Part shown: positions 1 to 64,000 of the stretch, piece after piece | Layout of the letters: each line of letters begins with the position of its first letter | How positions within the stretch are numbered: position 1 is the stretch's first letter | Assembly (NCBI RefSeq): GCF_003697845.1 | Contig: NZ_RDQE01000010.1 | Coordinates: 62,001 to 126,000 of the forward strand | Direction: 5' to 3' | DNA: 64,000 bases | Source: Halobellus captivus | GTDB taxonomy: Archaea > Halobacteriota > Halobacteria > Halobacteriales > Haloferacaceae | Translations under genes and position numbers: made by a program | The notes under the pieces: generated by a model | What the model saw: the letters and a program-made list of their open reading frames with translations, nothing else | What the model was told of the DNA's origin: nothing | The model's database searches: none

Positions 1-741
1 GAGTGCGACGTCTCCCGGGCGGTCGACCTCCCGGTCGACCGCGTGGCGATCGACTACGAGGGTCGAGAGCACTTCCCGGACGCCGCGACGCTCGAGGCGA
101 TCGCCGACGCGAAGTCGCTGTACGTCACCACGCCGGTCCGCGCCGACGGCTTCGACCCGCTCGGCGACGACTCGCTGCTCGACCGCATCCCGGACCGAGC
201 CCGACGGCTGCTCGTCGCCGGTCACGGCGCGTACCTCGACGAGTCGGAGGCGTCCCGCGCGATCGCCCCGCGGTTCGGGGCCGCCCGGGAGGCCGCCCCG
301 GACGCCTGGGTCGGGACCGAGGGCGTCGAACGGCTCGCGCTCGCGGCCGGCGGGACGCAGTACGAACTGCTCTCGCGGTCGACCGACCGGGACGCTCGCG
401 CGCTCCGTGCCGCCGGGTTCGACGGCGAGATAGCCGTCTACGCGCCGACCGTGCTGACCGACGACGAGGACGCGGTCCTCGACGGCGTCGGCGCGTACGT
501 CTCCCGGCGGCGACCGGTCGCCCGCGCGCTCCCCGACGGGGGCGACGCGAACGGCGGGACACCCCCGACGGACGCGACAGCCACGGGACGGACCCGCGAG
601 GTCCTCTCGGCTGCCGCACGCGACTTCGCGCTCGTCGGGTCGCCGGAGACCGTCCGCGAGCGCGTCGCGGAGCTCCGGGAGGCGGGCGTCGACCGCGTCG
701 TCGGCTACCCCGCCCGCGGGATCGACGAGTTCCTGTCGTAG
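1..741 (+). CDS. Luciferase-like (LLM/DUF7388-type) protein, 5' truncated by window edge
   Basis: The reading frame is open from the first base, so the true start lies upstream of the window; a GTG at 43 is only an internal codon. The C-terminal third contains a V-G-S-P-E-T-V-R-E-R segment followed by a G-V-D-R-V-V segment. This is the usual end of luciferase-like monooxygenase (LLM) and methylenetetrahydromethanopterin-reductase-like TIM barrels. From memory, haloarchaeal proteins of this exact type form a family of unknown function close to LLM enzymes (DUF7388). No flavin or F420 contacts can be assigned from the fragment. It ends 58 bases before the FAD oxidoreductase on the same strand. 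The family-level call is good; the substrate is unknown. Confidence 0.75.
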   Translation, partial: ECDVSRAVDLPVDRVAIDYEGREHFPDAATLEAIADAKSLYVTTPVRADGFDPLGDDSLLDRIPDRARRLLVAGHGAYLDESEASRAIAPRFGAAREAAPDAWVGTEGVERLALAAGGTQYELLSRSTDRDARALRAAGFDGEIAVYAPTVLTDDEDAVLDGVGAYVSRRRPVARALPDGGDANGGTPPTDATATGRTREVLSAAARDFALVGSPETVRERVAELREAGVDRVVGYPARGIDEFLS

Positions 742-799
742 GAACCTCGTTCCCGCAGCCGCCGGACCGTTTTTATCGACGCTTCGAGAAGGGTCGTCG

Positions 800-1984
800 A
801 TGACGGACTCGAACCCTTCGGACGGCGCGGAGCCCTCGGATCCCGCGGTGGCGGTCGTCGGCGGCGGTGCGGTCGGCGTCACCGCCGCTCACGACCTCGC
901 CGCGCGCGGCGCGACGGTGACGCTCTTCGAACGTAACGATCTCGCGAGCGGCGCGTCCGGACGGGCGGCAGGCGTCCTCTACGACGCCTACGCCGAGGAC
1001 GTCGACGCGGCGATCGGCGCGCGCGCGATGGAGCGGTTCCGCGGGTTCGATCGGACGCTGCCCGGCTTCGAGTTCACCCCGTGTCCGTACGTCATCGCGG
1101 TTCGCGAGGGCGACGAGGACGCCGGGGCGGTGCCGGAGATGGTCGACCGAATGCGCGAGCACGGCCGGGACGTCTCGGTCGTCGAGCCCGACGCGCTCGG
1201 CGAGCGGTTCCCGCTCTCGACGGACGACCTCGCGGTCGCCGCGGTCGGCGAGGGGGCGGGGTGGGCCGACCCGGGAAGCTACGTCGTCGCGCTCGGCGAG
1301 CGCGCGGCCCGCGAGGGGGTGACGATCGAGACCGAAAGCGAGGTGGAACCCGTCGCTGACGCGGGCGCGACGCTCCGCGTCGACGGCGCGGAGCGCGCGT
1401 ACGACGCGGTCGTCGTCGCGGTCGGCGCACACACCGAGCGCTTCCTCGGAGCCGCCGGGATCGCGGTGCCGGTGAAGCCGTACCGCGTCCAGGCGCTGAC
1501 GAGCCGCGTCGCATACGACGGGCCGATGACGTACGACGCGACCGCCGGCGTCTACTTCCGTCCGCACCCGACCGGACTGTTGGCGGGCGACGGCACCGAG
1601 CCGTTCGAGGCCGACCCCGACGCGTACGACCGCGAGGGCGACGACTGGTTCGTCGAGAACGTCTCGGCGGCGCTCCGCGAGCGCGCCGCCTACGACCCCG
1701 AGGTGGAGCGCGCGTGGGCCGGCCTCTGTACGGCGACGCCCGACGGCGACCCGCTTCTCGGCCCCGTCGCCGACGGCGTCTTCGTCGCCGCCGGCTGGCA
1801 GGGGCACGGGTTCATGCGCGCGCCGGCGACCGGGGAGGTCCTCGCCGAGGGCGTCCTCGCCTCGCTGTCGGGCGCGGCGGTCGGCGACGACGGCTCGCCG
1901 TGGGTCGAGGCCTTCGATCCGGACCGGTTCGAGGGCGACGAGACGTTCGAGATCGAGGAAGGGATGTCGGTACGGAACCGCTGA
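800..1984 (+). CDS. FAD-dependent oxidoreductase, DAO (glycine/D-amino-acid oxidase) family
   Basis: The 394-residue protein begins with a short acidic tail. An N-terminal dinucleotide-binding motif (V-V-G-G-G-A-V-G, residues about 18-25) follows, then an acidic end to the second strand (F-E-R), typical for FAD. Near the C-terminus, G-D-P-L-L-G-P and G-W-Q-G-H-G-F-M match the closing FAD-contact region of the DAO family (glycine oxidase, sarcosine oxidase, D-amino-acid dehydrogenase). It probably oxidises a secondary or D-amine, but the substrate cannot be read from sequence. A T-rich TATA-like element (ttttta near 770) sits about 28 bases before the ATG. The length is normal for the family. 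Confidence 0.88.
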   Translation: MTDSNPSDGAEPSDPAVAVVGGGAVGVTAAHDLAARGATVTLFERNDLASGASGRAAGVLYDAYAEDVDAAIGARAMERFRGFDRTLPGFEFTPCPYVIAVREGDEDAGAVPEMVDRMREHGRDVSVVEPDALGERFPLSTDDLAVAAVGEGAGWADPGSYVVALGERAAREGVTIETESEVEPVADAGATLRVDGAERAYDAVVVAVGAHTERFLGAAGIAVPVKPYRVQALTSRVAYDGPMTYDATAGVYFRPHPTGLLAGDGTEPFEADPDAYDREGDDWFVENVSAALRERAAYDPEVERAWAGLCTATPDGDPLLGPVADGVFVAAGWQGHGFMRAPATGEVLAEGVLASLSGAAVGDDGSPWVEAFDPDRFEGDETFEIEEGMSVRNR

Positions 1985-2014
1985 TATCGAGAGGGGGGCC
2001 GCAGTCCGGCCGAA

Positions 2015-2467
2015 CTATGCGTCGTCGGACTCGGCGTCCCCGGCGGCGGACCCTTCGCCCTCCTCGACGACGTCGACCGTCTCGGCCGCGCCGTCCTTCG
2101 GGATCTCGACCTGGAGCGTGCCGTTCCGGGTGAGCGTCGCGTTCGCGCCGTGGGGAGTCACGTCGGCGTCGGCGGGAAGCTCGGCGCTGCCCGAGAGGGT
2201 GAGCCCGCGGCCGGGGAACACCACGTCGAAGCCGTCGTAGAAGTCGCGGAAGCGGTCGAGTCGGACCTCGACGGTGTGGTCGAGGAACGTCACGTCCACG
2301 TCCTCGCCGTGGACGCCGGCCGCGTCGAAGACGACGAGGTAGGCGTCGTCGCTCTCGAGGAGGTCCGAGGAGAGCGGGCGGCGCTCCTGCATCCGGCTCC
2401 AGCCGCGTCCCACACGCTCGAGCGCCCCGCGGAGGACCGAGCGCCCGGTGTCGACGATGCGCGTCAC
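2015..2467 (-). CDS. Hsp20/alpha-crystallin-type small heat-shock protein (GvpH-like)
   Basis: The 150-residue acidic protein starts with GTG at 2467. An N-terminal arm of about 40 residues (R-S-V-L-R-G-A-L) is followed by an alpha-crystallin-like beta sandwich: a D-A-Y-L-V-V-F-D-A-A-G strand, V-D-V-T-F-L-D-H-T-V-E-V-R, and a late G-T-L-Q-V-E-I-P-K motif. An acidic C-terminal tail follows. Haloarchaeal small heat-shock proteins and gas-vesicle protein GvpH share this arrangement. The likely role is ATP-independent holdase activity in the cytoplasm. It lies 4 bases downstream of a zinc-ribbon gene and is probably co-transcribed with it. No gas vesicle genes are nearby, so a chaperone role is favoured. 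Confidence 0.85.
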   Translation of the reverse strand: MTRIVDTGRSVLRGALERVGRGWSRMQERRPLSSDLLESDDAYLVVFDAAGVHGEDVDVTFLDHTVEVRLDRFRDFYDGFDVVFPGRGLTLSGSAELPADADVTPHGANATLTRNGTLQVEIPKDGAAETVDVVEEGEGSAAGDAESDDA

Positions 2468-2471
2468 AAGG

Positions 2472-2627
2472 CTACACCTCGATCTCGGACAGGTCGGTCC
2501 CGCCGCAGTACGGACACGTCAGGTCCGTGACGGCGTGGTCGTCGGGAAGGTCGTAGGTGTAGTGGTTCTCGAACATGTCGAGTTCGCAGTCGTCGCTCTC
2601 GCATTTGACCTCCATCGTGGATGGCAT
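2472..2627 (-). CDS. Small zinc-ribbon protein (51 aa)
   Basis: This short gene reads from an ATG at 2627 to a TAG at 2472 and encodes 51 residues. It has two cysteine pairs: C-E-S-D-D-C near residues 9-14 and C-P-Y-C-G-G near residues 40-45. That is the arrangement of a minimal zinc ribbon. It ends 4 bases before the Hsp20 GTG start on the same strand, so the two probably form a unit. A very similar family of about 50 residues is widespread in haloarchaea (I recall it as DUF7559), with no known function. Confidence 0.75.
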   Translation of the reverse strand: MPSTMEVKCESDDCELDMFENHYTYDLPDDHAVTDLTCPYCGGTDLSEIEV

Positions 2628-2710
2628 TACCGGTCCCTTGTGTCGGCGAGGGCTTAAACGACGTGGGGCCGGCGATCCGGACGCCGGTCTCCTTCGAACC
2701 CGAGTCCCCC

Positions 2711-3121
2711 TCAGATTCCGGACCCTCGGAGCCGCTCCGGAACGACGGTCCGCTCCGCGAGGAGGACGACGGCGGTTCCACAGATCACGCCGAGGAGGAC
2801 GCCGTCCGACACGAACAGGAAGGGGACGCCGAACGCCAGCGAGACGCCGAGATACAGCGTGAAGAGGGTCGCCCCACCGAGGAACGCGATCCGGAAGAGG
2901 ACCGCGCGTCGCGCCGCCGGGAGTCGATCACGGGCGAGCCAGGCGACCGGGCCCGCGAGCACGGCGACGGCGAGCGCGGAGGCGGCGACGAGGAGCCACG
3001 GGACCGAGCCGGACTCGATGACCCGGGCGAGTGCGAGCGCGGCGAACAGTCCGAGCGAGACGTACAGGAGGAGGGTTGCACGACGGGGGGACATACGCGA
3101 TCGTTCGCCCCGATCGGTCAT
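2711..3121 (-). CDS. Four-helix integral membrane protein, unknown function
   Basis: The protein is up to 136 residues. It could start at the M-T-D at 3121 or nine codons later at M-S-P-R-R; the second gives a more usual short basic lead before the first helix. Four hydrophobic segments are visible (roughly residues 15-37, 43-64, 74-97 and 101-122), with a basic segment (R-D-R-L-P-A-A-R-R) between the second and third. No recognisable transport or catalytic motif is present. It is transcribed away from the winged-helix gene that starts at 3209. I do not recognise a family. Confidence 0.65.
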   Translation of the reverse strand: MTDRGERSRMSPRRATLLLYVSLGLFAALALARVIESGSVPWLLVAASALAVAVLAGPVAWLARDRLPAARRAVLFRIAFLGGATLFTLYLGVSLAFGVPFLFVSDGVLLGVICGTAVVLLAERTVVPERLRGSGI

Positions 3122-3170
3122 AAACGGTCGGAGGGATCCGACGAAATAGATATACTAGTACAAGAATACA

Positions 3171-3190
3171 GACATACATTTATATATCGA
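3171..3190 (+). promoter_or_regulatory. TATA element for the winged-helix/PemK-like pair
   Basis: An AT-rich run (ttatatat at about 3180-3187) lies about 26 bases before the ATG at 3209, inside a 90-base AT-rich spacer. This is the distance expected for a leaderless haloarchaeal transcript. Confidence 0.6.
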
Positions 3191-3208
3191 ACCGACGATC
3201 CTCGAAGC

Positions 3209-3559
3209 ATGCCCATCGGTATCGACGAGTTCGACTCACACGATCCGGACGAGCGGGAGACGAACGCGGAACGGGTGATCGGATTCCTGATCCACAATCG
3301 TGACAAGGCGTACAAGGCGGTCGAGATCGCCGAGGCGACCGGGATCAACGAGAACTCGATCCACCCGGTGTTGAAACGGCTCGCGGACCGCGATCTAGTT
3401 CGACACCGGGAGCCCTACTGGGCCATCGGCGACCTCGACGCGGTTCGGAACGCGATGACGTTCGCCTCGACCGCGGGGTTTCTCGACGAGGAACTCGGTC
3501 CCGAGAGTCGTGAGGAGTGGTTGGCCGCAGCACGGAATGAGACGGGGCGCGACGAGTGA
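3209..3559 (+). CDS. Winged-helix DNA-binding protein, candidate antitoxin/repressor
   Basis: The 116-residue protein starts with the ATG at 3209, just after a TATA element. Residues about 25-85 form a winged helix-turn-helix: A-V-E-I-A-E-A-T-G-I-N-E-N-S-I-H-P-V-L-K-R-L gives the HTH, and a D-L-V-R-H-R-E-P-Y-W wing follows. The stop overlaps the GTG of the next gene by 4 bases, so the two are translationally coupled. The downstream gene encodes a PemK/MazF-like fold, and order and coupling match a type II toxin-antitoxin module with a DNA-binding antitoxin. That role is inference. A simple local transcription regulator is the alternative. Confidence 0.75.
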   Translation: MPIGIDEFDSHDPDERETNAERVIGFLIHNRDKAYKAVEIAEATGINENSIHPVLKRLADRDLVRHREPYWAIGDLDAVRNAMTFASTAGFLDEELGPESREEWLAAARNETGRDE

Positions 3560-3909
3560 GCGCCCCGAAACCCAGCTTCGACGACCTCGAGCGAGGCCAC
3601 GTCGTTCTTGCCCCGGATCCGTTCAAGGAGGGAGACGACACGACCCGTCCGTGGGTCGTCGTCAACACAGAGCGACATCCCTTCGACAAGCGACAGTACG
3701 TCGTCATGGGATTGACGACGAGGACGTGGTACGACGAGCGCATCCCGCTCGAAACGGACGATTACCGACATCGACGAGCGCCACGGGACAGTTCGATCGT
3801 GCCACACGCGGTGGCGTCGCTCGGCCCGGGACTGATGACGGCGTACGTCTGTCGTGTCCGCGACGATCCGCTCGATCGAGCGGTCGAAACGCTCTCGAAA
3901 TATCTATGA
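3556..3909 (+). CDS. PemK/MazF-like protein, candidate toxin
   Basis: The 117-residue protein starts with a GTG at 3556 embedded in the stop of the preceding gene. An early G-H-V-V-L-A-P-D-P-F segment is followed by R-P-W-V-V-V-N, then M-G-L-T-T-R and a late S-S-I-V-P-H-A segment. These match the strand order of the SH3-like PemK/MazF barrel (G-D-I-V-L, R-P-x-x-V-V, and a later S-x-V). Family members are usually mRNA interferases neutralised by an upstream partner. The conserved catalytic residues of characterised MazF proteins cannot be confirmed by eye, so toxicity is not shown. No second copy is seen in the window. Confidence 0.68.
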   Translation: MSAPKPSFDDLERGHVVLAPDPFKEGDDTTRPWVVVNTERHPFDKRQYVVMGLTTRTWYDERIPLETDDYRHRRAPRDSSIVPHAVASLGPGLMTAYVCRVRDDPLDRAVETLSKYL

Positions 3910-3997
3910 TGTCGTCCGTTTCGGAGATCGATCCTGAGGATCGCCGGCCCCACGTTCCGCACGCGTTTTCCGTCTCGGCCGTCTACGACGGGGCAAC

Positions 3998-5830
3998 ATG
4001 ACCGATCCGGCCGATCTCTCCGTCACGATCGTCGACGGGTACGTCGACGAGCCGGCGCACTTCGGCGTGCCGCCGTACGTCTCGACGTACCCGCGGTACA
4101 CGGCCGGCGCGCTCGTCGACGCGGGCGTCCCCGAGGAGTCGATCACCTACCACACCATCGACGAACTGCGCGACGACCGGAACAAACACGCCGACGTCGC
4201 CGACGCGGACCTCTTCGTCTACGTCGGCGGCATGACCGTCCCCGGCAACTACGTCGGCGGGACGCCCGCCGAGCCCGACGAGGTCCGCGAACTCGGCTGG
4301 ACCGCCGACGGCGTCACGCTGCTCGGCGGACCGGTCCGATTCGGCGTCGGCGAGGAGAACGCCGGCGCACAGGACATGGAGCGCGACGACCTCGACTACG
4401 ACTTCGTCGCGAAGGGCGACGTCGAGGCCGCCGCCCACGACCTGGTCGCGAACGGGCTCGAGGGGTTCGGAAACCGGATGCGCGACAACGACGAGGTCGA
4501 TCGGTGGGCGGCGAAGGGCGCGTTCGTCGTCGAGCAACACCCCAACCACCCCGACTACCTCATCTGCGAGATGGAGACCTCCCGCGGCTGCGCCTACCGC
4601 TGTTCGTTCTGTACGGAGCCGCTGTACGGCAACCCGGCGTTCCGCGAGCCGCGCTCGGTCGTCGACGAGGTGGACGCGCTCTCGGACAGGGGGGTCAAAC
4701 ACTTCCGGCTGGGCCGACAGGCCGACATCCTCGCGTTCGGCGGCGACGGCGAGGCCCCGAACCCCGACGCGTTGCGGGAGCTGTACGGCGGGATCCGCGA
4801 GGTCGCGCCCGACCTGGAGACGCTCCACCTCGACAACATGAACCCCGTGACGATCGTGGAGTACCCCGAGGCGTCCCGCGAGGCGATCCGGGTCATCGCC
4901 GAGCACAACACGCCCGGCGACACGGCCGCGTTCGGCCTCGAGTCCGCGGACCCCGTCGTCCGGGAGGAGAACAACCTGCTCGTCACCGCCGAGGAGTGTC
5001 TGGAGGCGGTCCGCGTCGTCAACGAGGAGGGCGGCTGGCGGCCGGGCGACCCCACCGCCGGCGACTCCGGAGGCGTCCCGGGCCCGGACGACGACCGGCG
5101 GTACGGCCCCTCCACCGGCCCCGACGCGAGTCCGCGGCTCCCGAAGCTCCTCCCCGGGATCAACCTCGTTCACGGACTGAAGGGCGAGCGGCCCGAGACG
5201 TACGAGCACAACAAGCGGTTCCTCGGGCGCGTCTACGACGAGGGGCTCATGCTCCGGCGGATCAACGTCCGGCAGGTGATGGCCTTCGCCGGCACCGAGA
5301 TGGCCGAGACCGGCGCGGACATCGCCCAGGAGCACAAGGACCGGTTCGCCTCCTACAAGCGCGAGGTGCGCGAGACGATCGACAACCCGATGCTCGACCG
5401 GGTGGTTCCGCCCGGCACCGTCCTGCCGGACGTCCACCTCGAGTACCACCAGGACGGGAAGACGTTCGGCCGACAGCTCGGCACCTACGCCCTGCTCGTC
5501 GCGGTTCCCGGCGAGCGCGAACTCGGCACCGCGATCGACGTGGCGATCACGGACCACGGCTACCGCTCCGTGACGGGCGTCCCCTACCCGCTCGACGTCA
5601 ACGCGGCCTCGATGGACGAGCTGACCGCGATCCCCGGGATCAATCGGAACACGGCGGGCGACGTCGTCGTGGGGAGGCCGTACGACGGGATCGACGCGGT
5701 CGACGCCGGCGTCGCCGACCTCTCCCGGTTCGCGGTCGCCGGCGACGCGAGGGTACCGATCCCCGGCCGCGACCGTCCCGGGTCCGGCCCCGGTCCGGCG
5801 TCCCGATCGTCGCTCGGTCGCGGGGACTGA
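3998..5830 (+). CDS. Radical SAM protein with B12-binding-like N-terminus and C-terminal helix-hairpin-helix
   Basis: The 610-residue protein carries the radical-SAM cluster motif C198-x3-C202-x2-C205 (G-C-A-Y-R-C-S-F-C). The N-terminal 190 residues resemble the Rossmann-like domain that precedes the SAM barrel in B12-type and YgiQ-type families. A G-L-E-S-A-D segment (about residue 310) and a later barrel half follow. Near residue 530-560, N-A-A-S-M-D-E-L-T-A-I-P-G-I forms a helix-hairpin-helix typical of nucleic-acid binding. A TRAM-like or RNA-modifying role is possible but the substrate is unknown. The stop overlaps the next ATG by one base, so the pair is coupled to a metallo-beta-lactamase gene. 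The family occurs across archaea. Confidence 0.85.
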   Translation: MTDPADLSVTIVDGYVDEPAHFGVPPYVSTYPRYTAGALVDAGVPEESITYHTIDELRDDRNKHADVADADLFVYVGGMTVPGNYVGGTPAEPDEVRELGWTADGVTLLGGPVRFGVGEENAGAQDMERDDLDYDFVAKGDVEAAAHDLVANGLEGFGNRMRDNDEVDRWAAKGAFVVEQHPNHPDYLICEMETSRGCAYRCSFCTEPLYGNPAFREPRSVVDEVDALSDRGVKHFRLGRQADILAFGGDGEAPNPDALRELYGGIREVAPDLETLHLDNMNPVTIVEYPEASREAIRVIAEHNTPGDTAAFGLESADPVVREENNLLVTAEECLEAVRVVNEEGGWRPGDPTAGDSGGVPGPDDDRRYGPSTGPDASPRLPKLLPGINLVHGLKGERPETYEHNKRFLGRVYDEGLMLRRINVRQVMAFAGTEMAETGADIAQEHKDRFASYKREVRETIDNPMLDRVVPPGTVLPDVHLEYHQDGKTFGRQLGTYALLVAVPGERELGTAIDVAITDHGYRSVTGVPYPLDVNAASMDELTAIPGINRNTAGDVVVGRPYDGIDAVDAGVADLSRFAVAGDARVPIPGRDRPGSGPGPASRSSLGRGD

Positions 5831-6651
5831 TGTCGTCACCAGGACCCGCCGGGGACGTCTCCTCGTCGCCGACGATCACCCGCGTCGAACTCCCGGTCGA
5901 CACCCGCGCGACGACGGGAACGACGAACGCCTACCTCGCGAACGGCCTCCTCGTCGACCCCGCGGTCCGGACGGACGACCTCGACGAGGCCGTGGCGTCA
6001 CACGGATCGGCGGACGGATCCGGGATCGGGGCGATCGCCGTCACGCACACCCATCCGGACCACGTCGGCGCGGTCGCCGACTACGCGGACCGGACGGACG
6101 CGACCGTCCACGCGCACGCGGACCACGTCGAACGGTTCCGCGACGCGACCGGGACCGATCCGGACGGGACGTTCCGCGACGGCGACACGCTCGGGACGAC
6201 CGGCGTCCGCGCGCTCGACACGCCGGGGCACGCGCCCGACCACGTCGCGTTCGTTGTCGAGGACGACCCCGCCACCGCGGCCCTCGTCGGCGACCTCGCC
6301 GTCGCCGAGGGAAGCGTCGTCGTCGGGGCGCCCGAGGGGAACCTCCGCGAGTACCTGGCGAGTCTCGAACGAGTGCGCGACGCCGGCTTCGACCGGCTGT
6401 ACCCCGGCCACGGCCCGACGATCGAGGACCCGAACGCGACCTGCGAGCGGCTGATCGACCACCGGATCGCCCGCGAGGAGCGGGTGCTCGCGGCGGTCGA
6501 GGCCGGCGCGGCCGACGTCGACGCGGTCCTCGAGGCGGCCTACGACAAGGACCTGACCGGCGTGGCGGACCTCGCGCGGGCGACGGTTCGTGCGCACCTC
6601 GAGAAGCTGGCCGCCGAGGGGCGGATCGACGCGGCGTGGGACGACGGGTAG
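5830..6651 (+). CDS. Metallo-beta-lactamase fold hydrolase with C-terminal winged helix
   Basis: The 273-residue protein has the metal-binding motif H73-x-H75-x-D77-H78. A D-T-P-G-H-A segment near residue 130, a G-D-L-A segment near 153 and a Y-P-G-H-G-P segment near 195 complete the binuclear zinc site. The last 60 residues (A-V-E-A-G through L-E-K-L-A-A-E-G-R-I) form a winged helix like that of LACTB2-type hydrolases. The substrate could be a thioester, a lactone or RNA; LACTB2 is an RNase. The one-base overlap with the radical SAM gene, which itself carries a helix-hairpin-helix, suggests a shared process, perhaps on RNA. That link is inference. Confidence 0.85.
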   Translation: MSSPGPAGDVSSSPTITRVELPVDTRATTGTTNAYLANGLLVDPAVRTDDLDEAVASHGSADGSGIGAIAVTHTHPDHVGAVADYADRTDATVHAHADHVERFRDATGTDPDGTFRDGDTLGTTGVRALDTPGHAPDHVAFVVEDDPATAALVGDLAVAEGSVVVGAPEGNLREYLASLERVRDAGFDRLYPGHGPTIEDPNATCERLIDHRIAREERVLAAVEAGAADVDAVLEAAYDKDLTGVADLARATVRAHLEKLAAEGRIDAAWDDG

Positions 6652-6677
6652 CCGGGGGTCGTTCCCGACGACGGGAC

Positions 6678-7601
6678 CTACCCGCCGGTCGACTCAGTGC
6701 CGTCGATCGGATCCCCGTCACCGGACGCCGGGTCCCGTTCGACGTGGTCCCGTTCGGCCGGGATCGAGACGGTCGCCGACCGATCGGTCACGACGCCGTA
6801 CTCCGCGGTCGCGACCGACTGCGGAGCCCCCTCGAGCTCCGGCCCGTACCGCGATCCGAGCGAGGCGCGGACCGCGTCGCGGACGCAGGCCCTGATCGCC
6901 GCCCCGATCGCGGTGGCGGAGCCCGAGAAGGTCCTGCCCCCGTTATCACATCCATGTCCGTTCCCGTCTCCACCTCCATCCCCGTCCGAGTCGCGCTCCG
7001 GCGGGCAGCCGACCACGACCGCGTCGCTCGTCGTGCCGGGGAACCCGACCGTCGCGAGCAGCGTCGCCGCCTTCGCCTCGGCGGCGACCGCGACGAGGTT
7101 CGCGAGCGCGCCGGGCGCGAGCGGGCGGTCCGCGCCGACGAGGAGGTTGACGGTGCCGGCGGGGGGCGTCGCGTCCGGATCGACGTCGGATCGGACGTCG
7201 ACCTCGGGGGTGCCGGCGGGATCGATCTTCTCCTCCGGGAGCGGGAGCGCGGCGGGGTTCGAGACCCCCGCGGTGGCGAGCACGGTCGCTCCGTCAAGCC
7301 GTGCGACCCGGCCGTGTCGCTGGTCGACGCCGGTGAGGAGCGCGGGAGTGTCGGCAGGGGCGCCGTCGCTCTCGGCGTCGGCGAACCCCGCCGCGTCGAC
7401 TCGTCCGTCGACGTACTCGCGGAGGTCCCGCCGGCCGGCGTCGTCCCATCCTTCCGGGACCGTCACGTTGTAGGCGGCGTCGGCGACGCGGACCCCGCCG
7501 TCGAACCCGGTCGAGAGGAACCGTGTCGGGCCGTCGGTCCGACGGAACCGACAGACGCCGTCGATGACGTCCGCACTGAACGCGGAACGTCGACCGCTCA
7601 T
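6678..7601 (-). CDS. cbiZ: Adenosylcobinamide amidohydrolase
   Basis: The 307-residue protein begins at the ATG at 7601, which overlaps the stop of cobD by 4 bases. Segments recognisable as CbiZ include an early L-S-T-G-F-D-G-G, a V-L-A-T-A-G-V-S-N-P-A segment, a T-V-N-L-L-V segment, and a late F-S-G-S-A-T-A-I-G-A-A-I segment. CbiZ cleaves the aminopropanol side chain from adenosylcobinamide to give adenosylcobyric acid, which lets archaea salvage incomplete corrinoids. It is the last gene of the six-gene cobalamin operon. A His/Asp/Gly-rich low-complexity insert (about residues 205-225) is unusual and probably a surface loop. Confidence 0.87.
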   Translation of the reverse strand: MSGRRSAFSADVIDGVCRFRRTDGPTRFLSTGFDGGVRVADAAYNVTVPEGWDDAGRRDLREYVDGRVDAAGFADAESDGAPADTPALLTGVDQRHGRVARLDGATVLATAGVSNPAALPLPEEKIDPAGTPEVDVRSDVDPDATPPAGTVNLLVGADRPLAPGALANLVAVAAEAKAATLLATVGFPGTTSDAVVVGCPPERDSDGDGGGDGNGHGCDNGGRTFSGSATAIGAAIRACVRDAVRASLGSRYGPELEGAPQSVATAEYGVVTDRSATVSIPAERDHVERDPASGDGDPIDGTESTGG

Positions 7602-8653
7602 ACGCCGAGCGCGTCGAGGAGCCGGTCGTTCTCCCGCGGTCGACGGATCGCGGTACGCAGGTGGTTGTCGAGCCGCGGGAACGACCGGGCGTCCCGGAGG
7701 ACGATCCCTCGCTCCCTCGCGACCTCCAGGATCGCGTCGGGGCCGTCCCTCCCCGCATCGAAGAGGAGGAACGGCGCGTCGGAGGAGTACACCTCCCACT
7801 CGGTCGCGAGGCGTTCCCGGACGCGCTCGCGTTCGGCGGCGACGCGGTCGCGCGTTCGCTCGACGAACTCCGTCCGCCGCAGACAGTGCGTGCCGACCGC
7901 GGCGGCCGGCGTCGACAATCCCCAAGGGAGCCGCCCGCGGTCGAGCCGGTCACGGATCCGTCCCGTCGCGACGAGGAACCCGGCTCGCAGTCCCGGAAGG
8001 CCGAACATCTTCGTGAGCGATCGCGCGACGACGACGCCGGGTTCGCCCGCGAGCGACGGCTGGGACGTGAAATCGAGGAACGCCTCGTCGACGAACAGCG
8101 TGGTCCCGGCGTCCCGACAGCGCGCCGCGAGCCGGAGTAACCTGTCCCGGTCGACGAGCTCCCCCGTCGGGTTGTTCGGCGTACAGACGACGACGAGCGC
8201 GTGCTCGGCCGGGTCGACGTCGAGGACCTCGTCGTGAGCGACGGGCATCGGACGGCCGCCCTGGAGCCGGACCTCGCGGGCGTACTCGCCGAAGGACGGC
8301 TCGGGGATCACCGCGGAGTCGCCGTCGTCGAGCGCGACCGCGAAGAGCAGCCGCATCCCGGCCATCGCGCCCGCGGTCGGGATCACCTCGGGGGGAGCGC
8401 AGTCGACGTAATCGGCGGCGGCCGCACGGAAGGCGACGTAGTCGTCCGCGGGATATCTCCCCGACGCCGAGAGCGCCGAATCGTACACGGCCGTCACTCC
8501 CGAGGGGGTCTCCGGGTTCGTGTTCGCGCTGAAATCGATCACGCCGGGGTCCGTGGCCCCGCCGTGGGGCACGCGACCGATGTCGTCCAGCGCCTTCGCG
8601 TCCATGCCATCGATCCCGGCGCGATCCTCAAAAACCCACCTCCGCTCGGTCAC
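7598..8653 (-). CDS. cobD: L-threonine-O-3-phosphate decarboxylase (aminotransferase fold)
   Basis: The 351-residue PLP enzyme of fold type I makes (R)-1-aminopropanol phosphate for the corrinoid side chain. Seen are D-F-S-A-N-T-N-P near residue 40, the C-T-P-N-N-P-T-G segment near 157, V-D-E-A-F-L-D-F near 188 and the PLP lysine K215 in S-L-T-K-M-F-G-L-P-G. The GTG at 8653 is chosen as start because it overlaps the cobY stop by 4 bases. The in-frame ATG at 8605 is a credible alternative, since many homologues begin with M-D-x-x-A. A general histidinol-phosphate aminotransferase is the main look-alike, but operon context decides. Confidence 0.88.
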   Translation of the reverse strand: MTERRWVFEDRAGIDGMDAKALDDIGRVPHGGATDPGVIDFSANTNPETPSGVTAVYDSALSASGRYPADDYVAFRAAAADYVDCAPPEVIPTAGAMAGMRLLFAVALDDGDSAVIPEPSFGEYAREVRLQGGRPMPVAHDEVLDVDPAEHALVVVCTPNNPTGELVDRDRLLRLAARCRDAGTTLFVDEAFLDFTSQPSLAGEPGVVVARSLTKMFGLPGLRAGFLVATGRIRDRLDRGRLPWGLSTPAAAVGTHCLRRTEFVERTRDRVAAERERVRERLATEWEVYSSDAPFLLFDAGRDGPDAILEVARERGIVLRDARSFPRLDNHLRTAIRRPRENDRLLDALGV

Positions 8654-9354
8654 GAGCGGAGAATCCGGCGTGTCAGCTCGAGATCCCCCGGCCGGTTGAC
8701 GTTGACCGCGACGGAGTCCCGCTCGCGGACGACGACCCGATCTGCCCCGTCGCCGACGACGTTCAGGCCGGTCGGTACGACCGCGGTCCCGTCGTGTTCG
8801 AACGACGTGTCGACGCTCGCGCCGATCGCACGTTTGTACGCGACCGGTACGCAGACCGTTACCGACCGGACGAGATCGTCGGGAGTGGAGATCGTCTCGT
8901 TGCGTGGCGAAGCCGTCTCGTCGGGAGGAGACGCCGTCTCACCGGGAGTAGTCCCGGCCGAGATCGCCTCGTCGATCGCGGCCTCGACGTCTCGCCCCCG
9001 GAGCAGAGGGAGGTCGGCCGCGACCGTGACGGCCGGGCGGTCGACCGCCGAGAGTCCCACCTCGAGGTCGGCGACGTAGCCCTCTCCGCTCCCGTCCAGG
9101 ACGGTACACGGCACCGTCGCCTCCTCGGCGAGCCCCGACACGAGTGCGTACCGGGTGTCGGGTGCGTGTGGCGACGCGACGGCGGCGACGCGGGAGACGC
9201 CGGCGTCCGCCAACGCGTCGAGGACCCTGGCGATCATCGATCGACCGCCGACCTCGACCAGGGGCTTTTCGACGTCGCCGCCGAGACGCGTCCCGCGCCC
9301 GCCACAGAGGAGCACGGCCGGGAGGGTCCGGCCCTCGCGATCGTCTCCGGTCAC
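8650..9354 (-). CDS. cobY: NTP:adenosylcobinamide-phosphate nucleotidyltransferase (archaeal CobY)
   Basis: The start is the GTG at 9354, which overlaps the cobS stop by 4 bases and gives 234 residues. A nucleotide-binding signature L-L-C-G-G-R-G-T-R-L near residue 16 and a V-A-A-D-L-P-L-L metal-binding segment near 100 mark the MobA/GlmU-like fold. CobY guanylylates adenosylcobinamide phosphate. It replaces the bacterial bifunctional CobU in archaea and lacks kinase activity. A repeated D-E-T-A-S / N-E-T-I-S loop (about residues 120-145) is extra sequence. It sits between cobS and cobD, the next and previous steps of nucleotide-loop assembly. Confidence 0.88.
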   Translation of the reverse strand: MTGDDREGRTLPAVLLCGGRGTRLGGDVEKPLVEVGGRSMIARVLDALADAGVSRVAAVASPHAPDTRYALVSGLAEEATVPCTVLDGSGEGYVADLEVGLSAVDRPAVTVAADLPLLRGRDVEAAIDEAISAGTTPGETASPPDETASPRNETISTPDDLVRSVTVCVPVAYKRAIGASVDTSFEHDGTAVVPTGLNVVGDGADRVVVRERDSVAVNVNRPGDLELTRRILRS

Positions 9355-10262
9355 GCGATCGTCCACGCCACCACCCCCGCGTGGAGCGCGACCGCCCGCC
9401 CGAGCTCGTTCGCCGCGCCGAGGACGTCTCCGCTCACCCCGCCGAGCCACGGGCGGACGCGAGCCATGAGCACGAGGGAGACGACGGGACCCGCGAGCAA
9501 CGCGGCCGCGAGCGCCAGGAACGCGCCGGGCGGCGGCACGAGCAGGACGAGGACGGACGCGACCGCGACCGGCACCAGCGACCGCGGCCCGACCTCGCTG
9601 ACCACCGCGGATCCGATCCCCTCGTGTGCCGGCGTTCCGAGACAGGCGAGAAGCGCCATCCCCGCCTTGGCGCCGACCTCGGCGGCGAGGACGACCCTGA
9701 ACACGACGGTTCCGACGAGCACGCTGCCGCCCGCGTCGCCGACTCCACTACCCGTGCCGCCGACGAACCCGGTGGCGAGCGCCAGCGCGCCGAGCGTCGT
9801 GGCGAGCAGCGTGACGCCGAGCGCGAGCGTGCCGCCGACGCCGAGGTCGGCGTCCTTCAGGACCGCCAGCCGACGGTCGGGGTCGTGCGCGGCGACCGCG
9901 TCGCCGAGGTCCGCGAGCCCGTCGGCGTGGGTGACGCCGGTGAGGAGATGGAGCGCGACGAGGTAGCCGGCCGCGGCGGTCCACGGCGAGGGAGCGAGAA
10001 ACGCGAGCCCCGCGACCGATCCGATCCCCGCGCCGACCACCGGAAACGTCCAGGGGGACCGCCGGAACGCGTGCCAATCCGCGGGAGCGGCACCTGGCAT
10101 CGGCACCCGCGTCAGGAACGTGAACGCGCCGCGAAGCGCGGGGATCGGGTGGACCGGTGGGCCGACCCAATTTTCGTCGTCTCCGAAGCCCTCCGTGTCT
10201 CCGGTCTCCTCCGCGTCTCCGTCGTCTCCGAAGCCCTCGGTGTCGTCATCGCTCCCGGTCAC
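9351..10262 (-). CDS. cobS: Adenosylcobinamide-GDP ribazoletransferase (cobalamin synthase)
   Basis: The 303-residue membrane protein starts with a GTG at 10262 that overlaps the cbiB stop by 4 bases. The acidic N-terminal tail (about 40 residues with a repeated G-F-G-D-D) precedes the conserved T-F-L-T-R-V-P region. H-A-D-G-L-A-D-L-G-D-A near residue 115 carries the acidic metal-binding motif of CobS, and about six hydrophobic segments follow. It joins GDP-activated cobinamide to alpha-ribazole or its phosphate at the membrane. The extended tail is not part of the catalytic domain and is probably a halophilic addition. Confidence 0.9.
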   Translation of the reverse strand: MTGSDDDTEGFGDDGDAEETGDTEGFGDDENWVGPPVHPIPALRGAFTFLTRVPMPGAAPADWHAFRRSPWTFPVVGAGIGSVAGLAFLAPSPWTAAAGYLVALHLLTGVTHADGLADLGDAVAAHDPDRRLAVLKDADLGVGGTLALGVTLLATTLGALALATGFVGGTGSGVGDAGGSVLVGTVVFRVVLAAEVGAKAGMALLACLGTPAHEGIGSAVVSEVGPRSLVPVAVASVLVLLVPPPGAFLALAAALLAGPVVSLVLMARVRPWLGGVSGDVLGAANELGRAVALHAGVVAWTIA

Positions 10263-11218
10263 AGCGCCAGCGACACCCCCGCGACGCCGACGCCGAGCCA
10301 CCCGGCCCGCGACACGATCCGCACGCCCCGCCGCGCCTCCGGGGTCGTCGGGAGCGCGCGCTCGGCCAACAGCGTGTACGCGTCCGGCTTCGCCAGTCGA
10401 ACGTCGAGCACCGCCGCGAGCGACCCCATCGGCCAGCCGGAGTTCGGCGAGTCGGGAGCGAGCGCCGCGGACCGGGCGCGTCCGAGGCTCGCGGTCGGGT
10501 CGGTCGAGGCTGCCCCCCAGCCGACCGCGAGGATCAGGAGCGCGGTCGCCCGCGCCGGGAGCCACATGACGGCGTCGTCGAGGCGGGCGGGCGCCCAGCC
10601 GGCCCGCCGGTCGCGATACCCGAGCATCGAGTCCAGCGTGTTGACGCCCTTGACCCAGGCGGCCGCACCCGCGGCGGCGGCGAGCACGACCGCCGGCGGG
10701 AGCCCCGCGTACGAGGCGAGGACCGCCCCGACGACGAACCCGAGGAGGGGAGCGATCAGGCCGTCCGCGAGGTTCTCCGCCGCGCTCTCGACGGCCGCGG
10801 ACCGGACGTGAGCGGCCGACAGGTCCGCGGCGTCCCGCCCCGCGAGCGCGCGCAGCTCGCGGCGCGCCGCCTCGAGGTCCCCGTCGGCGAGATCGATCAC
10901 GTCGCCGGCGACGGAAAGCAGCATCCGACGGCTCGAGCAGGCGAAGAGGACGACTCCCGCTGTCGCGGCGGTCGGGACGGCGGACGCGGGAAACACGGAT
11001 CCGACCGCGATCACCGGCGCGGCGAGGAGCGCGGCGAAGGCTACGGGAGCGACGACCGCGAGCGCGACGCCGACGGATCGCGAGTCGGGTAGCCGGTCGT
11101 CGAGCGCGGCGACGACCCGCCCGAGCCACGCCACGGGGTGAAGGGAGGACGGCGGCTCCGAGAGGGTCCGGTCGAGGGCGGCGGCGAGCGCGAGCGCGCC
11201 GGCCGCCGCGAGCGTCAC
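10259..11218 (-). CDS. cbiB: Adenosylcobinamide-phosphate synthase
   Basis: The start is the GTG at 11218, overlapping the upstream HAD gene stop by 4 bases, and gives 319 residues. The S-L-H-P-V-A-W-L-G start, the R-S-A-A-V-E-S-A-A-E-N-L-A-D-G segment near residue 145 and V-N-T-L-D-S-M-L-G-Y near 200 are hallmark CbiB motifs. Several hydrophobic helices show that it is an integral membrane protein. It attaches aminopropanol (phosphate) to adenosylcobyric acid. It precedes cobS, the next membrane step. Confidence 0.92.
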   Translation of the reverse strand: MTLAAAGALALAAALDRTLSEPPSSLHPVAWLGRVVAALDDRLPDSRSVGVALAVVAPVAFAALLAAPVIAVGSVFPASAVPTAATAGVVLFACSSRRMLLSVAGDVIDLADGDLEAARRELRALAGRDAADLSAAHVRSAAVESAAENLADGLIAPLLGFVVGAVLASYAGLPPAVVLAAAAGAAAWVKGVNTLDSMLGYRDRRAGWAPARLDDAVMWLPARATALLILAVGWGAASTDPTASLGRARSAALAPDSPNSGWPMGSLAAVLDVRLAKPDAYTLLAERALPTTPEARRGVRIVSRAGWLGVGVAGVSLAL

Positions 11219-11835
11219 GGCTCGGCCTCCAGCTCGCCGCCGATCGCGTCGAGGGGGATCTCCGTCACGTCGAGGAACCGGCCGCCCACCTCGACGATCC
11301 CGCCGTCGGTCGTCGAGTCGTTCCCGACGTGGATCAGCGCCGACGGCGCGACGCCGAGCGCCTCCGCCGCGGCCTCGAACGCCTTCGGATGCGGCTTCCG
11401 CCAGCCGCAGCCGACGCTCGTCGTGACCGCGTCGAACTCCCCGCGGAGGCCCGCGCGTATCAGCGTCCGGGGAACCAGCTCCGGGACCGCGCAGTTCGAG
11501 CAGATCCCGACCGGACCGCGGTCGGCCGCCGTCCGGACCGCGTCCAGCGCGTTCTCTCGGCGGGTGACCTCGGGATCGAAGGCGGCGACGACGGCGTGAC
11601 GAACGACGTTGTCCGGGGCGTCGACGCCGCGCGAGTCGAGGGCTGCGGCCACGTGCGCCGGGAGGGGGACCTCCGCGCCGTCCGGGGCGTCGACGTGCCG
11701 CTCGCCGTACGCGACGTGCCAGTCGTCGGGGACGGCGACGTCTCGCGACTCGAGCTCGCGCGCGACGACCTCGGCCGGGTCCGTCGGGTACTCGACGTCC
11801 ACGAGCGTGCCGAAGAGATCGAACGTAACTGCCAC
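11215..11835 (-). CDS. HAD-superfamily hydrolase, first gene of the cobalamin operon
   Basis: The 206-residue protein shows HAD motif I at D6-L-F8-G-T10, motif II in I-C-S-N-C-A (about residue 110), motif III lysine in W-R-K-P-H-P-K and motif IV in G-N-D-S-T-T-D. The second Asp of the D-x-D motif used by most HAD phosphatases is Phe8 here, as in haloacid-dehalogenase-type members. Its place at the head of an otherwise pure late-B12 operon, coupled by a GTGA overlap, suggests it supplies the alpha-ribazole/cobalamin 5'-phosphate phosphatase step missing from the operon. The Phe8 substitution weakens that idea. Function remains unproven. Confidence 0.72.
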   Translation of the reverse strand: MAVTFDLFGTLVDVEYPTDPAEVVARELESRDVAVPDDWHVAYGERHVDAPDGAEVPLPAHVAAALDSRGVDAPDNVVRHAVVAAFDPEVTRRENALDAVRTAADRGPVGICSNCAVPELVPRTLIRAGLRGEFDAVTTSVGCGWRKPHPKAFEAAAEALGVAPSALIHVGNDSTTDGGIVEVGGRFLDVTEIPLDAIGGELEAEP

Positions 11836-11897
11836 GATACCCCCTGTAGGGACAAACCGGGATTGAACCTGTCGGTCGGGTCACGACTCGCGCGGGC

Positions 11898-12380
11898 TCA
11901 AAGCAGCTGGCCGAGGTGGAGGTTGTAGAACCGATAGAGCCCGGAGACCCACGCACAGAGCCAGAGGATCATGAATCCGGCGACACCAACGCGGAGCCGG
12001 CCGCGCCACTTTCCCATGTCCTCGTGGAGCTCGTCGATGTCGACGTCGGGGTCGTCGTAGGCGTCCGCGTCCCGTTTGGCCTGGAAGATCCGGACGATAC
12101 CGGTGAGCGCGAACGTCAACAGCGCGTACGCCTGAAGCCCCAAGAAGGCGTGGACGACGGCCCCGCCGGAGAGCTGTCCGAGGAGCCGCGGCATCATCCA
12201 CGTCACCATCGGAACCGTCGTCAACAGGAGGCCGACGAGAATGTACCGCAGATGACGTATCAACACGTTCCACGTCACGACCTCGGTGTCGATCATGATC
12301 CACGCGCCGTACAGAAGGAACGGGAGGCTCGCCGTTACGGACAGCCCCACCGCCGCCGCGATCACCGACTCGTCGACCAT
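11898..12380 (-). CDS. Membrane protein of the cytochrome b/halocyanin cluster (DUF7321-like)
   Basis: The 160-residue protein has four predicted membrane helices (about residues 5-27, 43-63, 75-96 and 132-153). An acidic cytoplasmic loop with D-P-D-V-D-I-D-E-L-H lies between helices three and four. The hydrophobic core contains several His (H43, H77) that could be relevant to a redox complex, but no haem motif is certain. It diverges from the 12509 gene across a 128-base spacer. Proteins of this type are a regular part of the haloarchaeal cytochrome b cluster as I remember it. The exact role is unknown. Confidence 0.7.
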   Translation of the reverse strand: MVDESVIAAAVGLSVTASLPFLLYGAWIMIDTEVVTWNVLIRHLRYILVGLLLTTVPMVTWMMPRLLGQLSGGAVVHAFLGLQAYALLTFALTGIVRIFQAKRDADAYDDPDVDIDELHEDMGKWRGRLRVGVAGFMILWLCAWVSGLYRFYNLHLGQLL

Positions 12381-12508
12381 GGCCCACGCTTCGGTCCCGT
12401 GTGCGTAAAACTCCCCGATCCGCCGACGGGTCGTGGAGTTCCCAGGAGTTCCCGAGGCTCGGGATCGGACGAAAAAGAGTTACCGTCCCGAGCGCGTACG
12501 TCCGGGCA

Positions 12509-13333
12509 ATGGAGGACACCTCGACGCGGTCGGAGCCGGACGGTCCCGATGAGGGGGCCGTCGAGGAGGGCTCGGGGGACCCGGACGTCCCGAGCCCGAA
12601 CGGGGCCGACGCCGATGACGACCTCGCCGAGCTCCGCGATCGGGTCGACGACGAGTACGACTTCGACGACTTCGGCCCGGCGGACATGGCCCGGATGAGC
12701 GCCGAGGAGTGGGACGCCGCCTTCGACCCCGACACGTGGATCACCGGGCCGCGCCTGCTCGACCGCGTCGAGGCCGAACTGAAGTCGCGGATCGCCCGAC
12801 GCGAGGTGTTCGGGCTTCTCGAGCGCGTACGCGAGGACGGCGAGGAGCGCGTGCTCGTCTACTCCGACGAGGGGTACGCGATCGTCCGGCCGAGCGGCGA
12901 GGTGAGCGGTCGGGGAACGGTGCTCCGGGACGTCGAGCCGCTCGTGGCGCTCGCGGCGATGGAGGAGCACGACGTGGCCGACCCGCCCGACGACTGGTCG
13001 CTTCCCCATCCCGACACGGTTCCGGAGGGGTCCGGCGAGTTCGGCAACCTGATGATCCAGGTCGTCGCGGCGGTTCAGGTGATCGCGGGCGTCGCCCTGC
13101 TCGGCGCGTCGTTCCTGACGGACCTCGACAGCATCGTCGGCCCCGCGATGGGATCCGTATTCCTCCTCGTCGGGCTCTTCCTGTTCGCGATGGTCGCCAA
13201 CGCCAGGCTCTCCGATCGGTTCCGTTCCGAGGAGTACCGCGACCGGCTGCGCGCGCTCCGGGAGGCGGAGGAGCGACCGGAGTTCGTCCCGGTCGACGGG
13301 GAGGTCCTGAACGAGGAGACCGAGGATCGGTGA
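12509..13333 (+). CDS. Two-helix membrane protein with soluble N-terminal domain (DUF7319-like)
   Basis: The ATG at 12509 gives 274 residues. The N-terminal 60 residues are acidic and disordered. A globular part (about 60-165) contains R-V-E-A-E-L-K-S-R-I and a beta-rich R-V-L-V-Y-S-D-E-G-Y-A-I-V segment. Two membrane helices follow (about 180-202 and 210-232), and the end is an E/R-rich helix. There are no cysteines and no CXH motifs, so it is not a Rieske protein. It lies just upstream of the halocyanin operon and likely belongs to the same respiratory complex. Confidence 0.7.
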   Translation: MEDTSTRSEPDGPDEGAVEEGSGDPDVPSPNGADADDDLAELRDRVDDEYDFDDFGPADMARMSAEEWDAAFDPDTWITGPRLLDRVEAELKSRIARREVFGLLERVREDGEERVLVYSDEGYAIVRPSGEVSGRGTVLRDVEPLVALAAMEEHDVADPPDDWSLPHPDTVPEGSGEFGNLMIQVVAAVQVIAGVALLGASFLTDLDSIVGPAMGSVFLLVGLFLFAMVANARLSDRFRSEEYRDRLRALREAEERPEFVPVDGEVLNEETEDR

Positions 13334-13356
13334 AAACGCCGAATTCGAGGGTTTCA

Positions 13357-13405
13357 ACCCACCTTACTATCCGCCCACCGATCGAGGATAGTCGGTGGGT
13401 TTAAG
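13357..13405. promoter_or_regulatory. Overlapping inverted repeats plus TATA upstream of the halocyanin operon
   Basis: A perfect 8-base inverted repeat (CCCACCGA at 13374-13381 and TCGGTGGG at 13392-13399) sits inside a longer imperfect one with about 16-base arms (13357-13372 and 13386-13400). It is followed directly by a tttaag TATA-like element at 13401-13406, 27 bases before the ATG at 13431. It could be an operator, or a terminator hairpin for the upstream gene; the position against the TATA favours an operator. Confidence 0.5.
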
Positions 13406-13430
13406 CGCACCCCGTCCTGAGTGAACCTGT

Positions 13431-14078
13431 ATGAAAAGGCGGGAATTCGTGCGAACGGCCGGCGGCACGACCGCCGCGGTCGCGGCCTCTGCCGGGGCGA
13501 CGGGAACGGCCGCCGCACAGGAGGTGCAACCGGAGTGGCCGAGCGGGGTCACGAACGGGAACCTCGGGAGTTACAGGGACGCTCGCGGCGAGAGCGAAGT
13601 CACCGTTCAGGTCGGCGCCGGCGACAGCGGTCTCGCGTTCGACCCGACGCAGCTGTGGGTCGATCCGGGTACGACGATCACGTGGGAGTGGACCGGAAAC
13701 GGCGGCGCACACAACGTCCAGACCGTCGAGGACGGCGGCCCGGCCTCCCTCGACAGCGGCGACGCCGTCGACGAGGAGGGCTACACCTACGAGTACGAAA
13801 CGAGCGAGGAGGACGCCGGCATCACCCACTACCACTGCGTCCCGCACACCGCGGTCGGCATGCACGCCGGCATCGCCGTCGGCGAGGACGTCCCGACGGT
13901 CGAGACGGGCGGCGCGAACACCGGCTGGCCCGAGGACATCGCCGACGTCGGGATGCCGATCCACGCACACTGGGTCGGCATCTCCGCCGGTATCGGCGTC
14001 GTGCTCACGATGATATTCACGTTCTACACGCTGAAGTACGGCGAGTCCGCACACACCGGTCACGGGGGGAGTCGATGA
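13431..14078 (+). CDS. Membrane-anchored halocyanin (type I copper protein)
   Basis: The 215-residue protein starts with a Tat-type signal (K-R-R-E-F-V-R-T-A) followed by an Ala-rich hydrophobic segment. The copper ligands are H94, C136, H139 and M144 (G-A-H-N-V, then H-C-V-P-H and M), which is a complete type I site. Residues about 180-203 form a C-terminal membrane anchor. It would carry electrons on the outer face of the membrane. Its stop overlaps the next start by 4 bases, so it is translationally coupled to a membrane subunit, then the cytochrome b genes. This suggests a dedicated acceptor or an electron-relay subunit of a menaquinol-oxidising complex. Confidence 0.93.
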   Translation: MKRREFVRTAGGTTAAVAASAGATGTAAAQEVQPEWPSGVTNGNLGSYRDARGESEVTVQVGAGDSGLAFDPTQLWVDPGTTITWEWTGNGGAHNVQTVEDGGPASLDSGDAVDEEGYTYEYETSEEDAGITHYHCVPHTAVGMHAGIAVGEDVPTVETGGANTGWPEDIADVGMPIHAHWVGISAGIGVVLTMIFTFYTLKYGESAHTGHGGSR

Positions 14079-14464
14079 GTTCGAGCGGCTCCTCGTACGG
14101 GGACATCCACCGGTATGAACCCGCCAGAGAGAGCACGGCCGCCGCCATCGCCATCGTCCTCCTCACGATCATCGAGGTCGTGTTCGTCTTCCTGTTCGTC
14201 TACGGACTCATGTTCACCTGGGCCTCGACTGAACCCGGGAACATGTTCATGGGCGCACTTCTGGCACTGATCTTTTTGGATCTGGCGTTCATACTGTTGT
14301 TGTATCGGAAGGAGTTCCTCCCCGACGTGATGATCGTCAAGAAGCGGCGTCGGAAGTGGGAGGACCTCTACGTCCGAGAGGAGGAGAAGGACGGCGTGGA
14401 ACTGGACACCGGCGACGCCTGGGAGACCGTCAAGCGGGCGGTGTACCCGTACTACAAGAAGTGA
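14075..14464 (+). CDS. Small membrane subunit of the cytochrome b cluster (DUF7318-like)
   Basis: The 129-residue protein starts at the ATG at 14075, overlapping the halocyanin stop (ATGA). Two membrane helices (about residues 20-46 and 54-76) are followed by a basic K-K-R-R-R-K-W stretch and a soluble tail ending P-Y-Y-K-K. No cofactor ligands are evident. The position between the copper protein and cytochrome b indicates a structural subunit. The function is inferred from context only. Confidence 0.72.
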   Translation: MSSSGSSYGDIHRYEPARESTAAAIAIVLLTIIEVVFVFLFVYGLMFTWASTEPGNMFMGALLALIFLDLAFILLLYRKEFLPDVMIVKKRRRKWEDLYVREEEKDGVELDTGDAWETVKRAVYPYYKK

Positions 14465-14471
14465 TCAACCA

Positions 14472-15281
14472 ATGAGCCTCAAAAAGAACGACGAGATGGA
14501 CCACAACGCGTGGCTCAAAAATCAGGACCTGACGGTCATCGAGACTGCGTTCCTCACCACGCTCATCTGGGTCGACAAACGGCTCCGGATCGTCGACTAC
14601 CTCGAGCTTCTGGAGACGATGTACTACCGCGCGAACCTCCAGATGCCGAAGAGCCACACCGAGCAGTACGACCTCGACAACAAGTTCTGGTACTGGTATC
14701 CGCTGTACTCGCTCGGGTCGTTGTCGATCATCGCGTACCTCGTCGCGGCGGTCTCCGGCGCGATGTTAGGGTTCTACTACTCCCCGTCGACGGCCGGAGC
14801 CGCCGCACAGGGTGATCCGACGGCCGCGTACGACTCGGTCGTCCTGATCCTCCAAGACGTCCAGTTCGGGTTCATGCTTCGCTCCATTCACAGCTGGGCG
14901 GCCCAGTTCATGGTCGCGGCGGTGTTCCTCCACATGCTGCGCGTCTACTTCACCGGCGCGTACAAGGAGCCCCGCGAGGTCAACTGGATCCTCGGCGTCG
15001 TGCTGATCGGGTTGACCCTCTTCTTCGGGTTCTCCGGGTACGTCCTCCCGTGGAAGCAGCTGTCCTTCTGGGCGGCACAGATCGGCGTCGAGATGGCGCT
15101 CGCGACCCCGATAGTCGGGGAGTGGGCGGCGCAACTCCTGTTCGGCGGGTTCACCCTCGGACAGGCGACGCTCGTGAGAATGTACATCCTGCACGTGTTC
15201 GTGTTGCCGTTCGTGGTGACGTCGCTCATCGCGCTCCACGTCGGCATCGTCTGGGTGCAGGGGATCGCGGAGCCGCACTAA
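14472..15281 (+). CDS. Cytochrome b, N-terminal (b6-type) haem-binding subunit
   Basis: The 269-residue protein has about four to five membrane helices. The paired haem ligands appear as S-I-H-S-W-A-A-Q-F with a second His 14 residues on (F-L-H-M-L-R), and in the D helix as I-L-H-V-F-V-L-P with L-I-A-L-H-V-G 14 residues later. That is the spacing of the two b haems. The G-Y-V-L-P-W motif near the quinol site is also present. It is the b6-type half of a split cytochrome b; the C-terminal half follows five bases after its stop. Confidence 0.92.
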   Translation: MSLKKNDEMDHNAWLKNQDLTVIETAFLTTLIWVDKRLRIVDYLELLETMYYRANLQMPKSHTEQYDLDNKFWYWYPLYSLGSLSIIAYLVAAVSGAMLGFYYSPSTAGAAAQGDPTAAYDSVVLILQDVQFGFMLRSIHSWAAQFMVAAVFLHMLRVYFTGAYKEPREVNWILGVVLIGLTLFFGFSGYVLPWKQLSFWAAQIGVEMALATPIVGEWAAQLLFGGFTLGQATLVRMYILHVFVLPFVVTSLIALHVGIVWVQGIAEPH

Positions 15282-15285
15282 GCCA

Positions 15286-16074
15286 ATGACCGACGACAAC
15301 GACCCCATGACGGACGGTGGAACCGACGAGGAAGCGCGCACCGACGGCGGTCCGCCGGCGACGGTGCCGCCGGACGACGAGACGCCTACCTGGAGCGAGC
15401 GGAAGGAGAACTCACAGGGACTCGCACAGCTCACCTATCAGTACTTCGAGCGATCCCGCCGCGAGGACGAGGACCTGCGCACGGAGTCGACGTACGTCGA
15501 GCGCGACGTGTTGGGCTTCCCCGCGTGGCCCCACGAGACGATCCGTAACCTCGCGATCGCGAGCTTCTTCGTCGGCATGCTGATCTTCATCTCGGCGTTG
15601 ATGCCGCCGCACTTCGGGCACCCGGCCAATCCCGGGTCGACGCCGGCGATCATCCTCCCCGACTGGTATCTCTACTGGTCGTTCGGGCTGTTGAAGCTCA
15701 ACCCGCTGAACCCCGAGCTCGCGGTGCTCGACGGGAACATCCTGCTCGGCAACGAGTTCCTCGGGATCATCGCACACGGGATCGTCTTCGGCGCCATCGC
15801 GCTCGTTCCGTTCCTCAACAAGGGGAGCGCGCGCCGGCCGGTCGAGGAGCCGTTCTGGGCGGCCGTCGGCGTGACCGGCGTCGTGCTGTCGCTCACGCTC
15901 GCCGCGCTCGCGATCCAGAACTTCTTCCCGTTCGAGCTCGACCTGCTCGTCACGCTGACGTTCCTGCTGCCGGTGCTCTGCGGGATCATCACCTACGCCG
16001 TCCTGAAGACGATGCGGGAGGGGTACATGTACGACCTCAACCGCCGCTACTACATGCTCCGCCCGCCGAAGTAA
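15286..16074 (+). CDS. Cytochrome b, C-terminal domain (subunit IV-like)
   Basis: The 262-residue protein begins with about 70 polar, acidic residues. The segment P-D-W-Y-L-Y-W-S-F-G-L-L-K (about 120-132) corresponds to the PEWY-type quinol-site motif of cytochrome b, here P-D-W-Y. Three to four hydrophobic helices surround it. The tail R-R-Y-Y-M-L-R-P-P is cytoplasmic. It completes the split cytochrome b with the preceding gene. The Asp for Glu in the motif occurs in other b6-type subunits. Confidence 0.9.
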   Translation: MTDDNDPMTDGGTDEEARTDGGPPATVPPDDETPTWSERKENSQGLAQLTYQYFERSRREDEDLRTESTYVERDVLGFPAWPHETIRNLAIASFFVGMLIFISALMPPHFGHPANPGSTPAIILPDWYLYWSFGLLKLNPLNPELAVLDGNILLGNEFLGIIAHGIVFGAIALVPFLNKGSARRPVEEPFWAAVGVTGVVLSLTLAALAIQNFFPFELDLLVTLTFLLPVLCGIITYAVLKTMREGYMYDLNRRYYMLRPPK

Positions 16075-16114
16075 CGCTCGTCGACTACGATCCACCTCCG
16101 TCCCGTTTCTCTCC

Positions 16115-16609
16115 ATGTCCGACACCGACGATCCAGCCGACCGCGACGACTCCGTCGACCGTGACGGCCACATCGATCGTGACGCATCCGAGGAGAGTGA
16201 CGACCACCAGGCCGTCGACGGGACCGGTGATCCGATCGCCGTCGACGACGAGGCGGACCCGCGGAACGAGCCCGTCGGACCGCGGGTCGGCCCGAACGGT
16301 CGGGAGGTCGTCGTTCCGCTCCGGTTGTACAAGACCGTCACCGCGCTCTCGACGCTGGCGGCCGTGGTGACGTACCTGGTCGGCTTCGTTCTCGTCGACG
16401 CCGCGACGATTCAGGTGAGCGTCGTCCGCCGGCTCGTCCTCCTCGTGCTCGACCGCGTCGGGATCGGTCTCGCCGGGGACACGCTGACGGCGCTGCTCGC
16501 CATCGCCGGCGTCGGCTCCATACTGCTCGGAACGGCGGTGTACGTCCTCGGGACGCGGTTCCGTGCTCAGGGAATGGGAAAGCCTCAAGAGGACTCCAAC
16601 GAAGGGTAA
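16115..16609 (+). CDS. Small membrane protein of the cytochrome b cluster (DUF7315-like)
   Basis: The 164-residue protein has an acidic N-terminal half of about 70 residues (repeated D-x-D patterns). Two membrane helices follow (about residues 78-100 and 122-146), then a short polar end. No metal or haem ligands are seen. The spacing to the neighbours (40 and 4 bases) supports co-transcription with the cytochrome genes. It is probably an accessory subunit. Confidence 0.68.
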   Translation: MSDTDDPADRDDSVDRDGHIDRDASEESDDHQAVDGTGDPIAVDDEADPRNEPVGPRVGPNGREVVVPLRLYKTVTALSTLAAVVTYLVGFVLVDAATIQVSVVRRLVLLVLDRVGIGLAGDTLTALLAIAGVGSILLGTAVYVLGTRFRAQGMGKPQEDSNEG

Positions 16610-16613
16610 TACA

Positions 16614-16892
16614 ATGGCAGACGAGTTCATGAAAGGGTTGGTCCTGTTCAGCCTCGGGGCCCTCGGCTGGATCACCTTCGGCGCGTGGTACCGGACCCCC
16701 TCGTACTACGAGGTCGTTCAGCTGGTGAACGCGCCGGAGGGCGTCGAGACGGTGTACGGACAGGTCGGGGTCCTCACCGGCGACGTGCTCTACTGGCTGA
16801 TGATCCTCGGCCCGCTCACCTTCTGGGTGCTCATCCCGATCAGCCGGGAGCTACGGAGCAGCATCGGCGACGACGCCGACGCCGCGAACTGA
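16614..16892 (+). CDS. Small membrane protein of the cytochrome b cluster (DUF7314-like)
   Basis: The ATG at 16614 gives 92 residues with two hydrophobic helices (about 6-25 and 54-76) joined by an external loop (S-Y-Y-E-V-V-Q-L-V). The end is acidic. It starts only 4 bases after the previous stop. It is the last plus-strand gene of the contiguous respiratory cluster. No catalytic motif is visible. Confidence 0.7.
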   Translation: MADEFMKGLVLFSLGALGWITFGAWYRTPSYYEVVQLVNAPEGVETVYGQVGVLTGDVLYWLMILGPLTFWVLIPISRELRSSIGDDADAAN

Positions 16893-16996
16893 ACCGGCGA
16901 CGGTTCTCGAGTCGTATTCGTTCCAGAGTCCCTTCGGAGCAGGACCGTTCCTCGTTCGTTTCAGGATGACCCAACGGAGACGGATCTGGGCACCCG

Positions 16997-17641
16997 TTAC
17001 TCCCCTCTCGTACCGGTCAGGTACCAGGCGATCAGACGCGCCTGCGCGCGGCGGATGATGCCGCTCGCGGTCGACTTGTCGACGCCCACCGTCTCCGCAA
17101 GGTCAGCCAGCGTACACGCCCGCGGTACCTCGAAGTACCCCTCCCTGAGGCCAATAGAGAGCAGTTCCTCCTGACGGCGCGTGAGTAACCGGTCCGACTG
17201 TTCTTTATGTACTTTCGAGAGGAGTTCGTATGCGGTGCCGATCTCCTCCAGCGTTTTCCGGAACTGGTCGAACTCGTTCCGGGTGCCAGTGAGGTCAAAC
17301 TCGTAACGTCCGTTCCGAACCTCGATCGGAAACTCCGGAGGGAATCCCCCGTTCTCGATGAAGGCGTAGAGGTCGACGTCAGCCGTCTCGTAGGTCGTGA
17401 GCAGTCGATCGTCGGTTCGATCCAACACTTCGAACTCGGTGACAGCGTCGTGATTTTGAAATCCCGATATGACCGCGTCGGGGGTGTCGGTTACGGCCTC
17501 ACCGAGTTCGCTCGCGGTATCGCCGGTTCTGACCCCTGATAACAGGCGGAAGGTCGTGTCAGGAAACGCCTGCGACAGGTCAGTGATGTACAGGTCCGGC
17601 GGGAGGCTAATACGGAACCGAGCTTCAATCACCAGCATCAC
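16997..17641 (-). CDS. HTH-10 (bacterio-opsin-activator type) transcription regulator
   Basis: The 214-residue protein has a variable sensory N-terminus (about 1-150, no cofactor motif). The C-terminal HTH-10 region follows: L-T-R-R-Q-E-E-L-L, then A-C-T-L-A-D-L-A-E-T-V-G-V-D-K-S-T-A-S-G-I-I-R-R-A. This layout is specific to haloarchaea (Bat-like regulators). Base composition is lower in GC than the flanking respiratory genes. It diverges from a membrane-protein gene across a 67-base spacer and is likely its regulator. The signal sensed is unknown. Confidence 0.83.
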   Translation of the reverse strand: MMLVIEARFRISLPPDLYITDLSQAFPDTTFRLLSGVRTGDTASELGEAVTDTPDAVISGFQNHDAVTEFEVLDRTDDRLLTTYETADVDLYAFIENGGFPPEFPIEVRNGRYEFDLTGTRNEFDQFRKTLEEIGTAYELLSKVHKEQSDRLLTRRQEELLSIGLREGYFEVPRACTLADLAETVGVDKSTASGIIRRAQARLIAWYLTGTRGE

Positions 17642-17708
17642 CTTCCTGCTGGAGTACTACCAACATGTTGGGATCAATCGTACATTGCTGGGCGAGTGTT
17701 ATCAGTGT

Positions 17709-18551
17709 ATGAGTTCCGAGGCCTCTTCACCGGCTGGGACACGCCGGCCGGCGCTACGTGCAATACTGGGAGGAATCGTACCAGCGATCGGAGAGTTACG
17801 GCATCGTGATGCGATTCTGTTCGGCGTGGCCGCGATCAACGTGACACTGTTCGGGGCCTTTACTGCTGGCATCGTTCTCGATCCGACGACGGTGAACGGA
17901 GAACCGGCATGGCTCAAACCTGCGAAGTTCGCCGCGTCGATCGCGCTCGTGAATGCGACTCTCGGCTGGCTCGGCATCCATCTCTCGATCGAAGAGGAGT
18001 TTCGGCGCCGCACGTCGATGATCATCGGCGGCGGCTTCCTCATCGAGATCGTCCTTATCGGTGGTCAGGCCCTCCGCGGCGTTGGCTCTCACTTCAACCG
18101 CTCGACGACCCTTGACGGGACGATCGGTGTCATAATGGGAGTGACTATCGTCGTCGTGACTTGCTCTATTGCGGCCCTTGCCGTCCGCGCTCGCCGGACC
18201 GAGTTTGACGTTCATCCAGCGTTCGCTACGGGCATCCTGCTGGGGATCGGGCTGTTCGTCGTCGGTGCGTTCGAAGGAGGAGTAATGATCGCTATCCAGT
18301 CTCGAACCGTCGACGCGGCCGGACAGACGGTGCCGTTCGTCGGCTGGCACGTCGTCGGTGGCTTCCGACTCGCACACTTCGTCGGGCTACATGCACTCCA
18401 AGTGTTGCCGTTGGCCGGATACTTCGCGGCTAGGGGACACCACAGCGATACCATCGTTCATCCCCACCGTGCGGTAGTTTTAGTTGCCAGCGGATATGGT
18501 CTACTCCTAGCCGGGAGTTTCGTACTGGGTGTCGCGCCACTCGTTGTCTGA
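17709..18551 (+). CDS. Polytopic membrane protein, unknown function
   Basis: The 280-residue protein starts at the ATG at 17709. Seven or so hydrophobic helices are visible, for example around residues 38-60, 72-92, 105-125, 138-160, 180-200, 220-245 and 255-275. Short charged loops separate them. An F-V-G-W-H-V-V-G-G-F-R segment and H-F-V-G-L-H-A-L-Q are striking histidine-bearing helices. No known transporter signature is recognised. It has the same lower GC as the divergently oriented HTH-10 regulator. Together they interrupt what is otherwise a set of respiratory subunits. Confidence 0.7.
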   Translation: MSSEASSPAGTRRPALRAILGGIVPAIGELRHRDAILFGVAAINVTLFGAFTAGIVLDPTTVNGEPAWLKPAKFAASIALVNATLGWLGIHLSIEEEFRRRTSMIIGGGFLIEIVLIGGQALRGVGSHFNRSTTLDGTIGVIMGVTIVVVTCSIAALAVRARRTEFDVHPAFATGILLGIGLFVVGAFEGGVMIAIQSRTVDAAGQTVPFVGWHVVGGFRLAHFVGLHALQVLPLAGYFAARGHHSDTIVHPHRAVVLVASGYGLLLAGSFVLGVAPLVV

Positions 18552-18757
18552 GATCTTCCTTCGGTTTACTCACGAATGGCGACTCTCTGTGAAAGGTATG
18601 CCCTGATCGTCTACGAGACCCTCCGTATCTCCCACGGATATCTCACCAATGGCATGGATTCCGACTGCTAGCCGGGAACCGGAGATCTCTGACGATGACG
18701 AAGACTTCCGATCTTCGAATTAGTGATATAGGCGCGGTGAGAGAGGGACGGTCCGCT

Positions 18758-19201
18758 TCAGGCCACGATCGCCTGGTTCCAGAAGCCCTCGACGAGGAAG
18801 AACAGCGAGTAGTACGACGCGTATAACAACACGAGACCGGAGGTGACGATCGCGCTTTTGGGCGCTTCCACGGTCATGTCGTTGCGGGCCTCGACGTTGC
18901 GGGCCTCGAACTCGAACAGGTCCGCGATGATCATCGTCACGACGAGGAACGAGAGGATGGTTCCGCCGGTCGGCTGATGGACCGCGAACAGGAAGCTCAA
19001 CAGCGCGAGCCCGAAGTTCGTGACGGTGTGCGGGCCGTACTGTTCGACGGCGTCCCCCTCCTTCGCCTGTTCGACGTGCCGCCTGTGTGCGAGGTGCCGA
19101 GTCCCCATGTTCGCGACCGCCATCACGAGGATCGCGTACGGCAACGCCGGCCCGACGGCCGACAGCCAGCCGAACGGAACGAGGAACTGCAGTGGATCCA
19201 T
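18758..19201 (-). CDS. Membrane protein (DUF7313-like)
   Basis: The ATG at 19201 gives 147 residues beginning M-D-P-L-Q-F; a GTG at 19219 would add six residues and overlap the neighbouring stop. Hydrophobic helices are at about 10-33, 62-80, 83-100 and 117-140. His-rich H-L-A-H-R-R-H lies after the first helix. I recall a similar protein next to the cytochrome b cluster in other haloarchaea. If so, the HTH-10/membrane pair has been inserted between it and the main cluster. The function is unknown. Confidence 0.65.
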   Translation of the reverse strand: MDPLQFLVPFGWLSAVGPALPYAILVMAVANMGTRHLAHRRHVEQAKEGDAVEQYGPHTVTNFGLALLSFLFAVHQPTGGTILSFLVVTMIIADLFEFEARNVEARNDMTVEAPKSAIVTSGLVLLYASYYSLFFLVEGFWNQAIVA

Positions 19202-19215
19202 ACCGATCCCTCCGT

Positions 19216-20001
19216 TCACGAGTTATTAGAACCTTTCCGATCAGCGCTCGGATCCGACCGGGACGGACGGGGGAATCGGAGCGTTCGAACCCGGTCGACG
19301 ACCTCGATCCGAACCGGCCGCCCGGGAGTCACGGTTCCCCGGCGGTCGCCGTCGACGACGAGCGAGACGGGTTCGGCGTCCCGCCGAACCGAGACTGTCA
19401 CGCCGTCCGGGACGACCCACGCGTCGCTCCGGGTCCTGAACGGCGCGATCGGGACGACCGCGATCCCGCTTCCGGCCTCCAGCAGCGGTCCGCCCGCGGC
19501 GTTGGCGTAGCCGTCGCTTCCGAGCGGCGTCGCGACGACGACGCCGTCCGCGCGGAACGCGGCCTCCCGACCGTCGCCGAGGTCGACCGCGTACTCCGAG
19601 ATGCGCGCCGGCTCGTCGGTGACGAACCCGACGTCGAAGGCGGCCCGATGGCTCGTCTCGTCGTCGATCCCGACGGAGAGGACGGGCCGTTCGACCCGCC
19701 GTGCGGTCCCGTCGAGCAGCCCGCGGATCGCCTCGCTGAACTCCGCCGAGTCGATCGCCCTCCCGCTCTCGCGGACGGGAAGGATCGGGGGGTCGCCGAT
19801 CGGGGCGTTACTGCCGACGTGGTCTCCTCGCGTGACGCCGACCACGGCGTCCCGGATCGCCTCGTCACCCACGGCGAGGACCGCGTCCGCGGCGGTGGGC
19901 TCGTCCGTCCGCCCGCCGGCCGCGCTGACGACGCGCCGAACGCGGTCGGCGACGGCCTCGTCCGCGCCGACGACGGCGACACGGGACACCGGATCTCCCA
20001 T
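19216..20001 (-). CDS. NAD kinase-like protein with degenerate catalytic motif
   Basis: The 261-residue protein aligns with the ATP-NAD kinase fold. A late T-P-L-G-S-D-G-Y-A-N-A-A-G-G-P (about residues 158-172) corresponds to the T-P-T-G-S-T-A-Y-x-x-S-A-G-G-P signature. The catalytic G-G-D-G-T at the N-terminal side is replaced by V44-G45-D46-E47-A48, so one Asp is kept but the glycines are not. Haloarchaea often carry more than one NAD kinase homologue. This copy may be a divergent kinase or a regulatory or inactive paralogue. The downstream membrane gene starts within 15 bases. Confidence 0.75.
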   Translation of the reverse strand: MGDPVSRVAVVGADEAVADRVRRVVSAAGGRTDEPTAADAVLAVGDEAIRDAVVGVTRGDHVGSNAPIGDPPILPVRESGRAIDSAEFSEAIRGLLDGTARRVERPVLSVGIDDETSHRAAFDVGFVTDEPARISEYAVDLGDGREAAFRADGVVVATPLGSDGYANAAGGPLLEAGSGIAVVPIAPFRTRSDAWVVPDGVTVSVRRDAEPVSLVVDGDRRGTVTPGRPVRIEVVDRVRTLRFPRPSRSDPSADRKGSNNS

Positions 20002-20148
20002 ACGCGAGGGCTCCGCGCGGGACGATGGAAAAACCCCCGGTTCCGACCGAAGCCGACTCGATGCCCGGTGCCGTCACGGGTCGTCGGCGGAGGGGTCGGG
20101 TTCTCCGCTTCCCGAACCCTCAAGCGGCGGCGCTTACATCGGTGACTC

Positions 20149-21453
20149 ATGACAACGTGGATCGGTGAGACGTTCACGAGCGACGCGGGATGGTCGCACC
20201 TCGAGACGCTCGTCGACATCGGGAACCGCATGGCCGGCAGCGACGGGGAGCGTCGCGCCGCGGAGGCGACGCGCGACGCGTTGGCGGAGCTCGGCGCACG
20301 CGACGCACGGCTGGAGTCGTTCGACATCCAGGGGTGGACGCGGGGATCGTCGGCGGTTCACGCCGGCGATACGACACAGGACAGCATCGCGCTCCCCCGG
20401 AGTCCCGCCGGGGAGGTCACGGGCGAACTCGTCGACCTGGGCTACGGCCTGCCCGAGGACTTCGAGCGGGCCGACATCGAGGGGAAGGTCGTGATGGCCG
20501 CCTCGAACGTCCCCGACTACTACGACCGGTTCATCCACCGACGCGAGAAGTACTACTACGCCGTCGAGGGCGGGGCCGCGGCGTTCGTCTTCCGGAACCA
20601 CGTCGAGGGGTGCCTCCCTCCGACCGGAAGCGTCGGAACCGAGGAGTCGCCGATCGGCGACGTCCCCGCCGTCGGCGTCTCCAAGGAGGTCGGCTCGCGG
20701 CTCTCCCGGCGTTTCGACGGCGAGGAGGTGACCGTCGAGGTCGACGCCGACGCTCCCGAGGCGACCAGCTACAACGTCCACGCCGACCTCGGCCCGGACA
20801 CCGACGAGTCGATACTCCTGACGAGCCACGTCGACGCCCACGACATCGCCGAGGGTGCGGGCGACAACGGCGCGGGGACCGCGGTCGTCCTCGAGGTCGC
20901 GAGGGCGCTCGCCGCCCGCGAGGAGGAACTCGACACGCGAGTTCACTGTCTGGTGTACGGGGCCGAGGAGGTCGGACTGGTGGGGTCGAGCCACGACGCG
21001 GCCGAGCGCGACCACGACGAGATCAAGGCGATCGTGAACAACGACGGCGTGGGCCGCGGCCGGACGCTGAAGTTCTACACGCACGGGTTCGAAGACCTCG
21101 ATTCCGCCGCCGAAGCCGTCGCCGATCGCTTCGAGCACCCTGCGGGCACCGTCCCGCGGCTGGGCCCCCACAGCGACCACTGGCCGTACGTCCAGCAGGG
21201 CGTCCCGGGCTATCACGTGATGAGCGAGACCGGGACCGAGGGACGAGGGTGGGGCCACACCTTCGCCGACACGCTCGACAAGCTGGAGGTCCGGAACCTC
21301 CGCGAGCAGGCGATCCTGCTGACCGAACTGGTCGTCGAGTTGGCGGACGACGGCACCGAGATCGCCCGGCGCGAACCCGAGGAGATCGCGGCGCAGCTCG
21401 AGGACGAGGACCTCGCGGCGGGAATGAAGATAATCGGCGACTGGCCGTACTGA
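20149..21453 (+). CDS. M28-family zinc aminopeptidase/metallopeptidase
   Basis: The 434-residue protein has an N-terminal M28 region and an inserted PA-like domain (about residues 90-195). The co-catalytic zinc site is T-S-H-V-D-A-H (first His), G-A-G-D-N-G-A-G (bridging Asp), Y-G-A-E-E-V-G (catalytic and metal Glu), N-N-D-G-V-G (Asp) and G-P-H-S-D-H-W (last His). All expected ligands are present. No signal peptide is seen, so it is probably cytoplasmic. It would remove N-terminal residues from peptides. Confidence 0.9.
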   Translation: MTTWIGETFTSDAGWSHLETLVDIGNRMAGSDGERRAAEATRDALAELGARDARLESFDIQGWTRGSSAVHAGDTTQDSIALPRSPAGEVTGELVDLGYGLPEDFERADIEGKVVMAASNVPDYYDRFIHRREKYYYAVEGGAAAFVFRNHVEGCLPPTGSVGTEESPIGDVPAVGVSKEVGSRLSRRFDGEEVTVEVDADAPEATSYNVHADLGPDTDESILLTSHVDAHDIAEGAGDNGAGTAVVLEVARALAAREEELDTRVHCLVYGAEEVGLVGSSHDAAERDHDEIKAIVNNDGVGRGRTLKFYTHGFEDLDSAAEAVADRFEHPAGTVPRLGPHSDHWPYVQQGVPGYHVMSETGTEGRGWGHTFADTLDKLEVRNLREQAILLTELVVELADDGTEIARREPEEIAAQLEDEDLAAGMKIIGDWPY

Positions 21454-21472
21454 GGGGAACGGCCGCCTCGAA

Positions 21473-22120
21473 CTATGCGATCGGAACGAGCGGGAGGAGG
21501 ACGGCCGCGGCCTCGCTTGCCGTCTCGGCCGCCTCGAACGTCGAGTCGTACACGTGGTTCAAGAGGAGATACGTGACGACGCCCAACACGAGCGAGAGGA
21601 GCCACGCGCTCGCGGCGATCCGGCCGACTCGTGCGTGCGGGAGCTCGTTCCTGAGTTCGCGTTCGGAGTGGGTGAGTCCGAGCAGCAGCGCGTAGAGAAC
21701 GACCGGCACGGAGACGACCGAGAGCACGATGTGGACCGCGAGCATGACCAGATACGCGTAGTAGGCCGGGTCGGGGCCGACGAAGTACTTCGTTCCGCCG
21801 CCGGCGACTTTCGGGAGGTACATCCCGAGGAAGACGAGAATGAGGGCGAACGAGGTCGTCATCGCGGCCGCGTGTCTCTTCACCTCGCCGTTGCGGATCC
21901 AGTACCAGCCGAGCGAGAGCGTGGCGATCGTGACGGTGTTGACGGCGGCGATCGCGTGTGCGAGGAGGTCGACGGTGTCGCGGGTCAACTCCGGGAACAG
22001 CGCCTGGAACTCCGGAACGAGGAAGACGCCGCCGACGGCGCCGTAGCCGACGATCGTGAGGAGCACGGTGAGCGCGCCGGACGGCTCCGCGAGGCGGGCA
22101 CGCACGCTGGAGGCTGCCAT
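21473..22120 (-). CDS. DUF420-like membrane protein
   Basis: The start is the ATG at 22120 (M-A-A-S-S), giving 215 residues. Five to six hydrophobic helices are visible (about 16-40, 53-74, 85-105, 125-150 and 175-198). Histidines appear on helices (L-A-H-A-I, R-H-A-A-A-M, A-V-H-I-V). DUF420 proteins resemble cytochrome c oxidase assembly/CtaG-type membrane proteins and often sit near terminal oxidase genes; none is in this window. It converges with the M28 gene with 19 bases between the stops. Confidence 0.78.
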   Translation of the reverse strand: MAASSVRARLAEPSGALTVLLTIVGYGAVGGVFLVPEFQALFPELTRDTVDLLAHAIAAVNTVTIATLSLGWYWIRNGEVKRHAAAMTTSFALILVFLGMYLPKVAGGGTKYFVGPDPAYYAYLVMLAVHIVLSVVSVPVVLYALLLGLTHSERELRNELPHARVGRIAASAWLLSLVLGVVTYLLLNHVYDSTFEAAETASEAAAVLLPLVPIA

Positions 22121-22820
22121 GCGATCCGGTCGGGTCGGGACGCTAATCCGTCTTCGGGTTCCGGGTTCGGATCGGTCCGTGGATACCGAACGCGGGTACG
22201 CCAGGACGGTCCGTTCGGGGGAAAGCGGAGGACGTCGCGGGTTCTCGCGTGCGGGCCACATGCCTCCGGTTCGCGTCGATCCGTTCGGAACGGCCGTTAT
22301 ATCTCGCTTGCACATCCACCTTTTTCTCGTCCTCAGAAATCGAAGATTTCTGATGGGCTGCACGAGAGCTGCGCTCTCGTGAACGTCGGGTTCCCTCGCT
22401 CACTGGGTTCGCTTCGGGAACCGCTCCTCGAAAACCCTGGAGGGAAAAAGCCGACTCCGCCGTCTTCGACGGCTCCGTCGGTGAAACGCCTCGCGGTGCT
22501 CGGCGTCTGCTGGCGTCGTCTTCAGTCGATCTGTGAATCCGCTCCTCAACCCGCACGGCTCCGCACCTCACACCTCCCCAGCCTCGCGGCTCGTTGCTCG
22601 CGGCTTCGCCGCTCGCTCGTCGAGGTGCTCACTTCGTTCGCACCTCGCACCACTCGCCGCGTCCCTCGCGGGCTCCTCGCGGCCTCCGGCCGCTCGGAGG
22701 CGCGCCACCGCGGATCGATGCTTCCCTCACCTATATCGAGCGATCCGTGATCCACCCATACATGGACACCCCACCGTGCTATCGAGAAAAGAACGGTACG
22801 AGTTCCGTCACCGGCCCTCC
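22121..22820. other. Gene-free 700-base spacer
   Basis: No supportable gene is seen on either strand. Bases 22121-22310 are ordinary spacer with the upstream region of the DUF420 gene. Bases from about 22334 to 22700 are a hairpin-dense tract annotated separately. Bases 22720-22820 contain a short AT-richer part before the 3' end of egsA. Confidence 0.7.
22334..22693. repeat. Tract of tandem short perfect hairpins
   Basis: At least seven perfect inverted repeats follow each other. They are 8-base arms at 22334-22341/22345-22352 (loop gaa), 9-base arms at 22361-22369/22373-22381 (loop tgc), 7-base arms at 22389-22395/22416-22422, a nested hairpin 22451-22481 (6-base arms, loop ttc), 5-base arms at 22600-22604/22608-22612 (loop ttc), 8-base arms at 22621-22628/22640-22647, and 6-base arms at 22679-22684/22688-22693 (loop tcc). 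Several have three-base loops. Confidence 0.75.
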
Positions 22821-23867
22821 TCAGATCACGTCGGTCGCGGTCGCGACCTCGATCGCGGCCTCCTCGTTGATGCCGCCCTGGAGGATCGTGTATCGGTCGC
22901 GGATCTCGTGGGCGCTGGTCAGCGCGGCGATCAGCTCCTCGTCGTCGACGCCGAGCTCCGCGGCCGTCGTCGGCGCGTCGAGCTCGCCGAGCGCGTCGCG
23001 GATCGCGGCCCACTCGCCGTTCTCGCCGCTGTGGAGGTACTCGGTCAGGATCGAGGCGACGCCGACCTGGTGGCCGTGGAGCGCCTTGCCGGGCGCGATC
23101 CGGTCGAGCTGGTGGGAGATGAGGTGTTCCGCGCCCGAGGCGGGCCGCGAGGAGCCGGCGATGGACATCGCGACGCCCGAGGAGACGAGCGCCTTCACGA
23201 CCACCCACGACGACTCCTCCAGCCCGGGCCGGATCATGTCGGCGTTCTCGACGAGCAGCTCGGCGGTCATCTCCGAGAGCGCGCCCGCGTACTCGCTGTA
23301 CTCCACGTTCCGGAGCCGGCGGGCGAGACGCCAGTCCTTCACGGCGGTGTAGTTCGAGATGATGTCCGCACAGCCGGCGGTGGTGAGCCGCCAAGGGGCG
23401 TTCGCGAGCAGCGTGGTGTCGGCGACGACCGCGAGCGGCGGGTCGGCGGCGACCGAGTGGCGCGTGTCGCCCTCGGGGATCGACGAACGGCCGGAGACGA
23501 TCCCGTCGTGGGAGGCCACCGTCGGGACGGAGACGAAGCCGACGCCGAGGTGGTCGGCCGCCATCTTCGCGATATCGATCGGCTTGCCGCCCCCCAGCGC
23601 GACGAGGTAGCCCGGGTCGATCGCCTCCGCGGTCGCCGTGAGCTCCTCGACCGCGTCGAAGGAGGCCTCCTCGACGACGGCGGTCGCCGGGTCCTCGAAC
23701 TGCGCGCGGACCCGGTCGCCGGCGATCTCGTTCGGCGTCGGGCTGGTCACGATCAGGGGCCGTCCGGTGAGGTAGAGCTCGCCGACCGCGGCCCCGAGGT
23801 CGTCGAGGACGCCGTGACCCACGAGTACGTTCCGCGGGAGCTTGATCCACGTGGACTTCTCGAACAT
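22821..23867 (-). CDS. egsA: NAD(P)-dependent sn-glycerol-1-phosphate dehydrogenase
   Basis: The 348-residue enzyme reduces dihydroxyacetone phosphate to sn-glycerol-1-phosphate, the backbone of archaeal membrane lipids. Seen are G-G-G-K-P-I-D near residue 92, P-T-V-A-S-H-D-G near 115, T-A-G-C-A-D-I-I (metal Asp) near 165, A-S-G-A-E-H-L-I-S-H (metal His) near 245, and L-H-G-H-Q-V-G (metal His) near 263. These match the Zn-binding iron-type alcohol dehydrogenase fold of archaeal G1PDH. It stands alone after the hairpin tract. The length is typical. Confidence 0.95.
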   Translation of the reverse strand: MFEKSTWIKLPRNVLVGHGVLDDLGAAVGELYLTGRPLIVTSPTPNEIAGDRVRAQFEDPATAVVEEASFDAVEELTATAEAIDPGYLVALGGGKPIDIAKMAADHLGVGFVSVPTVASHDGIVSGRSSIPEGDTRHSVAADPPLAVVADTTLLANAPWRLTTAGCADIISNYTAVKDWRLARRLRNVEYSEYAGALSEMTAELLVENADMIRPGLEESSWVVVKALVSSGVAMSIAGSSRPASGAEHLISHQLDRIAPGKALHGHQVGVASILTEYLHSGENGEWAAIRDALGELDAPTTAAELGVDDEELIAALTSAHEIRDRYTILQGGINEEAAIEVATATDVI

Positions 23868-23939
23868 ACGGGTCGCTCACGCCGGCGGGTGAAAGCCGTT
23901 GTCCATGTGGCTCGGAGAGCCGTCACCAGGCGGGGATCG

Positions 23940-24632
23940 TCACCACGCGAGGACCGCCGTCGCGGCGTCGTACAGGAAGTAGACGCCGAACCCGCCGAGC
24001 ACGAGCGCCGAGCCGACGGCGACGACCGGCCCGATCGCCTGTATCCGCTTCTCGGCCGCGGCGAGGCTCACGGGAAAGAGCGTCACCCAGCTCAACACGC
24101 CGAGGAAGAACCCGCCGAGGAGCGCCGGCGACCCGGTCGAAACGACGAGCGCGCCCGCGAGCCCGTCGCCGACGAGCGGTAACGGGGCGAGGACGTCGAG
24201 TTCGCCGGGGCGCAACATCCCGACGCCGACGGTGAGCCAGAACAGCACCTGGAACGGGTTCGTCAGTGCCAGCGCGAGCGCCTTCCGGAACCCCTTCCCG
24301 TCCTCGACCATGGGGTCCTCGCCCGTGGTGGGACGGAACGACGCACGCGCGTCGCGGGCCGTGCCGACCGCGAAGTAACACATCAGACAGCCGCCGACGC
24401 CGATCATGGCGGTCTGGAGCCGCGGAACGGACTGGACGAACGAGACCACGCCGAGGTACGCGAGGACGAAAAAGAGGAAGTCGGCGGTCGCCGCGCCGAG
24501 GCCCGCGCGGGTGCCGGCCGGCCACCCGCGGAGGACCGCCTCCTCGGCGATGACCGCGTTCATCGGGCCCGGCGGGGCCGCGAGCGCGAGCCCGAAGACC
24601 ACCCCGACGAGGAGCGTTGCGACCGTGTTCAC
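23940..24632 (-). CDS. LysE/RhtB-family exporter
   Basis: The 230-residue membrane protein has the family opening: a hydrophobic first helix followed by P-P-G-P-M-N-A (about residues 20-26). A-L-A-L-T-N-P-F-Q near residue 122 matches the second half signature (N-P). About six helices are visible. Family members export amino acids or other small cationic substrates. It lies 73 bases after the DtxR-type regulator on the same strand, so a metal-linked role is conceivable, as with some LysE-superfamily exporters. That link is inference. Confidence 0.83.
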   Translation of the reverse strand: MNTVATLLVGVVFGLALAAPPGPMNAVIAEEAVLRGWPAGTRAGLGAATADFLFFVLAYLGVVSFVQSVPRLQTAMIGVGGCLMCYFAVGTARDARASFRPTTGEDPMVEDGKGFRKALALALTNPFQVLFWLTVGVGMLRPGELDVLAPLPLVGDGLAGALVVSTGSPALLGGFFLGVLSWVTLFPVSLAAAEKRIQAIGPVVAVGSALVLGGFGVYFLYDAATAVLAW

Positions 24633-24705
24633 GTCAACGCACAGGAGGGTTCGCGTGAAAAACCTCGCGGACGACGATGCGGGAACGACGACGCGCAGTC
24701 GTCGA

Positions 24706-25365
24706 CTATTCGGCGTCGTCGACGCGGATCGAGCGGGCGACCTCGGCCGGGAGGCTCTGTTCGCCCGCGGGCGTCCGAACGGTGACCATCCCGAACGGGG
24801 CGACGTCGACCACCTCGACCGTCGTCCCGGGCGTGATCCCCGCGTCGGCGAGGTACTCGAGCTCGTCGTCGTCGCGGTCCGAGACCCGCGTGACGACCAC
24901 GCGGTCGCCCTCGGGGTGATCCGACAGTCGCCGGCCGCTTCCCTCGTCGATGGGCTCGAGGTCCGCGCCGGGGATCGGGTCGCCGTGGGGATCCACCTCG
25001 GGGTCGTTGAGGGCCTCCGCCACGCGACGCTCGAACTCCTCGGAGATGTGGTGTTCCAACGCGTCCGCCTCCTCGTGGACGTCGCTCCAGTCGTAGTCCA
25101 GCTGGTCGGCGAGGAACGCCTCGAGCAGGCGGTGGTGCCGGACGATCTCGAGGGCGACCGCCTCCCCCTCCGCGGTGAGTTCCACTCCCTTGTACGGCTC
25201 GCGGTCGACCAGTCCGCGGTCGGCCAGTTTGCCGAGCATGTCCGTCACCGACGGCGGGGTCTTCTCGACGTACTCGGCGATGGCGGACGTCGAGACGGGC
25301 GCGCCCTCCTCGGCCTGGAGGACGTAGATCGCCTTGAGGTAGTCCTCCATCACGTCGCTGAGCAT
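24706..25365 (-). CDS. DtxR/MntR-family metal-dependent transcription regulator
   Basis: The 219-residue protein has an N-terminal winged helix (about 1-65, P-P-S-V-T-D-M-L-G-K-L), a dimerisation/metal domain (about 66-145) and a C-terminal FeoA/SH3-like domain (about 148-215). D8 aligns with the MntR manganese ligand rather than the DtxR Met10. H77, D101, E104 and H105 line up with other metal ligands; the DtxR Cys102 position is Asp. This suggests manganese or mixed Mn/Fe sensing. It represses or controls metal transport genes in known cases. A LysE-type exporter gene follows. Confidence 0.87.
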   Translation of the reverse strand: MLSDVMEDYLKAIYVLQAEEGAPVSTSAIAEYVEKTPPSVTDMLGKLADRGLVDREPYKGVELTAEGEAVALEIVRHHRLLEAFLADQLDYDWSDVHEEADALEHHISEEFERRVAEALNDPEVDPHGDPIPGADLEPIDEGSGRRLSDHPEGDRVVVTRVSDRDDDELEYLADAGITPGTTVEVVDVAPFGMVTVRTPAGEQSLPAEVARSIRVDDAE

Positions 25366-25398
25366 TTATATACGGTTTACGCGAGCCGACCCAAATAC

Positions 25399-27252
25399 CT
25401 ACCGGGAACGCCCCTGTGTCGGGGCGTTCGTCGGCAACTCCAGCGCGGCGAGGTCGACGTGTTCGCGGAGGAGGTCGGCCGCCCGGTCGTAGGGGTCGCG
25501 GGCATCATCATGGAACTCGCGGGCGTCGTCGTGGGAATCGTGGACGTCGCCTGGGGAATCACGGGCGCCGTCGAGAGATTCACGAACGCCGGCGGAGGGG
25601 GGACGGCTTGGGTCGGGTTCGACTCCCGCACCCTCGCGGACCCGCGCCAGGAACCCTTGCCGGACGGCGTCGTTCTCGAAGAGCCCGTGGAGGTACGTCC
25701 CGAGGACGTCGCCGGCGGCCGCGCCGAGTGCGGTCCCGGTTCGCTCCCCTTTCGGATCCGAGAACGGCGTGGCGAGTTCCGCCGCCGACGAACCTGTGGC
25801 CGACGATCGGTCCGTCTCGCCCATGTGGATCTCGTAGCCCGTGACGTCGAGAGCGGCCTCATCGTCGGAACTTGAACCCGTAATCGACGCCACGAGGTCG
25901 GTTCCGTCCGGATCCAACCCGAGTTCGGCCGCGGCGACCCGCTTCTCGTTCGAGAAGGCGGTCTCGACGGGGAGCAGCCCGAACCCCTCGACCACGCCGG
26001 GCGCGTCCGGGTCCGCGCTCTCGACGGCCGCGTTCGTGATCCGCTCGCCGAGCAGCTGGTATCCGCCACAGAGCCCGACGACGGGGCCGTCGAACGCGCG
26101 GAGGGCGTCGTCGAACCCGGCCTCCCGGCAGGCCCGGAGGTCGTCGACGGTGTTCTTCGTGCCCGGGATCACGACTGCGTCGGCGTCCGCGAGGTCGTCG
26201 TCGAGCGGGACGTACGCGACGCGGACTCCCGGCTCGGCCGCGAGCGGCTCCACGTCGGTCGCGTTCGAGATCCGCGGGAGCCGCGGGACGGCGACGGTCA
26301 CCGCGTCGGCGTCGGAAACGCCGTCGTCCGCGCCGCGAACCGCGCGCTCGCCCGGGTCGGGGAGCGCGACGCTGTCCTCCTCGGGGAGTCCGGGGTCGTC
26401 GTAGGGGACGACGCCGAGGACCGGGACGCCGGTCCGCTCCTCGAAGGCGTCGATCCCGGACGAAAGGAGGTCGCGGTCGCCGCGGAACTTGGTGATGATC
26501 GCGCCGACGACGCGGCCCCGCAGGTCCGGAGGGAGCAGCTCGAGCGTCCCGACCAGCGACGCGAAGACGCCGCCGCGCTCGATGTCGGCGACGAGGAGTA
26601 TCTCCGTGCCTTCCGACATTTCTGCCTTCCCGGACGGTTCCACGCTCTCGGTCGCTTCCGCCTCTCCGGGCGGATCCCGGTCCCCGAACAGCCGGGCGGT
26701 CTCCACGTTTGCGAGGTCGCGGTCGTGGAGGTTGATCTCGGCGATCGACCCCGCGCCCTCCGCGATCACCACGTCGTTGTCGGCGGCGAGCCGCCGATGG
26801 GCGGCCGCCGCGGCCTCGCGAGCCTCCTCCCATCGACCGCCGTAGTAGTCCGCGGCGGTGGCGTGCGTTACCGCCCGGCCGTTCACGACGAGCTGGCTCT
26901 CGCCGTCGCCGCGTGGTTTGAGCAGGACCGGGTTGTGGTCCGTCTCCGGCGGGATTCGGGCCGCGTGTGCCTGGACGTACTGGGAGACGCCGATCTCGCC
27001 GAACGCCGCGTCGACGCCCGTGCCGGGCGAGACGGGGACCGCACGCGCGTTGTTCGACATGTTCTGGGCCTTGTAGGGAGCGACGTCGACGCCGGCGTCC
27101 GCGAGGTGTCGGCAGAGCCCGGCCGCGACCGTCGACTTGCCGGCGTGGGAGGCGGTGCCCGCGACGAGGAGGGTTCGGGCGGCCGTGCGTGGATCGTCGG
27201 CGCCTTCGCCGGCGGGATCGGACCGACCGTTCCCGCCCGGCCCGCTCCCCAT
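25399..27252 (-). CDS. cbiP: Cobyric acid synthase
   Basis: The ATG at 27252 overlaps the last base of the upstream stop and gives 617 residues. The N-terminal ATP-binding domain has [10 protein letters not shown] (about residues 30-39) and Y-K-A-Q-N-M-S-N-N near 61. The C-terminal class I glutamine amidotransferase domain has the nucleophile in [11 protein letters not shown] near 400. The enzyme amidates adenosylcobyrinic acid a,c-diamide to adenosylcobyric acid. The tail carries a short Asp/His repeat ([12 protein letters not shown]), and a Glu-rich insert lies near residue 195; both look like surface additions. It is coupled to the adenosyltransferase gene. Confidence 0.92.
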
Positions 27253-27989
27253 CAGTACTCCGTCCCCTTCCGGGCGCGTTGGCCCGCGTCGATCGGGTGT
27301 TTCTCCTTGCCGACCCGGGTGATCAGGTCGGCATCGTCCGCGAGGTACGCCGGGCGCTCGTGGCTCCCCGTGAGGACTAGTTCGAGCCCGTCTGGCTTGT
27401 CGTCGACCAGCTCGATCACCTCCTCGGGGGAGAGTAGCCCACGATCCGCGGCGTAGAGTATCTCGTCGAGGATCAGCATGTGGACGCCGGCGTCCGGATC
27501 CGCGTCGAGCGGGATCGGGGTCGTGAGGTCGGCGTCGCCGGCGGCGTCGACCAGCTCGCGGGCGCGTTCCAGGCCGGCCCGGGCGTTCCGCTCGTGGTCG
27601 TCGTCCGCGGAGCCGTCGGCCATCCCGTGCCAGCCGTAGTGGCCGGTGTTCTCGAAGGAGTACCCGGGGATCGCCCGGATCGCGTTGTACTCGCCGCGGA
27701 CGGCCTCCACGGAGTCCGCGCCGCCCTTCATGAACTGGAGCATGTGGACGCGGTAGCCGTGGCCGGCGGCGCGGGCACCCATCCCGAGCGCGGCGGTCGT
27801 CTTCCCCTTCCCGTCGCCCCACCACGCCTGGACGAGTCCGAACTCCTCGGGCGCGCTCGCCGCGATCGAGTCCGCGTCCGGCGTGATCCCGCGTCCGGGG
27901 GTGTTCCGCCGGACCGCGTCCCGGTCGGTCGTCGTCCCCTGGTCGTCGGTTCTCCCGTCCGCGCTCCGTTCGGCGGTTTCGTCGCTCAT
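27252..27989 (-). CDS. cobA: Corrinoid adenosyltransferase (CobA/CobO type)
   Basis: The 245-residue protein starts at the ATG at 27989. It has a disordered N-terminus of about 50 residues, the P-loop [10 protein letters not shown] near residue 59, and the L-I-L-D-E-I-L-Y-A segment near 170 (Walker B). It adenosylates cob(I)yrinic acid a,c-diamide or cobinamide. It forms a two-gene unit with cbiP, while the later steps are in the separate operon at 6.7-11.8 kb. Confidence 0.91.
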
Positions 27990-28059
27990 ACGGATCCCTC
28001 GGCGTCGACGCCCTTGAATCGGGGCGGTTCGACCCCGTCGTTCCCGGTTCGTCGATCGC

Positions 28060-28332
28060 TCACTCGTCGTGGATGAACACCAGTCGGCGGTCCTCGGTGT
28101 TACAGATGCACAGTTCGATCCCGTCGCGGGTCGCGCCGATCCGCTGCCAGCCGTGGTCGCTGACGAACAGCGTCTGGAACACGCCGAGGTCACACTCCGG
28201 GTTCGGACAGCCGACGCCGGCCGCGTTCTTGTACACCGTCGTGCCGCCGCCGGAGCCCTGCCGCACCAGCCCGTCGGTCAGCGAACGGAACTCCTCGGCC
28301 GACATCGCTCCCGCCGTGTCATCCTCGCTCAT
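28060..28332 (-). CDS. Small cysteine-containing protein (DUF7385-like)
   Basis: The ATG at 28332 gives 90 residues. A C-P-N-P-E-C pair near residue 43 and an L-C-I-C pair near residue 75 could form a zinc or other metal site. The end R-L-V-F-I-H-D-E is well formed. It resembles a small haloarchaeal family of unknown function. It lies between cobA and the aldo/keto reductase, with gaps over 70 bases, so it is likely transcribed alone. Confidence 0.68.
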   Translation of the reverse strand: MSEDDTAGAMSAEEFRSLTDGLVRQGSGGGTTVYKNAAGVGCPNPECDLGVFQTLFVSDHGWQRIGATRDGIELCICNTEDRRLVFIHDE

Positions 28333-28403
28333 GGTCTCGAGTTCGCGGCCCACGGTATAAAAACAACCCGCCGACGGAACTCGGGTCGACCGCTCGACGC
28401 CGA

Positions 28404-29420
28404 TCAGTGACCCCACCGGCGGCCGTCCTCGTCGTACCGGGCGTCCGTGATCCGGTCGTGTTGCTCGGCGGTGATCGAGACGTCGGCCGCCCCGAGGTTC
28501 TCCTCGAGCTGGTCGACCGTGCGCGCGCCGACGATGGGAACGCAGGTGAACGCCTCCTGGTCCATGAGCCAGCGCAGCGCCACCTGCGCGGGGGTGGCGT
28601 CGACCTCGGCGGCGACCGCCCGGACCGTCTCGAGCACCTTCCAGCCGCGCTCGGAGAGGTAGAACCGCTCGAACCGCTCGTCGAAGCTCCCGCGGGAGCC
28701 GTCGGGGGCCCGCACCGACTTCGGGTCGTCGGGGTCCGCCCGGGTGTACTTGCCCGTGAGGAACCCGCCGGCCAGCGGCGAGTACGGACACACCGCGAGG
28801 CCCTGGTCCTCGGCGACAGAGAGGTAGTCCTCGACGTCCTCGTAGTAGCCGGCGTGAAACAGCGGCTGGGTCACCTCGAAGCGCTCGTAGTCGTTCACGT
28901 CCGACTCCCAGAGTGCCTTCGTGAGCTGCCAGGCCGCCATCGTCGACGCGCCGAGGTAGTTCACCTTCCCGTCCGCGACGAGGCCGTCGAGCGCCGACAG
29001 CGTCTCCTCGATCGGCGTCCCCTCGTCCCATCGGTGGATGTAGTAGAGGTCGAGGTAGTCGGTGTCGAGCCGGTCGAGCGTCCCCTCGATCTGGTTCCGA
29101 ATGTGGGTCCGGGAGAGGCCCGACCCGTTCGGGTGGGAGTCGTCGAACCCGAAGTACACCTTCGAGGCGAGCACGTACTTCTCGCGGTCGCGCTCGGCGA
29201 GCCAGTTCCCGACGTACTCCTCGCTGGTTCCGTTGGGGTCGCCGTAGACGTTGGCGGTGTCGATGAAGTTGCCGCCGCGGTCGGCGAACGCGTCGAGCAG
29301 TTCGTGTGCCCGCTCCTCGTCCGTCTCGAGCACGTCCCCGGTCCTCCGCCCGAACCGCCACGTGCCGAAACAGAGCTCGGAGACGCGGGTTCCCGTCGAC
29401 CCCAGCCGTCGGTAGTCCAT
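28404..29420 (-). CDS. Aldo/keto reductase
   Basis: The 338-residue TIM barrel has the tetrad in order: D and Y in D-T-A-N-V-Y-G, K in L-A-S-K-V-Y-F, and H in Y-Y-I-H-R-W-D. It begins with the family pattern R-L-G-S-T-G-T-R-V-S-E-L. The probable role is NADPH-dependent reduction of an aldehyde or ketone. The substrate cannot be predicted. A promoter would lie in the 182-base spacer towards the zinc-ribbon gene, which is divergent. Confidence 0.9.
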   Translation of the reverse strand: MDYRRLGSTGTRVSELCFGTWRFGRRTGDVLETDEERAHELLDAFADRGGNFIDTANVYGDPNGTSEEYVGNWLAERDREKYVLASKVYFGFDDSHPNGSGLSRTHIRNQIEGTLDRLDTDYLDLYYIHRWDEGTPIEETLSALDGLVADGKVNYLGASTMAAWQLTKALWESDVNDYERFEVTQPLFHAGYYEDVEDYLSVAEDQGLAVCPYSPLAGGFLTGKYTRADPDDPKSVRAPDGSRGSFDERFERFYLSERGWKVLETVRAVAAEVDATPAQVALRWLMDQEAFTCVPIVGARTVDQLEENLGAADVSITAEQHDRITDARYDEDGRRWGH

Positions 29421-29602
29421 GTGAACGGGTCCTCGCCCGGAAGTAAAAGCGTGGCTTCCCGGGCGAAACGCACGTGGTTCGGTTGCGATCCCGTGTGTCG
29501 GATCCTACGGCGGGACGTTCACCGCCGATGTCGGACGCGTCCCGGACGTGAGGGATCCCGGACGACAGGCGGTTATTTACCTTTCGGGAGAGAACTAGTA
29601 CC

Positions 29603-29812
29603 ATGGACTGTCCAGTCTGTGGAAGCACCGTCGTGGAATTCGGCAAGCTACCGGACGAGTTGCGGGACCGATTGGAGGAAGACCCAGGACGACAGCGACA
29701 GTCGGTCGCGCATCGTCGGGAGAAACACGTCGCCTGTCCCGGCTGTACGCTGGAGGTACACGGGTGCGGCCAGCCCTACGCCATCCCCGAGGAGGCGACG
29801 CCGGCGCGCTGA
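29603..29812 (+). CDS. Small zinc-ribbon protein (69 aa)
   Basis: The 69-residue protein starts with M-D-C-P-V-C-G and has a second pair in A-C-P-G-C near residue 45, the layout of a zinc ribbon, with an amphipathic charged helix between. An AT-rich TATA-like stretch (ttatttac near 29572-29580) lies about 27 bases before the ATG. The function is unknown; such proteins often act as nucleic-acid or protein adaptors. Confidence 0.7.
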   Translation: MDCPVCGSTVVEFGKLPDELRDRLEEDPGRQRQSVAHRREKHVACPGCTLEVHGCGQPYAIPEEATPAR

Positions 29813-29930
29813 CGTCCGTCGATCGGACCGGATCGAACGACGTCCGTGTCGCCAAACGGGTCGCTACGCCGGACCGACGGTCCGTTCACGTAACGAAGGG
29901 AGAGTGTGGAACTCGCCGTTCGCTCCCGCG

Positions 29931-30479
29931 TCACTCCTCGTCGGGCGACTCGTTCAACCGGAGCGCCATCTCCAGTTCGAAGCTCTCGGCGTTGGAGGTC
30001 TCGAAGCCGATCTTCTCGTATAACGACACCGCCGCGCGGTTCCACCGCTCGACGGTGAGCCACACCTTCTCTATCCCCTCGGCCTGTCCGTGGCCGAGCA
30101 GGCCGCGGATGAGACGCGTTCCGATCCCGGCCTCCTGATACGTCTGGTGGACGAAGATGGCGAGCTCGTAGGCGTCGTCGTCGGGGACGAGCGTCGCGTG
30201 GCCCGCGACCTCGTCGTCACACCAGGCGATCACGTTCAGACAGTCGTCGGTGAGGATCGCCTCGAGCCACGTGCGGATCCGCGGTTCCCCGCCGGGCGGG
30301 ATCCCCTGTGCGCGGTCCGACGGGTCGAAGGCGGTGTACATCGACACCAGCGCCTCCTCGGCCTCCGCCGACCCGTCGTAGGCCCGTATCTCGACGTCGC
30401 GGTCCTTCCGGTCGACGAACGAGATCGGGGGCGGCTCGAACCGGTCGGCCGCCGTCTCCGGATACCGTCGATCGTTCAT
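29931..30479 (-). CDS. GNAT-family N-acetyltransferase
   Basis: The 182-residue protein contains the acetyl-CoA pyrophosphate-binding motif in Y-Q-E-A-G-I-G-T-R-L (about residue 132-141) and a late N-R-A-A-V-S-L-Y-E-K-I-G-F, a typical GNAT end. The acceptor is unknown. The start overlaps the preceding UspA stop by 4 bases, so the two are co-translated. In haloarchaea GNAT genes commonly accompany universal stress proteins. Confidence 0.85.
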   Translation of the reverse strand: MNDRRYPETAADRFEPPPISFVDRKDRDVEIRAYDGSAEAEEALVSMYTAFDPSDRAQGIPPGGEPRIRTWLEAILTDDCLNVIAWCDDEVAGHATLVPDDDAYELAIFVHQTYQEAGIGTRLIRGLLGHGQAEGIEKVWLTVERWNRAAVSLYEKIGFETSNAESFELEMALRLNESPDEE

Positions 30480-30844
30480 CTGACCAGCGTGACCGACGTC
30501 ATGCTGTTCAACAGGACGAACTCGGCGATCGGCCCGATCGTGATCTTCCCCATCGGGCTGGTCCGTCCGCCGCCGAGAACGATCTCGTCGAACCCCTCCC
30601 GTTCGGCAATGTCGACGAGCCGGCTCCCGGGGTCGCCCTCGACGCGTCGGATCTCGGCGTCGATCCCGGCGTCCTCGATCGCCTCCTCGGCCCGCTTCGC
30701 GACCTCCTCCACGTCGGCGTCGGAGTTCGGGTTCTCCACGACCGCCACGGTGAGCTCGTCGCCGGCGACCGCGGCACGGTCCACGGTCCGCTCGAGCGCC
30801 CGGAGGGAGTCGTCGCTTCCGCCGATCCCACAGAGTACCTTCAT
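30476..30844 (-). CDS. Universal stress protein (UspA family)
   Basis: The 122-residue protein has the UspA fold: an opening M-K-V-L-C-G-I-G-G-S-D-D-S, and the ATP-binding G-G-G-R-T-S-P-M-G-K near residue 93, then S-V-T-L-V. The usual G-x2-G-x9-G-S/T element is only partly kept. The ATG at 30844 is the sole clear start. It is coupled to the GNAT gene. It is probably involved in stress survival; no specific signal can be read. Confidence 0.86.
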   Translation of the reverse strand: MKVLCGIGGSDDSLRALERTVDRAAVAGDELTVAVVENPNSDADVEEVAKRAEEAIEDAGIDAEIRRVEGDPGSRLVDIAEREGFDEIVLGGGRTSPMGKITIGPIAEFVLLNSMTSVTLVR

Positions 30845-31027
30845 GTCACCCACCTCGCGCGCCGGTCTCAAAAGGGTTCGCCGTGCCGGACGCTTCCGAC
30901 CCCGCGGGCTCCGTCCCGTCCGGCGGAACGACCCGTACACCGGGTGGGACCGAAAGCGATCCGACGACCGGGGGAGCGATCGACGCCACCCACAACCCTT
31001 TCATCCGCCCGTCGAGTGTGGTGGAAC

Positions 31028-31786
31028 ATGACCGAACCTTCCGGCTCCTCCGCCGACTCCGACGACACCGGAGCCGATGCGGTCGATGCCCCTGATGCCT
31101 CCGATTCCGCCGATGGCGTCGCCGCCGACGCGGGTGCTGACGCCGGCGGCGACGCTGGCGGCGACGGAGACGGCGGCGTTCGGGGCACCGATACTGACGG
31201 CGTCGACACCGCCGACAGCGATGCGGAGGCCGGCGCTTCGACCGACGCCGAAGACGTCCCCCGCGACGTTCGTAAGTACGAGCGGTTCAAGAAGATGGAC
31301 GGCGCGCGCTACGAGCGCGTCAACGAGTTCCTCCGGGACCGAACGTACGTCACGGCCCGCGAGTGGGCGATCGCCCGGCTCTGCGCGGACTTCCGCACCG
31401 AGACCGGCGTGGAGATGACGAAGATCGGCGAGAACCTTCCCGAGCTCGTCCCGTTCATGACCGACACGTACACCCCGCAGGCGGTCAACCAGGCGCGGTA
31501 CTCCTTCGAGGAGAAGGTGACGAAGGCGGGCGCGACGTTCCTCTACGGCGCGATGTCCGGCTTCTTCACCGCGGAGGACTTGGACGAGATGATGTACGAG
31601 GTGACGGAGGTCGCGAAGTTCCTCCTGGAGGTCGAGGGCGTCGACCTCGCGGTCGCCGACGAGCTGGAGGCCGAGGACCGGATCAGCGAGGTGATGCGCG
31701 AGGTGCGTGCGTCCTCCGCCGACCTCCGCGGCGAGGAGGTCCGCTGTCCGGAGTGCGGTCACGTTCACGAACCGGCGGAGGAGTAG
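31028..31786 (+). CDS. DUF5806-like conserved haloarchaeal protein
   Basis: The ATG at 31028 gives 252 residues. The first 80 are a low-complexity Ala/Asp/Gly tail. The conserved part starts at R-K-Y-E-R-F-K-K-M and includes L-R-D-R-T-Y-V-T-A-R-E-W-A-I-A-R-L-C and A-T-F-L-Y-G-A-M-S-G. The C-terminus holds a cysteine pair, C-P-E-C-G-H-V-H, likely a zinc knuckle. It ends 2 bases before the histidine kinase start. Conserved core but no function known. Confidence 0.7.
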   Translation: MTEPSGSSADSDDTGADAVDAPDASDSADGVAADAGADAGGDAGGDGDGGVRGTDTDGVDTADSDAEAGASTDAEDVPRDVRKYERFKKMDGARYERVNEFLRDRTYVTAREWAIARLCADFRTETGVEMTKIGENLPELVPFMTDTYTPQAVNQARYSFEEKVTKAGATFLYGAMSGFFTAEDLDEMMYEVTEVAKFLLEVEGVDLAVADELEAEDRISEVMREVRASSADLRGEEVRCPECGHVHEPAEE

Positions 31787-31788
31787 CC

Positions 31789-33333
31789 ATGGACCGGTTC
31801 CCCGAGGCGCTCGACGGACTCCCCGATCCGGTCGTGATAGTCGGCACCGACGGCGTCGTCCACGCCGGAAACGACCGCGTCGAGTCGGTGCTCGGCTACG
31901 ACCCCGCGGAACTGGAGGGAACCGACGTCGAATCGCTCCTTTACGACCCGTACGGCGGCGCTTCCGGCGAAAGCCTCGATCGATACGTGATCGACCCGGA
32001 ACCGCGGTCGATGGCGGCGAGTCTCGAACTCGTCGCCCGTCGTGCCGACGGGAGCGAGGTCCCGGTGACGGTCAGCCTCGGACCGTTCGAGCGGGACGAC
32101 GAGCCGTATCTCGTGGTCACGATGGTCGACGTCAAGGAGCAACGCGCGAAACGGGCCGAACTCCACCGACGGACGCGGACCCTGGAGGCGCTTCACGAGG
32201 CGACACAGGACCTGCTGAAGACGACGGACCGGGAGCTCGCCGCGTCCGCGGCCGTCGAGTACGTCGAGGACGTTCTCGGGCATCCGATCGCGGCGATCTG
32301 GCTGTACGACGAGGAGAGCGACGCGTTGGAACCGGTCGCGTGGACCGACAAATCCGACGAACTCGTCGGCGATCACCCGCGATTCTCCGCCGACGAGCCG
32401 AGCATCTCCTGGGAGGTGTTCGAGTCCGGCGACCCCGAGTACGTCGTCGACACGCACGCGGACCCGGACCGGTACAACCCCGACTCGCCGATCCGAAGCG
32501 AGCTCGTCCTCCCGCTCGGCCGCTACGGCGTCATCGACATCGGCTCCACGCGACGGGACGCCTTCGACGAGTCGGACCTCGCGGTCGCGCGCCTCTGGGC
32601 GGCGACCGTGACGATGGTGTTCGTCCGGATCGAACGCGAACGACAGCTCCGGGTGCGTGAGGACGAGATCGCCCGCGAGCGCGACCGACTCGAGGAGTTC
32701 GCCAGCCTCGTCTCCCATGACCTCCGGAACCCGCTCAACGTCGCGGCCGGAAACATCGATCTGGTCCGCGCTCGGTTCGAGGAGAAGGACGAGGAGTCGC
32801 CGGAGCTCGACGCCGTCGCCCGGGCGCTCGACCGGATGGAGGCCCTCGTTGAGGACATGCTGGCGCTCGCCCGCCAGGGTGAGACCATCGACGAGACCGA
32901 ACCCGTGACGCTCTCGGCGCTCGCCGAGGAGTGTTGGGGGAACGTCGATACCGCGGACGCCTCGCTCGCGGTCGGGGACGACTTCCGGTTCCGGGCCGAC
33001 CGGAGTCGACTGCGCCAGGCCCTCGAGAACCTGTTCGCCAACGCGGTCGTCCACGGCGGCGAGGACGTCCGCGTCGAGGTCGGCGCGCTCGCCGACGGCT
33101 CGGGGTTCTACGTCGCGGACGACGGGCCGGGGATCCCCGACGAACTCCGCGGCGAGGTGTTCGAGGCCGGCGTCTCGACCGACCCCGACGGGACCGGGTT
33201 CGGGCTGAAGATCGTCGCCGAGGTGGCCGACGCGCACGGCTGGTCCCTCTCGCTCGCTGACGGCGACGGAGGCGGCGCACGCTTCGAGTTCCGCGACGTC
33301 GCCCTCGCGCCCGCCGTCACGGACCGTACGTGA
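31789..33333 (+). CDS. PAS-GAF sensor histidine kinase
   Basis: The 514-residue kinase has a PAS domain (about 5-115), a GAF domain (about 130-280) and a coiled link (281-302). The phospho-acceptor region has H310 in L-V-S-H-D-L-R-N-P-L. The ATPase region shows N (N-L-F-A-N-A-V-V-H), G1 (V-A-D-D-G-P-G-I-P) and G2 (D-G-T-G-F-G-L) boxes. There is no membrane segment, so it is soluble. Such kinases are very common in haloarchaea and often lack an adjacent regulator, as here. The signal is unknown. Confidence 0.9.
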   Translation: MDRFPEALDGLPDPVVIVGTDGVVHAGNDRVESVLGYDPAELEGTDVESLLYDPYGGASGESLDRYVIDPEPRSMAASLELVARRADGSEVPVTVSLGPFERDDEPYLVVTMVDVKEQRAKRAELHRRTRTLEALHEATQDLLKTTDRELAASAAVEYVEDVLGHPIAAIWLYDEESDALEPVAWTDKSDELVGDHPRFSADEPSISWEVFESGDPEYVVDTHADPDRYNPDSPIRSELVLPLGRYGVIDIGSTRRDAFDESDLAVARLWAATVTMVFVRIERERQLRVREDEIARERDRLEEFASLVSHDLRNPLNVAAGNIDLVRARFEEKDEESPELDAVARALDRMEALVEDMLALARQGETIDETEPVTLSALAEECWGNVDTADASLAVGDDFRFRADRSRLRQALENLFANAVVHGGEDVRVEVGALADGSGFYVADDGPGIPDELRGEVFEAGVSTDPDGTGFGLKIVAEVADAHGWSLSLADGDGGGARFEFRDVALAPAVTDRT

Positions 33334-33432
33334 TCGAACCGACGAGGGCGTGGATCGCGATCGGCTTCGATTCTGACGTTTTCGGCCGGCTTCGGTCCTG
33401 ATCGGCTCGATCCCGACGGCCGACGACCGCGA

Positions 33433-35154
33433 TCAGTCGTCCGCGGTCCCGACCGATCGCCCGACGACGCCGTCGTCGTATCCGGGAACCGTTCCGTCGT
33501 CGTTCCATCCACGGATCTCGTAGTACTCCGAGAGGCCCTCGTCGAAGCCCTCGATCTGGTCGGTGTACGGAACCGTGTCGTCGCCGCGGTCGAAGCCGCG
33601 GGCGTTGTTGAACGCGCGCTCCATCTCGACGACCCGACCGCCGGTGTCGACCAGTTCCTCGTAGTCGGCGTCGAGGAGCGCCGCGAGTCGCTCGTCGGTG
33701 ACGACGCCGCGGGAGAACTTACAGATGACCGCGGAGTCGAGGATCGCGTTGCGGTTCTCCTTCTCGACGATCTTCGGGGGCTTCCCGTCCAGTCCGCTCG
33801 GCTCGAAGGCGTCCTCCTTGCTCACGAGCGGGTATTCGTACGGATAGAACTCGGCGTACATGTGGTCGGCCCCGCGGTTCGAGGTCGCGAACGCGAGCCC
33901 CTGACCGTTGAGGGATCGGCCGTCGTGTGCGGAGAAGGTCATTCCCTTCACCGTCCAGTCCTCCGCGCCGAACTCCCCGTGTGCCCGGTGGATCCCCTCC
34001 GCGAGCTTGTCGCCGACGCCCTCGCGGTAGGCGATCTGCTCGACCACGGAGCGGGCGAGCTCGGCGTTGCCGAACTCGTCCTCGCTCTCGAGGAACATCG
34101 AGACCACGTTCCCACAGGAGATGGTGTCCATGCCGAGCTCGTCACACAGCTGGTTGGCCGCCATGACGTCCACCATCTCGTCGACGCCGGCGTTGCTGCC
34201 GAACGCCATCACCGTCTCGAACTCCGGACCCTCCGTCTCGATGCCGCGCTCCTCGTCGCGGGTCGGGAGCTTGCACGCGAACGCGCAGTTCGAGCAGGTC
34301 CCCTTCTTGTACTTCTTCTCCTCGACGCGGTCGCCGGAGATGCCCTCGACGCCCTCGAAGGACTGCTCGGAGAAGTAGTAGGTCGGAAGCGCCTCCATCG
34401 CGTTCGAGAGCTCGGTCACGCTCGTGGTCCCCTGTCGTTTCATGATCGAGTCCGAGGTCGCCGCCTCCCGGTGGACCTCACCGGCCTCGCCGGGCCAGTC
34501 GAGGTCGACCTCGGCGTCGGCGTCGCCGTCGAACGTGAGCGCCTTCACGCCCTTCGCGCCGAGGACGGACCCCAGTCCGCCCCGACCGAACGCGCGCGTC
34601 TCGGAGGTCATGATCGACGCGAAGCGGACCGCGTTCTCGCCGGCCGGCCCGATACACGCCAGGTGTTCGGGTTCCAGTCCGTGTTCCGACTCGACGTACT
34701 CCGAGACTGCCGGCACCTCCGCCTGATCGAGCTCCGGGACCTCCTCGAACTCGACGGTCGGGGTGCCGTCCTCGTCGGCCTCGCGGACGTGTATCGCGAG
34801 CAGCTCGTCGCTCGCGCCGACGAGTTCGACGGCGGCGTAACCCGCCCCGGTGAAGTTCCGCGAGAGGAACCCGCCCGCGTTCGAGGAGAACATCCCGTTC
34901 GTGAGCGGCGAGACGCTCGTCGCCGCCATGCGTCCCGTGTACGAGGTCGTGGAGTACTGCATCGGCCCCGTCGAGAAGTAGATCCGGTTCTCCGGACCCA
35001 GCGGGTCCGCGTCGAACGGGATCCGCTCGTAGGCGAGCCGCGTGTTGAGCCCGCGTCCGCCGATGAATTCCGAGAGCACGTCGTCTATCGGCTCCGTCGT
35101 GACCGTCCTGTCCGTCAGGTCGATCGAGAGGAGTTCGCCTTGGGCGTGTTTCAT
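33433..35154 (-). CDS. Aldehyde ferredoxin oxidoreductase family (tungsten pterin enzyme)
   Basis: The 573-residue protein begins with the AOR N-terminal domain (L-S-I-D-L-T, G-G-R-G-L-N). The [4Fe-4S] ligands are C287, C290 and C294, with C478 as the fourth. An A-F-G-R-G-G-L-G-S-V-L-G-A-K segment near 188-201 binds the tungstopterin. It oxidises an aldehyde to an acid and reduces ferredoxin. Haloarchaea have several paralogues, mostly of unknown substrate. It stands alone. Confidence 0.9.
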   Translation of the reverse strand: MKHAQGELLSIDLTDRTVTTEPIDDVLSEFIGGRGLNTRLAYERIPFDADPLGPENRIYFSTGPMQYSTTSYTGRMAATSVSPLTNGMFSSNAGGFLSRNFTGAGYAAVELVGASDELLAIHVREADEDGTPTVEFEEVPELDQAEVPAVSEYVESEHGLEPEHLACIGPAGENAVRFASIMTSETRAFGRGGLGSVLGAKGVKALTFDGDADAEVDLDWPGEAGEVHREAATSDSIMKRQGTTSVTELSNAMEALPTYYFSEQSFEGVEGISGDRVEEKKYKKGTCSNCAFACKLPTRDEERGIETEGPEFETVMAFGSNAGVDEMVDVMAANQLCDELGMDTISCGNVVSMFLESEDEFGNAELARSVVEQIAYREGVGDKLAEGIHRAHGEFGAEDWTVKGMTFSAHDGRSLNGQGLAFATSNRGADHMYAEFYPYEYPLVSKEDAFEPSGLDGKPPKIVEKENRNAILDSAVICKFSRGVVTDERLAALLDADYEELVDTGGRVVEMERAFNNARGFDRGDDTVPYTDQIEGFDEGLSEYYEIRGWNDDGTVPGYDDGVVGRSVGTADD

Positions 35155-35314
35155 ACCGATCCCTACGACGGCCAGGCGATAAAAGTTCAGGTGGCTCGCG
35201 TCCTCGCGGATCGATCCCGGGACGCGAAGCCGAAACCTGCGAGAGACGACCCCCGATGGGACGGTGCCGACCGTCGGCGTTCGTCGGCCGACCGTCGGCG
35301 TCCGTCGGCCGATC

Positions 35315-35974
35315 TCAGCGTCTCTTGCCCGTCGTCAGCTCCTCGACGGCCCTGTCGCGCCGCTCCTCGCTCTCGCGTATCTCCGCGACGAACTCGTCGA
35401 CGCGCGCTTTGATCCCGTCGCGAACGTCGTCGGGCGCGAACTCGTCGGACATCGACAGCAGCCGAACGAACGCCCGAAGCTCCTCGTCGGTTATCCGTTC
35501 GAACTCGTCGGCTTCGATCTTCGCTATCACCTCGTCGACGTCGATCTGGCCGACGGGATCGACGTTGAACTCGACCCGGACCATCCGGTAGTCCGACCCC
35601 GCGAGCCGCTGTTCGGACTTGGCGACGCCCTCCGAGAGCATGTCCTTGAACGGGGTGACGTATCCCATCGTCCCCAGATGGAGGAACGCGAGCATGTCGG
35701 TTATCCCTCGCGTGTACGCCTCGCGGTCCTCGTCGTCGGGGTCGAAGACGGTCTTTCGGTCGCGGTCCTCCAGACACTCGTACAGGATGCTGAAATCGAG
35801 GACCGCGTTGCGAACCCGCCGGCGGATCCGGTTGCGCTTCTGTTTCCGGGAGTGTTCGGTGTAGTCGGTCTTGCGACCGAGGAGGAAATCGCGGTCCGAG
35901 GGGGTCAAGATCCCGCGAGGTCGGTCGGCGTCCGCCGCCGTTTCGAGCGACGGGGGAAGCTCGTCTTCGGACAT
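35315..35974 (-). CDS. Conserved haloarchaeal protein, unknown function
   Basis: The 219-residue mainly helical protein is acidic overall but has a very basic segment (S-R-K-Q-K-R-N-R-I-R-R-R-V-R) near residue 42-55, possibly for nucleic-acid binding. No metal ligand or catalytic motif is seen. There are no membrane helices. I do not recognise a named family. It stands alone with spacers of 160 and 75 bases on its two sides. The reading frame has good haloarchaeal codon use throughout. Confidence 0.65.
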   Translation of the reverse strand: MSEDELPPSLETAADADRPRGILTPSDRDFLLGRKTDYTEHSRKQKRNRIRRRVRNAVLDFSILYECLEDRDRKTVFDPDDEDREAYTRGITDMLAFLHLGTMGYVTPFKDMLSEGVAKSEQRLAGSDYRMVRVEFNVDPVGQIDVDEVIAKIEADEFERITDEELRAFVRLLSMSDEFAPDDVRDGIKARVDEFVAEIRESEERRDRAVEELTTGKRR

Positions 35975-36049
35975 ACCCGAAAACCGGGGTCTCAGCGGAT
36001 TAATGGTTGTGGTCGGGGAAGTCGTCCGTCCCTCGCGGCTCGACGGTCG

Positions 36050-37330
36050 CTACGGCCGATCGGTACCCAGCGTCGAGACCACCTCGGTCAGGAGCTCGAC
36101 CCCGACGTCGAGCGCCCGCTCGTCGAGGTCGAACGTCGGCGTGTGGTGGCTGGTCGGGTGGTCCGCGCCGACGATGAGGTACAGCGCCCGCCCGCCGTTC
36201 CGGTGGACGCGGTCCATGAGGAACGTCGCGTCCTCGCTCGCCTCCAGCGGAGCCTCGGGGATCACCTCGTCGATGGACGGCACCGTCCGAGCCACGCTTT
36301 CGACGAGTTCCGCGAGCGTCGGGTCGCCGTCGACCCGGATCGACTCGCTGATCCGGCGGATCACCACGTCACACTCGTGAAGCTCCGCGGCCGCGTACAA
36401 CACCCGTTCGAGTTCGGTCCGCATGTACTCCATCAGCGCGGTGGTCTCGCCGCGGACCTCGCCGTCGAGGGTGATCTCCTCCGCTATCACGTTGCTCGCG
36501 CTCCCGCCCTCGACGCGGCCGAAGTTCACCCGGGTGAGCCCGTCGCCGTGGCGGGCGATCCCGTAGGCGTTCTGGACCGCCGTCGTCATCGCCTGCATCG
36601 CGTTCGTCCCGCCGCTCGGCTCCTTGCCGGCGTGCGCGCTCGCCCCCTCGAAGGTCGCGTTGATGTGTGCCATCGCGAGCGGCCGGGTCGCGTTCGCGAC
36701 GACTGTTCCCGTCGGCCGTCCGAGTCCGAGGTGGAACGCGAGCAGTTCGTCGACGTCGTCGACGTACCCGCCCTCGGCCAGGGGCTTTCCCCCGCCGGCG
36801 ATCTCCTCGGCCGGCTGGAAGAGGACCCTGAACGTGCCCCGAAAGTCGCTCTCCTTCACCGCCTCGAGCGTTCCGAGCGCGATCGTGGCGTGTGCGTCGT
36901 GACCGCAGGCGTGCATGTACCCCTCGTGTTCCGAGCGGAACCCCTCGTCCGCCGGTCGGTGCCCCGCCGCGTCCGACTCCGGGATCGAGACCCCGTCCAT
37001 GTCGACCCGCAGCCCGACCGTCGGTCCCTCGCCGTTCCGGACGGTCGCGACGGCACCCGTGTGGCCTCCGTCGAGACGCTCGAGCAGGGCGGGATCGACG
37101 CCCGCCTCGGCCGCGCGGTCGCGCCACTCGGTGAGCGTCTCCTCCGGCGGGACGGCCATCCGATGGTCCGAGGAGAGTGCCTCCCGCCCGATCGCCAGTT
37201 CGTCGACGCCGATCCGCTCGAGTTCCTCGACGATCCGGGCGGTCGTGCGGAACTCACACCAGCCGGGCTCCGGATGTCTGTGGAACGCCCGACGGATCGA
37301 CGAGAGCCTGTTCCGCACGTCGTGTGACAT
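36050..37330 (-). CDS. M20-family amidohydrolase
   Basis: The 426-residue protein has the M20D metal site: Y-M-H-A-C-G-H-D-A-H near residue 138-147, F-Q-P-A-E-E near 172 and a closing H-H-T-P near residue 397. The lid domain lies between (about 200-310). The family hydrolyses N-acyl amino acids, indole conjugates or folate fragments (AbgB-like). An insert near residue 50-80 (D-H-R-M-A-V-P-P-E-E) is longer than in IAA-type enzymes, as in AbgA/AbgB. The substrate is not resolved. Confidence 0.86.
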   Translation of the reverse strand: MSHDVRNRLSSIRRAFHRHPEPGWCEFRTTARIVEELERIGVDELAIGREALSSDHRMAVPPEETLTEWRDRAAEAGVDPALLERLDGGHTGAVATVRNGEGPTVGLRVDMDGVSIPESDAAGHRPADEGFRSEHEGYMHACGHDAHATIALGTLEAVKESDFRGTFRVLFQPAEEIAGGGKPLAEGGYVDDVDELLAFHLGLGRPTGTVVANATRPLAMAHINATFEGASAHAGKEPSGGTNAMQAMTTAVQNAYGIARHGDGLTRVNFGRVEGGSASNVIAEEITLDGEVRGETTALMEYMRTELERVLYAAAELHECDVVIRRISESIRVDGDPTLAELVESVARTVPSIDEVIPEAPLEASEDATFLMDRVHRNGGRALYLIVGADHPTSHHTPTFDLDERALDVGVELLTEVVSTLGTDRP

Positions 37331-37430
37331 CGTTTCACGGGCGATATGCCGCGGACGTAGTTAAGTGATTCTTAAGTGGTTCAGTCGACGGCCGCGGTTC
37401 GGCCGATCGAAACCGTTCGCCCGGAGTGGG

Positions 37431-37496
37431 GATCGGATGGTCGGAGATCGGATGGTCGGAGATCGGATGGTCGGGGATCGGGTGGTCGGAGATCGG
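37431..37496. repeat. Tandem 15-base repeat, 4.4 copies
   Basis: The unit gatcggatggtcgga recurs at 37431, 37446, 37461 and 37476 with one mismatch in each of the last two full copies, followed by a partial copy to 37496. It lies in the spacer between the M20 gene start and the aminotransferase 3' end. Confidence 0.9.
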
Positions 37497-37516
37497 TCCT
37501 CGCCGACGGTCCGAGT

Positions 37517-38947
37517 CTATCGCGACGCGGCCGCCTCGGCCGTGACGTGGTCGATCGCCTCCTCGATCACGTCGAGGGCGGCGTCGGCCAAGTCACGGGT
37601 CAACACGAGCGGCGGCAGGAGCCGGAGGACGTTGCCGTGGCGGCCGGCCGTCCAGACGAGGACGCCGTGCTCGAAGCAGTACTGCTGGATCGCCTCGACC
37701 GCGTCGCCGTCGGGGTCACCGTTCCCGTCGACGAACTCCGCACCGATGAACAGCCCGCGGCCGCGGACCTCGCCCAGGCGGTCGTTCTCCTCGCCCGCGG
37801 CCCGGAGCCGACCGCGGACGTGCTCGCCGAGATCGCGGGCGTGCGCCAGCAGGTCGTGTTCCTGGACGTACTCGATCGCACGGCTCCCGGCGCGCATCGC
37901 GACGACGTGGCCGCGGTAGGTGCCGGCGTGGCCGCCCGCGTCCCACGTGTCGAGGTCCTCGTGGTAGATCGTCGCCGACAGCGGGAAGCCGACGCCGCCG
38001 AGCGCCTTCGCGGTCGTCATGATGTCGGGCGTGACGCCGTGCCACTCGCTCGCCCACCACTGGCCCGAGCGACCCATCCCGCTCTGGATCTCGTCGAACA
38101 TCAGCGGAACGTCGTTCTCGGTGGCGATCTCGCGGAGCCCCTTCAAAAAGCCCTCGGGCGGGACGATGACGCCGCCCTCGCCCTGGATCGGCTCGACGAA
38201 GATGCCGGCGGGGTTCGCGAGCCCGCCGTAGGGGTCCTCGATGATCTCCTCGACCTCCTTGAGCGCGCGGGCACACGAGAAGGACTGGCAGCACTCGCCG
38301 TCGTCGACCGGACAGACCGAGGCGGCGTCGCCCGACTCGTCGCGGTCGATGAACGGCGAGGGGTACTTCGCGTGCACCACGTCGGGCAGGAGCGGAGTGT
38401 AGTCGTCCTTGAACCCCTTGTTCGAGGTGAGCGCCATCGCGCCGGAGGTCGCGCCGTGGTAGCTCCCGCGGAAGGCGATCAGGCCGTCGCCGCCGGTGTT
38501 GTACTTCGCGAGCTTGATCGCGGCCTCGACCGCGTCGCTGCCGGTCGGGCCGCCGAAGACGACCCGGTTCTCGCCGCGAAGCCCGGGCGGCGCGATCTCG
38601 TCGAGCTTCTCGATGAGGTCGAGCCGCGCCTCGGTCGGGAAGTCGACCGTGTGGACGAGCTTCTCGGTCTGATCTCGGACGGCCTCCAGTACGTACGGGT
38701 TCGAGTGACCGACGTTCAACACGCCGATGCCGGCGAACATGTCGATGTAGGTGTTGCCGTCGGCGTCGCGGATCGTCGCCCCCTTCCCCGACTCGAACGC
38801 GACGGGAATGTCCTCGGGGTACGCGACCGCGCTGCTGTCGATGCGCTCCTGTTTCTCGAGCAGTTCCCGGCTCTTCGGGCCCGGAACCGAGTCGACGTTC
38901 GGTGCGTCGTCGAAGTGGATCTCCTCGATCGGTGGTCCTGCCGTCAT
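37517..38947 (-). CDS. Class III (GABA/ornithine-type) aminotransferase
   Basis: The 476-residue PLP enzyme has [11 protein letters not shown] near residue 128, F-R-G-S-Y-H-G near 158, [12 protein letters not shown] near 285 and the PLP lysine in M-T-T-A-K-A-L-G-G near 315. It transfers an amino group from an omega-amine, for example 4-aminobutyrate, ornithine or diaminobutyrate, to an oxoacid. A Cys-containing insert ([10 protein letters not shown], about 217) is unusual for the family. It starts at the ATG at 38947. Confidence 0.88.
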
Positions 38948-39026
38948 ACGTCCATCCACGGGGGTGGTCGTTATATAGGTTATCCACGGATACGGGAACC
39001 GAGATATACGAAAATCGATATCGGGG

Positions 39027-40325
39027 TTATCGTCCGTCCCGTCGTTCGGGTCGACGGTCGAAGACGTCGAGGATCCGGTCCACATCGTCGTCGGAGAGTC
39101 GCGGGAGCCGAACCTCGCGGTCCCGCAGCTCGAGGACGACCGTCGCGGTGTCGAACCGATCGTCGAGGCGGTCGTGCTCGACGCGTATACCTTCCTCATC
39201 CCAGGATTCGATCCGCCACAGGGCCGTCCCGCATACCCGGTCGTATCCGACGAGGGCATCCTCGCCGACGTGAGCGTCATCGCCGCCGGCGACGCGGTAT
39301 TCGACCGCGCCGTACCGGATCAGCGAGTCGACCGCGACCGCGACGAACGGGACCGCGGCGGCGACGGCGACGAGACCGGCGACCATTCCCCACGCCCGCC
39401 CGAGTGCGAAGAGGAACCCCACGAGGAGACAGATGGCCGAGAGGTACCACGGCCCGGGATGCGCGACGGGCGAGATCCGCTCGCCGAACAACCGGCCGGC
39501 GGGTGACGGACGGATCCGGCGGCCCGAGTCGGCGAGGTCGTCCTCGATCGGATCGCGGACGGGCGGTTCACGCGACCAGCCGAAGTGTCCCCCGGAGGAC
39601 TCGTCCATCGCGGCGAGGCGGTCGCCGTACAGTCCCGCGAGGTCGAACGCGAACTTGACGCACACCGCGCCGACGAGGACCGGCACGCCGAACGCGACCG
39701 GATCCGCCGCCTCCGTCGCGGTCGCGTCGCCGTCGACGCCGATCGCCTCCGCGACGACCGTCACCGTGAGGATCCCGCCGACGAGCACCGTCGCGAGCCG
39801 GAAGAACACCCCCGAAACCGCCGTTCCCGCGCTCTCCTCGCGGTAGCCGCCGCGGTGGAAGTAGTCGACGGCGGTCGTTCCGACCTCCGAGAGAAGTACG
39901 ACGAGGACCGCGAGCGCGACCGTCTCGAGCGCGTCTGACGAGAGCGAGTCGGCCCCGACGAATCCCAGGAGGACGCCGCCGAGGACGACCCACGCCGCCG
40001 CGAGGATCGGCGCGATGACGACGAGCGACAGGACGGAGGAGAGGTGGATCCGGACGCCCGTCCGAGGGATCGGAAGCGCGAGGGGTTTCGACGCCAGCGC
40101 GCCGAACACCAACGCATTCCCGTCGAGATCGCTCGGCCGACCGGCGAAGAGTCCGCGGACGACGGCGAAGAGCGCGGCGATCCCGAGTTCGAACCAGTAG
40201 AGCGTCACGAGCGCCGCGGCGTTCCAGCCGAGCGCGACGACGCCGACGAGCGGCAGGAGGTTCGCGATCGCGACGGCGACCGTCTCGGACCGGGTCGAGT
40301 TCGACGGGAGAGGGAGGGCGGGCAC
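39027..40325 (-). CDS. DUF6498-like polytopic membrane protein
   Basis: The 432-residue protein has about nine hydrophobic helices: two near the start (about 14-57), several at 95-150 and 172-195, and a later set at about 295-335. The soluble C-terminal tail of about 100 residues is acidic and ends R-R-P-E-R-R-D-G-R. The W-F-E-L-G-I motif in the second helix is characteristic of the family. The function is unknown. It is alone, with an AT-rich spacer upstream. Confidence 0.73.
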
Positions 40326-40902
40326 GTCGGAGGATCGAACGTGCGATCCATAACTCCGACGGCCGCGGACACGTTCGCTTGCGGAGCGACGGTGGCCGCG
40401 GACGACTTAGCGTGGTCGGGGCTACCCTCCACGCCGAAGTACTATAAGAAAAATGAATAATAGTAGAATTCATAATAAAAAACACACTTCTGGCGGGGAC
40501 AGAACGGTACCCGTTCGTTCCGATACGACGCTCGATCCCGTCCGACGATGTCGCCGAACGGGCGACTGATGACATCGAACGCTAGAGTAGTCTCAATACC
40601 CACTAATACGGCATCTGTTCCGTTTTTGGAGGTGGGACGGGAACGCTCGCTACCGACCACGTCCCGAGTCATTCACGAGGGCTCGTCCGCTCGATTTTCG
40701 ACGAAATAGCGGCGTTTCAGGCGCTCTAGATGGAATACCGGTCGGATGTCGGCTCCGTCCACGGTTCCATCGTGATCGGGTTGAAGCGTGGTCGCGTTTC
40801 TCGATGGATCGGATGCGAAGAGTGGTTTCGGTCGGCTAACAGTACGAATAGAACACAAAATATATATCTTATATATCTGATCGGCGACGGTCGTCGTGGC
40901 GC
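40326..40902. other. AT-rich intergenic region (577 bases)
   Basis: No supportable gene is present. There are AT-rich stretches at about 40440-40485 and a run of TATA-like sequence at 40855-40880. The latter lies just after the stop of the aldehyde dehydrogenase gene and could act as its terminator. It marks the edge of the catabolic island. Confidence 0.6.
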
Positions 40903-42351
40903 TCAGTAGTTGTCGTACACGGTCCGCTCGATCGTGTAGAACTCGAGGCCCTCGTCGCCCTGCTCGCGCCACGTCTCCGAGGAGGACCGTTTGACGCCGC
41001 CGAACGGGACGTGGAGTTCGACGCCGGTCGTCTTCTCGTTTATCTTCACGACGCCGGCCTCGATCTCGTCGACGAACCGATTGGCCTCGGTGTGGTCGTC
41101 GGTGACCACGCTGGCGGAGAGGCCGTAGTCGACCCCGTTCGCAACGTCGATCGCCTCCTCGAAATCCGTCACCTCGATGACCGCGATCACCGGACCGAAC
41201 ACCTCCTCCTGGGCGATCCGCATGTCGGAGGAGACGTCGGTGAAGACGGTCGGTTCCACGAAATGGCCGGTCTCGACCGCGTCGCCGTCGGGGACGCCTC
41301 CGCCCGCGACGAGCGTCGCGCCCTCGTCGACGGCCACGTCAACGTACTCCAGCGTGGACTCCAGCTCCGCGGCGCTGACCTGCGGGCCCATCTCGTGGTC
41401 GCCGCCCGGGCCGACGTCGATCGACTCGGCCCGGCTCACCAACTCGTCGACGAAGTCGTCCGTGACGTCCTCGTGGACGATCGCGCGCGAGCAGGCCGTA
41501 CACGACTGTCCGGTCGTGCCGAATCCGCCGCCGGCGACGATCTCGGCGGCCTCCGCGGGGTCGGCGGACGCCGTCACGACCGTCGGGTTCTTGCCGCCGA
41601 GTTCGGTCTGGACCCGCTTGCCGGCCGCCGTCGCCTGTCGGTACACCGCCTCGCCGACGCTGCTGCTGCCGGTGAAGGAAACGGCGTCCACCGCGTCGTG
41701 TTCGACGAGTTCGTCGCCGAGCACGCTCCCGGGACCGGTGACGACGTTCAACACGCCGTCGGGGAGGCCCGCCTCGTCGAGCGCCTCGGTGACGGCGAGC
41801 GCGACCCCGGGCGCGAGCGACGCCGGCTTGAGGACGGCCGCGTTGCCGGCCGCGAGGGCAGGGGCAAGCTTCCACGCCGGGATCGCGATCGGATAGTTCC
41901 ACGGCGTGATGAGCGCCGCGACGCCGACGGGCTCCTCCCGGGTGTAGAGGTTCACGTCGCGGCCGCTCGACGCCTTTCGGGTCCCGCCCAGGTCGGCCGC
42001 CTTCGAGCCGAAGTAGTGGAAGATGTCGATCGCCCTCTGTACCTCCCCGGCCGCCTCCGGACGCGCCTTCCCCTCCTCCGCGATGAGCCGGTCAGTGAGG
42101 GCCTCCTTGCGTCGGCCGAGGGTCGTCGCGGCCTCCCGGAGGATCCGCCCGCGTTCGGGGCCGGGGGTGTCCGCCCAGTCGGTCTGTGCGGCAGCGGCCG
42201 CCTCGACCGCCTCCACGGCATCCGTCACACCGGACTGCTGGTACTCGGCGACGATTTCGTCCGGCTCCGCCGGGTTTCGGACAGCGATCGTCTCGCCCGT
42301 TGACGCCGCGACCCACTCCCCATCGATGTAGTTTCGACTGGTTTCCGACAT
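40903..42351 (-). CDS. Aldehyde dehydrogenase, candidate 2-oxoglutarate semialdehyde dehydrogenase
   Basis: The 482-residue enzyme starts with the ATG at 42351. It shows P-W-N-Y-P near residue 153, F-T-G-S-S-S-V-G near 230, E-L-G-G-K-N-P near 252, the catalytic Cys in G-Q-S-C-T near 287, and E-E-V-F-G-P near 385. It belongs to the NAD(P)+-dependent ALDH superfamily. In oxidative pentose and uronate pathways a paralogue of this type oxidises 2-oxoglutarate semialdehyde to 2-oxoglutarate. The neighbours (uronate dehydrogenase-like, DapA-like and enolase-like genes) support that here; the specific substrate is inference. Confidence 0.85.
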   Translation of the reverse strand: MSETSRNYIDGEWVAASTGETIAVRNPAEPDEIVAEYQQSGVTDAVEAVEAAAAAQTDWADTPGPERGRILREAATTLGRRKEALTDRLIAEEGKARPEAAGEVQRAIDIFHYFGSKAADLGGTRKASSGRDVNLYTREEPVGVAALITPWNYPIAIPAWKLAPALAAGNAAVLKPASLAPGVALAVTEALDEAGLPDGVLNVVTGPGSVLGDELVEHDAVDAVSFTGSSSVGEAVYRQATAAGKRVQTELGGKNPTVVTASADPAEAAEIVAGGGFGTTGQSCTACSRAIVHEDVTDDFVDELVSRAESIDVGPGGDHEMGPQVSAAELESTLEYVDVAVDEGATLVAGGGVPDGDAVETGHFVEPTVFTDVSSDMRIAQEEVFGPVIAVIEVTDFEEAIDVANGVDYGLSASVVTDDHTEANRFVDEIEAGVVKINEKTTGVELHVPFGGVKRSSSETWREQGDEGLEFYTIERTVYDNY

Positions 42352-42489
42352 GGATACGAACATCTGGGCGACCCACATGGGTCTTTCGATAGTGGATCCG
42401 ACGACACGCGATCCGATATCTCGAACGGAGCCTTCGTCCCGATGGGACCGTTTTCTCGGTCAGCCCGGAAGGGCGGGTACGTCCTTCGA

Positions 42490-43329
42490 TCAGTTCGGCG
42501 GCTCCCCCCACTCTTCCCCGTTGTCCTGCGGATCGTAGCCGAGGTCATGTCGGGCGTTCTCGATGGAGAACCATCGCCGGTCGTTGTCGCTGACTCCGTT
42601 GAAGACGCCGTATTCCACATCCTCGTCCCGTAGACAACACTCCACCTGGTGGGCGAAGTCGTGCCGGGACTGCCACATCGCCTTCATCCGCCGTACCTGA
42701 CGGTCGTACTCCTCGCTGCCCCGTTCGAGCTCTCCCTCGTCGACTGCCCGCTCCGCGTCTCCGTACGGGTGGTCGTACTCGGGATGTCTCACGGAACAGA
42801 TTCGCACCATGTAACAGTGTTTCGGGTACTCGTACCGTTCGACGTATTGACGGCAGAGGGCCTCGCCGAAGACCTTGCTCGTCCCGTAGTAGGAATCGGG
42901 CCGAACGGGGTCCTCGTGAGACAGCGCTAGGTCGAAGTCCAGTTCGTACAGTTCGGGAGCGAACTCCTCCTCGTACATTCCCATGACATGGTTCGTCGAC
43001 CCGAACACGACCGAGTCGACCTCAGCTTCCCTGGCGGCTTCGAGGACGTTGTACGTTCCGACGACGTTCGGCTCGAGGATGTCGTCCCACGTCCCGTCGG
43101 TATACGGATAAGCCGCGAGGTGAATGACCGCGTCGACGTCCTCGAACGCGGGACGGATCGCCTCGAAGTCGCCCACATCGGCCACGACCGTCTCGTACTG
43201 CCCGTAGGGGTGGTCCGCATCCCGGTCCGATCTGTTCAGATAGGTGAACTCGTACTCCGGCTCGTCGTGTAGATTATCGATTATCGCCGTGCCGACACGC
43301 CCGTACGGACCGGTAACTAGCACGTCCAT
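42490..43329 (-). CDS. Uronate-dehydrogenase-like SDR (epimerase family)
   Basis: The 279-residue protein has G7-x-x-G10-x-x-G13 for NAD, S111 in G-S-T-N-H, and the catalytic Y148-x3-K152 in a R-P-D-S-Y-Y-G-T-S-K-V-F-G-E context. This is the signature of uronate dehydrogenase, which turns D-galacturonate or D-glucuronate into the aldarolactone. The haloarchaeal NAD-dependent glucose-6-phosphate dehydrogenase (Azf) is very close in sequence and cannot be excluded. The catabolic neighbours favour uronate. A TATA-like element (43353-43360 on the minus strand) is 27 bases before the ATG, so the gene has its own leaderless promoter. Confidence 0.82.
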   Translation of the reverse strand: MDVLVTGPYGRVGTAIIDNLHDEPEYEFTYLNRSDRDADHPYGQYETVVADVGDFEAIRPAFEDVDAVIHLAAYPYTDGTWDDILEPNVVGTYNVLEAAREAEVDSVVFGSTNHVMGMYEEEFAPELYELDFDLALSHEDPVRPDSYYGTSKVFGEALCRQYVERYEYPKHCYMVRICSVRHPEYDHPYGDAERAVDEGELERGSEEYDRQVRRMKAMWQSRHDFAHQVECCLRDEDVEYGVFNGVSDNDRRWFSIENARHDLGYDPQDNGEEWGEPPN

Positions 43330-43352
43330 GCTCCGAGTGGATCGGCCACCAG

Positions 43353-43360
43353 TAAATAGA
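43353..43360 (-). promoter_or_regulatory. TATA element for the uronate dehydrogenase-like gene
   Basis: On the minus strand tctattta is centred 27 bases before the ATG (43329). It fits leaderless initiation. Confidence 0.6.
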
Positions 43361-43812
43361 TTCTGGCGAGCGGCAGCGTCACGGGGCGAATGCCGTTCAG
43401 GGCTTCCGATCGGATGCCCCCGACCGTTCCCCTGCTACGAGGATCGCGGCGATCGGGGGACTCTCTCCGGATCTCGGGAGTCAATACTGACTCGCCGTTC
43501 CCGAAGGGAAAACGGCATGTCGACGACGACGGCCGTTCCGTAGACTTCCGCTCGTGCGAACCCAATCAGAAGCTTCCAGCCACTATCCATCACAGTAGTA
43601 TGAATGTAAAGCTCTACGGTAAATACCGGAAGAACGGCGTGTTCTGTGAGTCGGCGTTCGCGTACCGTACCGTTCGCAAGGCGGGAACGCGTACGGATCC
43701 CGTAGCACACGATGACGCCGGACCGGCCTCGGGCCCGCGCACTCACCCGAACGTCGAGACGGGAGTGGATCGATAAGGTCCTCGATTCGTGGTGATCGTT
43801 CCTCTGGGGCGA

Positions 43813-43820
43813 ACATATAA
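43813..43820 (+). promoter_or_regulatory. TATA element for the iclR gene
   Basis: The sequence acatataa is centred about 29 bases before the ATG at 43846, which indicates a leaderless transcript. Confidence 0.65.
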
Positions 43821-43845
43821 GTACGGATCGGCTGTTGAATAGTAT

Positions 43846-44619
43846 ATGAACGCCGATCCGAACTCCGAAGGGGGCCGAAAGATCCGTTCGGTCGAGATCA
43901 GCCTCAACATCATCGATCGTCTCCAGAACGAGGATCGGTTGACGGTCGGTGAACTGGCGCGGACGCTTGATCACTCGAAGAGCACGATCCACAATCACCT
44001 GTCGACGCTCGAACAGCGACGGATGATCGTGCGCGACGAGACCGGCTACCGACTCAGTCTCCGACTCCTCGACATGGCGAATCGCGTCCGGAGCCAGGTG
44101 GGTAACTACGAAGTGATCAACAAGGAGGTGGAAACGCTGGCCGAGGAGACCGGCGAGATCGCGCAGTTCGGCATCGAGGAGCACGGCATGGTCTCGTACT
44201 TCGAGAAGGAGCGGGGGAACAACTCCGTTGAGACCGCCTCGCGCGTCGGCACCCAACAGCCCATCTACTCGACGTCGCTCGGGAAGACGATCCTCGCGTT
44301 CCTCCCAGCGGATCGCGTTGAGGAGATCGTCGCCGAGGCGTCCTTCGAACCGAAGACCACGCGAACGATCACGTCGTCAGACGAGCTGTACGAGGAGCTC
44401 GAACGGATCCGTGATCAGGGGTATGGCATCGACAACGAGGAGAACATCGAGGGGTTACGGTGTGTCTCGGCGCCCGTGACGAGCGGCGATACGGTACTCG
44501 GGGCCATCAGCCTGACCGGTCCTTCCAGCCGCTTTACACACGATAAGCTCCACGATGAGCTCGCGGACGCAGTCACGCGCGCCGCGAACGTCATCGAGCT
44601 CAACACGAAGTTCTCCTGA
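43846..44619 (+). CDS. IclR-family transcription regulator
   Basis: The 257-residue protein has an N-terminal winged helix (R-S-V-E-I-S-L-N-I-I-D-R-L, L-A-R-T-L-D-H-S-K-S-T-I-H-N-H-L). The effector-binding domain follows (about 85-255: T-S-L-G-K-T-I-L-A-F near residue 142, E-N-I-E-G-L-R-C-V-S near 202, A-I-S-L-T-G-P-S near 222). Haloarchaeal IclR proteins control sugar and sugar-acid operons. It is the only regulator in the island and probably senses the imported sugar acid or a pathway intermediate. Confidence 0.9.
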   Translation: MNADPNSEGGRKIRSVEISLNIIDRLQNEDRLTVGELARTLDHSKSTIHNHLSTLEQRRMIVRDETGYRLSLRLLDMANRVRSQVGNYEVINKEVETLAEETGEIAQFGIEEHGMVSYFEKERGNNSVETASRVGTQQPIYSTSLGKTILAFLPADRVEEIVAEASFEPKTTRTITSSDELYEELERIRDQGYGIDNEENIEGLRCVSAPVTSGDTVLGAISLTGPSSRFTHDKLHDELADAVTRAANVIELNTKFS

Positions 44620-44801
44620 TCGGAACCGGAGTCCGGCTCGTTTCTCGCTGGAGGGTTGCGAGCAGCCGTTTCCCGCTGATCAAAGACGCCGCGATCAGGA
44701 CAGAGCCGACTCCATGCTACCGCGGAGGATAACCCGTCCCTCGAAATCACGGAGAACCACGTAGATCTCTAAGAAGCGACGCACCCGCGCTCGACGGTCG
44801 G

Positions 44802-45755
44802 TTACGCGGTGGCCTGCGTGTCGATCAGGTCGCCGATCTCCTCATCCAGCTCGCGATATAGCGTCTCCGCGCGCTCCTCCTCGGCCGGCGAGAGCGGCTG
44901 TAGCGGTTCCCGAACGCCGCCTCCGTGGAGGCCAGCGAGTTCGAGACCCTTCTTGACGACCGGAATGCTCACCGCAGCGGGGATGTCGTTTCTCGTTCCT
45001 TTCTCGCCGCGCAGTTGCTGATACGGCAGGCAAACGTTGCGGAGCCGTCGCGCTCGAGACCAGTCCTCCCGCGAGAGGGCATCGAACAGTTCGAGACCGA
45101 CTTCCGGCCGGAAGTTGCTCACGCCCGCCGAGAACCCCTCGGCACCTTCCACCCACGTCGCGGGTGCCAACGGTTCCGCGAGCCCGTTCACCCAGACGAC
45201 GTCGTTCGGACCGGCCTCAACGGCCGCGCCGAGTTTCGCCGTATCGGTTAGCGCGTACTTGATGCCGACGATCTCGTCGATGTCGGCCAGATCGGCGAGG
45301 TACTCAACGGACGGTTCGAACCCCTTGACGTACGGAACGAGGGGGCGATCCGCCGCCTCGCCGAGCGCCGAGTAGTACTCCAGGAGTCCCCGTTCGTGGA
45401 GGTACGTGTGGTGGGGCGGCATGATCATCATTGCGTCCACGCCGACCTCCTCGTACGCCTCCATCAGTTCGATGGCGTCGTCCGTGCCTCCGCCGACGCC
45501 GGCGAGCACGCAGGCGTCCGACGGCAACGCCGAAACGCTCGTTTCCGCGATATCGACCCGTTCGGACCGCGACAGCGAGTGGTACTCGCTGATGTTGGCG
45601 ACCGAAAGGAACGAATCGATGCCCTGCTGGTGGAGCGAACGGGCGTTGGATCGTATCTTGCCGTGCTCGACACGGGAATCGTCGTCGAACGGCGTCAGGA
45701 GGCCAGCGGAAACACCACGGAGTCTCGACTGTATTTCGTCCTCGTTCAGAGGCAT
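44802..45755 (-). CDS. DapA/NAL-superfamily lyase or dehydratase, KdgD-like
   Basis: The 317-residue TIM barrel has the Schiff-base lysine K166 in G-I-K-Y-A-L-T-D and Y142 in P-Y-V-K-G. The usual G-T-T-G-E substrate motif is replaced by N-I-S-E-Y-H near residue 55. This argues against classical dihydrodipicolinate synthase. Family members include 5-dehydro-4-deoxyglucarate dehydratase (KdgD, giving 2-oxoglutarate semialdehyde) and 2-keto-3-deoxy sugar-acid aldolases. The island contains enzymes for the step before and the step after KdgD, so that role is favoured. A TATA (45779-45786, minus strand) lies 27 bases before the start. Confidence 0.8.
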   Translation of the reverse strand: MPLNEDEIQSRLRGVSAGLLTPFDDDSRVEHGKIRSNARSLHQQGIDSFLSVANISEYHSLSRSERVDIAETSVSALPSDACVLAGVGGGTDDAIELMEAYEEVGVDAMMIMPPHHTYLHERGLLEYYSALGEAADRPLVPYVKGFEPSVEYLADLADIDEIVGIKYALTDTAKLGAAVEAGPNDVVWVNGLAEPLAPATWVEGAEGFSAGVSNFRPEVGLELFDALSREDWSRARRLRNVCLPYQQLRGEKGTRNDIPAAVSIPVVKKGLELAGLHGGGVREPLQPLSPAEEERAETLYRELDEEIGDLIDTQATA

Positions 45756-45778
45756 GAAACCAGTTTTCAGAGTGACGA

Positions 45779-45786
45779 ATAATAAG
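45779..45786 (-). promoter_or_regulatory. TATA element for the DapA-family gene
   Basis: Minus-strand cttattat is centred about 27 bases before the ATG at 45755, a leaderless arrangement. Confidence 0.6.
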
Positions 45787-45921
45787 CTCTTTGTTCAGGG
45801 TGGAACCCGTCCGTTTCGAACCGAACCGGCACGCGGGTCCCGAAGGGGTCCGGGATGGCACCGCGTTGCGGACACAAGAGCGGAGCGATCGCCGCTTTGG
45901 GGACCGAGTCCGAGACCGACG

Positions 45922-47496
45922 CTATGGCCGTGGCCTCTCCAATCCAAGCCTGTCGAACTGGTTCGCCGGGGCGTCCAGCTCCGTGAGGGCATCGACGAGG
46001 AGGGACCGCATCTCCTCGGACCGTTCCGGCTCCCGTCCCGCGAGGTTCCGTCGTTGCCATGGGTCCGACTCGACGTCATACAGGAGAGGTTCCTCGTGAC
46101 GCCCGTGTGACGGCCCCTCGAACTTCCAAACCGGACAGTCGGTGTACGGAAGGAACCGACCCGATTCCGCGTCGTGTTTCGGCCTCGTCGGCGTGAACCA
46201 TCCTACGGAATCCATCATCGTCGTCGAATAGCAGTGGGTCGACGTCGATTCGTCACATGGCCGGTGATACGTGTACGTTCCGTCGGTAACGTTGACGGAC
46301 GAGCCCCAGTATCCGTAGAGTGCCCACTCCCGGTGGTCGTCGACTTCGTCCGTCAACAGCGGGAGGAGGCTCCGGCTGTGAGGTGCCCCATCGACCTCGA
46401 GACCGAGAACGTCCGCCATCGTGGCGAAGAGGTCCACGGCGGCCGTGAGCTCGTCGATGCGGTCCCCCATGCGGGAGCTCCCCGGATGCCAGATCATCAA
46501 CGGCGTTCGTGCGAGTTCGTTCCGAACGGGAGCCTCGAACGGCTTCCCGACGTACCCGTTCTCGCCCAGATAGAAGCCGTGATCCGAGGTGAGTATCACC
46601 GCCGTCTTCTCCCAGAGATTCCGGTCGTCGAGCGTTCGAAGGACGGTCCCAAACCATTCGTCGACCATCGTCAGCTCGGCGGCGTACTGGGACTCAATGA
46701 ACGCGAGCTCCCGATCCGAGAGTTCGCTCTGACCCTCGTCGGTTCGGCCGTAGTACGGCCAGATCGGGAGCTCCGGGTCCGTCGGGTCCTCGTCGGTGTA
46801 CATCGAGGCATACGGTTCGGGAACGTGGAACGGTTCGTGTACGTCGAAGCTATCCACGTAACAGAACCAGTCGGACCACTCCTCATTCGTCTCCAACCAA
46901 TTCGCCGCGCGCGAGAACACCTTCGGGGCGAAGAAGTCGGACTCGACGTCGAACCCCGCCGCGTTACGGGCGTACGCTGCCCGGTTCATGAAGCGTAGGT
47001 CGTCGGGCTCGTCGCTCGCCGTACCCGCGTCGAGGTTGAGGTCGTCCGACGCTCCGGAGCCGTCCCTTCGGAGCTGGGAAAGCAACTCACCGTCCGGATC
47101 CCGGGGAGACGTTCTCCACCGGTCGTACTCCTGTCCCCGAATGAACTCGACCCCGTTGAAGCTCTCGTGGTATCCGTTGCTCCCGTGTTGAAAGTAATGG
47201 AAGTGGTCGGTGACGAGCTGGGTGAGAACGTTCTGACTCCGTACGACCTCCGGTAACACGGTATCGAACGGTTCGATCGGGCCCCATGGACGCCAGAGGA
47301 ACTCTTGGGTTCCGGTCAGCCATTCACGACGGGCGGGCATGCACGGGAGGCTTCCCGCGTAGTGGTTATCAAAGACTGCTGCCCGGTCCGCGAACTCGTC
47401 CAGGTTCGGTGTCTCGATGTCGATCGGTGAATTCGGTCGATACGATCTCAGAAAGTGTCGGTTCAGGCTGTCGATGGAAATGAACAGGACGTTCAT
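45922..47496 (-). CDS. Sulfatase (formylglycine type), cytoplasmic-looking
   Basis: The 524-residue protein starts at the ATG at 47496, overlapping the previous stop by one base. It has the metal ligand D9 in F-I-S-I-D-S, the sulfatase core C52-M-P-A-R56 (cysteine for formylglycine modification), and a later T-S-D-H-G-F-Y-L-G-E segment holding the metal-binding Asp/His. No signal peptide or lipobox is present, so it likely acts inside the cell on an imported sulfated sugar. It needs a formylglycine-generating system, which is not in this window. A phosphonate monoester hydrolase or choline sulfatase is the alternative family assignment. Confidence 0.87.
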   Translation of the reverse strand: MNVLFISIDSLNRHFLRSYRPNSPIDIETPNLDEFADRAAVFDNHYAGSLPCMPARREWLTGTQEFLWRPWGPIEPFDTVLPEVVRSQNVLTQLVTDHFHYFQHGSNGYHESFNGVEFIRGQEYDRWRTSPRDPDGELLSQLRRDGSGASDDLNLDAGTASDEPDDLRFMNRAAYARNAAGFDVESDFFAPKVFSRAANWLETNEEWSDWFCYVDSFDVHEPFHVPEPYASMYTDEDPTDPELPIWPYYGRTDEGQSELSDRELAFIESQYAAELTMVDEWFGTVLRTLDDRNLWEKTAVILTSDHGFYLGENGYVGKPFEAPVRNELARTPLMIWHPGSSRMGDRIDELTAAVDLFATMADVLGLEVDGAPHSRSLLPLLTDEVDDHREWALYGYWGSSVNVTDGTYTYHRPCDESTSTHCYSTTMMDSVGWFTPTRPKHDAESGRFLPYTDCPVWKFEGPSHGRHEEPLLYDVESDPWQRRNLAGREPERSEEMRSLLVDALTELDAPANQFDRLGLERPRP

Positions 47497-47732
47497 CAGG
47501 ATCGAGTTTCGCTCCGTAGTTCGGCTGGCAGCGTCTCCCGGGGACGATCGACGTCGAACTCGACTTTGGTGCCGTCCACGACGACGAATCCCGTCTCGTA
47601 ACACTCGCCACAGCGTTGAAGACAGAGCGTCTCGCGGAGGGAGTAACGGTCACAGTCGAGTACCTCGCGTAGGTCTTCGGGCGCGTTTCGTTTGCAACAC
47701 TGTACGACGCCGACCGATGGATCCGTGGACAT
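47496..47732 (-). CDS. DUF1450-like cysteine-rich small protein
   Basis: The 78-residue protein has cysteines at 12, 13, 27, 37, 41 and 44 (Q-C-C-K-R-N and C-L-Q-R-C-G-E-C-Y-E-T-G). This resembles DUF1450/YuzB-type small proteins, some of which look like thioredoxin-like ferredoxins. A metal or iron-sulfur site is possible but not shown. Its stop overlaps the sulfatase start by one base, so the two are translated together. A role in sulfatase use or maturation is a speculation based on that coupling. A TATA (47759-47766, minus strand) precedes the start. Confidence 0.72.
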   Translation of the reverse strand: MSTDPSVGVVQCCKRNAPEDLREVLDCDRYSLRETLCLQRCGECYETGFVVVDGTKVEFDVDRPRETLPAELRSETRS

Positions 47733-47758
47733 CGTCCCGGTATGGTCGATGGGTATCG

Positions 47759-47766
47759 AATTAAAG
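47759..47766 (-). promoter_or_regulatory. TATA element for the DUF1450-sulfatase pair
   Basis: Minus-strand ctttaatt is centred about 30 bases before the ATG at 47732. Confidence 0.55.
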
Positions 47767-47900
47767 TTTCCCCGGATCTCACGGGGAGTTTACTGGGGAA
47801 GGAAGCGTCCACACGGTCACCCCGTAGCCGGCGTGTCCCTCCCGAACACCATCTCACGGCGGGGTTGGCATCCATAGTCGAACACAACGTTAATTAATGA

Positions 47901-47908
47901 TGAATAAT
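47901..47908 (+). promoter_or_regulatory. TATA element for the solute-binding protein gene
   Basis: tgaataat is centred about 26 bases before the ATG at 47930, in an AT-rich spacer between two divergent genes. This supports leaderless initiation at the ATG rather than the upstream GTG at 47918. Confidence 0.6.
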
Positions 47909-47929
47909 ACATGACAAGTGTGGCAGACA

Positions 47930-49285
47930 ATGTCAGATCAAGATAGCGAACCTGACCTGTCGCGTCGACACTATATTACGCTCGCCGGTTCCGCGGGGGC
48001 GCTCTCGGTTGCAGGCTGTACGGGTAACGGTGGAAGTGGCGACGACGGGTCGAGCGGCGACGACGGGTCGAGCGGCGACGACGGTTCCGGCGGTGACGAC
48101 GGAAGCGGCACGACGACGCTCGAACTCCAGCACTGGTGGACCGACGGCGGCGGGGCGGTCGGGATGGAAGCGCTCCAGGAAGGCTTCCAGGAAAAGCACC
48201 CGGACATCGAGATCAACGACAATCCGGTGGCCGGTGGAGGAGGAACGAACCTTCAGGCTGTGATTCGGAACCGAGTTCTAGAGGGGAACCCGCCGAGTAC
48301 ATGGCAGGACTGGCCGGGGGCGAACCTCTCGGATTACGTCGAAGCGGGCGTGCTCAAGGACATCGGGTACATCTTCGAGGGCGACATGGAAGAGAACTAC
48401 CGGGACGGGCCGCTGCTCTCTGCACGGGCGGGGAACGAGGACAATCCCTACGTTGCCGTTCCCTTGAACATTCACCGCGTCAACAACCTCTTCTGGGACA
48501 TCAGCTCGGTCGAAGAGGCGGGAGTCGACATGGGGAGCATCTCCGATCCGAACGAGTACGTGGAGGTGCTCGCCCAGATCGACGACCAGATCGAGACGCC
48601 GGCGCTCTCGTTGTCGATGGCAGCCCCGTGGACCGTGCTCCAGCTCTGGTCTTCGAACCTGATCGGCCTGTACGACGCACAGACGTATCAGGACTTCAGG
48701 GCCGGCGAGGACATCACGTCGGAGGTCGAGGCCGCCCTGGAAGTCACGGCCGACCAGTTCGAGTACGTTACCCCAGACGCGGGATCGGTCGGATCCGACG
48801 CCGCTCGACTCAAGCTCCCGGAGGGGAACGGTGTGATGCTCATGGAGGGCGACTGGGCGGCCGGAAACCTGTTCGCCGCGGACGGGTACGAGTACGACGA
48901 GCACTGGCAGCACATGCCGTATCCGGGGACCGACGGGGTCTACAACATCAACACCGACGGTTTCCCGTACCCCCAACCGAATCCGACGCCCGACGCGACC
49001 GACAAGTGGATGCAGTGGGTCGGAAGCGCGGAAGCGCAGCGTGTCTTCTGTGACCCCAAGGGTGCGATCCCGTGCCGGACCGACGTCGACCTCAGCGAGT
49101 TCAGTCCGCTCATGCAAGAGCAGTTCGAGGACTTCCAGAGCGACACCGGCGTTTTGACACTCGCACACGGGGACGGGGTGTCCCCACAACAGGGAACCTC
49201 CCTGAAGAACGCGATGTCCCGGTTCATGGATAACCGAAACGTCGAGGCCACCGCGGGCGCGCTCATGGACGCGATGACGCTGTAG
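47930..49285 (+). CDS. CUT1-type ABC sugar-binding lipoprotein
   Basis: The 451-residue protein has a Tat-like signal (S-R-R-H-Y-I-T) and a lipobox ending at C30 (S-V-A-G-C), so it is a lipid-anchored outer-face receptor. A G-D-D-G-S-S repeat linker follows (about residues 36-58). The mature part contains L-Q-H-W-W-T-D and V-M-L-M-E-G-D-W-A-A-G segments found in sugar-binding subunits (SBP_bac_1). It delivers a saccharide or sugar acid to the permeases encoded next. The ATG at 47930 was chosen from the TATA position; a GTG at 47918 would add four residues. Confidence 0.91.
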   Translation: MSDQDSEPDLSRRHYITLAGSAGALSVAGCTGNGGSGDDGSSGDDGSSGDDGSGGDDGSGTTTLELQHWWTDGGGAVGMEALQEGFQEKHPDIEINDNPVAGGGGTNLQAVIRNRVLEGNPPSTWQDWPGANLSDYVEAGVLKDIGYIFEGDMEENYRDGPLLSARAGNEDNPYVAVPLNIHRVNNLFWDISSVEEAGVDMGSISDPNEYVEVLAQIDDQIETPALSLSMAAPWTVLQLWSSNLIGLYDAQTYQDFRAGEDITSEVEAALEVTADQFEYVTPDAGSVGSDAARLKLPEGNGVMLMEGDWAAGNLFAADGYEYDEHWQHMPYPGTDGVYNINTDGFPYPQPNPTPDATDKWMQWVGSAEAQRVFCDPKGAIPCRTDVDLSEFSPLMQEQFEDFQSDTGVLTLAHGDGVSPQQGTSLKNAMSRFMDNRNVEATAGALMDAMTL

Positions 49286-49319
49286 GAGTCGTCAGCGACA
49301 GTCAGCAGTCTCCGAAGAA

Positions 49320-49327
49320 TTTTTATC
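49320..49327 (+). promoter_or_regulatory. T-rich element between binding-protein and permease genes
   Basis: tttttatc is centred about 27 bases before the permease ATG at 49351 and follows the binding-protein stop by 35 bases. It may serve both as a T-tract terminator for the abundant binding-protein transcript and as a TATA element for the permeases. Confidence 0.45.
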
Positions 49328-49350
49328 ATGGTCTTTGAATATACCTATCA

Positions 49351-50319
49351 ATGAGTGTGTTAACCAAAATCAGGAACACGATGGAACGGTCGTCGTCGCC
49401 GGACTACCGTTCCGAAAACGACGGCATGAGATCGTATCTGAAGAGCGACTTCTTCCGATCGATGCCGTTCTGGCTCCCACCGACCCTCCTGATGGGACTG
49501 TTCGTGTACGGAGGAATACTCTGGAACTTCGTCCTCTCGCTGACGGACTTCTCGGGGGTCGTCAGGCCCGAATACTCGGTCTCGAACTTCGATTTCGAGA
49601 TGTACTTCCGGATGCTGGAAGACCCGTCCTTCTGGAGCGCGGCGCGGAACACGATCGTGTTGTTGGTGGTGTTCACGCTCGTCTGTCTGGTCGTCGGGCT
49701 CTGTCTCGCCATCATCGTGGACAACCTGTTGAAGGGTCAGGGGGTGTTCCGGACCGTCTTCCTGCTTCCGTTCGCCCTCTCTTTCGTCGTGACCGGCGTG
49801 TTCTGGCAATGGATGTACAACCCCGAGATGGGAACGATCAACACGCTCTTCGATATCGTCGGGATGGGGTTCCTCGGACAGGACTGGCTCGGAGACCCCG
49901 CACTGCGGCTCTGGTCGGTCATGTTCGCGCTGATGTGGCAGTTCGGCGGGTACGCGATGATAATCTATCTGGCCAGCCTCCGGACGATCCCCCAGGAGCA
50001 CTACGAGGCCGCGAAGGTCGACGGAGCGGGCTTCTTCAAGATGTACTGGAAGGTGATCATTCCGCAGCTGAGCTCGGCGTCCGTGAGTATCGCCGTCGTG
50101 TTGATGGTGTTCTCGCTGAAGGCGTTCAGTTGGCTCTACGTCGTGTTCGGGAGCAACCCCGGACCGGCCGCCGACATCCTCGGCGTGATGATGTACAGGG
50201 AGGCGTTCGCCGCGAACCAGTGGGCCTACGGGGCCGCCCTCGGGACCGTGTTGTTCGTGACGACCGTGGTTATCCTCGCCCCGTACCTGCGCTACCAGTA
50301 CAAGCGGGGTGAGCTGTGA
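49351..50319 (+). CDS. ABC sugar transporter permease (MalF/UgpA type)
   Basis: The 322-residue protein has six predicted membrane helices. The EAA loop near residue 225 (H-Y-E-A-A-K-V-D-G-A-G-F) contacts the ATPase. It starts with a soluble segment of about 35 residues. It is the first of two permeases, overlapping the next gene by 4 bases. With the neighbouring genes it forms a carbohydrate-uptake-1 importer. Confidence 0.92.
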   Translation: MSVLTKIRNTMERSSSPDYRSENDGMRSYLKSDFFRSMPFWLPPTLLMGLFVYGGILWNFVLSLTDFSGVVRPEYSVSNFDFEMYFRMLEDPSFWSAARNTIVLLVVFTLVCLVVGLCLAIIVDNLLKGQGVFRTVFLLPFALSFVVTGVFWQWMYNPEMGTINTLFDIVGMGFLGQDWLGDPALRLWSVMFALMWQFGGYAMIIYLASLRTIPQEHYEAAKVDGAGFFKMYWKVIIPQLSSASVSIAVVLMVFSLKAFSWLYVVFGSNPGPAADILGVMMYREAFAANQWAYGAALGTVLFVTTVVILAPYLRYQYKRGEL

Positions 50320-51263
50320 TGATCGGGCTCATCGCCTCGGCTCAGGCGACGACGGGGGACCTACTGACCTCGGTACGGGAGTCGCTCACCCGCGCGAACA
50401 GGAAGTACACCGTCGCGGCGATCCTCGCGGTCCTGCTGGGACTCTTCTGGGTCTCCCCGCTGTGGGGGGGTATCTCGACCGCGTTCAAGACGCAGAGCGC
50501 GTTCATCAACACGATCCCGTTGTCGCCGCCCCCCGCCGGAGAGGTCACGATACAACCCTGGCTACGGGCGTGGGAAACTCTGAGCCCGTCACTGGGTAAC
50601 AGCCTCATCTTCACCCTCCCCGCGATGGTGTTCTCGGGGGTGCTCGGGAGCCTCGCGGCGTACGGGCTGACCATGGTCGACTGGCGCGGACAGGTGGCGG
50701 TGATGGCGACGTTCATCGTCGCGATCTTCCTGCCGAAACAGGGGATCCTCCTGCCGCTCTCGCGCTTCTGGAACGCGGTCGACCTCCAGGGGATACTGAG
50801 CAGTCTGGGGTACTTCTCGCTCCCGTTCGCCCACCAGAGCCACACGACGCTGCTGATCCTGATCATCACGCACACCGCGTACGGGATCGGTATCTGTACG
50901 CTCCTGTTCAGAGGGTATTACCTGACCATCGACCACGACCTCGTTGAGGCGGCACGGATAGACGGGGCGGGCGTCTTCAGCATCTATCGGAACATCATCC
51001 TCCCGCTGTCGTATCCGATGTTCATGGTGGTCTTCATCTTCCAGTTCACGCAGATATACAACGAATTCCTCTACGCGCTCATTCTGGTCGGCGGAAGCGA
51101 CCCCAGCGCGGGTGCGCCGATCACGCTCGCGCTCGCCGAGCTCAACAGTGGGTTCTCACAGAACTGGAACAACCAGATGGCGGGGGCGTTCATCACTGCG
51201 GTCCCGACGCTGATCGTGTACGTCCTGTTCGGAGAACAGTTCGCGAAGGGAGTCAAATACTGA
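50316..51263 (+). CDS. ABC sugar transporter permease (MalG/UgpE type)
   Basis: The 315-residue protein has six predicted helices and the EAA loop in L-V-E-A-A-R-I-D-G-A-G-V near residue 210. GTG at 50316 overlaps the previous stop by 4 bases; ATG at 50319 would overlap by one base and lose one residue. The end (E-Q-F-A-K-G-V-K-Y) is the usual family terminus. It is partner to the preceding permease in the importer. Confidence 0.91.
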   Translation: MMIGLIASAQATTGDLLTSVRESLTRANRKYTVAAILAVLLGLFWVSPLWGGISTAFKTQSAFINTIPLSPPPAGEVTIQPWLRAWETLSPSLGNSLIFTLPAMVFSGVLGSLAAYGLTMVDWRGQVAVMATFIVAIFLPKQGILLPLSRFWNAVDLQGILSSLGYFSLPFAHQSHTTLLILIITHTAYGIGICTLLFRGYYLTIDHDLVEAARIDGAGVFSIYRNIILPLSYPMFMVVFIFQFTQIYNEFLYALILVGGSDPSAGAPITLALAELNSGFSQNWNNQMAGAFITAVPTLIVYVLFGEQFAKGVKY

Positions 51264-51272
51264 GAGACACAT

Positions 51273-52415
51273 ATGGCACAATTAACGTTCGACGACGTAC
51301 GGAAGACGTTTCAGGAGGGGAACAACGAGATCGTCGCGGTCGACGATCTGAACATGGAAGTACGGGACGGCGAGTTTCTCGTCGTCGTCGGTCCCAGCGG
51401 CTGCGGGAAGACCACGACGTTACGGATGGTCGCCGGACTGGAGACGATAACGGAGGGACAGATCGAACTCGACGGACGGTCGATCCGAGGGATGAGCCCA
51501 CAGGACCGCAACATCGCGATGGTGTTCCAGTCCTACGCGCTGTATCCCCACATGACGGTGTTCGACAACATGGCCTTCGGCCTCCGTGAATCGACCGACC
51601 TCTCGGAGGACGAGATCGACGACCTCGTCACCGAAACGAGCGAAATGCTGGACATCAAGGAGCTCCTGAACAGAAAGCCGAGCGAACTCTCCGGCGGACA
51701 ACAACAGCGCGTCGCGCTCGGACGGGCGATCGTCAGGGATCCGGACGCGTTCCTGATGGACGAACCCCTCAGCAACCTCGACGCGAAGCTCCGCGCCGAG
51801 ATGCGGACCGAACTCCAGCGGTTACAAGAGGAGTTCGAGACGACCACGATCTACGTCACCCACGACCAGACGGAGGCGATGACCATGGGTGACCGCATCG
51901 CCATCCTGGATCACGGCGAGTTACAGCAGATCGGGACCCCCATGGAGTGTTACTACGAGCCGGCAAACGAGTTCGTCGCCGGCTTCATCGGGGAGCCGTC
52001 AATGAACTTCCTCCGGGGTACGTCCGACGGTGGCGTTCTCCGAATGGAGGACTTCAGCTACGAACTCTCCCAGTCGACGGTGGAGTCGATCGGGTCCACG
52101 ACCGAGATCACGCTTGGCGTTAGGCCGGAGGACGTTGAGGTCGTTCCCGAGGCGACGCAGACGAACGACGTCGCGGTGGAGGTTGACGTCGTCGAGCCGT
52201 TCGGAAAGGAGAACAACCTGTATCTCAAACCGGAGGGGAGCGACACGGACGACACGATCATCGCGACGGTGGGAGGACGCAAGAGCGTCAACGAGGGCGA
52301 GCGGGTCGGCATGCGGCTCCCCGAGGAACACCTCTACCTGTTCGATCGGAGCGACGGAACCGCCATTCGACACCCGACGGTCGAGGCTGAGGAGATCACT
52401 CCGGTCGCGGAGTAG
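51273..52415 (+). CDS. ABC sugar transporter ATPase (MalK/UgpC type)
   Basis: The 380-residue protein has the Walker A G-P-S-G-C-G-K-T-T near residue 38, the Q-loop in F-Q-S-Y-A-L-Y, signature L-S-G-G-Q-Q-Q-R near 138, Walker B F-L-M-D-E-P near 160 and the switch His in V-T-H-D-Q. A C-terminal TOBE-like regulatory domain (about 240-375) follows, as in MalK-type subunits. It starts 9 bases after the permease. It powers the island's importer. Confidence 0.94.
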   Translation: MAQLTFDDVRKTFQEGNNEIVAVDDLNMEVRDGEFLVVVGPSGCGKTTTLRMVAGLETITEGQIELDGRSIRGMSPQDRNIAMVFQSYALYPHMTVFDNMAFGLRESTDLSEDEIDDLVTETSEMLDIKELLNRKPSELSGGQQQRVALGRAIVRDPDAFLMDEPLSNLDAKLRAEMRTELQRLQEEFETTTIYVTHDQTEAMTMGDRIAILDHGELQQIGTPMECYYEPANEFVAGFIGEPSMNFLRGTSDGGVLRMEDFSYELSQSTVESIGSTTEITLGVRPEDVEVVPEATQTNDVAVEVDVVEPFGKENNLYLKPEGSDTDDTIIATVGGRKSVNEGERVGMRLPEEHLYLFDRSDGTAIRHPTVEAEEITPVAE

Positions 52416-52457
52416 CAGGGACCGACTCCCCGTTTTCCGACCCGATCCGAACTGCGG

Positions 52458-53603
52458 TCAGTCCACCCGGAAGCGTTCGACGGCCGTCTCGTCGATCTCG
52501 ATGCCGAGTCCCGGGGCGTCCGGCACGGAGAGCTCTCCTCCGGTGGGGTCGAACGGCTCCGCGAGCAGCTCGTTGCGAAGCGGGTTCTCGCTTCGGTCGA
52601 ACTCGAACAGGATCGGCCGGGTCGACCGGTCGGAGCGCATCGGGTACGAGGGAACGGTGGCGGCGAACTGGATCGCGGCGGCCAGACCGACGGCGCTGTT
52701 CCACACGTGCGGCCGAATTCGGACGTTGTTCGTCGTGGCGAGCCGCGCGAGATACCGGGCTTCGGCGAAACCGCCGCACCGACCGAGGTTCGGTTGGACG
52801 ACGTCCACCACGTTCTCCCGAACTAGGTCGGTGAACTCGAACCGCCCGTGGTGAGCCTCGCCGGCGGCCAACGGGACGTCGATGGCGTCCCGGAGGCGGC
52901 GATAGCCGTCAACGTCCTCGGGGGGGACGGGCTCTTCGATCCACGTCAGGTCGAACTCCTCTATCGCCCGAATCGACTCGAGCGCGTCCGTCGCCGTGTA
53001 GTTCCCGTTGTAGTCGACCATCAACCGGGCGTCGTCGCCGAGGATCTCCCGGGCCGTTCGAACCCGGTGGACGTCGTCCTCGACTGACCGGCCGATCTTG
53101 ATCTTGGCCGCGGTGAATCCCTCCTCGACGGCCCGTTCCATCGGTTCCGCGGGGTCCTGTCCCCACTCGGTGATGTACATGGTCGACGCGTACGGCGTCA
53201 CCGCGTCGTGCGACTGACCCGAGAGCAGTTCACGGACCGGCTTACCGAGCGCCTTCCCACGGAGGTCCCAGAGCGCCACCTCGACGCCGGTCAACGCCGC
53301 CTGCGTGAACGCCTGTCTGCCGAAGTGGTATCCCCCGATCTCGCCGGTGTAGACGGCGTCGGCGAGTGTCTCGGCGTCCCATGGGTCGAGTCCGACGACC
53401 GCGTCGGCGAAAAACTCCTCGATCAACGTCGCGACCGTTCGTGGGGGCGCGAACGCCTCTCCCCAACCAACGGTCCCGTCGTCGGCGGTGACCTTCACCA
53501 ACGTCGCCGTGCGCGTGTCCGTCACTCCTCGCGTTCCGCCGAAGGCTCGTCCCGACCCGAGCGGATGTTCGAGTGGGATCGGCTCGACTGAGACGACTCG
53601 CAT
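52458..53603 (-). CDS. Enolase-superfamily sugar-acid dehydratase / cycloisomerase (mandelate-racemase group)
   Basis: The start at the ATG at 53603 gives 381 residues. The mandelate-racemase-type active site is seen: K167-x-K169, metal ligands D197, E223 and E249 with the exact 26-residue spacings, and the base H299 in R-P-H-V-W. The Asp that normally partners the His is N272 (V-V-Q-P-N), a notable change. Likely roles are aldarate/aldonate dehydratase or aldarolactone cycloisomerase, fitting the step after uronate dehydrogenase. It diverges from the MBL gene across 140 bases. A TATA (53627-53634, minus strand) supports the start. Confidence 0.86.
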   Translation of the reverse strand: MRVVSVEPIPLEHPLGSGRAFGGTRGVTDTRTATLVKVTADDGTVGWGEAFAPPRTVATLIEEFFADAVVGLDPWDAETLADAVYTGEIGGYHFGRQAFTQAALTGVEVALWDLRGKALGKPVRELLSGQSHDAVTPYASTMYITEWGQDPAEPMERAVEEGFTAAKIKIGRSVEDDVHRVRTAREILGDDARLMVDYNGNYTATDALESIRAIEEFDLTWIEEPVPPEDVDGYRRLRDAIDVPLAAGEAHHGRFEFTDLVRENVVDVVQPNLGRCGGFAEARYLARLATTNNVRIRPHVWNSAVGLAAAIQFAATVPSYPMRSDRSTRPILFEFDRSENPLRNELLAEPFDPTGGELSVPDAPGLGIEIDETAVERFRVD

Positions 53604-53626
53604 ACACGGGAGACGGACGCGCGTTG

Positions 53627-53634
53627 CAAATACT
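53627..53634 (-). promoter_or_regulatory. TATA element for the enolase-superfamily gene
   Basis: Minus-strand agtatttg is centred about 27 bases before the ATG at 53603. It lies in the 140-base divergent spacer with the MBL gene. Confidence 0.6.
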
Positions 53635-53710
53635 TTTTGGAGCCGTTTCTCCGGAGCGACATAGGAGGAAGGCACCGATCCTAGAGTATGTCCCGTCGAT
53701 GTCGGCGAGC

Positions 53711-53718
53711 GATTTTAG
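53711..53718 (+). promoter_or_regulatory. TATA element for the UlaG-like gene
   Basis: gattttag is centred about 29 bases before the ATG at 53744, which favours that start over the ATG at 53699. Confidence 0.5.
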
Positions 53719-53743
53719 TGCGCGAGGGTCGAAGCGATCCGTC

Positions 53744-54601
53744 ATGGTCACGTCGACGTGGACCGACTGGTTCGTCCGGGACGAGGTCGAAGCAACCGAT
53801 CCGGACGGACTCTCGATATGGTATCTCGGGTGTAACGGGTTCGTTCTACGGACGGACGAGGCGACGGTGTACGTCGACCCGTACTTCGGTACGGGCGGAC
53901 ATCGTCGGTACGCAGTCCGGATGTGCCCGGTACCGATGGATCCCGTGGACGCGACACGGTGCGATGCGGTTCTGGTCACGCACGGACACGTCGACCACCT
54001 TCATCCTCCGTCGTATCGACCTCTCCTCGATCTGGGTGCGGATCTCTACGCTCCGAGTGGCGCACTGGAAGACCCCAGCTACGGGAACGATCTGCGAATA
54101 CCCTCTGGACAGTGTCAACCCGTCTCCGTCGGGATGGAGTTCGAGATCGGTGACCTCCGGGTGTCCGTTCGTGGAGCCGACGACCCGGACGCAGTGGATC
54201 CGGTTTCGTACGTGATCGAGTACGGGGACAACGTCTTCTTTCATGGTGGTGATAGCGGACCGTGCGAGGAGTTCTCCGCCGTCGGCACGGAATTCGACGT
54301 CGACCTAGGTGCGCTCGCGTTCGGTTCGGCGGGCCTGGTCTACGACGGCGAAACCGCGACCTCGGAGCGCACACGCTGGTACATGGACGAGAACGAGATC
54401 GTGGAGGCCGCAAACCAGTTGCGGCTCGACCGGCTGTTGCCGACCCACTGGAACATGTGGAAGGGGGCGGAGGCCGATCCGTCGCCTCTCCATGACCACG
54501 CGAGCTCGTTTCGCTACCCGCACGTCGTTGAGGTCGGGAGAACGGGGGATCGATTCGAACTCGAACGGCCGGGTGTACGTCCGCCCGTATTCGCAGAGTA
54601 G
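53744..54601 (+). CDS. UlaG-like metallo-beta-lactamase-fold hydrolase
   Basis: The 285-residue protein carries H80-x-H82-x-D84-H85 (T-H-G-H-V-D-H) and a later F-F-H-G-G-D-S-G metal segment near residue 166. Near the C-terminus, L-P-T-H-W-N-M-W gives the last ligand. UlaG, the L-ascorbate-6-phosphate lactonase, has this overall fold. In this island an aldarolactone or sugar-lactone hydrolase is a plausible role. The ATG at 53699 would add 15 residues. Confidence 0.8.
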   Translation: MVTSTWTDWFVRDEVEATDPDGLSIWYLGCNGFVLRTDEATVYVDPYFGTGGHRRYAVRMCPVPMDPVDATRCDAVLVTHGHVDHLHPPSYRPLLDLGADLYAPSGALEDPSYGNDLRIPSGQCQPVSVGMEFEIGDLRVSVRGADDPDAVDPVSYVIEYGDNVFFHGGDSGPCEEFSAVGTEFDVDLGALAFGSAGLVYDGETATSERTRWYMDENEIVEAANQLRLDRLLPTHWNMWKGAEADPSPLHDHASSFRYPHVVEVGRTGDRFELERPGVRPPVFAE

Positions 54602-54657
54602 CGTCGGCCGTCCGGTGAACGATCGGTTTTTTTTCCTTTCGAATGGGAACGGTGCAC

Positions 54658-55743
54658 ATGAGTTCACGAACATCGACAGAGACCAGTCCCCAGATCACCG
54701 TCGGCTTCCGAACGCGCTCCATCTCGGACGAACGCCTTCGATTCATCCGACAGGTCGGCGCGACCGACGTCTATCTCGATCACTCATCCCTCGACGAGGA
54801 GCCGGACGAGTTCATCGATAACACCGGTGAGAACGACACGCTGGTGATCGACGAAGACGTGATCCCCTCCGCCGAGGAGCTGATCGAGGCCAAAGAGCGG
54901 GTCGAAGCGCACGGCCTTCGACTCGCGGGCGTTCACTCCCTCCCTCACTCGATCTACGGGCCGATAATGCTCGGGACGGAGCGCGCGGACGAACGGATCG
55001 AACTGATCGCACAGCTGATCCGAAACATCGGCGAGGCCGGGATCCCGATCCTGGGTTACCAATGGAACCCACGGGGACTGGTCCCGATGCGAACCCGACC
55101 CGACAGGCCGATCCGCGGGGGAGCGGAGGCGACCGAGTTCGACCTGACCGACCTTGAGGATCCCTTCGAGGTGGCCGAGACGGTCGACCGAGAGTATTCC
55201 GAAGCGGAGTTCTGGGAGAACTACGAGCGGTTCGTCGAAGCCGTCGTTCCGGTCGCCGAGGAGGCCGACGTCCGGCTCGCCCTCCATCCCGTCGATCCGC
55301 CGGGGATCGAGCAACTGGGCGGGATCCCCCGACTCTTCCGTAACGTCGAGAACTTCGAGCGCGCGATGGACATCGTCCCGAGCTACCACCACGGACTCAA
55401 GCTCTGTCTGGGTTGCTTCTCCCAGCTCGGCGAGGACATCCCGGCACTGATCCGCCGGTTCGGCGAGCGCGACCAGATCGTGTTCGTCCACTTCCGTGAT
55501 GTGGAGGGAACCGTCCCGTCGTTTCACGAGACGTTCGTTGACGAGGGTAACTTCGACGAGTTCGAGGCGATGGAAGCGCTGGTCGACATCGGATTCTCCG
55601 GCTCCGTGCTCCCCGACCACGTCCCGAAGATCGAGGGGGACTCCCAGTGGAGACACCGCGCAAACGCGTTTACCGCTGGCTACCTCAAGGGAGTGATCAA
55701 CAGCACTCTCAGAGCCCGTTCCGGAACCCTCCGCGAGACGTAA
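54658..55743 (+). CDS. Mannonate-dehydratase-like (UxuA-type) TIM barrel
   Basis: The ATG at 54658 gives 361 residues; an in-frame ATG at 54643 would add five. The metal and active-site segments of UxuA are visible in order: L-A-L-H-P-V-D-P-P-G near residue 207, L-C-L-G-C-F near 250, V-H-F-R-D-V-E-G near 280 and L-P-D-H-V-P-K near 320. UxuA converts D-mannonate to 2-keto-3-deoxygluconate. No mannonate reductase is next to it, so a related sugar acid may be the substrate. A T-run at 54627-54634 precedes it at TATA distance. Confidence 0.84.
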   Translation: MSSRTSTETSPQITVGFRTRSISDERLRFIRQVGATDVYLDHSSLDEEPDEFIDNTGENDTLVIDEDVIPSAEELIEAKERVEAHGLRLAGVHSLPHSIYGPIMLGTERADERIELIAQLIRNIGEAGIPILGYQWNPRGLVPMRTRPDRPIRGGAEATEFDLTDLEDPFEVAETVDREYSEAEFWENYERFVEAVVPVAEEADVRLALHPVDPPGIEQLGGIPRLFRNVENFERAMDIVPSYHHGLKLCLGCFSQLGEDIPALIRRFGERDQIVFVHFRDVEGTVPSFHETFVDEGNFDEFEAMEALVDIGFSGSVLPDHVPKIEGDSQWRHRANAFTAGYLKGVINSTLRARSGTLRET

Positions 55744-55758
55744 CCGGGAGGCGCTTGA

Positions 55759-55784
55759 GGCTCAAGGCCCAAAGGACTTGAGCC
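55759..55784 (+). terminator. Hairpin after the UxuA-like gene
   Basis: Perfect 8-base arms ggctcaag (55759-55766) and cttgagcc (55777-55784) with a 10-base loop lie 16 bases after the stop. No T-run follows directly, so a terminator role is only suggested by position. Confidence 0.45.
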
Positions 55785-56387
55785 AGTCGTGCCGTCTCGG
55801 ATAGACCAGCAGATGAAGCGTGACTAGCTCACATGTGACCAGACTTAATTTATATATTATTTCTAATATATATTGTGTAGTACCTAGTTTCATATATATT
55901 CTGGACGGTTTCTCGTAATGGCTCTGGATCCCTCACCAGAGCAAGTAGATCGGAATTAGACCACACGATCACCGGAAAAATCTGCGATAAATTCGACGTT
56001 CTACGAGTCTCTCGGTAGTATTTTCGTAATAAGGAGATATTTGACAAAATCGGAGAAGAGATCACGTTCGCGGTCGATCCCTATCGATCGGTATCGTACT
56101 CATCGACGGAATCAGCTCCGAATCCTCTGATATCGAGGAATGATGCGATCTCTCGCCGAACACCGTTGTAGCACTTCCTCTCGGACTGATCTTGAGACTC
56201 CCCCAAACTATAGATCCAAATATATAAAATAAAAATATAGTATATTTAAAAGGTAATTTCGAAATGGATTCACTCGTGGGATCGGTTCAGGTCTCTCTAC
56301 GAACCGACGCCAGTGCGGTCTCATATCGATCCTTCACGAACCCATCCGCCCTTCGACGAATGCTTCCGCCCGATCGCCGGACCGTTG

Positions 56388-56395
56388 GTTTAAGG
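56388..56395 (+). promoter_or_regulatory. TATA element for the malate/lactate dehydrogenase homologue
   Basis: gtttaagg is centred about 29 bases before the ATG at 56421. Confidence 0.5.
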
Positions 56396-56420
56396 GATCG
56401 ACCGTCCATCCCGGATCCAC

Positions 56421-57377
56421 ATGGAAGTCGCTTTCATCGGAGGCGCGGGAACCGTCGGTGCGACCGCCGCGTACACGCTCGCGGTCGAACGGCCGTCCGT
56501 CGACGTCACGCTCGTCGACGTCGAGGAGGACGCCGCGGAGGGACACGGCATCGGGATCCGTCACGCGCGGACGCTCGGGTCGCTCCCGCAGTTCGGCGAC
56601 GCGAACGACCTCGGTAGCGTGTCGGCGAAGCCGTCATCGGCGGCGGGGCTCGCGACCGCGGACGTCGCCGTCGTGACCGCGAGCGTGCCGCGACCCGGAT
56701 CGTCGGCGAAGCGCGGCGGCCGCCTCGAGTTCCTCGACCGGAACCTCGAGCTCGCGGAGTCGATCGCGGGGACGCTGCGCGAGCGCGAGCCGCTCCCCGT
56801 GATCGTCGTCAGCAACCCCATGGACCGCATCACCCAGCGGATCTGGCGCGAGACGGGCTGGGACCGCGATCGGTTCCTGGGGTACTCGCTCTCGGAGACC
56901 GGCCGAACGGCCGACCGGATCGCGAGCATCCGCGACGTGCCCGCGGAGGACGTCTACTGTCCGGTCGGGGGCGAACACGGCGAGAACGTGGTGCCCTTCT
57001 TCTCGCGGCTGACCGTCGACGGCGAGCCGACGACGCTGACCGAGGCGGAGAAACGCGACGTGCGCGACTACGTCCGCGACGTCCCGTACGACGTCATCGA
57101 GCTCCGCGGGGCCGAGGAGACCTCGCGCTGGGTGACCGGACAGGGCGTCGTCCGTCTGGTGTGTGCCGTCCTCGACGACGGGCTCGACGACCCCGACCAT
57201 CCGATAGCCGCCTCGGTCCCGCTCGACGGCGAGTACGGGATCGAGGACGCGTGCGTGAGCGTCCCGGTCGAGGTGGGTCGCACGGGCGTTCGACGCGTCA
57301 TCGAGTGGGACCTCCCCGAGGAGGAGCTCGAGGGGCTCCGGGCGGCGGCCGAGTCGGTCGCGGCCGATCCCGAGTGA
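56421..57377 (+). CDS. Malate/lactate dehydrogenase family protein, atypical
   Basis: The 318-residue protein begins with the NAD motif I-G-G-A-G-T-V-G. It keeps the catalytic His in G-E-H-G-E-N-V-V-P (about residue 183) and the arginine loop (P-R-P-G-S-S-A-K-R-G). The Asp that normally pairs with that His is Glu, in L-S-E-T-G-R instead of L-D-S-x-R. The usual N-P-V-D is N-P-M-D-R. It may be a paralogue with changed substrate, perhaps a hydroxy acid. Haloarchaea usually have one conventional malate dehydrogenase elsewhere. The MFS gene is convergent. Confidence 0.82.
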   Translation: MEVAFIGGAGTVGATAAYTLAVERPSVDVTLVDVEEDAAEGHGIGIRHARTLGSLPQFGDANDLGSVSAKPSSAAGLATADVAVVTASVPRPGSSAKRGGRLEFLDRNLELAESIAGTLREREPLPVIVVSNPMDRITQRIWRETGWDRDRFLGYSLSETGRTADRIASIRDVPAEDVYCPVGGEHGENVVPFFSRLTVDGEPTTLTEAEKRDVRDYVRDVPYDVIELRGAEETSRWVTGQGVVRLVCAVLDDGLDDPDHPIAASVPLDGEYGIEDACVSVPVEVGRTGVRRVIEWDLPEEELEGLRAAAESVAADPE

Positions 57378-57425
57378 TCGACCCCGAGTGACGGACGATC
57401 GTTCGGGCGTCGGAGAGCCGACGGA

Positions 57426-58598
57426 TCAGTACCCCAGATCCAGCGCGTAGTTCACGATCACCGCGAGCAGGACGGCCGCCAACAACGACGCGAGAACTAG
57501 GAACGCGGCCGCCCACCCGAACGTATCGGCGAGGAATCCGGTGATCACCGACCCCAGCGCGCTGACCACCAGATAGACGGTCCGAACGAGACCGAAACCG
57601 ACCCCCTGTTCGCGCTCGGACAGCTCGTCCATGAACCGCGGCTCGACGGTCACGGCCATGCCCAGGCCGACGCCGATGAGGACGAGGGCGGCCACGATAC
57701 CGGGGAGGCCGGGACCGACGACGAAAAGCGCCATGCCGGCGACGCTCGTGGCGAGGCTGACGGCGACGCCGACGTCTCGGGGGTACCGGTCGGAGATCGC
57801 GCCGAGTCCGGGTTTCGCGGCCGCCTGGACGACGAAGTACGACGAGAAGACGAGGCCGGCGGCCGTGGAGGACATCCCGCGGTAGTCGATGAGGAACGTC
57901 GGCAGGAACGAGGCCGTCCCCTGCCAGACGAACGCCCCGGCCGACGCGATGACGGCCGTGAACACGATCGGCGGGCGGGAGAGCAGTTCGATCACGGGAC
58001 CGATCCGGACCCGGTCGCGCATCGGCTCGTCCGGACGCTGGGGTTCGGTCGGCTTCACCCGCCACGCGAACAGCACGAAGACGGGAAGGGTGACCGCCGT
58101 CCCGATCGCGACGGCGGGCCGCCAGCCGTATCGCGTCCCGATCCACGCCGCGGCGATCGGCGCGATCAGCCCTCCGGCGGGCGCACCGATCGTGTGGATC
58201 CCGATCGCGGTGCCGATGTTGTCGTACGTCCGAGACAGGAGCGTCGTCGCGGTGCTGTAGTGGAGTCCCGCGAACGCGCCGAGAACGACCACGCTGACGA
58301 CGAAGACGGCGTACACCGGCGAGACCGCGACGAGGAAGCTCATCACGCCCGTGCCGCCGATGGCGAGGAGGATGATCCGTCGTTCGCCGAACCGGTCGCC
58401 GAGGATCCCGCTGGGAAACTGCGACAGCGCGTACGACGTCCACATGCCGGTGAGCGCGAGACCGATGACGGTGTTCGAGATGGCGAAGCTCTCGGTGATC
58501 TGCGGGACCACGGGACTGATCGCCAGCCGCCCGACCATCGTCGCGAAGAACGCGAAGGTGCAAAGCGTCAGGACGGTGTGTCTGTAGCGCCAGCCCAT
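57426..58598 (-). CDS. MFS transporter
   Basis: The 390-residue protein has about twelve hydrophobic helices. The family motif appears between helices 2 and 3 (G-I-L-G-D-R-F-G-E-R-R) near residue 64-74, and a weaker copy (G-A-I-S-D-R-Y-P-R) in the second half. An E/R-rich loop (about 195-215) separates the halves. Substrate and direction cannot be inferred. It may take up an organic acid, given the neighbours. Confidence 0.88.
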   Translation of the reverse strand: MGWRYRHTVLTLCTFAFFATMVGRLAISPVVPQITESFAISNTVIGLALTGMWTSYALSQFPSGILGDRFGERRIILLAIGGTGVMSFLVAVSPVYAVFVVSVVVLGAFAGLHYSTATTLLSRTYDNIGTAIGIHTIGAPAGGLIAPIAAAWIGTRYGWRPAVAIGTAVTLPVFVLFAWRVKPTEPQRPDEPMRDRVRIGPVIELLSRPPIVFTAVIASAGAFVWQGTASFLPTFLIDYRGMSSTAAGLVFSSYFVVQAAAKPGLGAISDRYPRDVGVAVSLATSVAGMALFVVGPGLPGIVAALVLIGVGLGMAVTVEPRFMDELSEREQGVGFGLVRTVYLVVSALGSVITGFLADTFGWAAAFLVLASLLAAVLLAVIVNYALDLGY

Positions 58599-58694
58599 GC
58601 TATGTGGGGGGCTTCCGCGGATACGCCGGGCCCGTCCGGCCGGCCGTCGCTGCCGGACCGACGGGGACGGGATGTGACCGCATCGCCGGGTGAA

Positions 58695-59126
58695 TCAGGC
58701 GGTTTTGACGTGCATCACGGCGCGATCGGTTCCCAACAGCACCGACTGCGCGACGCTTCCGAACACCGCCTTGCCGACCGGGCTCCGCTTCCGCCCGCCG
58801 ATGACGACGAGGTCGGCGTCGATCTCGTCGGCCTCCGCGAGGATCTCGTCCGTGGTGTCGCCGTGTCGTCTGACCGTGGTCACGGACACGCCCGCGTCCG
58901 CGAGGCGTCGACGCGCGGTGTTAACGGCCTCGGGGAGGTCGTCGGGGTCGTACACCTCGTCCGAGTCGACCGTGCCGCTCTCCGGGCCGGTCACGCTGAA
59001 CTCCTCGAAGACGTTGAGCAGCGTCACCTCGACGTTCGAACCGGCGGCCGGAAGGGACGTCACCGCCTCCGCGATCCGTTCCGGCGCTTCCATCTCCGTA
59101 TCGATAGCGACCAGGACGCGATACAT
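58695..59126 (-). CDS. Universal stress protein (UspA family)
   Basis: The 143-residue protein starts Y-R-V-L-V-A-I-D-T-E and has the ATP-binding motif in V-I-G-G-R-K-R-S-P-V-G-K near residue 112, followed by G-S-V-A-Q-S-V-L-L. This is a classical single-domain UspA. The start is the ATG at 59126. It lies near the MFS gene on the same strand, 96 bases apart. Confidence 0.88.
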   Translation of the reverse strand: MYRVLVAIDTEMEAPERIAEAVTSLPAAGSNVEVTLLNVFEEFSVTGPESGTVDSDEVYDPDDLPEAVNTARRRLADAGVSVTTVRRHGDTTDEILAEADEIDADLVVIGGRKRSPVGKAVFGSVAQSVLLGTDRAVMHVKTA

Positions 59127-59256
59127 GTGCGTGGTTCCACCGTACGGCTACTTTAATCTGTGTGTCGCCGTCGCCGAAACGCGTGTCCTCCCACTGCGAA
59201 ACACGCGTCGCCGTCACCTGGCGGGTTTTTGTCCCCGCCGCCCCAACGGTTGAGCG

Positions 59257-60087
59257 ATGCCAACGCCACCGACACCCGACGGCGGACGAGCCGAGGGGGA
59301 GACCCCGAAACCGATGACGCTGTACCGACTCCACGGCTGCCCGTACTGCGAGCGGATCGTTCGATGGCTCGAGGGACACGGGATCGAGTACCGATCCGTC
59401 TTCGTGGCGGGCGAGCACAGCCGTCGCGACGAGGTCGCTCGCGTGTCCGGAACGCGGGCGGTTCCGTTGCTCATCGATCCCGCGACCGGGGTCACGATGC
59501 CGGAAAGCGGGAACATCCTCGAGTACCTCGTTCGGACGTACGGCGAGGAGGGGGACACCGCGGCGTTCGACGAGCTCACGGTCACGGAGTTCGGCGACTC
59601 GGATCACCCGACGGTCGGGGAGACGGCACCGGCGTTCACCCGGCCGCTCGTCACCGACGAGTCGTGGTCGAACGTCGCCCTGTCGGAGCTCGTTGACGAC
59701 GCAGGATCGGTGCTTCTGGTCTTCTACCCTCTGAACTGGGGCGGGAAGTCGATGTTCTGGTGGAAGGAGATTCAGCGGCGTGGATGGGGCGGCGACGATC
59801 TGTCGGTGGTCGGGGTCGGGATCGGACAGCCGTTCGACCACCAGCGGTTCATCGAAGGTCGGGAGCTCCCGTACCCGCTCTACTCCGATCCGGGTAACGG
59901 CGTCGCCGAGGCGTACGACGTCGTCCACGAACTCGACGGGATGGAGGGGATCGCGGAGCCGCGGCCGGCGACGTTCCTGGTCGGCGCGGACCGGACGGTC
60001 GAGCACGTCTGGGTCGCCGACGAGTGGCCCGAAACCCCGCCGTACGACGAGATCGAGTCGGCGCTTCCGACCGGATCGTCCGAGTAG
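59257..60087 (+). CDS. Glutaredoxin/GST-N domain fused to a Cys-less peroxiredoxin-like domain
   Basis: The 276-residue protein has a glutaredoxin/GST-N fold with C28-P-Y-C31 (about 20-95) and a thioredoxin-like redoxin domain (about 115-265). At the peroxidatic position (usually P-x3-T/S-x2-C) the sequence is F-Y-P-L-N-W-G-G-K-S-M-F-W, with no cysteine. The second domain therefore probably cannot act as a peroxidase. The T-run at about 59225-59229 is at TATA distance. The physiological role is unknown; the first domain likely handles a thiol. Confidence 0.8.
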   Translation: MPTPPTPDGGRAEGETPKPMTLYRLHGCPYCERIVRWLEGHGIEYRSVFVAGEHSRRDEVARVSGTRAVPLLIDPATGVTMPESGNILEYLVRTYGEEGDTAAFDELTVTEFGDSDHPTVGETAPAFTRPLVTDESWSNVALSELVDDAGSVLLVFYPLNWGGKSMFWWKEIQRRGWGGDDLSVVGVGIGQPFDHQRFIEGRELPYPLYSDPGNGVAEAYDVVHELDGMEGIAEPRPATFLVGADRTVEHVWVADEWPETPPYDEIESALPTGSSE

Positions 60088-60158
60088 CACGCGGTTCGCC
60101 GGCGTCCGATCGGACGGCTCGCCGGGCTCCGACGGGTGCTCTCTCGTCGAACACGGAT

Positions 60159-60947
60159 TCACTCGTCGGTCGTCGACGCCTCGACCGCCTCGTCGTATAT
60201 CGAGAGGGCGCGCTCGTTCCGCTCCAGCAGGTACGCGGTGTCCTTCCCCAGGATCTGGAAGTCGAACCCCTGATCGACCCGTTCCGGCGCGTCGTCCGGA
60301 CGGACGGTAAGCGTTCCCACGGGAATTCCGGCCGCGTGTGCCGCCTCGACGATGCGGTCCATCGCGTCGAGGAACCGTTCGTGCTCCCACTGTCCGAACA
60401 CGTCCAGTGCGCCGGAGAGGTCGGCCGGGCCGGCGAACAGGGCGTCTATCCCGTCCACGTCGGCTATCTCCTCGACGTTCTCGAGACCCTCCACCGTCTC
60501 GATCTGCGCGATCGTCACGAACGTCTCCTCCGCGTTCTCGACGTACGACCGGAAGTCGGCCCCGTAGTCGGACGCGCGCCCGGACGCGATCCCGCGTCTG
60601 CCGCGAGGCGGATACCGCAGCGACTCCACCAGCGACTCGGCCTGCTCGGCGGTGTCGATCATCGGGACCATCACCCCGGAGACCCCGACGTCGAGCACGC
60701 GCTTGAGGTACACCGGATCGTTCCAGGGGACGCGGATCACGGTGCCGCTCTCGCCGGGAGCCGCCTCGATGGCTCGGTGCATGTCCTCGACGGTCTCGAG
60801 CGTCGTCGTCGTGTGTTCGGTGTCGACCAGGACGAAGTCGAAGGGGTTCGCCGCGCTCACCTCCGCGACCGTCGGGCTCCCGATAGAGACCCACGTCGCG
60901 GAGAGGAAGCGCTGCTCCTCGAACGCCGTCTTCAGGTTCTCGCTCAT
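60159..60947 (-). CDS. HpcH/HpaI-family aldolase
   Basis: The 262-residue protein starts at the ATG at 60947. Seen are F-V-L-V-D-T-E-H-T near residue 38, the catalytic Arg in P-P-R-G-R-R-G near 113, metal ligand E in I-A-Q-I-E-T near 142, and D in G-P-A-D-L-S near 170. Family members cleave 2-keto-3-deoxy acids such as 5-keto-4-deoxyglucarate (GarL) or 2-keto-3-deoxyrhamnonate. It is 5 kb from the uronate island and could act on a side route. The exact substrate is undetermined. Confidence 0.87.
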   Translation of the reverse strand: MSENLKTAFEEQRFLSATWVSIGSPTVAEVSAANPFDFVLVDTEHTTTTLETVEDMHRAIEAAPGESGTVIRVPWNDPVYLKRVLDVGVSGVMVPMIDTAEQAESLVESLRYPPRGRRGIASGRASDYGADFRSYVENAEETFVTIAQIETVEGLENVEEIADVDGIDALFAGPADLSGALDVFGQWEHERFLDAMDRIVEAAHAAGIPVGTLTVRPDDAPERVDQGFDFQILGKDTAYLLERNERALSIYDEAVEASTTDE

Positions 60948-61255
60948 CTGTCCACCACGAAGCGGTCGCCGTTCGGTTCTCCCCGAGGTGTTCCCTCCGG
61001 ATCGACGGTCCCCCACTGCTCGCGGTTTCCTCGGCCGGTTCTCCGGACGTTCCTCCCGAGCCGCCTCCACGGTGAAACCGGTCCGGCGTCGGATCGTGAG
61101 ATCGCTGGCTGTTCGTGCATCGCTTCAGGATCCGACGAAACGCATATATATCTTTGTGGTCGCTCCGGGCGACGGGTCCAGGCGATATCGGTGAGGGGCC
61201 GGTTCCCGCGATACCGACACGAACGTTTATGACATGGAAGAGAATAATTCGGGGC
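60948..61255. other. Gene-free spacer (308 bases)
   Basis: No supportable gene is seen. TATA-like sequence occurs at about 61143-61150 and again (gtttatga) at 61225-61232, the latter 27 bases before the ATG of the small membrane protein gene. Confidence 0.5.
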
Positions 61256-61495
61256 ATGGAAACGGACGCAAACGGTGATTCGGCTAGCGCCCCCTCCGAC
61301 GAGGAGTTGGGGGGGATCGCGGGTGCCTTGGCCCGAACCAGCGAGACGATTCAGGGCTGGATCGAGACGGTGAAACCCGAGGATCCGGACCGAATCGAAC
61401 GGGTCGTGAAGTTCCTCCTCAGCGTGCTCCTCACCGTGATGTTCATCTACTGGATCCTCGCGTACCAGTTCGACGTCGTCTGGTTCGAGTTCTGA
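61256..61495 (+). CDS. Small single-helix membrane protein beside the TAXI gene
   Basis: The ATG at 61256 gives 79 residues. A Ser/Asp-rich start and an amphipathic segment are followed by one hydrophobic helix (about residues 50-70) and the end F-D-V-V-W-F-E-F. An ATG at 61229 would add nine residues, but the TATA at 61225-61232 favours 61256. Its partner gene on the same strand is a TAXI-type binding protein. No known family recognised; an accessory TRAP component is only a guess. Confidence 0.6.
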   Translation: METDANGDSASAPSDEELGGIAGALARTSETIQGWIETVKPEDPDRIERVVKFLLSVLLTVMFIYWILAYQFDVVWFEF

Positions 61496-61590
61496 GTCGG
61501 TCCCGACCGACGACGGCTATGGGGGAGGGTTCCGAAAATCGCCCGACTGAGCGGAGTGTGACTCGATAGCATAAGAACGTTTCCCACACA

Positions 61591-61598
61591 TTTATTAT
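61591..61598 (+). promoter_or_regulatory. TATA element for the TAXI binding-protein gene
   Basis: tttattat is centred about 30 bases before the ATG at 61625. Confidence 0.55.
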
Positions 61599-61624
61599 AC
61601 CCCGAACGATAATGATGAATCGGG

Positions 61625-62767
61625 ATGCCAGACGAATTTCCATCCAGAAGACGGTTCCTTCAAGGTACAGCAGGAGTAGGTATGGTCGGATTGGCGGGCT
61701 GTTCCGGCGGCGGTGGCGGTGACGACGGCTCCGGCGACGACGGCTCCGGCGACGGCTCCGGCGACGGTTCCGGCGGCGACGACGGCTCCGGCGACGACGG
61801 GAGCGGTGACGGTGGAGGGGGCGACGACGTCGTCAACATGCGCGTCGGGTCCTCCACGCAGGGTTCGACGGTCTTCCAGACGTCACAGGCGGTCCAGCGT
61901 GTGCTCCGAAGTGAGTCGGATATCGTGCGCTGGGACACGCAGGCGAGCGGCGGTGACCCCGCCAGCATCCGCATCTACAACGACGGCGGGCTGGACGCGT
62001 ACGGGCTCACCAACTTCACCCAGAAGCAGGCGATGAACTCCGAGGGTCCGTTCGAGGGGGAGGACCTCGAGGCACCCTATCAGGGGTTCACCTACTTCGT
62101 CCGCGACGACTTCTTCTACGCGGTCGACGGCTCCGGCATCGAGACGACCGACGACATGCTCGGGGAGCCGTTCCACATGCTCCAGCCCGGCTGGGGGACC
62201 CGTGCGATGTTCGAGGAGATCATGCGGACCGGCGGCGGCGAGGACTTACTCGAGCAGCTGAATGAGAACGTCGTCAACGTCGACGTGGGCGACGTGGCCG
62301 GCGCCGTCGAGGAGGGCAACATCACGTGCGGTATCGGGTACGGTGCCAACGAGGTGAACCTGCCGTCCTGGTTCGCCGAGGTCGACGCGCGTTCCGACGT
62401 CCACCTGGTCGAGATGTCCGATCAGTTCCGCGAGGTCTTCGAGTCCTCGCCGCTCGCGCCCTACTTCGAGAAGGACCCGTACGGCTTCGAACAGGACGTC
62501 GAGGGGCCCCTCCAGGGATGGCAGCTCCTCTTCCAGTACTTCTTCGACCCCGATCTCCCGGCCGACGCGGTGTACGACGTGCTCCAGGTCGCTCACGACC
62601 ACTACGAGAGCGTTCAGGAGGGACAGCCGGCGTTCTTCCCGTACGGCGAGAACCCCGACCACTTCGTCACCGCCATCGAATCCGACTTCACTCCGGTCCA
62701 CCCCGGTGCGGCGGACTTCTACGAGGACAACGACCTCTGGGACGACAGCTGGACTCGAGGCGAATAG
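61625..62767 (+). CDS. TAXI-type TRAP transporter solute-binding lipoprotein
   Basis: The 380-residue protein has a Tat-like R8-R9-R10-F-L signal and a lipobox ending at C26 (L-A-G-C). A Gly/Asp/Ser-rich linker follows (about 27-60). The mature part contains V-G-S-S-T-Q-G-S-T near residue 75, the TAXI opening, and a later I-T-C-G-I-G-Y-G-A-N-E segment. It binds an acidic substrate for a TRAP transporter. No large TRAP permease is adjacent; the next gene is unrelated, so the permease must be elsewhere or lost. Confidence 0.85.
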   Translation: MPDEFPSRRRFLQGTAGVGMVGLAGCSGGGGGDDGSGDDGSGDGSGDGSGGDDGSGDDGSGDGGGGDDVVNMRVGSSTQGSTVFQTSQAVQRVLRSESDIVRWDTQASGGDPASIRIYNDGGLDAYGLTNFTQKQAMNSEGPFEGEDLEAPYQGFTYFVRDDFFYAVDGSGIETTDDMLGEPFHMLQPGWGTRAMFEEIMRTGGGEDLLEQLNENVVNVDVGDVAGAVEEGNITCGIGYGANEVNLPSWFAEVDARSDVHLVEMSDQFREVFESSPLAPYFEKDPYGFEQDVEGPLQGWQLLFQYFFDPDLPADAVYDVLQVAHDHYESVQEGQPAFFPYGENPDHFVTAIESDFTPVHPGAADFYEDNDLWDDSWTRGE

Positions 62768-63083
62768 CGCGGACACACGGAACGTTTTTTGCGACCGTTT
62801 TTGACGACGCCACTCGACGCTAGCGACGTCGTCATCGCGTAGACCCGGTAGACGGTCATCGCGAACGGACGGGTACTCGAGAGACGAGGCCGTCATTGAC
62901 CGGTTCACAGGGTGTTGTTTTCACCCTGTTCTATCTGAATCAGCTGGTAGATCGGGAGTGCAGATTAATCGCGGTGTTCAGATAGATACTGGGTGATACA
63001 AAGATGGAGAACTGTACAATACGCCCGGGTATACATTAACTTAGTGACCAGTATTTTTGATGGATGATCCATCACTATCAGAT
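62768..63083. other. Spacer with two inverted repeats
   Basis: No gene is seen. A perfect 8-base hairpin (62907-62914/62922-62929, loop 7) and a perfect 9-base inverted repeat (62931-62939/62977-62985) lie next to each other. Base composition becomes clearly lower in GC from about 62890 on. The hairpins could be a terminator or remains of a mobile element end. Confidence 0.5.
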
Positions 63084-63680
63084 ATGGAACCAACAATTCG
63101 ACTGGCAACGGAGGAGGATGCAGAATCCGTTACCGAAATTTATGCACCGATCGTCAAACAAACGCACATCTCATTTGAAACGGCTCCGCCGACTGTCGGA
63201 GAGATGGCTCAACGCATCCGAACCACCGTGGAACGACTTCCGTGGTTGGTTTGCGAATACGACGGCCAAATGGTGGGTTACGCGTATGCGAGTCCACATA
63301 AAGAGCGCCCAGCATACCAATGGGCGGTCGACGTCTCTGTGTATGTCGACGAGGCGTGGCGACGGAAGGGGACTGCGAGCGGTCTGTATCAATCGCTCTT
63401 TGCGCTTTTGGATTTACAGGGACTGAGCAATGCGTATGCTGTAATCGCGTTGCCGAATCCTCAGAGCATCGCGTTTCATGAATCACATGGATTCGAGAAG
63501 ATCGGTGTGTATCGCAACGTCGGATACAAGAACGGCGAGTGGCGCGATGTTGGACATTGGGAATTATCTCTTCGATCGCTTCCAGAAAATCCATCGCCAC
63601 CGACCCCACTCAGTGAACTCCAGAACACTGATAATCACACCGATGCACTCGGCGCAGGTGAACCATCAGTCCGCTTGTGA
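63084..63680 (+). CDS. GNAT acetyltransferase, phosphinothricin-acetyltransferase-like
   Basis: The ATG at 63084 (M-E-P-T-I-R-L-A-T) gives 198 residues; the ATG at 63060 would add eight. The sequence runs E-I-Y-A-P-I-V-K-Q-T near residue 22, E-R-P-A-Y-Q-W-A-V-D-V-S-V-Y-V near 81, R-R-K-G-T-A-S near 101, and H-E-S-H-G-F-E-K near 140. This matches the PAT-type GNAT family that acetylates L-phosphinothricin-like or methionine-sulfoximine-like amines. Its base composition is clearly lower in GC than the rest of the window, suggesting recent acquisition. The native substrate is unknown. Confidence 0.85.
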   Translation: MEPTIRLATEEDAESVTEIYAPIVKQTHISFETAPPTVGEMAQRIRTTVERLPWLVCEYDGQMVGYAYASPHKERPAYQWAVDVSVYVDEAWRRKGTASGLYQSLFALLDLQGLSNAYAVIALPNPQSIAFHESHGFEKIGVYRNVGYKNGEWRDVGHWELSLRSLPENPSPPTPLSELQNTDNHTDALGAGEPSVRL

Positions 63681-64000
63681 TCCTGTTTATCAGATTGCTC
63701 GAATGGGGTACTGATCGTTTCTTTTGAACGTAGGGTAAGTCACCTGTAGTGAACGATCCGTGAGTTTTCCGTCTTGAGCATCCGCGAACAGCGTGGCGCG
63801 ACGCGCCACTGGCAGCCGGCGCGAAGCGTCGGCGACGAAGAGAGCGGTTCACCGACGGAGCCGTCGGAGACGACGGAGCCGGCTCTTTGTCCCCAGGGTA
63901 CTCGAAGGAGTAGCGTGTAACCGTTCCATGGCGTCCGCGAGGAACGTCGAACGAAAGCGATGCGGCTCCGTCGGTTCTCGAGCGACCGTCGTGCGTCCGC
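63681..64000. other. Hairpin-rich tail of the window, no gene seen
   Basis: Perfect inverted repeats include gtggcgcg/cgcgccac (63793-63800/63802-63809), ccgacgg/ccgtcgg (63852-63858/63861-63867) and the 10-base palindrome gagccggctc (63876-63885). GC rises again. No supportable frame reaches the window end. Confidence 0.6.

Follow-up and report, generated by a model that had tools for sequence, protein, structure and literature searches.

Our analysis of a 64,000-nucleotide stretch of the Halobellus captivus genome (contig NZ_RDQE01000010.1, positions 62,001 to 126,000; henceforth the window) shows that the HAD hydrolase encoded at the head of its B12 operon is a real, conserved and uncharacterised protein of the haloarchaeal B12 operon, and lends good support to its connection with late B12 synthesis. 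We regard the chances as evenly poised that it is a phosphohydrolase of late cobamide synthesis, which would likely act on adenosylcobamide-5'-phosphate and/or alpha-ribazole-5'-phosphate and remove the 5'-phosphate, a step performed by CobC in Salmonella and by CobZ in Methanosarcina. The preliminary description of this DNA had proposed that the protein fills the missing phosphatase step: its tie to late B12 synthesis is borne out by linkage to cbiB or cobS, co-occurrence with CobS, the presence of the operon on a plasmid and decay in genomes devoid of CobS, whereas the phosphatase step itself is what we infer.

Table 1. Genes of the B12 operon and motif codons of the HAD gene (positions in the window)
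Feature	Positions	Strand	Basis or remark
HAD hydrolase, first operon gene (206 aa, GTG start, TGA stop, no internal stop)	11215..11835	-	ORF exact, PF00702
GTGA, HAD stop overlapping cbiB start	11215..11218	-	
cbiB, adenosylcobinamide-phosphate synthase	10259..11218	-	PF03186 E 7e-63
cobS, AdoCbi-GDP ribazoletransferase	9351..10262	-	PF02654 E 5e-37; GTGA overlap
cobY-type guanylyltransferase	8650..9354	-	PF12804; TIGR00454 and NF045495 below cut-off
cobD-type L-threonine-phosphate decarboxylase	7598..8653	-	TIGR01140 287 bits, cut-off 291
cbiZ, adenosylcobinamide amidohydrolase	6678..7601	-	PF01955 E 2e-34; ATGA overlap
Motif I nucleophile Asp6 codon	11818..11820	-	role assigned from HAD motif
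Phe8 codon, Asp+2 position	11812..11814	-	alignment
Motif II Ser113 codon	11497..11499	-	alignment
Motif III Lys147 codon	11395..11397	-	alignment
Motif IV Asn172 codon (Asp in 117/120 aligned sequences)	11320..11322	-	alignment
Motif IV Asp177 codon	11305..11307	-	alignment

The exact ORF and its overlap with cbiB (Table 1) uphold the earlier view that the HAD gene heads the operon and is coupled to cbiB. In the six-gene chain HAD-cbiB-cobS-cobY-cobD-cbiZ each of the five junctions is a 4-base stop/start overlap (GTGA at four, ATGA at one), so that the chain is probably translated in coupled fashion. A promoter and terminator scan of the window found nothing, its consensus being bacterial and not apt for archaea. 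Genes for a radical SAM protein, an MBL-fold hydrolase and a DUF7321 protein flank the operon (3998-6651 and 11898-12380). The nearest relatives of the window HAD are haloarchaeal, the closest being from Halorubrum (92-94% identical). No match to the HVO_0590-type CobT was found in this genome, in which CobS is present, or, in all, in 19 of 25 genomes.

The statement of the preliminary description that the operon holds no other alpha-ribazole or cobalamin 5'-phosphate phosphatase agrees with our searches, which recovered neither a CobC nor a CobZ match among its genes. PF00300, the CobC fold, matches neither the HAD protein nor anything else in this genome (99.6% complete), and PF04608, which we take to be the family of CobZ, likewise has no match anywhere in it; the CbiS model matches over positions 8-194 of 335 only, which is its CbiZ part. 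In the class as a whole, PF04608 is without a match in 389 of 391 Halobacteria genomes, and one of the two matches falls below the cut-off. The single match above cut-off, of PgpA/CobZ type, lies at G141:C32:12183-12641 (L199). The PF04608 model matches in Methanosarcina acetivorans, and CobZ is described for this organism in the part of PMC3223730 available to us, a coincidence that fits the above family assignment. Some unrelated enzyme could perform the dephosphorylation instead.

The protein belongs to the HAD superfamily as judged by its match to PF00702 (E 2e-13, over the curated cut-off), by the presence of D6, T10, S113, K147 and D177, and by a predicted model (pLDDT 95) whose fold matches to HAD structures score Z 17-20. 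Its motif I is D6-L7-F8-G9-T10, so the second Asp that HAD phosphatases carry two residues after the nucleophile is replaced by Phe8. This peculiarity, already pointed out for the window protein, is fixed in the family: Phe8 occurs in every one of the 118 distinct, full-length sequences in the alignment that come from CobS-containing genomes, among them the window HAD (a set that leaves out L130, from the same genome as the window, and the partial L215), and is thus no chance change. Conservation is comparably strict at Asp6 (117/118), Lys147 (119/120) and Asp177 (119/120). Trp39 (115/120) and His61 (118/120) are also near-invariant and lie in a stretch expected to form the cap; they may serve in binding the substrate and in donating a proton. 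Motif IV of the family reads GDDPxxDG, with D172 in 117 of 120 sequences and D177 as the further acid, an arrangement that is compatible with a Mg2+ site and unlike that of dehalogenases. The window protein itself has N172, D173 and D177, a substitution at residue 172 that the preliminary description does not mention, and the activity of this Halobellus captivus copy may be reduced owing to Asn172.

The phyletic pattern of the HAD was determined in 391 Halobacteria genomes (the class sample, G000 and G050-G439, G000 being this genome) with a profile of 21 sequences at E <= 1e-20; eight candidates were scored per genome, and rescoring 16 genomes in full gave the same result. CobS and CbiB were each found in 347 genomes, the two sets being the same apart from one genome each way, and the HAD in 345. 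Both HAD and CobS are present in 330 genomes, CobS only in 17, the HAD only in 15 and neither in 29; the HAD is hence found in 330 of 347 genomes with CobS versus 15 of 44 without (odds ratio 37, p 3e-21, figures that ignore kinship). Genomic linkage was counted over 150 listed HAD matches of the 345 positive genomes, with CobS or CbiB positions for 114 of these (four Halorubrum CobS positions being assigned through equal E-values). Outside Halorubrum, 80 of 81 HADs lie on the same strand as cbiB or cobS and no further than 500 bases from the former or 1.8 kb from the latter; inside Halorubrum, 9 of 33 HADs are near cbiB or cobS and the cob genes are elsewhere in 24. The link is kept at 34% HAD identity in a genome from another family of the order (G070), and a Haladaptatus plasmid (L291, NZ_CP085329.1; the one examined among five plasmid records that match the HAD) carries the operon HAD-cbiB-cobS-NTP transferase-cobT-cobD-cbiZ. 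A merB gene is situated 1.4 kb from the operon on this plasmid. The gene caller used is crude, having missed cbiB, cobS, cobY, cbiZ and the MBL gene on the window, so neighbours may be overlooked in the locus readings of HAD-less genomes, CobS-lacking genomes, G070 and Halomarina.

The departure of Halorubrum from this pattern appears to reflect a swap of the operon. At 28 of 51 haloarchaeal loci the next genes after the HAD are those for the MBL and radical-SAM proteins, the cob genes being absent from the interval. In 20 such or similar genomes (19 Halorubrum and one Halorarius) the five cob genes are located at another site, and in none of the 20 does the 20-kb stretch around them contain a HAD match. 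The relocated cbiB-cobS-cobY-cobD-cbiZ genes of the 19 Halorubrum (L106-L125) are divergent, being 39-60% identical by gene to window positions 6678-11218, and in a tree of CbiB, CobS and CobD they form part of one clade (support 0.93) apart from the window operon, which gives the relocated operon the look of a foreign acquisition. The same clade holds the operons of G173, the genera g41, g44 and g24, and G430, in all of which the HAD is missing or decayed; the operon of the HAD-less G369 groups with Halorarius and not with this clade. The left-behind Halorubrum HADs are constrained: their median dN/dS is 0.185 (300 pairs of 25), and that of the linked HADs 0.166 (36 pairs of 9). At Halorubrum loci from which the cob genes have disappeared, the radical SAM, MBL-fold hydrolase and DUF7321 genes have stayed next to the HAD. 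An early supposition that B12 genes were missing from roughly half of Halorubrum proved wrong, as CobS is found somewhere in 45 of 49 genomes searched.

Genomes without CobS offer a further view of the constraints on the HAD. Their full HADs number 13, after leaving out G402, where the HAD lies at a contig edge and the genome is 87% complete, G236, where it comes in two contig pieces, G091, where the gene is broken, and the MAG A07HR67, which has cobY, cobD and cbiZ adjoining the HAD, so that its lack of CobS is probably an assembly gap. Three of these 13 have lost the nucleophile, versus 1 of 118 HADs of genomes with CobS (Fisher p 0.003, uncorrected for kinship), and departures at conserved columns are higher in the CobS-lacking genomes (p 3e-4). 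The three cases are G158 (D6A, S113V, D172S), G308 (D6G, S113A, D172V) and G323 (D6A, K147V, motif IV lost); the single CobS-containing genome with a lost nucleophile is G173, whose cob operon lies far from its decayed HAD. Traces of loss are visible as a weak cobS match behind the HAD in G191 (E 1e-4), a cobD still behind the HAD in G170 and a cobT-like gene in G308. Nine of the 13 have 0-4 departures and an intact nucleophile. Two Halomarina species lack CobS and CbiB, and in both the HAD is directly followed by the gene that follows cbiZ in the CobS-containing Halomarina G423, the shared junction and like spacing making one common deletion likely. Their HADs retain all motifs and have diverged with dN 0.121 and dS 0.624 (ratio 0.19), a constraint no laxer than that in a CobS-containing Halomarina pair (0.217/0.526, ratio 0.41). 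Genus g7 is not represented among the CobS-containing genomes of the survey; among six g7 genomes named as lacking CobS, the HAD persists with its motifs intact in three (dN/dS 0.23-0.30), is broken in one and has no match in two. For H. amylolyticum (G008) the search covered CobS.

Part of this retention may, on sequence grounds, concern a separate HAD lineage that was left behind. In the HAD tree the CobS-lacking Halomarina versions group with those of G158, G308 and G173 (support 0.88) and not with CobS-containing Halomarina, and the situation in genus g9 points the same way: all nine CobS-containing g9 genomes (G112, G137, G188 and G272 among them) have two to three HAD matches, which suggests a second, unlinked copy, and the cob-linked HADs of five g9 genomes are 48-53% identical to the query, whereas the CobS-lacking G158 and G233 keep one that is 62-63% identical.

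The converse situation is seen in the 17 of 347 CobS-containing genomes without a HAD match, to which G173 with its decayed copy may be added. Histidine phosphatases were considered as a substitute and set aside: PF00300 is found in 8 of the 17, including strong matches in all six HAD-less g41 genomes, but also in 24 of 50 genomes with the HAD, and its distribution is therefore uninformative on replacement. The cob regions of 15 of the 17 were covered (G051 and G093 being left out), and among ten proteins scanned from five such genomes there was no phosphatase. In two of the loci a BtuF-like binding protein is encoded directly before cbiB, in the HAD slot (L165 7757-8950, g44; L156 7864-8913, g24). 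Since 17 genomes have CobS without the HAD, and others keep the HAD without CobS, the protein is neither always required by the pathway nor useful solely with it, and probably has another use besides late cobamide synthesis.

These observations bear directly on a possible alternative that we entertain only tentatively, namely that the HAD is a phosphohydrolase with a wider or other main substrate, such as a nucleotide, a sugar phosphate or a damaged corrinoid, which is co-expressed with B12 synthesis and helps without being dedicated to it. Such a role would suit the intact HADs under purifying selection in the Halomarina pair (without CobS and CbiB) and three g7 genomes, the retention of the HAD in Halorubrum when the cob genes moved elsewhere, and the 17 CobS-containing genomes that do without it. 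It is countered by the absence of a HAD match from 29 of the 44 genomes without CobS, with the nucleophile lost in three more, and by the persistence of its place beside cbiB even at 34% identity.

The catalytic side of the question turns on the Asp+2 position. In HAD phosphatases the residue there coordinates the metal through its backbone carbonyl, and its side chain serves as an acid/base; Phe8 consequently leaves metal binding possible and takes the acid away. In the phosphohydrolase that we favour, Asp6, the motif IV acids and the main-chain carbonyl of residue 8 would bind Mg2+; Asp6 would attack in line to form a phospho-aspartate, with Ser113 and Lys147 balancing the charge, and water would then hydrolyse this intermediate. 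Since Phe8 takes the place of the customary general acid/base, another group, for example the conserved His61, would have to supply the departing 5'-hydroxyl with its proton, or turnover would be slow. Phe at this position argues against efficient hydrolysis of an alkyl phosphate. The same missing Asp, together with Asn172 in the Halobellus captivus copy, might also be expected of a protein without turnover that acts in corrinoid or nucleotide binding, or as a scaffold or regulatory partner of CbiB; we judge this improbable because the near-invariance of Asp6, Lys147 and Asp177 is the pattern of kept catalysis. Dehalogenases likewise have no Asp at Asp+2, and this had raised the worry that the protein might be one. 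Phe8, and the fact that sequence and fold searches both retrieve L-2-haloacid dehalogenases of solved structure, are consistent with a haloacid dehalogenase or other non-phosphate hydrolase, but the worry is weakened by the family motif IV, which is unlike the SSNxxD of dehalogenases, and by the haloacid dehalogenase type II model (TIGR01428), which scores 41.1 bits versus a cut-off of 125.4. Phosphatases match the fold equally well (AlnB Z 18.4, phosphoglycolate phosphatase Z 18.2), and with both classes at Z 17-19 the fold comparison cannot separate the two; overall, we consider an activity of the dehalogenase type very unlikely. A final, exceedingly improbable idea is that the family acts as a phosphotransferase, which would pass the phosphate of AdoCbl-5'-phosphate or alpha-ribazole-5'-phosphate via a phospho-aspartate, stable for want of an Asp+2 that would speed its hydrolysis, to L-threonine or an aminopropanol precursor; if true, one HAD would fill both gaps given for this branch of the haloarchaeal pathway in the available part of PMC8305020, EC 3.1.3.73 and EC 2.7.1.177.

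The proposal of a phosphatase in this position is not new, as it dates from 2003 according to PMC8305020, in Table 3 of which HVO_0586 / VNG_1577C (HSL01294) is a predicted EC 3.1.3.73 credited to Rodionov 2003. What our analysis contributes are the natural knock-outs (genomes without cob genes and, in some, without the catalytic Asp), the operon swap, the D-x-F found throughout the family in combination with a motif IV of phosphatase type, and the caution called for by Asn172 in this strain's own copy. In the part of PMC8305020 available to us, CobC (EC 3.1.3.73) is without a homolog in haloarchaea, a gap is noted at EC 2.7.1.177 (L-threonine kinase), and no enzyme is proven in haloarchaea for the dephosphorylation that finishes cobamide synthesis. 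A full-text literature search for the tags HVO_0586 and VNG_1577C gave no match besides this paper. The Haloferax cluster given there consists of HVO_0586, cbiB (HVO_0587) and cobS-cobY-cobT-cobD-cbiZ (HVO_0588-0592). As the gene directly before cbiB in a nucleotide-loop operon, the window HAD corresponds in position to HVO_0586, which is numbered beside cbiB and has the same proposed step, and on this positional ground we take the two to be orthologs; the Haloferax cluster differs in having a predicted cobT, which the window operon is without.

Among structurally characterised proteins, the best Foldseek match is the Pyrococcus HAD PH0459 (1x42; E 1e-9, TM 0.59, about 20% identity), which is also the best natural, as opposed to engineered, sequence match in the PDB and, with DFVGTL, likewise has no Asp at Asp+2. 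The L-2-haloacid dehalogenases (1qq5, 1jud, ZgHAD) are like the window HAD in fold; they share the nucleophile Asp and the lack of Asp+2 and differ from the window HAD family in motif IV. CobC, the Salmonella alpha-ribazole phosphatase, shares the proposed reaction and has the histidine phosphatase fold, which is unrelated to the HAD fold and the family of which (PF00300) is absent from this genome. CobZ of Methanosarcina and the CobZ part of CbiS are archaeal and share the proposed reaction, and their family too is unrelated to the HAD. If the phosphohydrolase proposal is true, the HAD would be a phosphatase of its superfamily working without the textbook second Asp, and would represent a third unrelated solution to this step after CobC and CobZ.

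Follow-up and report, generated by a model that had tools for sequence, protein, structure and literature searches.

The window analysed here is a 64,000-nucleotide stretch of the Halobellus captivus genome that carries, on its minus strand, a pair of adjoining genes. The upstream gene (47496..47732) is a small open reading frame (ORF) for a DUF1450-like protein of 78 amino acids with six cysteines, assigned from the reading frame, a DUF1450 match and the alignment of relatives; the downstream gene (45922..47496) encodes a cysteine-type S1 sulfatase of 524 amino acids, assigned from a PF00884 match and its CMPAR motif. As the original prediction had stated, stop and start overlap by one base: base 47496 belongs both to the TGA of the small ORF and to the ATG of the sulfatase, within the sequence TGATG (47494..47498, minus strand). 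A mechanical ORF list placed the sulfatase start at a GTG at 47604, which we rejected in favour of the ATG at 47496 because nearly all relatives begin with MNVL. Among the 30 junctions measured, that of the window included, 20 have a four-base ATGA or GTGA overlap. There is no gap between the two genes and one TATA-like box, TTTAAT (47760..47765, minus strand; a consensus match only), stands 33 bases 5' of the ATG of the small ORF, which makes the single promoter predicted for the pair plausible.

The pair is surrounded by an oxidation cluster for a sugar acid, probably a hexuronate (window 40903-53612), with an IclR regulator and a CUT1-type ABC importer. The cluster includes a 2,5-dioxovalerate dehydrogenase (854 bits, above the equivalog cut-off), an Azf/uronate-dehydrogenase-like SDR, an enolase-superfamily sugar-acid dehydratase and, from family models, a KdgD-like sugar-acid dehydratase/aldolase of the DHDPS superfamily (44802..45755, minus strand), which could belong to a downstream pathway. 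The sugar importer (binding protein, two permeases and ATPase; 47918..52415, plus strand) is divergent from the pair and likely serves in substrate uptake, and we infer that a sulfated sugar or sugar acid would be imported, desulfated and oxidised.

The sulfatase matches PF00884 above the cut-off (1.6e-29) and bears the C/S-x-P-x-R signature in the motif C52-M-P-A-R-R-E-W-L-T-G. The codon of Cys52 lies at 47341..47343 (minus strand; computed from the start at 47496), and this first residue of CMPAR is the one expected to become formylglycine. D9, C52, R56, D305, H306 and K318 are invariant. The enzyme is probably cytoplasmic, since no signal peptide is evident by eye, and its structural model (pLDDT 65) resembles S1 sulfatases, the ulvan sulfatase FA22070 (6hhm) and phosphonate monoester hydrolases. 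It is the sole cysteine-type sulfatase found in its own genome, and the same holds, among the matches listed, for the enzyme of the pair in four other genomes (G062, G089, G099 and G128).

Seven more PF00884 proteins in the H. captivus genome (L010-L016) have no catalytic cysteine and show W-T-[LV]-P-S-H or similar instead. Such proteins could resemble sulfotransferases or represent other enzymes of the alkaline-phosphatase superfamily, and they may be no hydrolases at all; in Halobacterium, sulfatase-like proteins have been examined as sulfotransferases of N-glycans (PMC11980604). In Halostella and its kin, which form one clade, the next gene upstream of the pair is also sulfatase-like and cysteine-less (L196, L202, L204 and L216, in G089, G099, G128 and G062), and in G120 such a gene lies just downstream (L158).

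The small protein of the window matches DUF1450 at 9.4e-6 and 25.8 bits, under the family cut-off of 30.1 bits; seven orthologues scanned singly exceed that cut-off (36-47 bits) and all 27 aligned relatives match the model. DUF1450 was its sole match in the Pfam scan and a hypothetical-protein model (PRK13669.1) its only NCBIfam match, so that neither scan placed it in the FGE or anSME families. In the control genomes the DUF1450 family was matched only in Bacillus subtilis, and a search of viral contigs yielded no relative. All six cysteines of the original prediction are present, of which C13, C37, C41 and C44 alone are invariant across the 27 aligned proteins, together with L38 and G54. Their spacing in the window copy is C-x23-C-x3-C-x2-C, and we take C ... 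C-x3-C-x2-C to be the pattern of the Pfam DUF1450 family at large. A metal or iron-sulfur site in the small protein is plausible, as had been proposed.

The AlphaFold model of the small protein is of moderate confidence (pLDDT 77, pTM 0.57) and places the elements in the order strand-helix-strand-helix-strand-strand-helix. Its top structural matches are mostly thioredoxin-fold chains, at weak scores (VIA Z 4-4.6 over 65-73 residues) and with NuoE [2Fe-2S] subunits among them, and the best Foldseek E-value is 0.7; a thioredoxin-like fold is weakly predicted. A sequence search of the PDB gave no convincing match.

To follow the pair beyond H. captivus, a profile built on six small proteins was run on 392 haloarchaeal genomes of the order. 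All 32 small-protein genes recovered (matches of at least 43 bits; four loci judged from coordinates alone) lie directly upstream of a sulfatase of the CMP[AT]RREW subfamily, in 28 genomes, 16 genera and 9 families. Conversely, the small protein stands beside 32 of the 34 sulfatase genes of this subfamily in the same genomes, those without it being in G364 and G398. A second, named collection, which overlaps the first so that the two counts are not independent, has the partner at 29 of 30 haloarchaeal loci, among them loci in Halorubrum californiense, Salinarchaeum laminariae, Halostella pelagica, Haladaptatus, Halocatena, Haloglomus, Natronomonas, Haloquadratum, Halorhabdus and Saliphagus. 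Profile matches below 27 bits (G121, G268, G339, G388, G332 and G105) were set aside as likely chance; the two inspected (L047 and L048) fall at several scattered places in a 333-residue frame with no sulfatase alongside.

The gene arrangement is therefore not due to chance, and the idea that it might be peculiar to H. captivus, with DUF1450 homologues elsewhere standing next to unrelated genes, does not hold within haloarchaea. The flanking genes differ between loci (ABC importers, GH97, isocitrate-dehydrogenase-like proteins, a MoCo dehydrogenase, other sulfatases), so that only these two genes are conserved together as a unit. They form a real, near-obligate gene pair on which none of the papers searched remarks, and because the linkage is near-absolute and reciprocal across haloarchaeal families, the pair strongly supports the functional partnership put forward in the original prediction.

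The scan that gave the 30 haloarchaeal loci also gave 49 bacterial orthologue loci of the sulfatase, with identities of 57-59% in Chloroflexia and Thermomicrobiales, mostly 46-52% in Bacillota and Paenibacillus, and 32-40% in others. The small protein was found at none of the 49 within the flanking DNA examined, of which little lay upstream at three. In a quick maximum-likelihood tree a branch with an SH-aLRT of 100 separates the haloarchaeal enzymes from all others; Chloroflexia and Thermomicrobiales adjoin this clade and both partnerless haloarchaeal genes are nested inside it. Because of this nesting within a single clade, one gain of the partner and two losses suffice, and the simplest story is a single transfer from bacteria followed by these events, with the root not fixed by the data.

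Partnered and bacterial enzymes also differ at one position of the signature motif. Seven residues after the signature cysteine (C+7), all 28 partnered enzymes have Trp whereas the 14 nearest bacterial ones have Phe, Leu or Met; of the partnerless haloarchaeal enzymes, that of QS_4_69_31 has Phe and that of G364 has Trp. As C+7 is one of 17 discriminating positions, its place within the motif could be chance, and the difference is only suggestive.

As to the known maturases of such enzymes, FGE-family genes are absent from the H. captivus genome (3.59 Mb, 99.6% complete), and nothing in it scores above the anSME cut-off. The best anSME candidate of this genome, at C23, was rejected because it proved to be a radical SAM maturase of the mycofactocin type; such a maturase is encoded at L008 1432-2406 (TIGR03962, above cut-off). 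Among the 28 genomes with the partner, an FGE-family gene is present in 11, in two of these together with an anSME, and neither was found in the other 17, of which 15 are at least 90% complete. The 38 bacterial host genomes tested, which do without the partner, contrast with this: an FGE-family gene occurs in 30 and an anSME above the cut-off in six of the remaining eight, leaving two with neither. With the two partnerless haloarchaea added, this strong contrast has a Fisher p of 4e-6, but it is confounded by domain of life, and some of the PF03781 matches, at 110-190 bits, might not represent genuine FGEs. Neither FGE nor anSME was detected in the partnerless G364. A literature search on haloarchaeal formylglycine found nothing relevant.

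FGE and the small protein are not mutually exclusive. At three loci, in QS_4_62_28, Halorientalis LUM.68 and Halomarina halobia (L229, L230 and L251), small protein, sulfatase and FGE follow one another in this order as a cassette, and the FGE of the QS_4_62_28 cassette matches a solved FGE at 408 bits (3.5e-121) with both cysteines of C-H-R-S-W-C in place. FGE-less haloarchaea, whether or not they have the pair, in turn carry cysteine-type sulfatases of other subfamilies: enzymes of the CSPSR, CSPAR and CLPSR types were seen in genomes with no detected FGE and, where tested, no anSME (L227, L226, L210, L211, L220, L178, L190, L186 and L217, in genomes G034, G016, G060, G120, G319, G267, G364 and G367), and the small-protein profile found no partner beside these other CxPxR sulfatases.

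The reading that we favour, at a probability of roughly 0.5, is that haloarchaea use the small protein as an obligate accessory of this one subfamily of cytoplasmic cysteine-type sulfatases and of no other enzyme. It would be translated just ahead of the sulfatase from one mRNA and would work on the enzyme while it folds or afterwards, with the active-site cysteine, C52, as the most likely site of action; its four conserved cysteines would form a metal or iron-sulfur site, or would exchange thiols within a thioredoxin-like fold, and the outcome would be that conversion of C52 to formylglycine is supported or that the thiol is kept usable. That the two proteins touch, that the small one acts at C52 or binds a metal, and any chemistry are inferred. 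The data are compatible with the role proposed for it in maturation or redox protection of the cysteine, and the four invariant cysteines, the thioredoxin-like prediction, the 17 of 28 partner genomes with neither maturase and the FGE within the cassettes partly favour that role, while the lack of a partner at bacterial orthologues speaks against it. A simple or general replacement of FGE by the small protein is not supported, because it adjoins FGE in the three cassettes and because partnerless cysteine-type sulfatases exist in FGE-less haloarchaea. Against the accessory role as such count the bacterial orthologues of 46-59% identity, which presumably work alone, the two partnerless haloarchaeal genes (one of them, in G364, in a genome that likewise has no detected maturase), the other CxPxR sulfatases of FGE-less haloarchaea, beside which the profile detected no such partner, and a fold model of moderate confidence whose Foldseek E-values are no better than 0.7.

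Translational coupling and near 1:1 gene linkage would also fit a folding or stability subunit: the small protein would bind the sulfatase as a chaperone or small subunit in the high-salt cytoplasm and perform no redox chemistry, with zinc or another structural metal held by its cysteines. The partner is absent from the bacterial orthologues, most of which come from non-halophiles, and several sulfatase positions change together with it, as this explanation would have it. However, the halophilic bacterium Salinicola has no partner, although its cytoplasm is not salt-in, and the conserved core of the small protein is a cysteine motif rather than a hydrophobic interface. We regard a purely structural role as rather unlikely.

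We consider it unlikely that the DUF1450-like protein, perhaps with a housekeeping partner or as a specific redox cofactor, constitutes a third maturation system that makes formylglycine at C52 in haloarchaea with neither FGE nor anSME. For E. coli, a third system has already been put forward (Benjdia 2007, as cited in PMC6189696), and the 17 maturase-less partner genomes, the FGE-family protein or anSME in 36 of the 38 partnerless bacterial hosts and the C+7 Trp of all partnered enzymes point in this direction. Yet the small gene is kept beside FGE in the cassettes, cysteine sulfatases do occur partnerless in FGE-less haloarchaea, a protein of 78 amino acids with four conserved cysteines resembles neither known maturase, and the C+7 Trp, just one of 17 discriminating positions, is also found in G364.

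It is very improbable, in our view, that the sulfatase works with an unmodified cysteine whose thiol the small protein keeps or regenerates, for instance by clearing an S-sulfocysteine intermediate or an oxidised cysteine. An unmodified choline sulfatase does turn over many times, but the kcat of unmodified enzymes is low (PMC6189696); the maturase-less partner genomes and the thioredoxin-like prediction would fit, but the FGE within the three cassettes does not, and the chemistry is pure inference. Finally, that the small protein is a ferredoxin-like carrier for the flanking sugar-acid pathway, merely co-transcribed with the sulfatase, is suggested by the oxidative enzymes encoded on either side in the window but is largely refuted by flanks that differ among the loci examined, with the sulfatase as the sole constant.

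DUF1450, for which our literature search found neither a link to sulfatases nor a function in any paper, here gains a specific protein partner, and the pair offers a genetic test in archaea together with genomes that seem to lack the known sulfatase maturases, so that both the function of DUF1450 and sulfatase maturation without FGE or anSME become directly testable. Should the partner turn out to mature or protect the catalytic cysteine, it would bear on how organisms with neither maturase make active cysteine-type sulfatases, and could serve as a small co-expression factor for producing such enzymes.

Among known systems, FGE (SUMF1, PF03781) likewise acts on CxPxR cysteines and is the third member of the haloarchaeal cassettes, but it is unrelated in sequence to the small protein and was not found in the H. 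captivus genome. anSME (TIGR03942) also matures cysteine-type sulfatases and is an iron-sulfur enzyme; unlike the small protein, it is a radical SAM enzyme of 363 model positions. The sulfatase itself shares its fold and CxPxR active site with S1 sulfatases and phosphonate monoester hydrolases (4uph, 2vqr, 6hhm), albeit at a low identity of 15-21%. Thioredoxin-like [2Fe-2S] ferredoxins (PF01257, NuoE) are similar to the small protein in predicted fold and in a C-x3-C followed by a VVDG-type strand; they differ in having an N-terminal cysteine pair where the small protein has a single cysteine, the small protein has an extra cysteine two residues on, and no match reached a usable E-value (none for the window copy, and weak ones for two of the 27 relatives, at best 0.072). 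The small protein also resembles DUF1450 (PF07293, the B. subtilis YuzB family), under whose cut-off the window copy scores but with which it shares its length, its N-terminal cysteine and the C-x3-C-x2-C motif.
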